Origin: Pedosphaera parvula Ellin514
GTDB lineage: Bacteria > Verrucomicrobiota > Verrucomicrobiia > Limisphaerales > JADJPG01
Length of the DNA: 39,983 bases
NCBI GenBank assembly: GCA_945872975.1
Contig: CAMCCU010000001.1
Span: 1-39,983, forward strand
Direction of reading: 5' to 3'
In this document: positions 1 to 39,983 of the stretch, one piece after another
Numbering within the stretch: the stretch's first letter is position 1
How the letters are laid out: each line of letters opens with the position of its first letter
Position numbers and translations under genes: made by a program
The notes under the pieces: generated by a model
What the model was told of the DNA's origin: nothing
The model's database searches: none
The model's input: only the letters and a program-made list of their open reading frames with translations

Positions 1-2786
1 AGGACGTCGCCGCTCTCGCCCTCGCGGACGATGCCCATGTGGTCGCTGGTGATGCGGAGTTGGAGCTTGTCTGCGGTGAAGGTGCGCTCGGCGGAACCGG
101 TGATTTTCTTCCCGGCGGCGGCGCGAAAATAGAACGGTGCTTGCGCTGCGGGCGTGTCGAAGCGAAGCGTGCGTTTGAAGTAAGCCTTGCCGTCCCGGTC
201 GCGCACGTCCTCGAAGAAATCTTCCACCGCGATGTCGCCGTAGTGGTAGAGCAGCGTCGGCCGGCGCGCGGCATCGAGATGATAGCCGCGGAACTGGTAT
301 CCATGGTCCTGCGGGAAAGGATGGTTGGTTTTGCCTTTGTAGGGCCAGTTGTCGTCGAGGGATTTCAGGCGATGAAAAGGAATGCCCGGTGGAAAGGAAA
401 TGGAGTCGGTTCCGCGCGGGCGAAAATGTCCCGAGTCCACGCTGGCGAATTCGCCCTTCCAGAGCTGGCGCAGCGCCATCTCGCCGGAATCGAAGGCTAG
501 GTTGATGCGCTCGGGATAACCCACGCCGATCCCGCGATACCCCACGGGACTCTGTCCTCGGCAGATTTCAGTCACGTCGCCGACGCGAAGCTCGTTCGAC
601 TGCCGCGACAACCCGACCGGCTTCTTCGCGCGCGGTCCGTCCTCCAGATAAGTCCAGAGCGCTTCGATCTGTTGGCCGGCGTCGCCGCCGAGAATTTTCG
701 GAAGCGGGGACTGACCGTCCGGCCAGTAGATGGGCATGATCACGGTGGGGTGGAAGCGCGAGGGTTGCCGCAAGTAGAGATGGAACCAGTTCTTCTTGAG
801 CCGCTCGGAAACGCGCGCGAGGTCGAGCGCGCTGACCTCGCCGGATTTCTGTCCGTTAAATTCATGGCAGACGATGCAGCTTAGTCCGCTGACGCCGATC
901 ATCTCGTGACCGGCATTCTTGGACTCCTGAAGGTTGGCCACCTTGGGAATGGTCGCCGCTTCCAGTGCATCGACCTTGCCGAATAACTCGACCAGATGCC
1001 CGACGTTCGCCTCGCCAAACTGCGGCATACTCGCATTCAGGTAATCACGCTGCCGTTTTCCTCGCAGCAGCACTTCGGCGAGCCATTCCGGTTTCAGCTT
1101 CGCTCCGACGTGAGTCAGCGGCGGTGGCAACCGGCCTTGATCTCCGAGCGACGGCTGCGTCCCGGTGAAGAGCGCATTGCGCTCCGGGGCAATTCCTCCA
1201 ACACCAATTCGCTCGTGACAGGCGATGCAGTTGAACGTGACGAGCGTCTTGTTGATCCGTTGCTGGTCATCGAGCTGTGGTTTTTCCGCGCGCGGCAACG
1301 CCTTGGCGATCCATCCGCGCTGTTCCGCACTCAGGTCGAAGCGCGGCCATGGGCCGGCCGTTTCGCCGAGGCATCCACGGCTCGCATTGAGCTTCGCAAA
1401 GGCGGTGCTGGCTCTGGTCGGGATGCGGAGATCGTCATGGCAATTGGCGCAGCCGAGATTCCCGAATCGTTCCCGGCCACGCGCCGCGAGTCCAGCATCC
1501 ACCTTGAGCGGCTCGAAGGGCGCGATGGGCTCCTTGGAAACAGACAGCATCGCCGAGGGGATCGGTCCCCGCGCAAACTGCGGACCCTCTAGCTCGCAAG
1601 AGAACTTCGGTTCATGCCCGGTGTGGAAATAAGTGAGCTGGATCGAGTGCGTACCCGCATCGAGTTCCACCGCACCCTCCAGTTGCTTCACGCCGCGCCG
1701 GTCGCTGGGCTCCTGCTGGACGATTTGCTTTCCATCCACCAACAGCGAGCCGCCGTTCATCTTCAGGAAAAAAATGTAGCGTCCCTTGTTCGCAAGGTTC
1801 AACCAGCCTTCGTATTTGATCGCCGTGTGATGCTGGGGCTTGCCCAGACTCTCCGAGTCAAAATCCTTAACGTGCCCGGCCCGCTCCGCTTTCACCTCCG
1901 AGCTGTCCAGCCCTTCCCACACCTGACCGCGATACAGCGTGTAGCGAAGCGCACCCGGCACCCGCGTGTCCTGCAGCAGGTAATGGGCGATGCGCTCAAT
2001 GTCCTGCCCTGACAGCCGCAAGTCGGGCATGCGTCCGGAAGGCCGGCTCGCATGGGGCTGTCGCAAAAAATCCACGAGACTCTTGAAGCTGTATTTCTTT
2101 TCCAACGCACCGAGCGGGGCCGAAGTTTTGGCGAGCAGCTCCGTTCCTTTATCAGCACGAGGCGAGTGACACTGCGCACAGCCGCGCGAATGAAACAGCC
2201 GCATCCCGTGCTGCGCTGCGACCGTGTCGGGCGGCTGCAAGGAAAAGTTGTTCGGCTTCAGCGACAGCAAGAAGTGCGTAAGCTCCGTGGCCGCCTGCTT
2301 CTTCTCCGCTGCACCCAGCGACGTCAGCACGTCCGGCATCGTGGTGCCGGGTTTGATCCCATGCGGATCACGGATGAATGCTTCAAGATAAGTTGGGTTC
2401 ACCCGCGAACCGACCTCGGAGAGGCGCGGCGCTTTCTTCGAGCGACTCGCCAGGGACACGTCGCCCGCATGGCAAGCCGCACAGTTCAACTCCTCGATCA
2501 GAACCAGTCCCTTCAGCTCCGGATCGAGTTGGCTGGAAACCAGTCCGGGAACAATGGCGTCCGCAGATACATCGGTAACCATGCTGACGAGCAGGCTCAC
2601 GCTAAGGACGAGCAACGAGAAACCTTTCGCGATACGAGCTCCGAACCTCGTCCTTGCCTCACATCCGGCGGTCGGGGATTGGTTGACGGTGTCGCTGCGT
2701 GAATCGAAGGGCATGGTCTGGCGAGAAAGTAGGCTGGCAATGTTCTGTTCTGCGAGCTTCATCGACGTGGAGTTCGAGCGCGTCAT
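1..2786 (-). CDS. Multiheme cytochrome c with PA14 domain (partial, C-terminus off the window)
   Basis: An open frame runs without a stop from the ATG at 2786 to the window edge (about 928 codons), so the C-terminus is missing. Five CxxCH heme-c motifs are visible, coded at 2469-2483 (CAACH), 2166-2180 (CAQCH), 1437-1451 (CANCH), 1215-1229 (CIACH) and 864-878 (CIVCH), near residues 102, 203, 446, 520 and 637. Residues about 300-400 read as a PA14-type beta-sandwich (GRYIFFLKMNGGSLLVDGKQ, then DAGTHSIQLTYF). A hydrophobic export segment lies at about residues 56-72, unusually far in, so ATG 2714 (residue 25) is a plausible alternative start; no start has a good Shine-Dalgarno. The ATG at 2786 lies 4 bases past the stop of the upstream gene, suggesting one transcript. 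Large PA14-containing cytochromes are typical of Planctomycetes/Verrucomicrobia; a role in periplasmic electron transfer or carbohydrate oxidation is inference. Confidence 0.85.
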   Translation of the reverse strand, partial: MTRSNSTSMKLAEQNIASLLSRQTMPFDSRSDTVNQSPTAGCEARTRFGARIAKGFSLLVLSVSLLVSMVTDVSADAIVPGLVSSQLDPELKGLVLIEELNCAACHAGDVSLASRSKKAPRLSEVGSRVNPTYLEAFIRDPHGIKPGTTMPDVLTSLGAAEKKQAATELTHFLLSLKPNNFSLQPPDTVAAQHGMRLFHSRGCAQCHSPRADKGTELLAKTSAPLGALEKKYSFKSLVDFLRQPHASRPSGRMPDLRLSGQDIERIAHYLLQDTRVPGALRYTLYRGQVWEGLDSSEVKAERAGHVKDFDSESLGKPQHHTAIKYEGWLNLANKGRYIFFLKMNGGSLLVDGKQIVQQEPSDRRGVKQLEGAVELDAGTHSIQLTYFHTGHEPKFSCELEGPQFARGPIPSAMLSVSKEPIAPFEPLKVDAGLAARGRERFGNLGCANCHDDLRIPTRASTAFAKLNASRGCLGETAGPWPRFDLSAEQRGWIAKALPRAEKPQLDDQQRINKTLVTFNCIACHERIGVGGIAPERNALFTGTQPSLGDQGRLPPPLTHVGAKLKPEWLAEVLLRGKRQRDYLNASMPQFGEANVGHLVELFGKVDALEAATIPKVANLQESKNAGHEMIGVSGLSCIVCHEFNGQKSGEVSALDLARVSERLKKNWFHLYLRQPSRFHPTVIMPIYWPDGQSPLPKILGGDAGQQIEALWTYLEDGPRAKKPVGLSRQSNELRVGDVTEICRGQSPVGYRGIGVGYPERINLAFDSGEMALRQLWKGEFASVDSGHFRPRGTDSISFPPGIPFHRLKSLDDNWPYKGKTNHPFPQDHGYQFRGYHLDAARRPTLLYHYGDIAVEDFFEDVRDRDGKAYFKRTLRFDTPAAQAPFYFRAAAGKKITGSAERTFTADKLQLRITSDHMGIVREGESGDV

Positions 2787-2790
2787 GATC

Positions 2791-3333
2791 TTATCTCGAA
2801 GTCCAAGCGGACTTCAGCTCGTGAACCTGCAGCGACTCGAACTTCGCAGAGCCGCCTTTCGCATCGTCCACGATGCGGAGGACCGCCGTCTTGCTCGCAA
2901 ACTCCGCTCCGTCCCATGACTCCGCCGCGAGCGCCTCGCTGCCGCCGGCCTTGTCATTCGGCCCCGTGGCGCCGCGCACGATTTTGCCGCCGACGAGCAA
3001 TTGCAGCGCGAGTTTCTCCTTGTCCATGCCGCCCCCGATCAGGAAGGCGATGAACTTCCGCTCGATCCTGAACTCCGGCGACGTGAGCGTGCCCGTCGTG
3101 GCGTCGCCTTTGTGAAACGAGTTCACCAGCCCTTTGCCCTTGAAACCGCTGACGGCCATCTGCCCCGGCAAAGTCCCGCGCGCGGGTCCAAGGCCGAACG
3201 CCTCTCCGGTGGCGGTCCACGAGCCGTAGGTGGCGCCTTCAAAGTCAGCGATGAGGATGTCTTCCGCAGCGCGCACGCCAACTATCGCGAGGATCGCAGT
3301 GATGAGAATGGAGGTCAGTTGGATTGTGGTCAT
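2791..3333 (-). CDS. Secreted stand-alone GH32-associated beta-sandwich domain protein
   Basis: 180 residues with an N-terminal signal peptide (about residues 1-22, ending VGVRA-AE). The mature part reads ILIADFEGATYGSW, GEAFGLGPARGTLPGQ, SGFKGKGLVNSF, GTLTSPEF, FIAFLIGGG, then a TGPND-GGSEAL segment and AVLRIVDDA. I recognise this as the domain that precedes the catalytic part of many GH32 levanase/fructosidase proteins in Planctomycetes, Verrucomicrobia and Bacteroidetes. Here it stands alone: no GH32 propeller motif (such as WMNDPNG) follows, and the next gene is the PA14 multiheme cytochrome 4 bases downstream. A carbohydrate-binding or scaffold role for the cytochrome partner is inference; it could also be a remnant of a longer enzyme, though signal peptide and stop are intact. 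Confidence 0.75.
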   Translation of the reverse strand: MTTIQLTSILITAILAIVGVRAAEDILIADFEGATYGSWTATGEAFGLGPARGTLPGQMAVSGFKGKGLVNSFHKGDATTGTLTSPEFRIERKFIAFLIGGGMDKEKLALQLLVGGKIVRGATGPNDKAGGSEALAAESWDGAEFASKTAVLRIVDDAKGGSAKFESLQVHELKSAWTSR

Positions 3334-3958
3334 AAGTCGTGACGGTTCGCAGATGCCGTTCAGCAGTCACACAGGCGACAGATTCATCCGAATCCGATCG
3401 GCTTGTCCACTATTTCGCGGTGACGCCATTGCTCGCGGCGACCTGGCAAAGCTGGGAAGGTGACCGAGGATTGGCGTGTTACTGACGATCGGTAGTCCAA
3501 CAGTGAACCTTCTATCACTCAACCAGGTCGCCTACCTGTTGGGCTACGAGGATGCCAACTCCTTCTTTCGCACCTTTCAGATGTGGGAAGGCGCTTCGCC
3601 GGGCGACCGGCGCTCCCTACATCGGGAAGCTGATGCCGGGATAAGGAGATCCTGAATCCCGGCACAACCCTGATCACCCTGCTTGCGCTGGGCCGCCAAT
3701 CGGACCATTCGGAAATTGCTGGAATCCAGCGGTGACGCCAGCCATCTCAGTCACCCCGACGGTGCTGGAACTGATGTAGGTCTTGCTCTCCGCCCGCGAG
3801 TTCCTTCAAATCCAGTAGCAACCATGCAATTCGAACACCACGACACCGCTGCAGGACCGCCGAACACGGCAGCCACCTCCAGCCATGCGGTGAACAGGAT
3901 GGGGCGGCAGTGGCCTTTGCCCGTGTTCGCTCAGACTTAACTTTTCACCACACGCACC
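3334..3958. other. Gene-poor spacer with decayed DNA
   Basis: About 625 bases separate the divergent GH32-domain gene and threonine aldolase. Apart from the AraC remnant at 3464-3655, I see no convincing gene. The 85-codon open frame at 3683-3940 has no recognisable motif, signal or ribosome site. Promoters for both flanking genes should lie here, but none stands out. Confidence 0.5.
3464..3655 (+). pseudogene. Remnant of an AraC-family regulator (C-terminal helix-turn-helix)
   Basis: A short open stretch encodes LSLNQVAYLLGYEDANSFFR followed by TFQMWEGASPGDRR and a stop at 3653-3655. This matches the second helix-turn-helix and closing motif of AraC/XylS regulators (consensus like IAxxLGFxDxSxFxRxFKRWxGxSPxxYR). 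The upstream stop at 3461-3463 leaves no room for the first HTH or a sensor domain, and no AraC sequence is visible in the other frames upstream. It is therefore a decayed 3' end of a gene, not a functional regulator. Confidence 0.6.
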
Positions 3959-4990
3959 ATGCGAATCGACTTACGCAGCGATACGATCACGCAGCCCACA
4001 CCCGCCATGCGCGAGGCGATGGCCCGGGCGGAAGTAGGCGATGACGTGTTTGGGGACGACCCCACCGTGGCGCGGCTCGAAGCGCACGTGTCCGAGTTCC
4101 TCGGCAAGGAAGCCGCCGTGTTCACCCCGTCCGGCACCATGGCCAATCAACTGGCGCTGCGGGCCCACACGGAACCAGGCGATGAAATCCTCGTCGATGC
4201 CAACGCGCACATTTACTACTACGAATCCGGCGCGCCGGCCGCGCTGGCTGGCGTGATGTGTCGCTGCCTGCCCGGCGTGCGCGGCGTCTTCACCGCGGCG
4301 GATGTCGAGGCCGTGCTGCGTCCGGCGGATCAGCATTTCGCGCCGACCAAACTCGTGTGCATCGAGAACACCCATAATCGCGGCGGGGGAAGCGTCTGGC
4401 CGCTGCAACGCATTCACGAGGTCGCTGAAGTGTCCCGCGCGCGCGGCTTGCGGCTGCACCTCGATGGCGCGCGGCTGTGGAACGCGGCGGTCGCGACGGG
4501 CATCCCGGAGCGCGATTACGCGGCGCACTTCGACTCGGTGAGCGTGTGTTTCTCCAAAGGCCTCGGCGCGCCGATCGGCTCGGCGCTGTGCGGGACGCGG
4601 GAATTCATCCAACGCGCGCGACGGTTCCGCAAGATGTACGGCGGCGGCATGCGGCAGGCGGGCATCCTCGCCGCCGGCGCGCTCCACGCGCTGGAGCATC
4701 ATCGCGCCCGGCTCGCTGAAGACCACGCCAACGCCCGCGCGCTGGCAGAGGGGTTAAGCAGACTTCCAGGCATTGATCTCGATCCGGCTTCCGTGCAGAC
4801 CAACATCGTGCTGATGCATGTGACGAAACTTCCGGCGGCCACCCTCGTGGGCGCGCTAGACCAAGCCGGCGTGCGCGTCCTGGCCACGGGCCCCGACGCC
4901 ATCCGTGCGGTGACGAACCTGATGGTCTCTTCCCAGCAAATCGACGCCGCTCTGGAAATTTTCGAGCGCATACTGGGGAACATCCGTTGA
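3959..4990 (+). CDS. ltaE: Low-specificity L-threonine aldolase
   Basis: 343 residues, the normal family length. It is a fold-type I PLP enzyme that cleaves L-threonine/L-allo-threonine to glycine and acetaldehyde in the cytoplasm. The opening MRIDLRSDTITQPTPAMREA is diagnostic, followed by GDDVFGDDPTVARLE (25-41) and TPSGTMANQLAL (56-67), which contacts the cofactor phosphate. HLDGARLWNA (167-176) carries the PLP-binding Asp, and SVCFSKGLGAPIGS (195-208) carries the Schiff-base lysine K200. No obvious operon partner: the next gene is convergent. The ATG at 3959 places the conserved RSDT motif at residues 6-9, as in the family. Confidence 0.93.
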   Translation: MRIDLRSDTITQPTPAMREAMARAEVGDDVFGDDPTVARLEAHVSEFLGKEAAVFTPSGTMANQLALRAHTEPGDEILVDANAHIYYYESGAPAALAGVMCRCLPGVRGVFTAADVEAVLRPADQHFAPTKLVCIENTHNRGGGSVWPLQRIHEVAEVSRARGLRLHLDGARLWNAAVATGIPERDYAAHFDSVSVCFSKGLGAPIGSALCGTREFIQRARRFRKMYGGGMRQAGILAAGALHALEHHRARLAEDHANARALAEGLSRLPGIDLDPASVQTNIVLMHVTKLPAATLVGALDQAGVRVLATGPDAIRAVTNLMVSSQQIDAALEIFERILGNIR

Positions 4991-5088
4991 AGACGGATGG
5001 CATCATGCTGGAAGATCCAGGAATCACTCCAGCTTCGTCGAAATCTTAACCACCCGGGAGGTCTGGCAAATTCGCACGCCTTGCGCTC

Positions 5089-5850
5089 TCACAATCCCGT
5101 CGGGTAATCGAGGAAGGACCAGGGCAGACCAAAGCGCTGGGAGAGGTCGCGAGCGAGGGCTTTGACGCCGAAGGTCTCGGTCGCGTAATGACCGCCGTAG
5201 AGGACGTTCAATCCAAGTTCCTCGGCGAGGGCGTAAGTCCAATGAGCGCCTTCGCCGGTGATGAAGGTGTCCACGCCCTCAGCGACCGCGCGCTTCAATT
5301 CATTGCCAGCACCGCCGGTGACGATGCCAATGCGCCGGCAGATCGCGGGCCCGCCGGGAATCACCAGCGGCTCGCCGCCGACCGCGATCTTCAATCGTTG
5401 CTTCACTTCTTCCAACGACAGTTTCGCGCGCACTTGCAGGCCGATGTGTTGTTCCTTGTCGTAGAAAAACGGCTTCGGATTCTTCAAACCCATGGCCGTG
5501 CAGAGCTGGACGTTGTTGCCCAGCTTCGGATGGAGATCGAGCGGGAGATGGGAGCTGTAGATGGCAAGATCGCTGTCCATGAGCAGGCGGAACATCTCGC
5601 AGGTCTTGCCGGTCCACGGCTGGCGTGGACTCCAGAACAATCCGTGGTGAACGATGAGCAGGTCCGCGCGGGCGGCAATGGCGAGCTGGATGGTGGAGAG
5701 CGAGGCATCGACCGCCGCCGCGATGCGGGTGACGGTGCCGCGATTCTCCACCTGCAAACCGTTCACCGCGCCGCCGTAGTCGTTCACTTCCTCCGTGCGG
5801 AGAAGGCGGTCACTGTAGCGGACGATGTCGTGCAAGGCGGTCGTTGGCAT
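5089..5850 (-). CDS. NIF3-family dinuclear metal-centre protein (YbgI-like)
   Basis: 253 residues, matching bacterial NIF3/YbgI proteins, which form toroidal hexamers with a two-metal site. Many are annotated as GTP cyclohydrolase 1 type 2 homologues, but the cellular function is not established. Visible metal ligands are the HHG motif (H68, H69), SSHLPLDLHP (H101, D105) and GGHYATE (H221, E225). N-terminal NDYGGAVNGLQVE and central GIVTGGAG are also typical. It is convergent with ltaE and followed, after a short gap, by the minus-strand HisA gene upstream, so it may share its transcript. Confidence 0.9.
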   Translation of the reverse strand: MPTTALHDIVRYSDRLLRTEEVNDYGGAVNGLQVENRGTVTRIAAAVDASLSTIQLAIAARADLLIVHHGLFWSPRQPWTGKTCEMFRLLMDSDLAIYSSHLPLDLHPKLGNNVQLCTAMGLKNPKPFFYDKEQHIGLQVRAKLSLEEVKQRLKIAVGGEPLVIPGGPAICRRIGIVTGGAGNELKRAVAEGVDTFITGEGAHWTYALAEELGLNVLYGGHYATETFGVKALARDLSQRFGLPWSFLDYPTGL

Positions 5851-5917
5851 GACGGAGTCTTAGCGGGAACGATGGATTTGAAAACTACGAATGAGAGACC
5901 AGCGGGAGAAGAGCGTT

Positions 5918-6673
5918 TCAACGGCGGTTGAACTCGACCGCGTCCGCGTAGGTCACGCCCGTGCCGCCAAAGATATCGAGCGCGGAGCCAATCGTCAGAT
6001 CGACCCGGCCATTTCCGACGCGCGTGACTTCTTCCAAGTCCGCCAGAGACTTCGCGCCGCCAGCGTAGGTCGTCGGAATGGGCGTCCATTCGCCGAGCTT
6101 GCTCACGAGTTCCGAATCAATCCCGCGACACAGCCCCTCGACATCCGCCGCGTGAATGAGGAACTCATCGCAATAGTCAGCGAGCCGGACGAGCGTCTCG
6201 CGCGAGACGGTCAGCTCGGTGAACTTCTGCCAGCGATCCGTCACAACGAAGTAATCCGCGCCGCGCCGACGACAACTGAGATCCAAAACCAGCCGCTGCT
6301 TTCCAATCACGCCGACCAAGTTCTTCAACCTCTCCCAATCCAACTGTCCGTCGCGAAAAACCCACGACGTCACGATGACGTGTGACGCGCCGGCCTCCAG
6401 CCAGCCGGTGGCATTCTCAGCATCCACGCCGCCACCGAGATGCAGCCCGCCGGGAAACGCCGCAAGCGCCGCGAGCGCCGCCGCGTCATTGCCGGGACCA
6501 AGCTTGATCACATGCCCGCCCATCAAGCCGTCGCGGCGATAAAGCTCCGCGAACCATGACGCCGGACGTTCCGAGACAAAGTTCGTCCGCAACCCGGCGC
6601 CATCGTCCTTCAACGAGCCGCCGACGATCTGCTTCACCTTCCCGTCATGCAGGTCAATACACGGTCTGAACAT
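5918..6673 (-). CDS. hisA: Eukaryotic-type HisA/HIS6: ProFAR isomerase
   Basis: 251 residues from the ATG at 6673. The frame stays open upstream to 6739, but the added residues are non-homologous and MFRPCIDLHDGKVKQIVGG is the natural N-terminus. It is a TIM-barrel enzyme of histidine biosynthesis (ProFAR to PRFAR). The sequence follows yeast/plant HIS6 rather than ordinary bacterial HisA: CIDLHDGKVKQIVGG (5-19), HVIKLGPGND (54-63), LHLGGGVD (77-84), VIVTSW (99-104), LVLDLSCR (128-135), EFLIHAADVEGLC (170-182), TYAGGAKS (202-209) and LTIGSALDIFGG (226-237). Catalytic aspartates are D7 and D131. No other his gene is adjacent; hisB lies 30 kb away. Confidence 0.9.
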   Translation of the reverse strand: MFRPCIDLHDGKVKQIVGGSLKDDGAGLRTNFVSERPASWFAELYRRDGLMGGHVIKLGPGNDAAALAALAAFPGGLHLGGGVDAENATGWLEAGASHVIVTSWVFRDGQLDWERLKNLVGVIGKQRLVLDLSCRRRGADYFVVTDRWQKFTELTVSRETLVRLADYCDEFLIHAADVEGLCRGIDSELVSKLGEWTPIPTTYAGGAKSLADLEEVTRVGNGRVDLTIGSALDIFGGTGVTYADAVEFNRR

Positions 6674-6782
6674 CGCCTTGAATTTTCGTTGCCCCCTGCG
6701 GGAAGTCGAATCATTTCCCGTCGGGCGATCAGGTTCCAATCGAAGGCTTGAATCCCCCTGCCCTGCACGACAACCTCACGCC

Positions 6783-7529
6783 ATGCGCGCCCTCATCGCA
6801 GCACTTTTTCTCACCGCCATCGCGGCGTCGGTTTCCGCCGCCGACTCCGCCACGGCCACGAATCGATACGAGTTCCGCAAGGAACACAGCCGCGACGGCA
6901 TCGGCAAATTCTATATGGGCCGGGAAATCGCGCATGTCATGGGGCATCAAGCCGCCGACTGGCTCGAACGCCCCGAGCGCGATGAGGAGGAGCATACCGG
7001 GAAGCTCGTCGCCCAACTCCCGATCAAGCCTGGAGATATCGTCGCCGACATCGGTGCGGGCACCGGTTACTTCAGCCGGCGGCTCGCCGCGAAAACGGGC
7101 GCGACCGGCACCGTGCTCGCCGTGGATATCCAGCCGGAGATGCTCGAACTTCTCACGAACCAGATGGCGCAAGCTGGCATCCGGAATGTGAAGCCGGTGC
7201 TGGGAACCATCACCGATCCGAAGCTTCCTCCCGCCTCTGTCGATCTCGCGCTGATGGTCGATGTCTATCACGAGTTCGATCATCCGTGGGAAATGATGGA
7301 AGCCATCACGCGCTCCTTGAAGCCCGGCGGTCGCGTGGTGTTTGTCGAGTTTCGTGGCGAGGATCCTGCCGTCCCGATCAAGCTCCTTCACAAGATGACC
7401 GTCGCGCAGGTGAGGAAGGAGATGTCCGCCCTGCCACTGGAATGGATCGAGACGATCGCCGTCCTCCCGCGCCAGCACATCATCGTCTTCCGAAAGTCAG
7501 CGGCCACGAAGACGCCCGCCTCGCCGTAG
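6783..7529 (+). CDS. Exported class I SAM-dependent methyltransferase
   Basis: 248 residues from the ATG at 6783; the frame is open to 6678, but only this start leaves a clean signal peptide (MRALIAALFLTAIAASVSAA, cleavage near residue 20). A conserved-looking block follows (YMGREIAHVMGHQAADWLER), then a Rossmann methyltransferase core: motif I IVADIGAGTGYFSRRLA, motif II TVLAVDIQPEML, motif IV VDLALMVDVYHEFDHPWEMM, and the post-motif LKPGGRVVFVEFRGED. Methyltransferases with a signal peptide are a recurrent class in Planctomycetes and Verrucomicrobia. The substrate is unknown, and how SAM reaches a periplasmic enzyme is not obvious. The signal could instead act as a membrane anchor. Confidence 0.8.
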   Translation: MRALIAALFLTAIAASVSAADSATATNRYEFRKEHSRDGIGKFYMGREIAHVMGHQAADWLERPERDEEEHTGKLVAQLPIKPGDIVADIGAGTGYFSRRLAAKTGATGTVLAVDIQPEMLELLTNQMAQAGIRNVKPVLGTITDPKLPPASVDLALMVDVYHEFDHPWEMMEAITRSLKPGGRVVFVEFRGEDPAVPIKLLHKMTVAQVRKEMSALPLEWIETIAVLPRQHIIVFRKSAATKTPASP

Positions 7530-7596
7530 CGTCACGATTTGAGCCGGACGAATGCGGGAATTACCGCGAACGATGGGCCAGTCCGGAGTTTAATGC

Positions 7597-8745
7597 GTGA
7601 CCATCGAGGGCTGGAAATGGCATAGAGAACGTCTGAACATTGTGTCGTCCAACACACCATTCACATTCCCGCTCCGAGCTCTTCGCGTCCTCATCGTGGT
7701 CGTGGCGTTGCTGAATGCCACGCTGGCTGGCGCCGCGGCTCCGCTTCATCGCTGCGCGCTGGAGGACTGGCCGGCGGAGAATTATCACGCGTATGTTTTC
7801 CACCACGGCCCATTGGACCCTGCGGATCAGGAACTGGTGGATGTCCTCGCGAGCGCGCCGCCGAAGCTTGGCGTGAACCTCCTCGTCTCGACCGTGGATA
7901 CACTCAAGGAGATGGATGCCGCGATCGAGACCTTGTGGAACGCACAGACCAACACCGAGCCGCCGTGGCTGGTCGTCCTCTCCCCACCACGCGACGCGAC
8001 CAATGCTCTAATCTGGTCATCGGCCCTGCGAACGCCATCCGTCGGGGCGATTCTCAGTTCGCCGGCGCGCAACCGAATCGCAGAGAGTCTGCTTGAAGGA
8101 GATTCAGCCGTCTGGCTTCTCGTGGAATGCGGCGACACCGTCCGCGACGAGGCGGCGGTCGATCTGCTCGCGGGAGAGCTGAAGCGCCTGGAGAAAGAAC
8201 TTCGATCCGCGAAGGCCGGCCCTGGCAATCAGCTCAAGTCAGACCTTCCGTTGATCCCGCACTTTGCACTCATCCGCGTGACGAGAAGCGATGTCGCGGA
8301 GGAGTTCCTCCTGAACACCCTCATCGCCGCAGAGGATACGATGCAAAGGCCGCTGGCATTCCCGATCTTTGGCCGCGGCCGCGTGTTGCCGCCGCTGACC
8401 GGGCGGCATTTGAATGAGGAAGCCATTGGCCGCCACTGCAAACTCCTGATGGGGGATTGCACCAACGGAATCCGGGAGACGACACAGGGCAGCGAACTGT
8501 TGCTTGGCGCGCACTGGAACTCGATTTTCGAGAAGGCCAGCCCCGTCACTCCCATTCCATCGACTGCGGCCAAGGCGACGCCGGCATCTGAGACTTTGAA
8601 TTCCTCCCCGACCAATGCGGTTCCCGAAACGCGGTCATCATCCCTGCCTGAACCCAGCTCATTCGGTGGATTCGCCGCCGGCCTGATTCTCGCCGCCGTG
8701 GTTGGGTTTGCGCTGATGAAGGTCTGGCGGCCGCGCCAGCCCTAG
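7597..8745 (+). CDS. Unknown exported protein with C-terminal membrane anchor
   Basis: 382 residues from GTG 7597, chosen because GGAG sits 8 bases upstream; GTG 7642 is an alternative. A signal segment (about residues 24-46, LRVLIVVVALLNATLAGAAA) is followed by a roughly 300-residue exported part, a Ser/Thr/Pro/Ala-rich linker (about 315-352) and a C-terminal membrane helix (FAAGLILAAVVGFALMKVW) with a basic end. Two cysteines (C53 in LHRCALEDWP and one in LLVECGD) might pair. The layout, signal plus long domain plus low-complexity stalk plus TM, suggests a protein held at the outer face of the inner membrane. I do not recognise the family. It is convergent with the signalling operon. Confidence 0.65.
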   Translation: MTIEGWKWHRERLNIVSSNTPFTFPLRALRVLIVVVALLNATLAGAAAPLHRCALEDWPAENYHAYVFHHGPLDPADQELVDVLASAPPKLGVNLLVSTVDTLKEMDAAIETLWNAQTNTEPPWLVVLSPPRDATNALIWSSALRTPSVGAILSSPARNRIAESLLEGDSAVWLLVECGDTVRDEAAVDLLAGELKRLEKELRSAKAGPGNQLKSDLPLIPHFALIRVTRSDVAEEFLLNTLIAAEDTMQRPLAFPIFGRGRVLPPLTGRHLNEEAIGRHCKLLMGDCTNGIRETTQGSELLLGAHWNSIFEKASPVTPIPSTAAKATPASETLNSSPTNAVPETRSSSLPEPSSFGGFAAGLILAAVVGFALMKVWRPRQP

Positions 8746-8768
8746 TCCTCCCAAGGGGCTCAAAGATT

Positions 8769-9857
8769 TCAAGACGGCAGCCGGAGCGATACCGTTGTGC
8801 CCTCGCCCACCTTGCTCTTGATATCAAACTGGCCCGCGTGATTCTCCGCGATGCGCCTGACAATCGCCAACCCGAGCCCGGAACCCTGCTGCTCGCGAGT
8901 CTGTCGATTGAACTGCGAATAGGCGCCCATGTCCGCAATCTGATCCGGAGTCATTCCGTGGCCATGGTCCGAGATGGACAGCAAATACTCGCCTTTCCCC
9001 TGGGTTCCCTCGACGCGAACAGCGGAGCCAGGCACGGAGAACTTCAACGCGTTATCCATCAGCTCATCGACCAGTTTCGTGAAGAGATCCTGCGCCATCG
9101 CCACCGTCCCGTCGCCGAGCTGCATCTGCAGATCAGCAGGGCGAGCGGCCGCCTCCGCACAATGGCGCGCCCGCGCCTCAATGATTGCTTGCAGCTGGGA
9201 GGTGGATTTCTCGCGCAACGAGGCGAGGTATTCAGGATCGCCCGCCTGCATTTCCAACTGACCATAGAGGAGAAAATTCTGCACCGTTCGATGCAGCCGC
9301 TCCGCCGACTGCAAAATATTGGTTCCGAACTCCGCGACCTCCGCAGGCGAAAGCGATTCGGCGTCCTGAGCCAGCAATTGCGCGAGCCCGAAGATTCCGT
9401 TCAACGGGGTGATCATCTCATGCGGAAGAGCCAGGCTGAGATTGGAACGCAGATCCGCCAGCTTCTTCTCCGCGTTGTCGCGCAAGACCTGGTTCTTCTT
9501 CAGACGGGCTTCGACGGTGGAGAACAATTGCGGCGCGGTGAAGGGCTTCGACAAGTAATCGTCCGCGCCGAGATTCATTCCCTTCCGCATGCTGCTGGCG
9601 TCGCTCATTCCGGTCATCAGGATGAACGGGATCGCCGCCGTCGAAGGCTGCTGCCGGAGCTGTTCGAGAAGCGTATAACCATCCATGCGCTCCATGTTCA
9701 CGTCGCAGATGATGAGGTCAGGAAGAGCGCGGAGCGCGATCTCCGCACCCTCGACGCCATCCGCAGCCTCAAGCGTCTCGAAACCTTTCCGTTGCAAGGC
9801 GAACGTCGTCGCCTCGCGGAACACCGCTTCATCATCGATGACCAGGATTCGTTGCAT
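8769..9857 (-). CDS. Receiver-histidine kinase (response regulator with kinase output)
   Basis: 362 residues. Residues 1-118 are a receiver with acidic pocket IDDE, phospho-acceptor D52 (LIICDVNMERMDGY) and the conserved lysine in YLSKPF. A coiled linker (118-140) leads to a HisKA-like helix pair with H146 (LPHEMITPLNGIFGL), then a HATPase_c domain with N-box ELMDNALKFS, G1 SISDHGHGMTPD and G2 QGSGLGLAIVRRIAENHAG. There is no transmembrane segment, so it is cytoplasmic. It starts 1 base past the stop of the upstream hybrid kinase (9859), so it is coupled and is the last gene of the operon. It probably receives phosphate from another member and acts as a second kinase; no output domain is present. 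Confidence 0.88.
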   Translation of the reverse strand: MQRILVIDDEAVFREATTFALQRKGFETLEAADGVEGAEIALRALPDLIICDVNMERMDGYTLLEQLRQQPSTAAIPFILMTGMSDASSMRKGMNLGADDYLSKPFTAPQLFSTVEARLKKNQVLRDNAEKKLADLRSNLSLALPHEMITPLNGIFGLAQLLAQDAESLSPAEVAEFGTNILQSAERLHRTVQNFLLYGQLEMQAGDPEYLASLREKSTSQLQAIIEARARHCAEAAARPADLQMQLGDGTVAMAQDLFTKLVDELMDNALKFSVPGSAVRVEGTQGKGEYLLSISDHGHGMTPDQIADMGAYSQFNRQTREQQGSGLGLAIVRRIAENHAGQFDIKSKVGEGTTVSLRLPS

Positions 9858-9858
9858 G

Positions 9859-12800
9859 TCAGGGGCTCACTGTTCGGCGTGATTTCAGCGAACGCTCGAC
9901 GGCGTTCAGCAGCTTCTCCGTGGTGAACGGCTTGAGCAGGAACTCCGCTCCCGTCAGCTCCTCCGCCTGCTTTTCGTTCTCACTCATGCCGCTGGAGGCG
10001 ATGATCCGGATGGTTGGATCCAGACGGCGGAGCGCGTTGATGGTGGCAGGGCCATCAAGGAACGGCATCACCATGTCGGTCAGCACCAGGTCAATGTCGT
10101 CCTTGTGCTGCGCAAAGAGAGCCACGGCTTCCGTCCCATCGCTGGCGGTCAGGACGCGGTAACCAAACTTCGTGAAGATGGCCTTCGTGATTTCCTGGAA
10201 CGCGCGCTCGTCATCAATCACGAGAATCTTCTCGCCATGTCCGACTGGCAACGACGCGGGCTTGTCGGGCTCCGCCGCTTTCTCGGACGCCGCTGAAGCG
10301 GGAAGGAACACGCGGAACCGCGTCCCTTTGCCGGGCTCGCTTTCCGCACGGACCCAGCCGCCGTGATTCTTCACAATGGTCTGCACTGTTGAAAGACCCA
10401 GGCCCGTCCCGATTCCCTCCGGCTTCAACGTAAAGAACGGCTCCCAAATCTTCTCCATGACTTCCGGCGGAATGCCGGTTCCGGTATCCGCCACGGACAG
10501 GACCACATACGGTCCGGGCAGAGCCTCCGGCGGGCGCTCGGTGGAATCCGCATCCACCGTGAGATTCACCGCCGCCACGCACAGGCTGCCGCCGTTCGGC
10601 ATGGCGTCGCGCGCGTTGACGCAAAGATTCATGAGCACCTGATGGATCTGCGTCGCATCGGCCACGGTGGTCCACAGATCCTTCGCCACGGCGGACTTGA
10701 TCGAAATGCTCTTTGGAAAAGTCTCCTGCATGATCTTGGAGACCTCAGATACCAGGTGCTTGAGGCTGATCAACACGCGCCCGCCCTCCTGCCCGCGAGT
10801 GAACGATAGAATCTGCTTCACCATCTCCGCACCGCGCTGCACGCCGGTCCGCAGGGTTTCCAGGAGGCGGGCATTGCGATCATCCGCCTGAGTTTCCTGG
10901 AGGAGATTCACCGACATCATGATCGGCGCGAGGATGTTGTTGAGATCATGCGCAATGCCGCTGGCAAGCGTGCCGATGCTCTCCAGCCGTTGCGCTCGCA
11001 GGAATTGACCTTCCAGCTTCCGCTTCTCGGTGACGTCGGTGGACAGGGTCAGAATTGATTTGGGATGGCCCTCGCTGTCGCGCACCAACGTCCATCGGCT
11101 CTCCACCACGACCTCGCCGCCAGCCTTCGTGCTGTGACGAAGTTCCCCGCTCCATTCGCCCTTCGAGAGGACCGCCTGAAGCGCGTCCAGAAACTGCGCC
11201 CCGCTGTTCCGCGAGAACAGCTCAATCGCGCTCCGTCCCACCGCCTCCTCCGCGGACCAGCCATAGACACGACTGGCACCCCGGTTCCAAAAGAGGATGC
11301 GATGTTCAAGGTCGCGAACAACGATCGCGTCCTGCGCCTTGTCCAGCAGCGCAGCCTGCTCGATGATCTGTTCCTCCGCACGCTTGCGCTCCGTCACATC
11401 CGAGGCGTAACAGTGAACGATGCCCGCCACGGGAATCGGGAAGAACGACCACGACAGCGTCCGGTCTCCGCTGGTCGTTTCGTGATGAAGCCGCGTCTGC
11501 CCCAGCGCCAGACAACCTTTCGCAATCGCAGCGGTGTCCGATGGAAGGATGGCCGTGGGACGGTTTTGGCCGAGTGATTTGGCCAGCGCGAGCGCGGCTT
11601 CGTTGTAGTAACTGACCGAACCCTCGCCGGAGATTTCCATCACGGCCTGTGGATTGAAGCGGGGGAAGGCCGCCAGCTTCTCGATCTCGGATTCGGCGCG
11701 CCGCCGGTCGGTGATGTCACGCATGCAGGCGGTGAACAAAACGCCCTCGCCGATGTCGATGCGGGACACGGCCAGTTCAATGGGGAAGATCGAGCCGTCA
11801 CGGCGCGTCGCCTGAGCTTCGACCCGCTTGCCCACCAGACCGCCCCTGCCGTTGTCCCAGTTGCGGAAATAATCCTCACTGCGACCGGAACCCGGCATCG
11901 GCAACACAATCAAGTCCGTCAACCTGCGTCCCATGACCTCTGAGCGGCAGTAGCCAAACGTCTTCTCGGCGGCGGGGTTGAATTCCACGATGTCGCCATC
12001 CTGATTCATCGCGACCACGCAATCGAGGGACGACTCGATCACGCCGCGAGTTCTGGCCTCGCTCCGCCTCAGCGCCTCCTCCGCGTGCTTGCGCTCCGTG
12101 ACATCGCGGGCGCTGACGTAAATGAGCTTCTCATCCAGCAAAGGCATGGCATTCCACTGAAGCCACACGTGATTTCCATCGTGCCGGCAGAAGCGGCTTT
12201 CAAATATCGCCGGCTCTCCGCTCGCAGCGAGCTGCTCAAGGTGGCTCCGGGTTTGTTCCCGATCGTCCGGATGAACCAGGTCGAGCAGCGGCGTGGCACA
12301 CAGGCAACTGATGGGGAAACCAAGGGCACGTTCCCACGCTGGGTTCAGCCGTTTGAGCGAGCCATCAAACCCGGCCACGGACAGGAGATCAGCGGAGAGG
12401 CAAAAGAAGCGGTCCAGATCCACCTCCGCCCGGCGGCGGTCCCCGCGTTCGCGAATCACCTCAATCGCACGACGGATCGATGGGGCGAGCCGAGACAATT
12501 CGCTCTTGGAAACATGGTCGGCCGCACCTTGAAGGATGGATTCCGCCGCACGCTGGCCGTTCATCGTGCCGGACAAAAAGATGAACGGCACCTCCGGACA
12601 CCGTTCCTGTGCGAGCTCCAAAGCCGTGGCCCCATCGAAGGAAGGCAGCGAATGATCCGCCAGGATCAGATCAAAATCGCGCAGCTCCAAAGCCGCGAGA
12701 TAGTCTTCGCGATTCCAGACTTGGGACAGCCGGCAGACAATTCCCTCCCGGCTGAGGGCTTCACGGATCAGCTCCGCATCATTCGTGTCATCTTCGAGAT

Positions 12801-12918
12801 GAAGAATCGAAAAGAAGTCGCAGCTCCCCGCAGCCTCGCAGCCGTTGCGGGCGGGATGTGCCTCCGGTGCGCCACCAGTGTCTCCCTCGGAACTAGGGTC
12901 AATTATTGAACATCTCAT
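9859..12918 (-). CDS. Multi-PAS hybrid histidine kinase with receivers at both ends
   Basis: 1019 residues, soluble (no TM helix). Domain order: divergent N-terminal receiver (about 36-155, HLEDD pocket, D88 in LILADHSLPSFDG); four PAS/PAC units (about 168-280, 292-410, 415-515 and 525-635), each closing with D-V/I-T-E/D-R/K; a HisKA with H657 (GTLASGIAHDLNNILAPIM); a HATPase_c (N-box LMNLCVNARDAM, G1 ADTGTGIP, G2 GTGLGLSTV); and a C-terminal receiver with D948 (LVLTDMVMPFLDG). The HDLNN form of the H-box marks the NtrB-like kinase class. Start ATG 12918 lies 41 bases after the preceding response regulator in the same direction. Ligands of the PAS units cannot be told from sequence. Confidence 0.9.
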   Translation of the reverse strand: MRCSIIDPSSEGDTGGAPEAHPARNGCEAAGSCDFFSILHLEDDTNDAELIREALSREGIVCRLSQVWNREDYLAALELRDFDLILADHSLPSFDGATALELAQERCPEVPFIFLSGTMNGQRAAESILQGAADHVSKSELSRLAPSIRRAIEVIRERGDRRRAEVDLDRFFCLSADLLSVAGFDGSLKRLNPAWERALGFPISCLCATPLLDLVHPDDREQTRSHLEQLAASGEPAIFESRFCRHDGNHVWLQWNAMPLLDEKLIYVSARDVTERKHAEEALRRSEARTRGVIESSLDCVVAMNQDGDIVEFNPAAEKTFGYCRSEVMGRRLTDLIVLPMPGSGRSEDYFRNWDNGRGGLVGKRVEAQATRRDGSIFPIELAVSRIDIGEGVLFTACMRDITDRRRAESEIEKLAAFPRFNPQAVMEISGEGSVSYYNEAALALAKSLGQNRPTAILPSDTAAIAKGCLALGQTRLHHETTSGDRTLSWSFFPIPVAGIVHCYASDVTERKRAEEQIIEQAALLDKAQDAIVVRDLEHRILFWNRGASRVYGWSAEEAVGRSAIELFSRNSGAQFLDALQAVLSKGEWSGELRHSTKAGGEVVVESRWTLVRDSEGHPKSILTLSTDVTEKRKLEGQFLRAQRLESIGTLASGIAHDLNNILAPIMMSVNLLQETQADDRNARLLETLRTGVQRGAEMVKQILSFTRGQEGGRVLISLKHLVSEVSKIMQETFPKSISIKSAVAKDLWTTVADATQIHQVLMNLCVNARDAMPNGGSLCVAAVNLTVDADSTERPPEALPGPYVVLSVADTGTGIPPEVMEKIWEPFFTLKPEGIGTGLGLSTVQTIVKNHGGWVRAESEPGKGTRFRVFLPASAASEKAAEPDKPASLPVGHGEKILVIDDERAFQEITKAIFTKFGYRVLTASDGTEAVALFAQHKDDIDLVLTDMVMPFLDGPATINALRRLDPTIRIIASSGMSENEKQAEELTGAEFLLKPFTTEKLLNAVERSLKSRRTVSP

Positions 12919-12958
12919 GGTCGGCGTGGATACGTCTGGTCAGGGGAGACCGCACGAT

Positions 12959-13555
12959 TCAGATATTTAGGTCTGCCTTGAGTTTCTCGCTGCAATCCGG
13001 ACAGATGCCGTGACTGAAACGAACGTTGGCGTGCCCCGTGATGTAGCTCTCCACCCGGTGCCAGTAATTTCCGTCGTCGCGAATCTTTTTGCAGTAGCAG
13101 CAGATGGGCAGGAGTCCCTGCAACTGCTTCACGTTGGCGATCGCCTCCTCGAGCTCAGTCACGCGATCCGCCAGGGCCGACTGGAGCTGGACGACCCGCG
13201 AGCCGACTTGCACACGCGCCCGCAGCTCGCCGTGATCGAAAGGTTTGGTGACGTAATCATCCGCGCCGGCTTCCAGACCTTCGACGATGTCCTCCTTGCT
13301 GCCACGGGATGTCAGCAGAATGATGTAGGCGGATTTCAAGGCCGGCGTTTTCCGGGCTTCGCGACACACTTCCACGCCATCCATCTCCGGCATCAGCCAG
13401 TCGAGAACGAGCAAGGATGGAGCATCTGGGGCTTGAAGCGCATCCCAGGCTTCCTTGCCGTTGGCGGTGACGATCACCTCGTAGCCCCACTTGACGAGCG
13501 CGGCCTGGAGGAGGCGTCTGGACACCGGATCATCTTCAGCGATGAGCACCCTCAT
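12959..13555 (-). CDS. Response regulator with Cys-rich C-terminal module
   Basis: 198 residues. An N-terminal receiver (1-120) has AEDD, D54 region (LLVLDWLMPEMDGVE) and the DDYVTKPFDHGEL lysine. A coiled-coil-like helix (about 122-146, SALADRVTELEEAIANVKQL) leads to a C-terminal module ICCYCKKIRDDGNYW ... SHGICPDCSEKL. This Cys-x-x-Cys tail is seen at the end of many sensory proteins and response regulators; a metal- or redox-responsive role is possible but unproven. No DNA-binding or enzymatic output domain is present. Its ATG overlaps the stop of the CHASE8 kinase gene (ATGA at 13552-13555), so the two are translationally coupled and it is the natural first phospho-acceptor candidate for that kinase. 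Confidence 0.9.
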   Translation of the reverse strand: MRVLIAEDDPVSRRLLQAALVKWGYEVIVTANGKEAWDALQAPDAPSLLVLDWLMPEMDGVEVCREARKTPALKSAYIILLTSRGSKEDIVEGLEAGADDYVTKPFDHGELRARVQVGSRVVQLQSALADRVTELEEAIANVKQLQGLLPICCYCKKIRDDGNYWHRVESYITGHANVRFSHGICPDCSEKLKADLNI

Positions 13556-16500
13556 GCGGCTTTCTCCTTCATGAGCGACTCCAGCGCAGGAACCAGCAGC
13601 GCGATCTGTTGTTCGAGTTGTTCAAAGACTTCCAAGGCATGGCCGAAATCACCATTGCGTCCCATCTGCTCCAGGTTGAAGGCGAGCTCGAACGCCCGGC
13701 GAACGCCGAAGTTGCCGACTGATCCCTTCAAGGTGTGGGCGGTCCGCTCCAGCACTGGAGCATCCGCACGCTCGACGGCCCTTCGGATCTCCGTCATCAG
13801 GCGCGGCATGTCTTCAAAGAAGAGGCCCGCGACCTCCTTCAACAAATCAAGGTCGCCGTCCACACGCTTGAGGACGACACTCGGATCGAACGCGAATTGT
13901 TCTTTCGTTTCTTGCATTGCCACGGTCTCTGACGATGCCCGGGAGCCTGCGTAACTCTCGATGGCATCGAAGAGCTTCTTCCGATCTATCGGCTTGGTTA
14001 CGTAATGGTCCATGCCCGAAGATAAACATTTTTCACGGTCCCCCTCCATGGCGTGGGCGGTCATGGCAATGATGGGGGTGCGCCGGCCGGACCCCGCCTC
14101 GCGCTCCCGAATCGCCCCGGTCGCCTCCAACCCGCTCATCTCTGGCATCTGGACGTCCATCAGCACGACGTCAAAGCGCTCCTTTTCCCACGTTTCCAGC
14201 GCCTTGCGCCCGTTCCCCGCCACAGCCACCGAGTGCCCCCACTTTTCAAGGATTCGAACCGCAAGCCGCTGATTCACCAGATTATCCTCCGCCAACAGGA
14301 TGCGTAGCGAACGGCCCGCCTTCAGGACAGGTTCAGCCGGCGCCGCCGGAACGGACAGTGTTCCAGCACCAGCGCTCCCGAGCGCGGACATGATGGCGTC
14401 CAGGAGTTCGGACTGCCGGATCGGCTTGGTGAGATAGACGGAGATGCCCAACTCGCGACAGCGCGCGGCATCCTCCACCTGATCCGCCGACGAGAGCATC
14501 ATGATGATCGCGTTGGCGAGGTTGGGGCTCTCCTTGATCTTCTTCGCCAGAGTGAAGCCATCGACCTCCGGCATCATCGCGTCGAGCAAGACCAGCGGAT
14601 AAGAACAATTCCTCGCAGCCGCCTGCTCCAGTTCCGCGATCGCCGCATCCGCCCCGTCCACCAGGACCGGCTTCATCGACCACTTCCGCAGGAACTCGTC
14701 GAGAATCCGGCGGTTGACCTCGTTGTCATCCACCACGAGAGCCGGCATATCCTTGAGCGACACCTGAAGCGGCGGCGTGATGGCAATCGCGTCTGTCCGA
14801 ACTTCAAACCTCGCCGTGAAGTGGAACTTGCTCCCCACGCCGGGCTCGCTTTCCACCCAGATCCGTCCGCCCATCAGGCCGACCAGTTGAGTCGAGATCG
14901 GCAGGCCCAATCCGCTGCCACCATAGTTGCGCGTAGTGGAGCTGTCCGCCTGGGTGAACGCCTCGAAGATGAGTCCCTGCTTGTCCTTCGGAATGCCGAT
15001 GCCCGTGTCCGCCACGGTGAATTGCAGCATCACCCCCGCGTCATTCTGCGACTTCAACGCGACATCGAGAACGACCTCTCCGCGAGACGTGAACTTGATG
15101 GCGTTGCCGACGAGATTCAGGATCACCTGACGCAGGCGGCCCGGGTCACCCACGAGACCCTGCGGAATCTCCGGCGGCAAGTGACACGCCAGCTCCAGCC
15201 CCTTCTGGTGCGCCCGCAACGCGACCGTCAACAAAGTGTCCTCCAGCGTGTCGCGGATCTTGAAATCAACCGGGTCCAGCGTGAGCTTGCCCGCCTCGAT
15301 CTTCGAGAAATCAAGGATGTCATTGATCAGCGCCAGCAAGGTGTCCGCCGACTCCCTGACCGTGGTCATCAACCCGCGCTGCTCGTGGTTCAGCTCCGTA
15401 TCCAGGGCCAGCGCCGTCATGCCGATGATGCCGTTCATCGGCGTGCGAATCTCATGGCTCATGTTCGCGAGGAACTGGCTCTTCGCCAGGTTCGCCGCCT
15501 CCGCCTGCTCCTTGGCGTGGGTCAGCTCATCCTCCCTCGCCTTGCGCTGGGTGATGTCCGTGCAGGCTCCGATGAACTTGATGACGTCGCCCTTGTGATT
15601 GTAAATGGGCCGCCCACGATCCGACCAGTAGACGTAGCTGCCGTCCTTCCTCGCGATACGATATTCCTCCGTAAACGGCCGCCCGGAACGATGCGATTCC
15701 TCATAGGCCACCGCCACCCTGCTCCGCTCATCCGGATGAATGTTCGCCTCCCACGAATCCAACGTGCGGCCAAACTCCCCTTCACCATAGCCCAGCGCTC
15801 CATCGATCTGGCCGAACCAGTCGATCTGCCCGGTCAGCGTGTGGACCACATACAACAGGTCGCTCGCGTTCAGCGCGATCTGCGCGTAGAGCTGCTCGGA
15901 CTCCCAGAGCGCCTGCTCCGCCTTCCGCCGCTCCACAATCTCCATCTGCAACTCGCCGGTGCGTTCCGCAACGCGCTTCTCCAAACCGTCCCGCGCCGCC
16001 TGCAACGCCACATCCCGCTCCTGGATCTGCCGGAGCATCTCATTGAAACCATCGATGAGCGTGCCGATCTCGTCCTCTCCATACTTCCTGGCGCGCACAG
16101 AATAATTCTGTCCCGCAGCGACGCCGCGCGCCACCTCGGCCAGCTCCAGAATCGGACGCAGCATCCCCTTCTGCAAAGCCAGCGAGAGCAGGAACGCGAC
16201 GAAGGCGGAGATCAAAAGGAGAATCCCGGCGATAGATCCATACCGCCATAGACGTGCATCGAAGGCGGACAAATTCGAGCGCAGGCAGATCGCCCCGATG
16301 ACCGCCCCGTCCTTCCGGATCGCCCGCTTCAGGATCAAGGCGTCCCGCTCGAAAATGTGCTGACCTTCGGCGAGCAGGGGCAGCGACAATGGTTGGCCGG
16401 TCTTTCTCCGATACTCTGCGAATACAGACCCGTCGCGGCTGAGCACCCACGCCGCCTCGATGCTTGGCTCGGAACGTAGCAAGGCCAGTGCTTCCTGGGC

Positions 16501-16731
16501 GTTCTCCGTCCCGTTGAACTGGATCGCCGCCACGCTGTTGTTGGCGAGCATGTCTCCCAGCAAAGTGAGGTTGTCCAAGATGGACTTCCGGAAAGTGATC
16601 ACCTCATAGGCAACGAAGCCGCCGCACGCCAGCAACAGCGAGACGCAGCTCGTCAGCATAATGACAAGCGTCTGCTTTTGCTTGATCGAGGATCGCCTCA
16701 CGGGCAATCCCGGATTGGGTGTCTCACTCAT
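13552..16731 (-). CDS. CHASE8-HAMP-PAS hybrid histidine kinase with two receivers and HPt
   Basis: 1059 residues from ATG 16731, preferred over ATG 16749 because AGAGGA sits just upstream. TM1 (about 22-44); a periplasmic CHASE8-type sensor (about 46-160) with the typical LTLLGDMLANNSVAAIQFN signature; TM2 (about 165-187); HAMP (185-238); coiled coil; PAS/PAC (about 275-397); HisKA with H426 (NMSHEIRTPMNGIIGM); HATPase_c (ADTGIGIP, GGSGLGLPIS); receiver 1 D717 (VLLDAMMPEVDG); receiver 2 D859 (VLMDVQMPEMSG); and HPt H999 (AHTLKGSVGNFG). This is a complete phosphorelay chassis of the BarA/EvgS type. CHASE8 is the periplasmic domain of YfiN/TpbB, which YfiR regulates; here the YfiR-like gene directly precedes and overlaps this one by 8 bases. 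Confidence 0.93.
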   Translation of the reverse strand: MSETPNPGLPVRRSSIKQKQTLVIMLTSCVSLLLACGGFVAYEVITFRKSILDNLTLLGDMLANNSVAAIQFNGTENAQEALALLRSEPSIEAAWVLSRDGSVFAEYRRKTGQPLSLPLLAEGQHIFERDALILKRAIRKDGAVIGAICLRSNLSAFDARLWRYGSIAGILLLISAFVAFLLSLALQKGMLRPILELAEVARGVAAGQNYSVRARKYGEDEIGTLIDGFNEMLRQIQERDVALQAARDGLEKRVAERTGELQMEIVERRKAEQALWESEQLYAQIALNASDLLYVVHTLTGQIDWFGQIDGALGYGEGEFGRTLDSWEANIHPDERSRVAVAYEESHRSGRPFTEEYRIARKDGSYVYWSDRGRPIYNHKGDVIKFIGACTDITQRKAREDELTHAKEQAEAANLAKSQFLANMSHEIRTPMNGIIGMTALALDTELNHEQRGLMTTVRESADTLLALINDILDFSKIEAGKLTLDPVDFKIRDTLEDTLLTVALRAHQKGLELACHLPPEIPQGLVGDPGRLRQVILNLVGNAIKFTSRGEVVLDVALKSQNDAGVMLQFTVADTGIGIPKDKQGLIFEAFTQADSSTTRNYGGSGLGLPISTQLVGLMGGRIWVESEPGVGSKFHFTARFEVRTDAIAITPPLQVSLKDMPALVVDDNEVNRRILDEFLRKWSMKPVLVDGADAAIAELEQAAARNCSYPLVLLDAMMPEVDGFTLAKKIKESPNLANAIIMMLSSADQVEDAARCRELGISVYLTKPIRQSELLDAIMSALGSAGAGTLSVPAAPAEPVLKAGRSLRILLAEDNLVNQRLAVRILEKWGHSVAVAGNGRKALETWEKERFDVVLMDVQMPEMSGLEATGAIREREAGSGRRTPIIAMTAHAMEGDREKCLSSGMDHYVTKPIDRKKLFDAIESYAGSRASSETVAMQETKEQFAFDPSVVLKRVDGDLDLLKEVAGLFFEDMPRLMTEIRRAVERADAPVLERTAHTLKGSVGNFGVRRAFELAFNLEQMGRNGDFGHALEVFEQLEQQIALLVPALESLMKEKAA

Positions 16732-17356
16732 ATTTTCCTCTGACCGCATTCGCCGCCCCGAGCAGCCTGGCGTCCAACTTCAGCCCAGCCGACTGGGCGG
16801 ATAACACACTGATCTCGAATCGAATGGACTGCCCCTTGAGCATGAAATTGATGATTCCTCCCTGGTCCAGAAAATCCTCTGTCTCCCCCACCGTCAGAAC
16901 CGGGACACCTTTGAGACGATCGCGGAGCTCCCTGAGACGGCGGCGCTCTGAAGAACTCACAAACAAAACGTGGCATTCCTTCAACTCCGCGTCGTTCGTC
17001 ACCCGGCGCAGGTTCAGCGGCCGGCCGGGACGATTTGGAGCCTGAACCGACTTCTCTAAATATTGGTCAAAAGGATCCTTCCCGATCACTCCAATCACCA
17101 CCGGAGAGTTCGTTGCTGGAAATGTTCCGTCAGGCCATTTCACAAATGCTGCGAAGTTGGCGAGAAACTCGGCTTTGACCTGATACTCCTGGTACCCGGA
17201 CGCAGGCGCGCTCGACACCACGCCCTGCATGAAGAGCGCAGATACGATCAACCCACCAACGGCCGTCACGACATGCCGCAACCAACAAACCACCCCGGAC
17301 CGCCCGCAGCGCACCAGCGCCTCGGCTCCGCAGTGAATCTGTAGGGCTTTCATCAT
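16724..17356 (-). CDS. YfiR-family periplasmic protein (DUF4154)
   Basis: 210 residues from ATG 17356, the start that follows the receptor gene stop (17364) by 7 bases; the frame is open further upstream, but only inside the receptor gene. A signal/TM segment (about residues 26-48) is followed by the YfiR fold: YQVKAEFLANFAAFVKWPDG, SPVVIGVIGKDPFDQYLE, ECHVLFVSSSERRRL, PVLTVGETEDFLDQGGIINF and RFEISVLSAQSAGLKLDARL. YfiR is known in Pseudomonas as a periplasmic repressor of the CHASE8-containing diguanylate cyclase YfiN. The neighbour here is instead a CHASE8 hybrid kinase, overlapping by 8 bases, so a YfiR-kinase interaction is the natural inference. Confidence 0.9.
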   Translation of the reverse strand: MMKALQIHCGAEALVRCGRSGVVCWLRHVVTAVGGLIVSALFMQGVVSSAPASGYQEYQVKAEFLANFAAFVKWPDGTFPATNSPVVIGVIGKDPFDQYLEKSVQAPNRPGRPLNLRRVTNDAELKECHVLFVSSSERRRLRELRDRLKGVPVLTVGETEDFLDQGGIINFMLKGQSIRFEISVLSAQSAGLKLDARLLGAANAVRGKYE

Positions 17357-17363
17357 CGGCTGC

Positions 17364-19463
17364 TCAAAAACCAAAGCTGATCTTTCCGTAGATGCTTCGC
17401 TGGGTTTCCGTGCGTTGAATCGGAATGATCGTCGGCACAAACTCCCGATGCCGGTCATCGAAAAGGTTCTGCCCCACGATGGAAAACTCCAGGTTGTGCG
17501 TCGGCCTCCAGGCCAGCCGGACATCAAGGGCGAAATAGCCGTCCACACCCAGCTCCTTCAATTGATCGACATACCTGCCCAACAGATCAAAATGCACATG
17601 GCCCGGCAGATCGAGCGATGATTGCAGGGCGGCCTGATGGTGGGGGCTCTTCCCTTCATCATCCTCCGCATCCGAGTCGTTGCTGTTCGCCTTCGAGTGG
17701 ATCTGTGTTTCCAACAGCGTGTAGGAACCCCGCAGCCGCCACCAGTCCCGCACACGCCAGTTCATCGCAAGCTCGCCACCAAACGTCTCGCCCGTCGCCC
17801 GGTTGTCGAGCTCCAGCCGCGCTGCAATCGGCGAGCCTGGCAGCGATGAGTCGAGTCCGGCACTGCGAAACTCGCTCGTCCGCAGATCGTCGTAAACATT
17901 GTAGAACGTCGCCAGATCGAGGGACAAGTTCTCCAGCACCTGCGCCCGATAACCCACCTCGTACGCCAGCATGTCTTCCGACGTGTAATCGGAATTCCCA
18001 AACACCGAGAACACCGTCGGCGGAGCACCCGACGAAACACTTTGATTCAACCGGATGCCATCCTCAGCCCGTGAGGGCGTCCGCACCGCGCGGGCCACGG
18101 AGGCCCAGAGCGTCTGCCGATCATCCGGCGTCCAAGACAGCCTCATGCCCGGTTGAATCTCAAATCCTGTGTAATCGTTCTGCTCAAACTTTGAACCCAG
18201 CACAACGTGCAACCGATCACGGACCAGCTCAATCTCGTCCTGGGCAAAGAGGCTGACCAGATGACTCGTCCTCTTCTCATTGGCGAAGCTCGTCAGAAAA
18301 CCTCCCTCCAGACGATCCGTGCTCACGCGATAGCCCAATCCCCAAATCCAATAGTGTCGCTCACTCAGCCTCCAGTGGTGTTGCCAGTCCACATCCACCG
18401 TATCGCGATCCTCCGTCAGCACGCCCTGCGTATCCCGCCTCGTCCGGTCATAGTACAGCTGAAGCGTCATGTCCGATTCAGCGGAAAAGTCCTGCTTCCA
18501 ACGACCCAGGAAATTGCCGCCGCTCATCTCAATCGGATACGACTTCACTTCGAGAAAGTCCGGCGCGGTCAACGTCGGCAACTGATAGGTCTGATCCTCG
18601 CGGCCACCATAGGCGTCTCCTTGAAAGGTCAGGCTGCTGTTCTCCGCCGCCTCCCAGTCCACACGAAAACCGGTGCGGGCCATCTGCCAGCGATCATCCG
18701 CGAACCCGCCATCAGGCATCGCCGAGGCATCGCGCGAATCATACTTGGAGTAAACACGGTAATACGCCTTGTCGCTCAATTTTCCGCCATACCGCAGCGA
18801 GCCGAATCCCAACTCCTCATTCCCGCCTCCCGCGACTGCCAGCCCGCCCTGGGTATCCTTCGCGCTTTTCGTGATGACGTTGATGACCCCGTTCACCGCA
18901 TTGGCTCCCCACAACGTGGCGCCCGGACCTCGAATCACCTCGATGCGATCGATGTCCTCCATCATCGTGTCCTGCACATCCCAATACACGCCCGAGAAGA
19001 GCGGCGTATAAACACTGCGCCCATCCATCAAGACCAGGAGCTTGTTCGCAAACGAATCATTGAAGCCCCGCGAACTGACGGCCCACGTGTGCGAATCCAC
19101 CTTCGCCACGGACAATCCCGGCGAGAGCCGGAGCGCCTCCGCGATCGTTCGCGCGCCGGAACGCTGAATGTCGTCCTGCGAGATCACCGTGATCGCCGCC
19201 GACGCCTGCGATAAGCTCTCCGACCGCTTCGACACCGACGTCACCTGCACATTCACCAATTGCTCAAGCGTGAAACCCGTCAGTTCACCGCCGCCGGAAG
19301 CCGATTCCGCGGCATTCTCCGCCACCGCACCCGGCACGACCATCGACCAGCCAACAATGAGAATCCCCCCGATGAAACGCATCCGGGTCAAGGACGCGGG
19401 CATCCCTGCCACTGCCGAGCGTGTCCACGTCTCTGCCGTCAGTCGTTCAACCATAAATATCAC
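17364..19463 (-). CDS. TonB-dependent outer-membrane receptor
   Basis: About 699 residues from GTG 19463, which has AAGGAAGGAG five bases upstream; ATG 19454 is an alternative and the frame is open to TTG 19511. A signal peptide lies around the MRFIGGILIVGWSMVVPGAV segment. A short TonB-box-like region (FTLEQLVNVQVTSVSKR) precedes the plug domain (AAITVISQDDIQRSGARTIA, FANKLLVLMDGRSVYTPLFS, DRIEVIRGPGATLWGANAVN, GVINVITKSA). The C-terminal beta-barrel ends with the usual aromatic residue (IYGKISFGF). The opening domain and barrel resemble colicin-I/vitamin-B12 receptor types, but the substrate is not evident. It is first in the six-gene minus-strand operon and presumably supplies or senses the ligand that the YfiR/CHASE8 pair responds to. 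Confidence 0.92.
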   Translation of the reverse strand: MIFMVERLTAETWTRSAVAGMPASLTRMRFIGGILIVGWSMVVPGAVAENAAESASGGGELTGFTLEQLVNVQVTSVSKRSESLSQASAAITVISQDDIQRSGARTIAEALRLSPGLSVAKVDSHTWAVSSRGFNDSFANKLLVLMDGRSVYTPLFSGVYWDVQDTMMEDIDRIEVIRGPGATLWGANAVNGVINVITKSAKDTQGGLAVAGGGNEELGFGSLRYGGKLSDKAYYRVYSKYDSRDASAMPDGGFADDRWQMARTGFRVDWEAAENSSLTFQGDAYGGREDQTYQLPTLTAPDFLEVKSYPIEMSGGNFLGRWKQDFSAESDMTLQLYYDRTRRDTQGVLTEDRDTVDVDWQHHWRLSERHYWIWGLGYRVSTDRLEGGFLTSFANEKRTSHLVSLFAQDEIELVRDRLHVVLGSKFEQNDYTGFEIQPGMRLSWTPDDRQTLWASVARAVRTPSRAEDGIRLNQSVSSGAPPTVFSVFGNSDYTSEDMLAYEVGYRAQVLENLSLDLATFYNVYDDLRTSEFRSAGLDSSLPGSPIAARLELDNRATGETFGGELAMNWRVRDWWRLRGSYTLLETQIHSKANSNDSDAEDDEGKSPHHQAALQSSLDLPGHVHFDLLGRYVDQLKELGVDGYFALDVRLAWRPTHNLEFSIVGQNLFDDRHREFVPTIIPIQRTETQRSIYGKISFGF

Positions 19464-19630
19464 ACAAGCTCCTTCCTTTACGGCAGGTGCAATTGGAACT
19501 TGAGATGACAATCCGGAGCGATGACGGCAAAAGGGTTCACCGATATGCCTCCCATCCGATCTCCCACGATCGCGCTTTGCTTTGAACTTTGAACTTTGAA
19601 CTTTGAACTTTGAGCTTTTATCCTCCGCCC
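19464..19630. promoter_or_regulatory. Divergent intergenic region with five-copy heptamer tandem repeat
   Basis: This spacer lies between the minus-strand TonB/kinase operon and plus-strand tyrA, so it must hold both promoters. At 19581-19615 the heptamer TTTGAAC is repeated five times in perfect phase (the last copy is TTTGAGC). The first possible tyrA start (TTG 19610) falls inside the repeat. Copy number could affect spacing in the promoter or leader. Confidence 0.6.
19581..19615. repeat. Tandem heptamer TTTGAAC x5
   Basis: Five consecutive 7-base units, four identical and the last with one change (TTTGAGC). The repeat sits immediately upstream of tyrA. Confidence 0.95.
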
Positions 19631-20521
19631 GTGCCTCATTGGGAAAAAATCACCCTGGTCGGCGTGGGATTGCTGGGCGGTTCGCTCGGCCTCGCCGTCC
19701 GGGAACGTCGCCTCGCCTCCCGCGTCGCCGGCTACGTCCGCCGCTCCGCCAGCATCGCCGAATGCGAACAGGCCGGTGTTGTGGACAAGGCCGACACCGA
19801 CCTTTGGCGCGCCGTCGAACATGCCGATCTGGTCGTGCTCTGCACGCCCATCGCCCAGATGGCGGAGATCACCACCAAGATGCTCCCGGCGCTCAAGCCC
19901 GGCTGCATCGTCACCGATGTCGGCAGCGTCAAGGCCAGTGTCGTCAGCGATCTGGAGCCCCTCGTCGCCAGCGCCAAAGCCCACTTCATCGGCAGCCACC
20001 CGATGGCGGGCGCGGAAAAGATGGGAGTCGCCTTCGCCCGCGCCGACCTCTTCGAAGGAGCCATCTGCGCCATCACGCCAACCTCCCAGTCCTCCCCGAA
20101 GATGGTCGCCAAACTGGACGAGCTTTGGAAATCCGTCGGAGGCCGGCCGCTCCGTCTTTCGCCCGAGCTGCATGACGATTTGGTGGGCCGCTCCAGCCAT
20201 CTGCCCCACGTCGTCGCCGCCGAACTGGCGAACTACGTCCTCAGCCCCGTGCATCCCAAGGAGCAAGGCATGCTTTGCGCGAATGGCTTTCGTGACACCA
20301 CCCGCATCGCCTCCGGTTCGCCGGAGATGTGGCGTGACATCGCGCTCTCGAACCGCAAGAACCTCGCCCGCGTCCTCGGCGTGTTCATCGAGGACTTGCA
20401 GGAATTTCAGCTCGCCCTGGAAAACCAGGACGTGAAAGCCATCGAAGAATTCTTCAACCAAGCCAAGGAACGTCGCGACGCCTGGTGCGCGCAGGCGGTG
20501 GCGACGACGTCTCCGGAATGA
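19631..20521 (+). CDS. tyrA: Prephenate/arogenate dehydrogenase
   Basis: About 296 residues from GTG 19631; the frame also allows TTG 19610, but that lies in a tandem repeat. It oxidatively decarboxylates prephenate (or arogenate) in tyrosine synthesis. An N-terminal Rossmann motif ITLVGVGLLGGSLGLAVRER binds NAD(P). Further family motifs are VVLCTPIAQM, IVTDVGSVKASV, FIGSHPMAGAEKMG (active-site His) and the C-terminal helical domain with HDDLVGRSSHLPHVVA and FRDTTRIASGSPEMWRDI. No ACT or chorismate mutase domain is present, so feedback control, if any, is atypical. It is followed by aroA about 260 bases on, so the pathway genes are grouped. Confidence 0.93.
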   Translation: MPHWEKITLVGVGLLGGSLGLAVRERRLASRVAGYVRRSASIAECEQAGVVDKADTDLWRAVEHADLVVLCTPIAQMAEITTKMLPALKPGCIVTDVGSVKASVVSDLEPLVASAKAHFIGSHPMAGAEKMGVAFARADLFEGAICAITPTSQSSPKMVAKLDELWKSVGGRPLRLSPELHDDLVGRSSHLPHVVAAELANYVLSPVHPKEQGMLCANGFRDTTRIASGSPEMWRDIALSNRKNLARVLGVFIEDLQEFQLALENQDVKAIEEFFNQAKERRDAWCAQAVATTSPE

Positions 20522-20781
20522 ACGCTGCAAGTTTCATGTTGCAGAGTTGCAAGTTGCAGGTTGAGAGGCGTCCCGCGGCAGACGGACCGCGAGCCGTCCC
20601 GGCTCGCAGCGGGTCGCCCTTGCGACGGTGCTCGAAATTTCCGACGCGCTTTGTGCCTTCAACCCGCAGCGACCGGGGACCGGTCGCGGTCCGTTGCCAC
20701 GGTGAAAAGTTGCGCCCGACGTGGAACAAGGGCCGTTCCAAAACTTGCAACTTGTAACTTTCAACGTGTAACGAAAGTCCC
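20522..20781. repeat. tyrA-aroA spacer bounded by inverted TTGCAAG-type repeats
   Basis: The left part (20526-20566) carries repeated GTTGCAAGTTGCA-like motifs; the right part (20740-20773) carries the reverse-complement type (AACTTGCAACTTGTAACTTT). Between them are small hairpins, including CGAGCCG-TCC-CGGCTCG near 20589 and CGACCG-GGGA-CCGGTCG near 20670. No gene is visible. It may be a dispersed intergenic repeat element. Confidence 0.55.
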
Positions 20782-22059
20782 ATGCCCTTGCCCGACCTCA
20801 TCGAAATCGTCCCGCTCACGCAGCCCGTCCGCGCGGACATCACCGTGCCCGGCTCCAAGAGCATCACGAACCGTGCGCTCGTCCTCGCCGCGCTGGCTGG
20901 CGGTGAAACCACACTGCAAGGCGCGCTCTGGAGTGAGGACACGCAGGTGATGGTCGATTGCCTCCAGGAACTCGGCTTCATGGTCAACGTGGAGCAGGAC
21001 GCGAACGAAAGCTGCAACCGCACCATCACGGTTTACGGACTCGGCGGGCAAGTCCCACGCGGCGGCAGTGAAGCTCAACCCCTCGAACTCTTCGTCGGCA
21101 ACGCCGGCACGGCGGCGCGCTTTCTCGCGGCGATGGTCTGCCTGGGCGACGGCGCGTATCGGCTCCACGGCGTGCCGCGCATGCACGAGCGTCCGCAGGC
21201 CGCGCTCTTTCAATCCCTGCGCCAGCTCGGTTACCGCATCGATGCCACGAACGACAAATTGCCCGCGCTCATCCACGGCGCAGGACCGAAGCCGGGCGCG
21301 AAATGCACGGTCAGCATCGACGCCAGCTCGCAGTTCGCCAGCGCGCTGCTGCTCAGCGCGGGCGTGGGTGGGTGGAGTGTTGAAGTGCTGGGGGAGAATG
21401 CGGATGAATCGCCTTACGTGGCGATGACTTCAGAGCTGGTGAAGGCGTTCCCTCATCGCGGCGGCAAGTTTCAGATTGAGCCAGACGCGTCGAGCGGGAG
21501 TTATTTTTGGGCGGCTGCCTTGCTTTTTCAAACACCTGATTCCTATCTCTATAGTGTGCCAGATTGGCCTTCCACTTCTTGGCAAATTGATGCTCATTTT
21601 CCTCTTTATCTTCCGCTACCTCCGACGCTTTCAAGGCTGGAACACTTGGGCGACAGCATCATGACGGCAATCATCTTGGGACCACTCGCATCCAAGCCCA
21701 CTTACTATATTGATCTCGGCCGACTGCGCGTTCAGGAATGCGAGCGCGTCGTCGCTCTGCGCACCGAGTTGACCAAGTGCGGCGCGAAAGTCATCGAGAC
21801 CGGCGACACCCTCGAAGTCTTCCCCTCCGCGCTGCACGGAGCCGAGATCGAGACCTACAACGACCACCGCATGGCCATGTGTTTCGCGATTCTGGGATTG
21901 AAAGTTCCGGGCATCAAAATCAAGAATCCAGCGTGTGTGAAAAAGACGTTCCCGAATTTCTTCCAGAAACTGGCCGCCGCCCCGCCTCACGGTCTGGGCG
22001 CGACCATTCTGGATGCCTCCGGCCACCCGCTCACGCACGACGAACTCTTCGCCGACTGA
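20782..22059 (+). CDS. aroA: 3-phosphoshikimate 1-carboxyvinyltransferase (EPSP synthase)
   Basis: 425 residues, the normal family length. It joins shikimate-3-phosphate and PEP in the shikimate pathway. Family signatures are VPGSKSITNRALVLAAL (residues 17-33, substrate-binding Lys/Ser/Arg), LFVGNAGTAARFLAAM (95-110, the LxxGNAGTxxR box), DASSQFASALLLSAG, GRLRVQECERVVAL and the C-terminal ETYNDHRMAM with NPACVKKTFPNFF. ATG 20782 places the first motif as in the family. An unusual AT-rich stretch (about 21500-21645) uses A/T-ending codons unlike the rest, yet keeps the frame and family motifs. Upstream tyrA and downstream cmk fit an aromatic/nucleotide cluster. Confidence 0.95.
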   Translation: MPLPDLIEIVPLTQPVRADITVPGSKSITNRALVLAALAGGETTLQGALWSEDTQVMVDCLQELGFMVNVEQDANESCNRTITVYGLGGQVPRGGSEAQPLELFVGNAGTAARFLAAMVCLGDGAYRLHGVPRMHERPQAALFQSLRQLGYRIDATNDKLPALIHGAGPKPGAKCTVSIDASSQFASALLLSAGVGGWSVEVLGENADESPYVAMTSELVKAFPHRGGKFQIEPDASSGSYFWAAALLFQTPDSYLYSVPDWPSTSWQIDAHFPLYLPLPPTLSRLEHLGDSIMTAIILGPLASKPTYYIDLGRLRVQECERVVALRTELTKCGAKVIETGDTLEVFPSALHGAEIETYNDHRMAMCFAILGLKVPGIKIKNPACVKKTFPNFFQKLAAAPPHGLGATILDASGHPLTHDELFAD

Positions 22060-22383
22060 ACCACGGCATGACGCAATTGAGTTTTGGCCCGCCCTCACCC
22101 CGGCCCTCTCCCCCGAGGAGAGGGAGCGCGCTTACGCCATCCGGGGTTCAAAAGCTTTCTTCCGCGCTTCAGATGCCACTGCACGCGGGGATGCCGTCAG
22201 GACGAGTTCACGGCTGTCTTCGCGCTCCCTCTCCTTGGGGAGAGGGCCGGGGTGAGGGAGGTCCAGCCTTTCAAGTTGAATTCGTTCACCCTTGCGCACC
22301 GTTCAACTCCTCCCCAAACTTTTCCCGTGAAGATCAACCTTGGCAAAGTCGGAACTCGTCCCTCACCTCTCGCAACTGACGAC
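22060..22383. other. aroA-cmk spacer containing a REPIN-like element
   Basis: This 324-base spacer holds the inverted-repeat element at 22092-22259 and no gene. The frame upstream of the cmk ATG is open through it, but that part encodes repeat DNA and has no cmk homology. Confidence 0.6.
22092..22259. repeat. REPIN-like element: 38-base inverted repeats, each a hairpin
   Basis: The left arm (about 22092-22130, CCCTCACCCCGGCCCTCTCC...) and the right arm (22221-22259) are near-perfect reverse complements over 38-39 bases, differing only at the small CCGA/CAA tip. Each arm also folds on itself through CTCTCCCC/GGAGAG. About 90 bases lie between. Two inverted REP-like palindromes facing each other is the layout of REPIN/MITE elements mobilised in trans. 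Confidence 0.75.
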
Positions 22384-23079
22384 ATGGAACACCACATCGT
22401 CATCGCCATGGACGGCACGAGCGCCAGCGGCAAGAGCACCAACGCCAAGCTCATCGCCCGCTCGCTCGGTTACGTGTATGTCGATACCGGCGCGATGTAT
22501 CGCACGCTCGCCTGGTATTGCCTGAAGAAGAAGGTGGACGTGGACGACCACAAGGCCGTCGCCAGCCTCTGCCGCCGCTGGAAGACCGAGCTGAAGTGCA
22601 TCGAAGGGGAACTCCGCCATGTCCGCCTGCTCGTGGACGATTATTATCCCGAGAAGGAAGTTCGTACCGCCGAGACCAGCGCCGCCGTCGCCGCCGTCGC
22701 CGCCGTGCCGAAAGTTCGCGACTGGATGAAGAAGGCGCAGCGCCAGTGCATCCAGTTCGGCAATCTCGTCATGGAAGGCCGTGACATCGGCACGAACATT
22801 TTCCCGGAGACAGATTTCAAATTCTACCTCGACGCCAATCTCGCCGAACGCACCGCGCGTCGCCAGGCCGAGGGTGTGGACGAAAATCTCGCCGCGCGCG
22901 ACGAACGCGACAGCCAGCGCGCCGCAGCGCCGCTGATGATTCCGCTCGGCGCCGTGATGGTGAACAACTCCGGACAGACGGCCGAGCAAACGAGCGGTTA
23001 CATTCTCGGGATCGTTCGTCAGCGCCTCAAGGAACGTGAGGACGCGCGCCTGGTGGCGCAGCAGAAGCCGCGTTGGTGA
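22384..23079 (+). CDS. cmk: Cytidylate kinase
   Basis: 231 residues from ATG 22384. It phosphorylates CMP/dCMP with ATP. P-loop IAMDGTSASGKSTNAKLIA (residues 6-24), then YVYVDTGAMYRTLAW (30-44), which binds the nucleotide, and NLVMEGRDIGTNIFPE (with the GRDIGT motif), FYLDANLAERTARR (LID region) and the Arg-rich ARDERDS segment. Its TGA overlaps the ATG of plsC (TGATG at 23077-23081), so the two are translationally coupled. The cmk-plsC pairing is common in bacteria. Confidence 0.95.
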   Translation: MEHHIVIAMDGTSASGKSTNAKLIARSLGYVYVDTGAMYRTLAWYCLKKKVDVDDHKAVASLCRRWKTELKCIEGELRHVRLLVDDYYPEKEVRTAETSAAVAAVAAVPKVRDWMKKAQRQCIQFGNLVMEGRDIGTNIFPETDFKFYLDANLAERTARRQAEGVDENLAARDERDSQRAAAPLMIPLGAVMVNNSGQTAEQTSGYILGIVRQRLKEREDARLVAQQKPRW

Positions 23080-23723
23080 TGAACCCCACCTACCGGATCG
23101 TCTGGCTGATCGCGCGGGCGCTCTTCTACACCTACTTTCGCGGACGATACTTTTACCCGGAACGCGTTCCCCTCAGCGGCCCCGTGATCCTCGCGGCGAA
23201 TCACGCCAGCGTCCTCGACCCGCCGCTGATCGGCGCGGGCTTCAACCGGATCGTCAACTATCTCGCCCGCAAGACGCTGATGGACATCCCTGTTTTTGGC
23301 GCGCTCCTGCGCCGGCTCAGCGTCGTGCCCGTTGATCGGGACGGCGGTGGCGGCGCGGGCTTGAAGGCGATTCTCGACCGGCTGCTGGGCGGCGGAATCA
23401 TCCTGCTCTTTCCAGAAGGCACGCGCACGGCGGACGGCAAATTGCAGGCCGCCAAGTCGGGTATTGGCCTCACCGTCATCAAGTCAACCGCGCCCGTGGT
23501 CCCGGTGCGGGTGCGCGGAACGTTCGAAGCGTTTGGTCGCGAGATGAAGTTCCCGATGCCGCGTCGCGTGACGTTGGTTTACGGCGAGCCGATGAATTTC
23601 AAAGCCCTCCGCGAAGAAGCCAGGACGTGCCCGAAACCGCGCCTCAAGGAAATCTACCAGCAGGCGGCGGATGAAATCATGGCCGCGATCGCCAGCCTGG
23701 AAGTCCCCCAAGAGCGCGGCTGA
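23079..23723 (+). CDS. plsC: 1-acyl-sn-glycerol-3-phosphate acyltransferase
   Basis: 214 residues from ATG 23079, which overlaps the cmk stop. It acylates lysophosphatidate to phosphatidate at the inner membrane. The NHASVLD catalytic motif (NHx4D, N41-D47) and the FPEGTR motif (111-116) are both intact. The segment RALFYTYFRG and the PVILAA strand before NHxxxxD fit the PlsC family. A hydrophobic N-terminal helix probably associates it with the membrane. A close homologue with another acyl acceptor cannot be excluded. Confidence 0.9.
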   Translation: MNPTYRIVWLIARALFYTYFRGRYFYPERVPLSGPVILAANHASVLDPPLIGAGFNRIVNYLARKTLMDIPVFGALLRRLSVVPVDRDGGGGAGLKAILDRLLGGGIILLFPEGTRTADGKLQAAKSGIGLTVIKSTAPVVPVRVRGTFEAFGREMKFPMPRRVTLVYGEPMNFKALREEARTCPKPRLKEIYQQAADEIMAAIASLEVPQERG

Positions 23724-23741
23724 ACGCCGCCACGCCAGAGA

Positions 23742-24215
23742 TCAGCGGTTGGCGGGAGCCGCGCTGCTCTTGCCTGAATCGGCAATCACCTTGTCGAGCT
23801 TCGCCGTCAGCTCACGCTTCGGAACGACGCCCGTCACCTGATCCACCACCCGACCATCCCGAAAAATCAGGATCGTCGGGATGCCTTGGATTCCGAACCG
23901 CTGGGCCAAGGCCGGGGCATCATCGACGTTGACCTTCGCCACTTTCGCGCGTCCGTCGAAGTCTTTGGCGAGCTCATTCACAATCGGGCCGATGGTCCGG
24001 CAAGGTCCGCACCAGGGCGCCCAAAAATCAACCAGCACGGGCTGAGGTGCCGCGATGACTTCGTTCTGAAAATTCGCCTCGGACAAGATGACGACATTCG
24101 TGGCGTGAGCTTCCGGGCGATCCGACGACTTGCCGCAACCGCTGCCGACAACAGCGGCGACGAGCAACCCCAACGTCAGGGCGAACACCGACACGACAGC
24201 TACATTGCGTTTCAT
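23742..24215 (-). CDS. Exported thioredoxin-like protein, probably membrane-anchored
   Basis: 157 residues. The N-terminal segment (residues 1-27, AVVSVFALTLGLLVAAVVGSGC) is a signal with Cys at 27, a weak lipobox (GSGC), so lipoprotein anchoring is possible but not certain. The thioredoxin fold covers about 43-145: VLVDFWAPWCGPCRTIGPIV (active site WCGPC), VNVDDAPALAQRFGIQGIPT with the cis-Pro, and ILIFRDGRVVDQ. Full-length thioredoxin with ordinary WCGPC rather than a DsbA/CcmG-type motif suggests a periplasmic reductant/oxidoreductase, perhaps serving cytochrome c maturation. That role is inference. It converges with plsC, which ends 18 bases away. Confidence 0.85.
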   Translation of the reverse strand: MKRNVAVVSVFALTLGLLVAAVVGSGCGKSSDRPEAHATNVVILSEANFQNEVIAAPQPVLVDFWAPWCGPCRTIGPIVNELAKDFDGRAKVAKVNVDDAPALAQRFGIQGIPTILIFRDGRVVDQVTGVVPKRELTAKLDKVIADSGKSSAAPANR

Positions 24216-24302
24216 GGGGAGAGGTTAACTGTGATTGGAAGTTTGCCAACCCGCTTTGGAGGAATGAAGCAGCAGATGTTCAACCTTGTAACCGGGTCGG
24301 GC

Positions 24303-24956
24303 TCAAAAGCTGAAATGGCAGCGCGGACTGTGCTCTTCGCCGAGGATGGGCTCCGTCGCGTTCGGCAAGGACGGCGAGAGCTGGTCCAACAAGTTACGGC
24401 AATCCGCCTCCGACAGACGCAGCGTGCGCGAGACGGCGTGCATGAATCCGAGCAGCGTCTGCTTCTCGTAACTGGTCAGGCCCTGGAGAACCGGAAGCGA
24501 ATAAACCGAGAGTGTGAGTCCGTAAACCAGCGTGTGCCAGGCATTGGCCACCCCATCATCCATCGTCCGCAGGTAGCGTTGCAGCAGCCGATGATCGCGC
24601 AGCGGACGAAGACGTTTCAGCTGCGCCTGACCCACGCGCCGGCTGGCGCTGGCGAACAGTTTCAACGCGGGCTCATTCGCCAGCTCCTGATCGAAGGCAA
24701 CCAGTTCGCGGGTCTCGTTCCGGCTGGCATGCCGATACGCCCGCTGGATCGCAGGCAACTCGTGGGGGATAAGAATCTGAGACTGGTAGGTCTCCAGGAA
24801 CGTGACGAGCGACGACACGCTGTCCACATTGTTCAACTGGAGCGAGTGCGAGGCGGTGCTGAGGGTGACGAGCCCTTCCGCAGAACCAAGCTGCTGCACC
24901 AGCGGGTGCCAGTCTCCCAACAGCTCAGTCGTTTCTGGATTTGTTTGCCGCTGCAT
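24303..24956 (-). CDS. UreF-like orphan protein
   Basis: 217 residues from ATG 24956; TTG 24983 is the alternative and ATG is preferred. The all-helical sequence has a UreF-like layout: N-terminal GDWHPLVQQLGSAEGLVTLS, a FLETYQSQILIPHELPAIQR segment, RELVAFDQELANEPALKLFA, ASRRVGQAQL and the C-terminal SEADCRNLLDQL. In UreF these positions carry the helices that contact UreH and urease. No urease subunit or other Ure gene is in the window, and the canonical N-terminal GxFSxSxGLE motif is degenerate (LSTASHSLQL). The UreF assignment is tentative. Confidence 0.5.
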   Translation of the reverse strand: MQRQTNPETTELLGDWHPLVQQLGSAEGLVTLSTASHSLQLNNVDSVSSLVTFLETYQSQILIPHELPAIQRAYRHASRNETRELVAFDQELANEPALKLFASASRRVGQAQLKRLRPLRDHRLLQRYLRTMDDGVANAWHTLVYGLTLSVYSLPVLQGLTSYEKQTLLGFMHAVSRTLRLSEADCRNLLDQLSPSLPNATEPILGEEHSPRCHFSF

Positions 24957-25173
24957 ACGCTCGCAGTCCGCTCTTCCGGACAAGCCGGAAGTAGAACTGC
25001 TTGGAAGCTATATCGGCAGTACTCATGGGGCCAACAGGAAATCTTTTTCCTGCGCGAAATATATTTTATTCAAGGCCGCGCTCGGTGTGTCGTCGCGATA
25101 ATTTCCAGCGGACATCAGGTCAGCAGCCTGAAAATAACTCGCGAGCACGACGGCGCACGTTCATCCTTTTCGA

Positions 25174-26253
25174 GTGCATCTGGCTAAGCTGAGACTTCGC
25201 GACTTCCGCAACTACGCGCGGTTGGATGTGGATTTCCAGCCGGGCTTCCACCTCATTCTTGGCGACAATGCGCAGGGGAAAACCAACATTCTTGAAGCGA
25301 TTTACCTCATGGCGACGCTGCGCTCCTTCCGTGGCGTCGGCAGCGCGCAGATGATTCGTCACGGGCAGACGGGCTATTTTGTCGGCGGCAAATCCGTGGG
25401 ACAAGCTGCGCATGAGATCAAAATGTATTGGGCTCTGCGGGAGCGGAAGCTGAGCCTCGACGGGCAGCCGGTGCGCAAGCTCGCGGACTATCTCGGAACC
25501 CTTCGTGTCGTGGTGTTTTGCACGGAAGATTTGCAGCTTGTGAAAGGAACCTCGCGCGCCAGGCGGCGGTTCATGGACTTGCTCCTGTCGCAAACGCACC
25601 CCACCTACCTGCCGTTGCTCCAGCGCTACGCACACGCGCTGCGTTCACGAAACGCCCTGCTCAAGCAGAGAACGATCGATGAAGGTTCACTCGACAGCTT
25701 CTCACGGGAACTGATCGAGCTGGGGAACCAGATCATCCGGCACCGGCAGGAGCTCACGCCCCGCATCTCGCCCCTGGTCCGCCTCGCGTATCGCCGCATC
25801 TCCAGCGACGCCGAGGAACTGCGCCTCGAGTATCAGCCCTGCGTGAAAAAGGACTTTGCGGTCGAGCTGGAGCAATCTCGCGCTCGCGAACGCAGCTATC
25901 GCTCGACGCTCGTCGGACCGCATCGCGACGACGTGGAGCTGCAACTCAACGGCCAGTCAGCTGCACAGTTCGGAAGCGAGGGTCAGAAGCGCACGCTCGC
26001 CATCGCGCTGAAGATGGCTCAGGCCGAGTATCTCTCAGGCATTCACGGCTCGCCGCCGATTCTGCTGATCGATGACGTGATGGGGGAACTCGATGTCAAA
26101 CGTCGCAGCGGCCTGTTGCCTCTGCTCGAGCGCGCGCATCAGGCCAGCGGCCAGATCTTCATGACATGCACTGAGGAAAACTGGCCGCGCGAGCTCGGTC
26201 GCGAACTCCAGCGTTGGCAGGTCCAAGGCGGCACGCTACAGAAGCTCCAGTAA
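25174..26253 (+). CDS. recF: DNA replication/repair protein RecF
   Basis: 359 residues from GTG 25174, about the usual length. It is an SMC-like ATPase that helps load RecA at gapped DNA with RecO and RecR. Walker A is GDNAQGKTNILEAIY (residues 30-44). The family motifs RLRDFRNYARLDV (6-18), RRFMDLLLSQ, STLVGPHRDDVEL, the signature FGSEGQKRTLAIALKMAQAE and Walker B ILLIDDVMGELD are intact. The start gives the conserved HLAKLRLRDFRNY N-terminus directly. It is not beside dnaA, dnaN or gyrB, unlike the arrangement in many genomes. Confidence 0.95.
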   Translation: MHLAKLRLRDFRNYARLDVDFQPGFHLILGDNAQGKTNILEAIYLMATLRSFRGVGSAQMIRHGQTGYFVGGKSVGQAAHEIKMYWALRERKLSLDGQPVRKLADYLGTLRVVVFCTEDLQLVKGTSRARRRFMDLLLSQTHPTYLPLLQRYAHALRSRNALLKQRTIDEGSLDSFSRELIELGNQIIRHRQELTPRISPLVRLAYRRISSDAEELRLEYQPCVKKDFAVELEQSRARERSYRSTLVGPHRDDVELQLNGQSAAQFGSEGQKRTLAIALKMAQAEYLSGIHGSPPILLIDDVMGELDVKRRSGLLPLLERAHQASGQIFMTCTEENWPRELGRELQRWQVQGGTLQKLQ

Positions 26254-26271
26254 CTCGACGCTCTACTGACC

Positions 26272-27108
26272 ATGAAAAAAAACATCCACGCACCGCGCTG
26301 GCTTCACACGCTCTCCCTGGCTTTCGTTTGCACCGTCACGTCGATGGCGACCGGCGCAGAGCCGCAGGAAACGAAACCACTTCGCCAGGCGCACTCGCAC
26401 AATGACTATCTGCATCAACGCCCGCTGCACGACGCGTTGGAACAAGGGTTTTGCAGCGTCGAGGCGGACATCTGGCTGGTGGATGGGAAGCTCCTCGTCG
26501 CGCATGATCGAAATGACGTCCGTCCCGGGCGGACGTTGCAGGCGCTCTACCTCGATCCGTTGTCCGAACGTGTGAAGAAAAATGGCGGAAAGGTTTTTCC
26601 GGGCGGGCCGGACTTCACGTTGCTAGTGGATGTGAAGTCCGACGCGACGAACACGTATCAGGCTCTTCGTCTCATTCTCCAAGAATACGCTTCAATGCTT
26701 ACACGCTTTCAGCCGGGACTCACCGAATCCAATGCCGTCACCGTCATCATCTCAGGGAATCGCGCACGGGCGCTAATGGCTGCGGAAACCTCACGCCTGG
26801 CCGGGTATGACGGAAGGCTGGCTGACCTTAATGCGGCCGATTCCCGTCACTTGATCCCGCTGGTGAGCGATAACTGGACGCTGCACTTCAAATGGCGCGG
26901 CAAGCCGGAGGAAGGCTCGCTGCCGGATGCAGAACGAACGCGCTTGAAAGTAATGGTCAGCAACGCGCACGCACGCGGCCAGCGATTGCGTTTGTGGGGA
27001 ACGCCTGACGCCCCGGCGATGTGGAAGGAATTGCGTGATGCCGGAGTTGACTTGATCAACACGGACAAGCTCCCTGAATTGCGGAGCTTCCTGATGCCCA
27101 GACAATAG
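26272..27108 (+). CDS. Exported PLC/GDPD-like phosphodiesterase
   Basis: 278 residues with a signal peptide (about 1-26, WLHTLSLAFVCTVTSMATGA). The mature protein begins with QAHSHNDYLHQRPLHDALEQ (an HSHNDY catalytic-type motif), then VEADIWLVDGKLLVAHDRND and later FTLLVDVKSD, features of the phosphatidylinositol-phospholipase C / glycerophosphodiester phosphodiesterase superfamily. Both catalytic histidines (H41 region and the HD of VAHDRND) and the E-x-D pair are visible. The C-terminal part has RLRLWGTPDAPAMWKELRDA. It starts 18 bases after recF in the same direction, but shared function is unlikely. The true substrate is not known. Confidence 0.8.
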   Translation: MKKNIHAPRWLHTLSLAFVCTVTSMATGAEPQETKPLRQAHSHNDYLHQRPLHDALEQGFCSVEADIWLVDGKLLVAHDRNDVRPGRTLQALYLDPLSERVKKNGGKVFPGGPDFTLLVDVKSDATNTYQALRLILQEYASMLTRFQPGLTESNAVTVIISGNRARALMAAETSRLAGYDGRLADLNAADSRHLIPLVSDNWTLHFKWRGKPEEGSLPDAERTRLKVMVSNAHARGQRLRLWGTPDAPAMWKELRDAGVDLINTDKLPELRSFLMPRQ

Positions 27109-27120
27109 TCTCCCGGCGCT

Positions 27121-27879
27121 TTAGCCTGACATCGTCCAGCGCCCGCTCTTGCGGAACTTGTTCACGAAAGCCAAGTTTTTCATGCCCGTCAGCACGTAGG
27201 TCTTGTCGCCTTGCTGCCAGCTCGCCGTCTTCCACACGCCACATTTCTCGAAGTCAGGCTTGTCAGTTGAGGGAAGCTGCGCCAACTGCGAGCCTTCGAG
27301 CACAAACAAATGCATGTGCTTCGGCCCGTCCGCCAGACAGAGCATCGGAACACGCAAACCATCCGCCTCAACAATCCGGCATCCCAGAAGGCGCATATCA
27401 CGCAACCCGTCCGGCAGGGCGAACTCAGCCGGGACCTGCTTGCTGACGAGCCAGCTTCGAATCTGCCGGACATCAGATGACTCCATGTCGAGGTGCGTAT
27501 TGCCATCCCACGCCTGCTCAATCAGCTCCGCGCGAAAGTCAGCGAACTGAGCCGTCTTGCTCGTCGCCAGCACGCCACCAACAACCGCGAGAAAAACAAC
27601 GCCCGCCGCGACCGCCGCACGCATGCGCCAATCTTGCCAGAGTCCGGGGCGGACAACTTTCCGGCTCGCGAGAATGGCATCCTGCAAGTCCGACGGCACT
27701 GAGATGGTCTTGAGTGCTTCGACAAACTGATTATCGAAGCGGCGCTGGTCATCGAACCATCGTCCCAGGACGGGATCACGTTCGGTCTGGACCAATGCTT
27801 CCACAAAGCGCGGATCGTCCATGTCCGCGCCGCCTGGACGAAAGACTTCCAGCAGTCGTTTGGCTTCCTCGCTTTTCAT
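27121..27879 (-). CDS. Membrane anti-sigma-like partner of the ECF sigma factor
   Basis: 252 residues. A cytoplasmic part (about 1-90) is followed by one TM helix (about 93-106, AAVAAGVVFLAVVGGVL) and a roughly 140-residue extracytoplasmic domain. The N-terminal region has no His-x3-Cys-x2-Cys zinc motif typical of ZAS anti-sigmas. Its ATG overlaps the sigma factor stop (ATGA, 27876-27879), strong context for an anti-sigma role. The extracytoplasmic domain carries two cysteines (DMRLLGCRIVE and DKPDFEKCGVWKT) that could respond to redox. The function is inferred from context. Confidence 0.75.
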   Translation of the reverse strand: MKSEEAKRLLEVFRPGGADMDDPRFVEALVQTERDPVLGRWFDDQRRFDNQFVEALKTISVPSDLQDAILASRKVVRPGLWQDWRMRAAVAAGVVFLAVVGGVLATSKTAQFADFRAELIEQAWDGNTHLDMESSDVRQIRSWLVSKQVPAEFALPDGLRDMRLLGCRIVEADGLRVPMLCLADGPKHMHLFVLEGSQLAQLPSTDKPDFEKCGVWKTASWQQGDKTYVLTGMKNLAFVNKFRKSGRWTMSG

Positions 27880-28418
27880 AACGCAACGGAACTTTTGAGT
27901 TTATCGAACGGAATCAGGTTTCGCGGACGATCCTCCATCAATTGACGAAGCATCGCCCGACCGCGCGAGATCCGGGACATCACCGTTCCAACGGGGATTC
28001 CCTGAATCTCGGCAATCTCAAGGTAAGAGTGTTGTTCGAGATAAAAGAGCGTCAGCGGAACCCGGAAGACCTCCGGAACTTCCTGCAATGCCTGGACTGC
28101 GGCGGCGGCATCCACGCTCTCGCCGGCATTCGGGACGCTTGCAGGCATCTCGCTCACGGTGGCGTCCGCTTCCACGTGGGGGTATCGCGTCTTCCAGCGA
28201 TGCGAATCCACGAACGCCCGGTAAAGAGTCGTGAACAGCCAGGACTTCAGCTTGGCCTTGTCTTGAACCTGATGCGCCTTCCGCCCGAGCTGGGCGAATG
28301 CCTCCTGCGTCAGGTCACGCGCGTCCGCCTCGCGCTGAACCAGGCTGAAGGCAAACCGGTAGAGCGGCTCGTATTGAGCTTTCACAACTTCTTCAAACGT
28401 GGCGTCGTCCAGAATCAT
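27876..28418 (-). CDS. ECF-type sigma-70 factor
   Basis: 180 residues from ATG 28418; the open frame extends far upstream but is non-coding there. Region 2: YEPLYRFAFSLVQREADARD (about 17-36), then LTQEAFAQLGRK and LKSWLFTTLYRAFVDSHR. Region 4: LQEVPEVFRVPLTLFYLEQH (111-130), SYLEIAEIQGIPVGTVMSRI (131-150, the helix-turn-helix), SRGRAMLRQL. It directs RNA polymerase to a regulon not evident here. It is co-transcribed and overlapped by the anti-sigma-like gene, and its promoter should lie between 28419 and 28690. Confidence 0.9.
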   Translation of the reverse strand: MILDDATFEEVVKAQYEPLYRFAFSLVQREADARDLTQEAFAQLGRKAHQVQDKAKLKSWLFTTLYRAFVDSHRWKTRYPHVEADATVSEMPASVPNAGESVDAAAAVQALQEVPEVFRVPLTLFYLEQHSYLEIAEIQGIPVGTVMSRISRGRAMLRQLMEDRPRNLIPFDKLKSSVAL

Positions 28419-28689
28419 GCAACAGGTTTGCGGAGAGTCACCAACTGAACCCGCTTCACGACGCAGCTCCCGCTGGGTCGCTATTGGCTTCGTGCTTCGG
28501 TTCAAATACTGCCATGAACCGTTCCTGCCCGCAATGCACCAACCACTCTCATACATCCGAGTGTGAGACGCTGGAACTGGAGCTTCTATTCCCAGGTGGT
28601 TTTCCAATCCATTCCACCGGCTGAAACGAGATTCCGGCGGCGCAATCCAAGCTTGACCCAAGGCCATCGGAATCGCTACTTTCTGCTCA

Positions 28690-28767
28690 GTGATTAGCAC
28701 TTTCGTACAAGTTACTCTGCTGGTAGTCGTCGTAGTAGGCGGCGCCGCTGGGTCTTGTCGAAGGTAA
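28690..28767 (+). CDS. ilv leader peptide (Leu/Val-rich attenuator ORF)
   Basis: A 25-codon ORF (GTG 28690 to TAA 28765-28767) ends about 85 bases before ilvB. Codons 28717-28737 are Leu-Leu-Val-Val-Val-Val-Val, exactly the amino acids whose scarcity should switch on acetolactate synthase. The sequence then continues GGAAGSCRR-stop. The start codon is uncertain: GTG has no clear Shine-Dalgarno, and the frame is open from 28657. The run of five Val codons directly before an attenuator is the key evidence. Confidence 0.75.
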   Translation: MISTFVQVTLLVVVVVGGAAGSCRR

Positions 28768-28816
28768 GAACCAATTTCGACAACAACCCACGGCTGGAAA
28801 CGGTCGTGGGTTTTTT
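28744..28816 (+). promoter_or_regulatory. ilvB transcription attenuator
   Basis: Terminator: AACCCACG (28785-28792) pairs with CGTGGGTT (28805-28812), followed by a T-run to 28816. The competing antiterminator is GCCGCTGGGT (28744-28753) with ACCCACGGC (28786-28794), nine pairs with one bulged C. A perfect TTGTCGAA/TTCGACAA hairpin (28755-28762 with 28776-28783) lies inside that loop. A ribosome stalled on the Val run leaves the 28744 strand free, so the antiterminator can form; a ribosome at the leader stop (28765) covers it, so the terminator forms. Confidence 0.8.
28785..28816 (+). terminator. Attenuator terminator of ilvB
   Basis: An 8-base stem (28785-28792 with 28805-28812) with a 12-base loop and six T's at 28811-28816. 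It lies about 36 bases before the ilvB ATG. Confidence 0.8.
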
Positions 28817-28852
28817 GTGACCCGTGACCGCCGGCCAAAAACCAAAGACCGT

Positions 28853-30748
28853 ATGAGCAAAACAAACTCGACCGCGAAGCCCAAAAAGACCGCCAAACCC
28901 GCCGCGTCGGCCAAGACCGAAGTCGGCCCGCTGATGTTCGGGCGCGATATCTTCGTCGAAGCCCTCGAACGCGCCGGCGTGGAAGTCATCTTCGCGTATC
29001 CCGGCGGCGCGAGCATGGAAATCCACCAGTCGCTCACGAAGTCGAAGATTCGCACCATCCTGCCCCGCCATGAACAAGGCGGCAGCTTCGCGGCGGAAGG
29101 TTACGCCCGCGCCACCGGCAAGGCCGGCGTGTGCATGGGCACCAGCGGCCCCGGCGCGACGAACCTCGTCACCGCCATCGCGGATGCCTACCTCGATTCT
29201 TGTCCGCTCGTCGCCATCACCGGTCAGGTGAATCAAGCGATGATCGGTCGCGGCGCGTTCCAGGAGACGGACATCATCGGTGTCACCCTGCCGGTGGTGA
29301 AGCACAGCTATCTCATCACGGACATCAACGACATTCCGCGCATCGTGAAGGAGGCGTTCTACATCGCGGAATCAGGTCGCCCCGGCCCCGTCGTCATCGA
29401 TCTCCCAAAGAATCTGCAGCAAGCGAAGGCTCAACCACGCTGGCTCAGTGACGCGGAAATGAAAGCCGGCCTGCCCGGCTATCAGCAGCCGAATTTGCGC
29501 GCAGACGAGGTCGCGCTGAACGAAATTATCGGCCTCATCGAGAAGGCGGAACGCCCCGTTCTTTACTGCGGCGGCGGTATCATCACCAGTGGCGCGGCGG
29601 AGGAATTGAAGAAATTCGCCGAGGCCACGCAGATTCCTGTAACCACCACCATCATGGGCGTGGGCGGGTTCCCGGAGACGCATCCGCTCTCGCTGCGCTG
29701 GCTCGGCATGCACGGCGCAGCCTTCGCGAACTGGGCGGTCAACGGCGAATACAAGCAGCGCAAAGATCCCTCCGAACCGCTCGTGAAACTCAAGGACGGC
29801 GCGGACTTGCTGCTCGCGTTTGGCGTCCGCTTCGATGACCGCGTGACGGGCAAGTTCGAAGAGTTCTGCAAGCACGGCACCATCGTTCATGTGGACATCG
29901 ACGCCTCCGAGATCAACAAGAACAAACGCGCGCACCTGCCAGTCGTCGGCGACATCAAGGATGCCCTCACGCGCTTGAACAAAATGATTGCCCGCCGCGC
30001 CATCACCAAGAAATACGCCGCATGGCACGAACAGGTCGCCGAGTGGAAGAAGAAGGCTCCGTTCCAATACGGCCTCACCCAGGAGATCGCCAACAGCGAT
30101 CACATGAAGGACCACATGAAGGGCCAGGAGGATCAGGTCATCGTCGCGCAATCTGTCATCGAGATGCTTTATGAGATGACCAAGGGCGAGGCCATCATCA
30201 CCACCGGCGTCGGCCAGCACCAGATGTGGGCCGGGCAATGGTACAAATACAAATTTCCGCGTCAGTTCATCACCAGCGCCGGTCTCGGCTCGATGGGCTA
30301 CGGCTTCCCCGCCGCGCTCGGCGCGAAGGTCGCCCGCCCGGACAAGCAGGTCGTGGACATCGATGGCGACGGCTCCTTCCTGATGAACATCCAGGAACTC
30401 GCCACCGCAAATGTCGAGAAGATCGCCGCCAAGGCAATCATCCTGAACAACCAGCACCTCGGCATGGTGGTGCAGTGGGAAGACAACTTCTTCGCCGGCA
30501 ACCGCGGCCACACCTACCTCGGCAACCCCGCAGATCGCTCGCAGATTTATCCTGACTATGTCCGCGTCTGCAATTCCTTCGGCGTTCCCTGCGAGCGCGT
30601 GATGTTCAAGCGCGACCTCAGGGCCGCGATCCAGCGGATGCTCGACTCGAAGACCGCCTACGTCCTCGACGTTGTCACACCTTACAGCGAGCACGTGCTG
30701 CCGTTCATCCCGGCCAACCGAACCGTGGCCGACATGATCTGGAAGTAG
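28853..30748 (+). CDS. ilvB: Acetolactate synthase large subunit
   Basis: 631 residues from ATG 28853, somewhat longer than usual. It condenses pyruvate, with pyruvate or 2-oxobutyrate, in valine, leucine and isoleucine synthesis, using TPP, Mg and FAD. A Lys/Ala-rich tail (1-24) precedes the core GRDIFVEALERAGVEVIFAY, then PGGASMEIHQSLTKS, the TPP-activating Glu in RHEQGGSFAAEGYARATGKA, GTSGPGATNLVTAIADAY and GRGAFQETDIIGV. The TPP/Mg site is DGDGSFLMNIQELAT with the Asn of NNQHLGMV. An insert with DHMKDHMKGQ (about 420-440) also adds length. No ilvN follows; a terminator lies 30 bases on. Regulated by the upstream Val/Leu attenuator. Confidence 0.95.
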   Translation: MSKTNSTAKPKKTAKPAASAKTEVGPLMFGRDIFVEALERAGVEVIFAYPGGASMEIHQSLTKSKIRTILPRHEQGGSFAAEGYARATGKAGVCMGTSGPGATNLVTAIADAYLDSCPLVAITGQVNQAMIGRGAFQETDIIGVTLPVVKHSYLITDINDIPRIVKEAFYIAESGRPGPVVIDLPKNLQQAKAQPRWLSDAEMKAGLPGYQQPNLRADEVALNEIIGLIEKAERPVLYCGGGIITSGAAEELKKFAEATQIPVTTTIMGVGGFPETHPLSLRWLGMHGAAFANWAVNGEYKQRKDPSEPLVKLKDGADLLLAFGVRFDDRVTGKFEEFCKHGTIVHVDIDASEINKNKRAHLPVVGDIKDALTRLNKMIARRAITKKYAAWHEQVAEWKKKAPFQYGLTQEIANSDHMKDHMKGQEDQVIVAQSVIEMLYEMTKGEAIITTGVGQHQMWAGQWYKYKFPRQFITSAGLGSMGYGFPAALGAKVARPDKQVVDIDGDGSFLMNIQELATANVEKIAAKAIILNNQHLGMVVQWEDNFFAGNRGHTYLGNPADRSQIYPDYVRVCNSFGVPCERVMFKRDLRAAIQRMLDSKTAYVLDVVTPYSEHVLPFIPANRTVADMIWK

Positions 30749-30777
30749 GAGAAGCAAGCTCCGCCCACATTCACGAC

Positions 30778-30810
30778 AAAGGCGCGAGGTTCAATCCTCG
30801 CGCCTTTCTT
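30778..30810. terminator. Strong rho-independent terminator after ilvB
   Basis: A perfect 12-base stem AAAGGCGCGAGG (30778-30789) / CCTCGCGCCTTT (30796-30807) with loop TTCAAT, followed by TTTCTT. It lies between convergent ilvB and the aspartyl protease gene, and the symmetric A/T-flanked stem could act in both directions. Confidence 0.92.
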
Positions 30811-30825
30811 GTTTCGCGACCAGCG

Positions 30826-31791
30826 TCAGTTCCGCCTCTGCAAAATCATCTGCTTGCGCGAATAATCGAAAACGATCCGGAACTCCTTCAACAGCTCCCA
30901 GCCGATGTGCCCAGCCAGCGGCGCGTCCACCGGCGAGCCTTCAAGGAACATGTTCGCGGATGGCTTCTCCACGACCAGCCTGCCCATTCGCAGTTGCGGC
31001 AGGCTTCCCTCGCGGACCCGGGTTCCACCGCCCACCCCGACCCGGCTGCCGTCGGAACCAGCACCATCCGCAAGCCCGTGTTCCTTGACGAAGTGACTTC
31101 CCAGACACAGCGCGCCGTCGCAGCCGGTGTCGATCTCGAAAGTCGCGAGAACTTCCTTTCCGCCCGGAAGTTTCACCGTGGCCTCAATCGTCGGAGTGCT
31201 GCTCTTGAACGTCAGCGGAAGCATCTCGCCGTCGCCGGAATATTTGAAAGTTTCCGGCTCGTGCAGCGTGAGAAATTTCCGGGCTGAATCGATCTCCACG
31301 ACAAAGCGCCGAAAGAAGCCCGAGCCCAGCACACCATCCCGGCGACGGGAGCGCGGCTGGTTGTCGGGCGGGAACGCGGCAATCCGACGCGGAGTCCACG
31401 TCAAGCCTCGCAGATCAAAGGATGGTCCGGCGAACACGTCCGCTCGCTCCTCGCCCGCGATGCCCACGATCGTGATGCCGCGTCCGCTGCGTTTTAGATC
31501 TGCAGCCGCCACGTGATCCGGATGCAGCATGGTCATCCCGTAACCCGTATCGAGCAGCAACGACAGCTTGTTCGTCGCATTCATCGCCACCGGAACCATC
31601 ACGTGGCCACGGCGAACTTCGAAGGGGATCGTGACTGGTTTGGAAACAGCGGTCGTCTCCGCCGCCAACGCTTGCGCCATCGACAGCGCGAAAAGAAAAA
31701 GCGCCGCAACAGGATTGCGGCGCTGAGATTCTGTTCGACTGTCGAGTCGTCGATCCGCTGGCGCAAGGCGAGCCACGAATCGGAGCGACAT
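30826..31791 (-). CDS. Exported double-DTG aspartyl protease (retropepsin-like)
   Basis: 321 residues from ATG 31791, 14 bases after the upstream YceI stop; ATG 31836 would overlap that gene. An Arg-rich N-terminus leads to a signal segment (about 30-45, AALFLFALSMAQALAA). Two repeats each carry an aspartic-protease motif: LSLLLDTGYGMTML and ATFEIDTGCDGALC, with following HIGWELLKEF and GSGFFRRF blocks. Two DTG units in one chain could supply the active-site pair internally, as in retropepsin-like family proteins. Cys next to the second DTG is notable. Convergent with ilvB across a terminator. Confidence 0.8.
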   Translation of the reverse strand: MSLRFVARLAPADRRLDSRTESQRRNPVAALFLFALSMAQALAAETTAVSKPVTIPFEVRRGHVMVPVAMNATNKLSLLLDTGYGMTMLHPDHVAAADLKRSGRGITIVGIAGEERADVFAGPSFDLRGLTWTPRRIAAFPPDNQPRSRRRDGVLGSGFFRRFVVEIDSARKFLTLHEPETFKYSGDGEMLPLTFKSSTPTIEATVKLPGGKEVLATFEIDTGCDGALCLGSHFVKEHGLADGAGSDGSRVGVGGGTRVREGSLPQLRMGRLVVEKPSANMFLEGSPVDAPLAGHIGWELLKEFRIVFDYSRKQMILQRRN

Positions 31792-31804
31792 AATCAACGA
31801 GCTC

Positions 31805-32440
31805 TTACGGAGCCTTAGGTTCGGTGACCCATTCAAACTTGAGCTTCACCTCGTCGCCCGTGCGAATGAGGCTGATGCCCGCGATCTCCGGCGCCGGCGG
31901 CTTGATGCCGTGGTCGGTCATCTTCACCGCGGTCGTTCCCGTGACCTTGAGCTTGCCGTCCACGCGCTCGATGGTCACCGGCATCATGTTCGTCTTCGTC
32001 ACGCCAGCCAACGTCAGCGCGCCCTTGGCTTCATATTGCCCGGCGGCGGCACCAGCCTTGGGGGTGAGTTCGAGAACGCGATATTCGATGACCTTGAACT
32101 GCTCGAACTTCATGTGCTCCTGCATCACGGCGTCCATGCGCTTGCCGCCGCTGCTCTTGAGCGAACGCACCGGAATCTTCACCGCGATAGTCGGCTTTAC
32201 TGACACCGGGGCGGATTTGCCATCGGCGAAGGTCGCCTCCAGTTCCATGAAGCCGCCGATGATGTCCGTGTCAGCATGCCAGTCGTGAATCGTGGACGTA
32301 CCGTCCATGCGCAGCTTGCTGCTGTTCGGCACCGGAGTGTAACGCACCGCATCAGCAGCGAGGATGGAACCGGCGGCCAACAGTGCGCCGAGGCAAATCA
32401 GCGCCTTGGAGAATCGAGCCGTGAGAGAGGAGGTAAGCAT
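31805..32440 (-). CDS. YceI-family exported lipid-binding-like protein
   Basis: 211 residues from ATG 32440; an upstream in-frame start at 32476 is less likely. A signal peptide (about 1-29, ALICLGALLAAGSILAA) is followed by the YceI beta-barrel: KLRMDGTSTIHDWHADTDII (the typical STIHDW motif), VKPTIAVKIPVRSLKS, MDAVMQEHMKFEQFKVIEYR and GVTKTNMMPVTIE. YceI proteins are periplasmic lipocalin-like carriers of isoprenoid/quinone-like lipids in the families studied; the ligand here is unknown. The same-strand aspartyl protease gene follows 14 bases later, probably one transcript. Confidence 0.88.
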   Translation of the reverse strand: MLTSSLTARFSKALICLGALLAAGSILAADAVRYTPVPNSSKLRMDGTSTIHDWHADTDIIGGFMELEATFADGKSAPVSVKPTIAVKIPVRSLKSSGGKRMDAVMQEHMKFEQFKVIEYRVLELTPKAGAAAGQYEAKGALTLAGVTKTNMMPVTIERVDGKLKVTGTTAVKMTDHGIKPPAPEIAGISLIRTGDEVKLKFEWVTEPKAP

Positions 32441-32588
32441 GTGAGTAAAAGATGTGAGTGGGTGAAGAGCAGGCAAGGCAACCTTGTCAGCCCGGTATTT
32501 GATTCATCGAAAAGTCAAAAGCTACTATCGGTTCCAGCGCCAATCGACGCTGGTGGGTTGGACGATTCGCAAGCCTCGTCATTCAAGT

Positions 32589-33950
32589 TCAGGCGAGTTG
32601 AAACCAATCCTTTTGGAGAACAATCCGCTTCGCACCAAGGATCGCCTCGTTGGTTTTGATCGCGGTGACGGTCGCCTCCAAGCCTTCCTTCCACGTCGCT
32701 GCACGCTGCATCTTCAGGCCGGCGATGTGTTTGGCGAGCGCCTTCTTGTCAGCGGCATCGAACGTCGCGGTGAAGTCTTCCACCGCGCCGACCACTTCAT
32801 TGACGTTGGCGAGGAACGACTCAAACGCGAACGCGAGCGGCGTGTTGGTGTAGGCAGGAATCTCGGCATTCTCGTCGGTGCCGGTGGATTTGCTGGCGTT
32901 GGCCACCAGCGCGATGCCCGTCTCCTTGTAGAAGACTTCCTTGCGCGCGTACACTTCCCAGCCCAGCAGCGGCGAATCGACTTCCTTGAAGAGCCACGCC
33001 TTGTTGCCGCGCATCATCACGGCGGCGTCGGTGCCCAGCAGAACCTCAGACTCGCCGTCGAAGGAGTTGGCGAGCGTCGCATCATACATGCCCTGCACGC
33101 CTCCGGGGAATTCGAGCACGGCTTGAATCGTGTCCGGCACTTCGCGGCCATCGTTCCAGTGGATGATGCTGCCGAAGCCAGTGACCGCCGTGGGAAGATC
33201 CTTCTGCAGCCAGGCCATGCCGTCAAAATGGTGAATGCCAATCTCGCCGGCAAGCCCCAGGGAAGTCTCCTTCGACAGGCGCCAGTTGATCTCCTTCTCA
33301 CGATCCGGATTGGCCGAGGTGAAGCGCCAGCTTTGCTTCTTGTGCCATTGCGCACGCACCATCACGTCCTTGCCGATGGCTCCGGTGCGGATGAACGAAA
33401 GCAGGAAGTGACGCTGCGGGTCAGAGCGAAGCGAAAGGCCTGGCTGAAAGACCTGCGCGCCCGCATCGCGAGCCGCCTTGGCGATGGCCTTGGCGTCTTC
33501 CACGGTGGTCGCCAGTGGCGCTTCACAATAGACATGCTTACCCGCCTGGAGCGCCTCGATGACGATGTCTTTGTGCAAGTGCGTCGGCGTGGCAACGAAG
33601 ACGGCTTGAACGGATTTGTCCTCAAGCATCTTGCGGTAATCATCCACCGCCGTTGCGCCCGGAGCGTTCGTCGCAGCGCGGCGAAGCATCACGCCGTAGG
33701 TGTCGCACAATGAAACAATCTGCGCCTCGGCCTGCCGTTGCAACGTGCCGACAACTTCGCGACCCCACGCGCCCAATCCAATGACGCCGCACTTCACTTT
33801 CGGGCCGGAGGATTTGGCAGGAGCGTCCTTGGGGGCCTCGGCCGCCTTGAGTTCCACGCCACCCAGCATCGACATGAGCGTGGCGATGGAGCCTCCCCGG
33901 ATGAAATCGCGGCGGTTAAAGTCAGCGGCAGACGGCGGTTGTGAATTCAT
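32589..33950 (-). CDS. Tat-exported Gfo/Idh/MocA oxidoreductase
   Basis: 453 residues. A Tat signal (SAADFNRRDFIRGGSIATLM, twin Arg at 13-14) is followed by a hydrophobic stretch. The Rossmann domain has KCGVIGLGAWGREVVGTLQR (about 53-72) and VQAVFVATPTHLHKDIVIEA, then AGKHVYCEAPLATTVEDAKA, where the usual EKP is EAP: the Lys that contacts the substrate in many members is Ala here. C-terminal domain: GEIGIHHFDGMAWLQ and GSIIHWNDGREVPDT. Such periplasmic NAD(P)-dependent sugar oxidoreductases are abundant in Verrucomicrobia; cofactor-dependent folding explains Tat export. The substrate is not identifiable. Confidence 0.9.
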   Translation of the reverse strand: MNSQPPSAADFNRRDFIRGGSIATLMSMLGGVELKAAEAPKDAPAKSSGPKVKCGVIGLGAWGREVVGTLQRQAEAQIVSLCDTYGVMLRRAATNAPGATAVDDYRKMLEDKSVQAVFVATPTHLHKDIVIEALQAGKHVYCEAPLATTVEDAKAIAKAARDAGAQVFQPGLSLRSDPQRHFLLSFIRTGAIGKDVMVRAQWHKKQSWRFTSANPDREKEINWRLSKETSLGLAGEIGIHHFDGMAWLQKDLPTAVTGFGSIIHWNDGREVPDTIQAVLEFPGGVQGMYDATLANSFDGESEVLLGTDAAVMMRGNKAWLFKEVDSPLLGWEVYARKEVFYKETGIALVANASKSTGTDENAEIPAYTNTPLAFAFESFLANVNEVVGAVEDFTATFDAADKKALAKHIAGLKMQRAATWKEGLEATVTAIKTNEAILGAKRIVLQKDWFQLA

Positions 33951-34023
33951 GCCCGCAATACTTGCCAGTCGGAGGGAGGATTTCCACTGAATTTTTCATT
34001 CGATGGCGTCCTGAAAAGCGGAT

Positions 34024-34073
34024 GCCTCCGGCCAGTCAAAGATCCGCTGACGGATCAAAACTGGCACGGAGGC
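34024..34073. repeat. Strong imperfect hairpin upstream of IS1380 remnant
   Basis: GATCCG-CTGA-CGGATC forms the tip (34041-34056), an internal A-rich loop follows, then GGCCAGT-type pairs (34031-34036 with 34060-34065), a bulged A, and GCCTCCG / CGGAGGC (34024-34030 with 34067-34073). About 19 base pairs in all. It has no T-run, so it is not an ordinary terminator. Confidence 0.75.
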
Positions 34074-34080
34074 TTCCGGT

Positions 34081-34581
34081 GATGGGCTGCTGAACTCGAA
34101 CGCCAGCCCGGCGTTGCACCGCGCTTATACCACCTACACGTTCCGCGTCTGGGTGGCCAACCGCCTGGACGCGGCGCTGGAGTGGTGGCGCGACTACCAC
34201 CAGCGGGCCTGCGTGGAGCAACGGATCGAGGAGTTGAAGAATGATTTGAGAGCGCAGGGTTTTTGCACGCAGAACTTCTGAGCGACGGAGGAGGCGTTCC
34301 TGGCGGTGCTCTTCACCTTCAACCTGCTGAGCCTTTACCAACAGCAGGTGAGTCCGCAGCAGGGTAACCGGCAGCCGGCGACGCTGCGCACGGCGGTGTT
34401 TGTCTGCGGGGCCATCCTCGGCCGCAGCGGGCGGCAAGTGGTGCTGCATCTGTCCACCAGCTGGGGAGGGCTGGCCAAACACAAACCGCTGCTGGACGCG
34501 GTCTTGGGCTGGCGTAACTCAACTGCGCCGAAGTTGGTCCCGCCGGAGGACCAAGTCGCCTGCGCTCCCTATAGAATCTAA
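34081..34581 (+). pseudogene. Truncated IS1380-family transposase (C-terminal part)
   Basis: In one frame the reading gives YTTYTFRVWVANRLD, then WWRDYHQRACVEQRIEELKN, FCTQNF, a TGA (34279-34281), and after it ATEEAFLAVLFTFNLLSLYQ and a further transposase-like stretch ending at 34581. The pattern of a RAxVExRIxELK motif followed by FCxxxFWATEAA and LxxxxYNLxSL is typical of the C-terminal part of IS1380-family transposases. The TGA takes the place of the conserved Trp (TGG to TGA). The N-terminal half, including the DDE catalytic core, is missing. It is clearly non-functional. Confidence 0.8.
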
Positions 34582-34830
34582 TCAATCCTCCATCCTCAAC
34601 TTCAACTTGGCTTTTCGGGATTGACGGAGTTGGTATCAGGAGTCAGCACTGGCCGTGAGACAGGATGGAGAGATTTACCCAGCGGGGAACCCCGACACAG
34701 ATACGGGCGAATCGCGAATGGGGAGCCGGTCGGAGAATCTGCAGCGAGATCCCGGCCTTTCAATCAAACACGTGATTTAAAATCTCCTGTAGAGAACAGG
34801 AGCGTCCGAGGCTGAACACATTGTCCCCTC

Positions 34831-35295
34831 TTACTTCTCTTCCAGCTCTGTAATGATGACGAACCAGGCACTTTGGTTTTTATCGTCGCCGGAGTAAACG
34901 ACCGACTGACCTTTGCTAATCGTCAACGTCGTCTTATGCACTTCCTTGCCCTTGCCAATGAGTTTTACTTCAACCTTCGGACCTTCGAGCTCTTTAATCT
35001 CAATGGTGCATTCGTCACTCAACTTGAAATGATTGCTCCCTCGGGATGGGACCGGCTTGGTGACGCGGTTGACAACGAAGTAATTCTTCCACTTAAAGAC
35101 TTTGCACAACTTTTCCTTCGTCGCGGCATCGACTTGGTTGTGCTCGAGATTGGGAGACTTGTCCTCATTCGTCCCCCAGATGAGCTTGGCTTCAAGCTTC
35201 AGGTTCGCCGCAAAGGTATTAATCGAGCTCCCAACCAGCAGAACAAGGGCGACAAGGAGCCGGGGGGACCCGCTGGAAAACAATCGTTTACTCAT
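34831..35295 (-). CDS. Small secreted protein of the ECF operon
   Basis: 154 residues with a signal peptide (about 1-29, LLVALVLLVGSSINTFA). The mature part is charged, rich in Lys and Glu, with probable beta strands (LKLEAKLIWGTNEDK, KWKNYFVVNRV, CTIEIKELEGPKVEVKLIG, AWFVIITELEEK). Two cysteines (KLCKVFKW and DECTIEI) may form a disulfide. Its ATG overlaps the anti-sigma stop (ATGA, 35292-35295), so it is made from the same transcript as the sigma/anti-sigma pair. Family not recognised. Confidence 0.7.
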   Translation of the reverse strand: MSKRLFSSGSPRLLVALVLLVGSSINTFAANLKLEAKLIWGTNEDKSPNLEHNQVDAATKEKLCKVFKWKNYFVVNRVTKPVPSRGSNHFKLSDECTIEIKELEGPKVEVKLIGKGKEVHKTTLTISKGQSVVYSGDDKNQSAWFVIITELEEK

Positions 35296-35825
35296 TGAAA
35301 AAACGAATCGTCCACCGGCTCTGTCTGCGCATCGCTGTCGGCGTCCTGATCTTTCTTGTAGAGATAAACCACGAACATGTTTTCCGATTGCGAACGGTAG
35401 GAAATCGATCCGACATCATCCGACAGATTCTCCACCTCAACCATGAATCGCGCGCTGTCATCAATGGCCGGTCCGCGGAACGTATTAAACGAGACCACAG
35501 CGAGAAAGGCCACCAAGGCCAAGCCGGAAAGTGGGGAGACCAAACGCCGCCAGACAAACGGCCACGAAAGGACTGATGAGGTTTCGCTCACCGATTCAGC
35601 GCGCTCAATGCGGCTTTGAACCTGACTCCAGTAGAACTCCCTCGTCTCGGGGACCGTTACCTCGGTTTCGTTGGAGGAAATGAACGCTTTAGCCATGCGC
35701 AATTCATCCACCAGAAGGCGGGCGTCGGCGTTGGATTCGGCAAACACCGCCACCCGGCGGGCGTCGCGTGCCGACAGTTCGCCATCGATCCATGCTTGCA
35801 ACTCTAACTGTTGTTCCCAGTTCAT
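35292..35825 (-). CDS. Membrane anti-sigma-like protein
   Basis: 177 residues. The N-terminal cytoplasmic segment LQAWIDGELSARDARRVAVF resembles the L-x-A-Y/W-L-D-G-E-L motif that opens many anti-sigma factors. One TM helix at about 98-114 (LSGLALVAFLAVVSFNTF) and a short acidic extracytoplasmic tail follow. No zinc-binding His/Cys set is present. It starts 3 bases after the sigma stop and overlaps the secreted-protein gene, which supports the assignment. Confidence 0.8.
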   Translation of the reverse strand: MNWEQQLELQAWIDGELSARDARRVAVFAESNADARLLVDELRMAKAFISSNETEVTVPETREFYWSQVQSRIERAESVSETSSVLSWPFVWRRLVSPLSGLALVAFLAVVSFNTFRGPAIDDSARFMVEVENLSDDVGSISYRSQSENMFVVYLYKKDQDADSDAQTEPVDDSFFQ

Positions 35826-35828
35826 TTT

Positions 35829-36431
35829 CTAACCCATTTCCTCTCTCTTGTAGCTTGCCATCAGTGTCGCCATTTTGCGTCGCGCGTAAAACAGGCGCGA
35901 CATCACGGTGCCGATGGAACATTCCATACGCTTGGCAATCTCTTTGTACTCGAGATCTTCAAACTCGTGCAAAATCAATACTGTCCGATGCTCGTGACTG
36001 AGAAGATTCAACGCCCGGTCGATTCTCGCTCTCAACTCGCTTCGCTCCAAACCTTCCGTGGGATTGACGGTGACTACCGGCATCTGCCGCTCTACCCCAC
36101 CCAATTCCTCGTCCAAGTGCTCGATGGACTCCGCCCGCTGGCGCTTTTGCTTTCGCAATTGGTCGAGACATAGGTTGATTACTATTCTCGTCATCCAAGT
36201 TACAAAGCTTGAATCGCCCTGAAACTGTTTCAGGCGCTGCCAGCCTTTCACCCATGCTTCCTGAGAAAGATCCGATGCAATGTCTTCATTACGCATCATG
36301 CTGAAGGCCCGCGCGTATATCTTATCCCGATGCCGGCCTAACAACTCTTCAAAGGCAACCATGTCGCCGCGCTGCGCTCGACGCACTAACCTATCGTCTG
36401 GAACATCGGGTTTTTCCGGTTGCGTCGCCAT
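35829..36431 (-). CDS. ECF-type sigma-70 factor
   Basis: 200 residues. Region 2: FEELLGRHRDKIYARAFSMM (28-47) and DIASDLSQEAWVKGWQRLKQ, followed by SSFVTWMTRIVINLCLDQLR (region 2.4 side). Region 4: LLSHEHRTVLILHEFEDLEY (142-161), KEIAKRMECSIGTVMSRLFY (162-181, the helix-turn-helix), ARRKMATLM. Clearly an ECF factor with its anti-sigma gene 3 bases downstream. Relative to the ECF at 27876 its regions differ, so the two are separate systems. Confidence 0.93.
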   Translation of the reverse strand: MATQPEKPDVPDDRLVRRAQRGDMVAFEELLGRHRDKIYARAFSMMRNEDIASDLSQEAWVKGWQRLKQFQGDSSFVTWMTRIVINLCLDQLRKQKRQRAESIEHLDEELGGVERQMPVVTVNPTEGLERSELRARIDRALNLLSHEHRTVLILHEFEDLEYKEIAKRMECSIGTVMSRLFYARRKMATLMASYKREEMG

Positions 36432-36469
36432 GTTTGGACGGGGGTCGATCCGTAGTTATTCAGCTCGAA

Positions 36470-37132
36470 TCACAGCGCCCCCTTAGTGGATGGGATCTGT
36501 CCAGTAATCCTCGGATCACGTTGGCAGGCAAAATCTAAAGACTTCGCAAAGGCTTTGAAAAGAACCTCCACGACATGGTGCGGTTCGTCTCCATACAAAA
36601 GTTCCAGATGCAGGTTGCAGCGCGCCTCATTGGCAAATCCCTGAAAAAATTCCCGAGCCAACCCAAACCGGAAGGCGCTCGACATGTCCTGCCGCTTTTC
36701 AGCAGGACTGATGTTCTTATACTGCATTTTATCAAGACCCCGCCAAACCAAATAAGGTCGACCGCTGAAATCGACGACGCTTCGCGCCAAACATTCATCC
36801 ATAGGCACATGTGCTTCGGCGGTGAATGGATTGCGCGGATCGAATCCCGTCCCGTAGCGTCGAATTCCCTTCTTGTCCCCCAACGCCTCGCGAAAGGCCT
36901 GCCCGAGGGCAATTCCGCAATCTTCCACCGTGTGATGGCCGTCCACCTCTAGATCTCCTTTGCAGCGTAACTGCAGGTCGATCACTGCATGCTTGGCCAG
37001 CAAGGTCAGCATGTGGTCGAAGAAAGGAATCCCTGTCTTGATCGACGACTTCCCGCTTCCATCGATCAGCAATTTCAGCGAGATCCGGGTTTCTTTCGTA
37101 TTCCGCGTCAGTTGCGCCTGTCGTTTAAGCAT
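36470..37132 (-). CDS. hisB: Imidazoleglycerol-phosphate dehydratase
   Basis: 220 residues from ATG 37132, about 20 longer than usual. It dehydrates IGP to imidazole-acetol phosphate in histidine synthesis and binds two Mn ions. Metal-binding motifs are GIPFFDHMLTLLAKH (34-48), DGHHTVEDCGIALG (64-77) and the C-terminal GDEPHHVVEVLFKAFA. HVPMDECLA is also typical. An insert of about 12 residues (FDPRNPFTAEA) lies between GIRRYG and HVPMDE, and the segment YKNISPAEKRQD also departs from the usual spacing. Monofunctional: no HAD phosphatase domain. The divergent upstream side faces trpG at 37237; both are on the minus strand. Confidence 0.93.
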   Translation of the reverse strand: MLKRQAQLTRNTKETRISLKLLIDGSGKSSIKTGIPFFDHMLTLLAKHAVIDLQLRCKGDLEVDGHHTVEDCGIALGQAFREALGDKKGIRRYGTGFDPRNPFTAEAHVPMDECLARSVVDFSGRPYLVWRGLDKMQYKNISPAEKRQDMSSAFRFGLAREFFQGFANEARCNLHLELLYGDEPHHVVEVLFKAFAKSLDFACQRDPRITGQIPSTKGAL

Positions 37133-37236
37133 CGGGCGCAATTAAGCAAAGGTCGTGGAGGAAAACAAAGCTCAAATCCCAGCGTTGCAGAAATTAGCAG
37201 CAGTCACGTTCGATGTCTCACTTCTCCGATCCAGCC

Positions 37237-37821
37237 TCAAACTGCGCGATCCTTCGCTTTTAACTTGAGGAAGTTCTTCATGATCGTGCGCCCGCTCTCG
37301 GTCAGGATGCTTTCGGGATGGAACTGCACACCCCAGATCGGAAGCTCTTTGTGTCGGATACCCATGACCTCGCCTTCATCCGTCTCGGCTGTGACCTCTA
37401 GGAAATCTGGCAACGTATCCCGCTGGATGACCAGCGAATGATACCGCGTGGCTGCAAACGGGTTCGGCATTCTTTCAAATAGATCTTCGCCATTATGCCG
37501 AATCGGCGACGTCTTACCGTGCATCATCCGGTAGTTAACAACGACCTTTGCCCCGAAGGTGTGCCCGATGCACTGATGACCTAGGCAGACCCCGAACAGC
37601 GGGATCTTCCGGCCGAACTCACGAATAATCTCGTTGGATAACCCGGCTTCCGTCGGCGAGCACGGCCCCGGGGATACCAGAATTCGATCTGGGTTCAGTT
37701 CGCGGATCTTTTCGAGCGTGATCTGATCGTTGCGATACACCTGCAAGTCAACCTTCAACTCCCCCAGATACTGGACGAGGTTGTAGGTAAACGAGTCGTA
37801 GTTGTCGATCACAAGAACCAT
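37237..37821 (-). CDS. trpG: Anthranilate/aminodeoxychorismate synthase glutaminase subunit
   Basis: 194 residues, normal length. It is a class I glutamine amidotransferase that supplies ammonia to TrpE or PabB. Motifs: [20 protein letters not shown] (1-20), [14 protein letters not shown] (oxyanion loop, 47-60), [20 protein letters not shown] with catalytic Cys79, the HGKTSPI segment and [15 protein letters not shown] with catalytic His and Glu. trpG and pabA products are alike and may be shared, so which synthase it serves is not settled; no trpE/pabB is in the window. hisB follows it on the same strand after about 100 bases. Confidence 0.93.
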
Positions 37822-37918
37822 AGCCGCGCGAAAGCTAATGGAACATCGACAGGCGGGAAAGCGGAAACACGAACTTCTACGTCATGCCCGGGTTCTGCAC
37901 TCTGCACTCCATCACGGC

Positions 37919-37946
37919 TTGACCCCGTCCAATTAGTCGCTAAATT
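37919..37946 (+). promoter_or_regulatory. Putative sigma-70 promoter of ssrA
   Basis: TTGACC (37919-37924), a 16-base spacer, then TAAATT (37941-37946). This puts transcription start a few bases before the mature tmRNA 5' end at 37963. Confidence 0.6.
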
Positions 37947-37962
37947 GTGGCCTGTTCTTTTT

Positions 37963-38312
37963 GGGGGCGTACTGGTTTCGACCATGAAGATGCGCCAGAG
38001 GCGGCATGCCGAGGATGGTTCGTGGGCCTCGTAAATCATCGAACCAAAAAATAAAAGCTAACGAAGAATTGGCTCTCGCGGCCTAAGGCCACGACGTTCT
38101 CACCGCATATCTGCTCAGGTGAAGAACGCTATAGCAGGTTAGGTGAAGTGCGGAGACAGCGCGTATTTCACTGAAACTATTTCATGCTGGCTAAGCAGCA
38201 GGACTCGAGTTCGGGCGCCATCCTGTAGCCGACAACATTTCCCGAACTAAGCATGTAGTCGCGGCTGGTTCTTCTGCTTGGGACGCGGGTTCAATTCCCG
38301 CCGCCTCCACCA
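37963..38312 (+). ncRNA. ssrA: Transfer-messenger RNA (tmRNA)
   Basis: About 350 nt. The 5' end GGGGGCG (37963-37969) pairs with CGCCTCC (38302-38308) to form the 7-bp acceptor stem with one G-U pair; A309 and encoded CCA (38310-38312) follow. The D-loop-like TACTGGTTTCGAC and the T-arm CGGGTTCAATTCCCG are characteristic. The mRNA-like part encodes the tag GCT-AAC-GAA-GAA-TTG-GCT-CTC-GCG-GCC-TAA (38057-38086): ANEELALAA, with the resume codon at about nt 95. The tag ends in the usual ALAA degron. It rescues stalled ribosomes together with SmpB. The remaining sequence contains pseudoknot-like complementary stretches. Confidence 0.95.
38290..38312 (+). other. Probable attachment site at the tmRNA 3' end
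   Basis: The T-arm, acceptor end and CCA of ssrA (38290-38312) are intact, and an integrase gene begins within about 105 bases in the same direction. Many island integrases of this type target the 3' end of ssrA and restore it on insertion. The partner repeat (attR) should lie outside the window; I find no second copy in 38313-39983. Confidence 0.5.
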
Positions 38313-38417
38313 CTTTTTGCCAATTAAATGGCACTAAGTTGGGGCCGAGGTGAAAATGTTGGCAGTTTTTGGCAGCTTGATCTTGCTTTCCCCTGCCCTT
38401 TTCGGCACCTTGGGGAC

Positions 38418-39677
38418 GTGCCAAACCCCATCGACCACCCAGAAGACAGCGGCATCCTTCCCGCCATCGTCATCACCAAAGCCGACAACGGGCTGTCCTA
38501 TCAGGTGGTGGTCCCCGCCAAGCTCACGGCAGGCAAAGGGCGCATCCGAAAACAGCATTACACCCTGGTCGAAGCTCAGGCTTGGGCGCGTGAACAGAGC
38601 AGGCTTCTTGAACGCGGCACCGATTACCTCGCCCTGAACGACAAGAGTCGGGCGCAAGCCGTCTCGGCATTCCATCAGGCACACGAAGCGAGGCAGTGCC
38701 TCACCACGCTCGTCACCAATGCTCTCGCCGCCGTGAAGCTGCTGGGGACGCCAGACCTGCTGGTCGAGGCCGCGCTGTTTTATCAGGCACGCAAGGCCAA
38801 CGTGGTGGCAATGCCCGTAGTGGACGCCATCGAACAGCTTCTAGCTGAGAAGGCGCAGGATGGTTTGAGCTTCGTTCATCTGAAGGACCTCCGCCTCCGT
38901 CTCGCGTGTTTCACCAATAAGTTCGGCGTGGTGAACGTCGGCGACCTCGACGCCCCCTCCATTGACGCATGGCTGCGCGGTCTGGATGTGGGAAAGCGCA
39001 GCCGCATCAACTACCGGCGCGTCGTGGTGGGCCTTCTCAAATTCTGTGAACGTCGTGGCTGGCTGGCCCGTGGTGTCATCGACGCCCACGCCATCACGAC
39101 GCCCAAGGTGAAATCCGCTGGCACCATCGCTATCTTCGCGCCTGAGCAGCTCCAGACGCTGCTGGGGCATAGCTGTGACAAGCTGCGGCCCTACCTCATC
39201 CTTGGCGGTCTGTGCGGTCTTCGGACGGCGGAGACGCTGCGCCTAGACTGGCAGGCCATCGACTTCAAGAGGAACACCGTCACCATCTCCGCAGAGAACG
39301 CGAAGACCGCTTCACGGCGCATAGTCCCCTTGTGCGAGGCTGCACGGCAATGGCTGCTTCCGTTGCGCAGAGAGTCGGGAAAGGTTCTGAACTACCACCA
39401 CGTCGGCAAGGAGATCATCCGCCTGTTGAAAGAGATCAACAAGACCGCCAAGACGCCGCTGGAGTGGAGCAACAATGCGCTCCGCCATAGCTATATCTCC
39501 TACCGCACTTCCGCCGTGCAGGACGTGGCGAAAGTCGCGCTCGAAGCTGGCAATTCACCCGCGATGATCTTCAAGAACTACCGCGAACTTGTCACCGATG
39601 AAGCCGCCGCTGCGTGGTTCAACGTGAAGCCAGCCACGCCCGCCGAGAACATCGTCGCATCGGGCGACGGGAGCTGA
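38418..39677 (+). CDS. Tyrosine-type site-specific recombinase (integrase)
   Basis: 419 residues from GTG 38418 (GGGGAC just upstream); the frame is open to ATG 38328, but the extra 30 residues look non-coding. An N-terminal arm-binding part and SAM-like core-binding region (about 140-225) precede the catalytic domain. Catalytic residues as I align them: R269 (GLCGLRTAETLRL), K296 (ENAKTASRR), R356 (NNALRHSYISY), and Y388 (FKNYRELV). The His before LRH is Asn here (N353) and the second His/Trp is Asn (N379, AGNSPAMI). Variants with these changes are common in IS/island recombinases of related bacteria. Position next to ssrA supports island integration. Confidence 0.88.
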   Translation: MPNPIDHPEDSGILPAIVITKADNGLSYQVVVPAKLTAGKGRIRKQHYTLVEAQAWAREQSRLLERGTDYLALNDKSRAQAVSAFHQAHEARQCLTTLVTNALAAVKLLGTPDLLVEAALFYQARKANVVAMPVVDAIEQLLAEKAQDGLSFVHLKDLRLRLACFTNKFGVVNVGDLDAPSIDAWLRGLDVGKRSRINYRRVVVGLLKFCERRGWLARGVIDAHAITTPKVKSAGTIAIFAPEQLQTLLGHSCDKLRPYLILGGLCGLRTAETLRLDWQAIDFKRNTVTISAENAKTASRRIVPLCEAARQWLLPLRRESGKVLNYHHVGKEIIRLLKEINKTAKTPLEWSNNALRHSYISYRTSAVQDVAKVALEAGNSPAMIFKNYRELVTDEAAAAWFNVKPATPAENIVASGDGS

Positions 39678-39983
39678 TTCCAGCGGCCTTGCGCCACGGA
39701 GCGCAGAAATTTCAAGAAAAGTACAGCCGTGCGCTTGACGGCGCGCCAGACGGGTTTACGTTGCCGGTTGAAAAGGAGGTGCGATAGCTGATGAAAAAGG
39801 CTGGTGGGAGATAGAACACCCTCCAGCCCGATTGCTGTCATTTTGCGGGTGAAAACCAGCCACTGATTTGCGGGTCAAAATCACCCACCCCGAGGTGGAT
39901 TAGTTCATATCAGTTTCTTCAGTGCCTTCAAGAAGTTTGACTGCGAGTTAAAGCGAGCAGGACCGGCGTCTTCGAGCCTTAGC
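39678..39983. other. Right edge: hairpin and possible IS end
   Basis: No gene is visible here. A hairpin GGCTGGTGGG/CCCTCCAGCC (39799-39808 with 39819-39828, one mismatch) is followed by TGTCATTTTGCGGGT at 39836. From there a 23-base unit is repeated directly (39841-39863 and 39866-39888; 19 of 23 match), a layout like IS21-family ends. The element would extend past the window, so it is only a suggestion. Confidence 0.4.

Follow-up and report, generated by a model that had tools for sequence, protein, structure and literature searches.

The short leader upstream of ilvB raises the question of whether the transcription of this gene is controlled by a ribosome translating a leader peptide and, if so, which amino acid is sensed. 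The window, which is the whole stretch of 39,983 nucleotides analysed, has a GC content of about 60% and contains the gene in question on its plus strand:

28853..30748, plus strand: ilvB, the controlled gene, encoding the acetolactate synthase large subunit (631 aa; Pfam TPP_enzyme_N/M/C)

ilvB is apparently monocistronic, with the next gene on the minus strand. The gene upstream of ilvB is sigma-factor-like and divergent, with a start near 28418 on the other strand, so the leader, of about 130 nt between this gene and ilvB, is the only plus-strand gene that a terminator located there could serve. The region 27121-28418 of the window contains the sigma-factor-like gene and a second gene overlapping its end, both divergent from ilvB, which may constitute a sigma/anti-sigma pair. 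At the far end of the window, the region 37963-39677 shows a tmRNA gene with an integrase-like gene (38328-39677, by eye) immediately behind it, as is usual where an integrative element sits at ssrA.

The reading that best fits the leader, with a probability of about 93%, is a ribosome-mediated transcription attenuator which senses charged tRNA-Val and controls ilvB. Its elements are the following:

28690..28767, plus strand: leader ORF of 25 codons with a GTG start, translation (M)ISTFVQVTLLVVVVVGGAAGSCRR, stop TAA, conserved order-wide
28699..28717, plus strand: region 1, the 5' side of the 1:2 stem, with its partner at 28750-28765 (MFE fold and covariation)
28723..28737, plus strand: regulatory codons GTA GTC GTC GTA GTA, five Val (shuffle test and Val enrichment in 135 leaders)
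28744..28762, plus strand: region 2, the 5' arm of the antiterminator, within the ORF and encoding AAGSCR (fold and covariation)
28776..28794, plus strand: region 3, shared by the antiterminator, as its 3' arm, and the terminator, as its 5' arm (fold and covariation)
28785..28816, plus strand: intrinsic terminator with stem 28785-28796/28801-28812, GAAA loop and T run 28811-28816 (terminator scan; pairing in 135 relatives)

Translation confirms the 25-codon ORF that the earlier note had described at 28690-28767, in which Leu-Leu precedes a run of five Val codons. A Val run of this length or longer, in any plus-strand frame, appears in 1 of 5,000 dinucleotide shuffles of 28419-28852. The terminator, which had also been proposed, is found by both scan and fold: the stem with the GAAA loop and T run, which reaches 28816, is the top terminator-like site of the scan, and the stretch 28765-28820 shows a folding z of -3.9, with -4.6 for the entire leader. 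The antiterminator pairing 28744-28753/28786-28794 is present as claimed, but it is only the lower half of one longer hairpin in the fold of 28740-28800 (-26.1 kcal/mol, z = -4.2). The upper half of this hairpin, 28755-28762/28776-28783, is what had been taken for a separate 8-base pausing hairpin. Relative to the consensus, the 2:3 stem of the window shows a bulge and mismatches. Region 2 ends immediately 5' of the leader stop codon (28765), and the whole-leader MFE shows a competing 1:2 stem inside the ORF, 28699-28717 with 28750-28765. Since the 1:2, 2:3 and 3:4 stems are all present, regions 1-4 of a classical trp/his-type attenuator are complete; the attenuator had been called complete on first reading, which holds for its regions, although the 1:2 stem and the following promoter-like pair had been overlooked:

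28653..28682, plus strand: promoter-like pair, -35 TTGACC (28653-28658) and -10 TACTTT (28677-28682), conserved in relatives

In the window, this pair shows a spacer of 18 nt and lies 7 nt, counted from the -10, before the leader start codon. No promoter resulted from a simple sigma-70 scan, since the -10 TACTTT scores below its threshold; the conserved pair came to light when the relatives were aligned on the start codon. It is present in 117 of 133 leaders, mostly with 6-11 nt between the -10 and the start codon. In leaders aligned there, TTGAC has its maximum 36-39 nt upstream of this codon, with almost no occurrences in a control stretch taken downstream, and the end of the TAnnnT element is most often 7-10 nt upstream of the start codon. 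This spacing places the predicted transcription start no more than about 3 nt from the first codon of the leader. The mRNA would thus be leaderless, and translation of the leader would not rely on a Shine-Dalgarno sequence.

With transcription starting at the leader start codon, the ribosome would begin at the 5' end of the RNA. When valine is sufficient, it would read through the Val run as far as the stop codon at 28765 and mask region 2, leaving region 3 to pair with region 4, and RNA polymerase would terminate before ilvB. When Val-tRNA is short, the ribosome would stall on the Val run, covering region 1 and freeing region 2; the 2:3 stem would then form before region 4 is made, block the terminator and allow the transcription of ilvB. 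The earlier note had suggested folding the leader with and without a ribosome footprint, and the outcome agrees with these steps. A 30-nt footprint was masked in 134 leaders and the pairing was computed in the transcript up to region 3: the 2:3 stem forms in 93% of them when the A site holds the first Val codon of the run and in 0% when it holds the stop codon; in the latter case the terminator forms in 99% of leaders in the full transcript. Without a ribosome, a transcript reaching the end of region 3 favours 2:3 in 60% of the leaders (0.88 for the copy in the window), a mixed result by which an untranslated leader may or may not terminate; the 1:2 stem is weaker and is not dominant in this no-ribosome model. 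In the model, then, the position of the ribosome decides between the antiterminator and terminator folds. Actual termination and its response to valine are what we infer.

The conservation of these elements was followed by searching the ilvB protein in 97 genomes of the same order and in named genomes. The guess that the DNA comes from Verrucomicrobiota is right: the named relatives belong to Verrucomicrobia subdivision 3/Limisphaerales, with titles that include Verrucomicrobia subdivision 3, Pedosphaera and Limisphaerales. Orthologues of ilvB are present in 87 of the 97 same-order genomes (protein search, E <= 1e-100), and 86 same-order loci were examined, of which 85 are readable and one (L077) is cut by a contig end. 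By the earlier note's own criterion, relatives lacking both the Val run and the alternative stems would have refuted its reading, which did not prove to be the case: the terminator upstream of ilvB is kept in 83 of the 85 readable Limisphaerales loci, nearly all with an in-frame Val-run ORF. Two same-order genomes show an ilvB without a leader or terminator of this type (L072 in G071 and L083 in G032). The alignment contains 135 distinct leaders, 134 of them with an in-frame ORF which runs through the Val codons and ends just past region 2. Leader length in the order is usually 22-28 codons, typical peptides being MKQLALQVVPLVVVVVGDAAGACRA and MLKNVSQAVILVVVVVSDAVGAC, and the C-terminus is conserved order-wide, like DAxGxC(R). 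Near the ilvB leader of one relative (G022), an Acido-Lenti-1 RNA (RF01687, 45.7 bits) is located at L046:903-949.

A conserved C-terminus could mean that the locus is a plain terminator next to a small protein gene, whose DAVGACR tail belongs to a functional peptide, with no coupling between them. This tail is indeed conserved as amino acids, but its codons form region 2 and change together with region 3, and 29 leaders end at or about the Cys codon, losing the Arg and keeping the pairing, which makes an uncoupled functional peptide very improbable. The consensus sequences of region 2, GCCGTTGGTGCTTGTCGA, and region 3, TCGACAAGAACCCACGGC, pair almost throughout. The covariance comparison of the ilvB leaders of relatives, proposed earlier as a check, shows that all three alternative stems covary. 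In the 135 leaders, 67 cells of the 2:3 stem are changed on both sides against 26 in shuffles, the 1:2 stem shows 68 double-change cells against 38, and the 3:4 terminator stem shows 98.1% of cells paired and 10 double changes against 0.6; since shared ancestry can inflate such a comparison with shuffles, safer evidence comes from the slid controls, with far less pairing than the 2:3, 1:2 or 3:4 stems, and from the multiple pair types, as in columns 97/132 of the 2:3 stem, where C-G (60) stands against U-A (35). Region 3 is common to antiterminator and terminator and both stems show compensatory changes, so that the two pairings are mutually exclusive, as had been claimed.

Regarding the amino acid sensed, the 12 codons before region 2 contain 43% Val, 10% Leu, 1.7% Ile and 2.5% Thr in the 135 leaders. 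The attenuator reading of the earlier note is supported, with the correction that the signal is chiefly valine. Attenuation could also be real and respond to leucine or to branched-chain amino acids in general, or act through Rho or translation coupling instead of intrinsic termination. The Leu-Leu before the Val run in the window and the 10% Leu of the order are in line with the former, and experiments at ilvB of Streptomyces did not fit classical attenuation (PMC1262725). These variants are nevertheless unlikely: Val far exceeds Ile, leuA has a Leu leader of its own, and a strong terminator stem, with 98% of cells paired and a T run, speaks against Rho or coupling.

The other leaders of the same genome bear on the valine-sensing attenuator. 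Its leuA, unlinked to ilvB (G000, contig 151), shows a Leu-run leader, MNLNINTLLLTSALLLRSAAGGC and a stop, with a terminator behind it. In the order, Leu-run leaders, often ending in AAVGF or similar, precede leuA at 26 or more of 30 loci. Its ilvN, also unlinked to ilvB, shows a Leu/Val-run leader, MNLPDSLLLVVRVVVVD and a stop, with a terminator, and in several relatives ilvN likewise lies behind a short Val leader. The leuA and ilvN leader ORFs and terminators of G000 are located in contig 151 (L205, L294) and contig 389 (L293), each accompanied by a promoter-like pair at a distance of 7-8 nt upstream of the start codon. The regulatory codon thus appears to follow the pathway of the downstream gene, and the leuA and ilvN leaders would represent a natural specificity control.

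The Val codons themselves are unevenly chosen. The 12 codons before region 2 contain 694 Val codons in the leaders (GTA 283, GTC 274, GTT 99, GTG 38), whereas ilvB at the same loci contains 3,949 (GTA 53, GTC 1,530, GTT 285, GTG 2,081): GTA amounts to 41% of Val codons in leaders and 1.3% in ilvB, and GTG is avoided in leaders. In the genes of the window, GTA represents 2.4% of Val codons. In G022, a fairly complete relative, tRNA-Val is represented once each for UAC, CAC and GAC, and therefore, by ordinary wobble rules, GTA has one reader (the UAC tRNA) and GTG two. It is a reasonable reading of these counts that leader codon choice may be tuned to a tRNA isoacceptor; alternatively, the GTA enrichment could result from avoiding GUG pairing with the CCCAC of region 3. 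A wider proposal, which we put forward tentatively and at somewhat less than even odds, is an order-wide branched-chain regulon of leaderless attenuators in Limisphaerales, where a separate leader would precede each of the unlinked ilvB, ilvN and leuA, its codons selected according to the gene and the tRNA isoacceptor (GTA and GTC, with GTG avoided), so that the charging of particular isoacceptors would be measured and not just the valine level.

Attenuators of the trp, his and leu type, and that of E. coli ilvBN (ivbL), show a leader ORF with cognate codons and the alternative stems 1:2, 2:3 and 3:4. The verrucomicrobial leader shares both features with ivbL, as well as a stop codon placed so that the terminating ribosome masks region 2. 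It differs from ivbL in having no Rfam leader match, a predicted leaderless start, a conserved C-terminal peptide and Val codons skewed to GTA/GTC, and ilvB stands alone, with ilvN elsewhere behind its own leader. The mechanism of the trp/his/leu type is treated in PMC1183508, and published cases at ilvB include attenuators of Actinobacteria as well as the ilvB-OMG and Leptospira ilvB motifs. The ilvB-II motif, described only in Corynebacterium, precedes the ilvBNC operon and encodes a 15-residue peptide; it resembles the present leader in showing a branched-chain uORF, a terminator and an antiterminator before ilvB (PMC10272879; PMC11857589), but here, by description, ilvB is alone and the leader is usually of 22-28 codons. 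The leader peptide of C. glutamicum is made without a ribosome binding site, according to Morbach 2000 as cited in PMC4046766. The ilvB-OMG motif (41 representatives, various phyla; PMC10272879) likewise places a short ORF with many branched-chain codons before ilvB and is a proposed attenuator; compared by description, it is rich in branched-chain amino acids and Thr, against 2.5% Thr in the verrucomicrobial leader. Closest in its start are leuL, ilvL and trpL of Streptomyces lividans, attenuator ORFs without a 5' UTR behind TTGACn/TAnnnT promoters, which belong to another phylum, show other leader sequences and have mapped start sites (PMC8079986), whereas those described here are predicted.

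The scan with Rfam (4227 models) shows no leader-family match at gathering score in the window leader, and in 20 related loci nothing except one Acido-Lenti-1 match away from the leader. At E = 10, the best leader match is His_leader with 20.8 bits (cut-off 49), and cmscan gives no ilvB-OMG match up to the same E, although Rfam 15 may not include this motif. These searches bear on another explanation, in which the terminator would answer to a riboswitch, for example of the ppGpp class that precedes ilvB in some bacteria (PMC10272879), or to a T-box, with no role for the ORF. The leader does have a terminator/antiterminator pair, as such an element would, but it shows no match to the T-box or ppGpp covariance models of Rfam, the element of about 130 nt is almost all ORF and hairpins, and an aptamer explains neither the in-frame Val run of ilvB nor the Leu run of leuA. 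The riboswitch or T-box was rejected on the missing covariance-model match and the unaccounted codon runs, and is barely conceivable.

For the valine attenuator, then, the mechanism is known and the leader sequence family is, as a well-supported reading of the sequences, new. The earlier note's remark that such leaders are little described in Verrucomicrobiota agrees with the literature covered, which is incomplete and in which no paper joins Verrucomicrobia with amino-acid leader-peptide attenuation; the phylum goes unmentioned in the main text of Naville and Gautheret 2010. A covariance model of the leader finds one copy in its own genome and a copy in nearly every ilvB-bearing genome of the order in the class sample. 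Beyond the order its matches are mostly weak, in 14 genomes of other orders (class sample) and four of other classes (phylum sample). Several of these, such as L191, L193 and L202, are in or near unrelated genes and look like chance, but L183, L192 and L194 are Val-run ilvB leaders in other orders or classes, so ilvB attenuation may predate the order. Further matches, in six genomes of other orders of the class (L184, L185, L186, L188, L190, L197), lie before a Methyltransf_11 gene encoding a class I SAM-dependent methyltransferase, where a terminator and a leader ORF rich in Val closely resemble those of ilvB.

The finding extends ribosome-mediated attenuation, well conserved, to Verrucomicrobiota, in the form of a covariation-supported RNA family of about 135 members with no Rfam match, and the same genome contains a built-in control, Val at ilvB and Leu at leuA. 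Judging from the promoter spacing, leaderless translation may go hand in hand with attenuation here, as in Actinobacteria, and with GTA so strongly enriched, the question of which tRNA isoacceptor is sensed by an attenuator becomes testable in a little-studied phylum.
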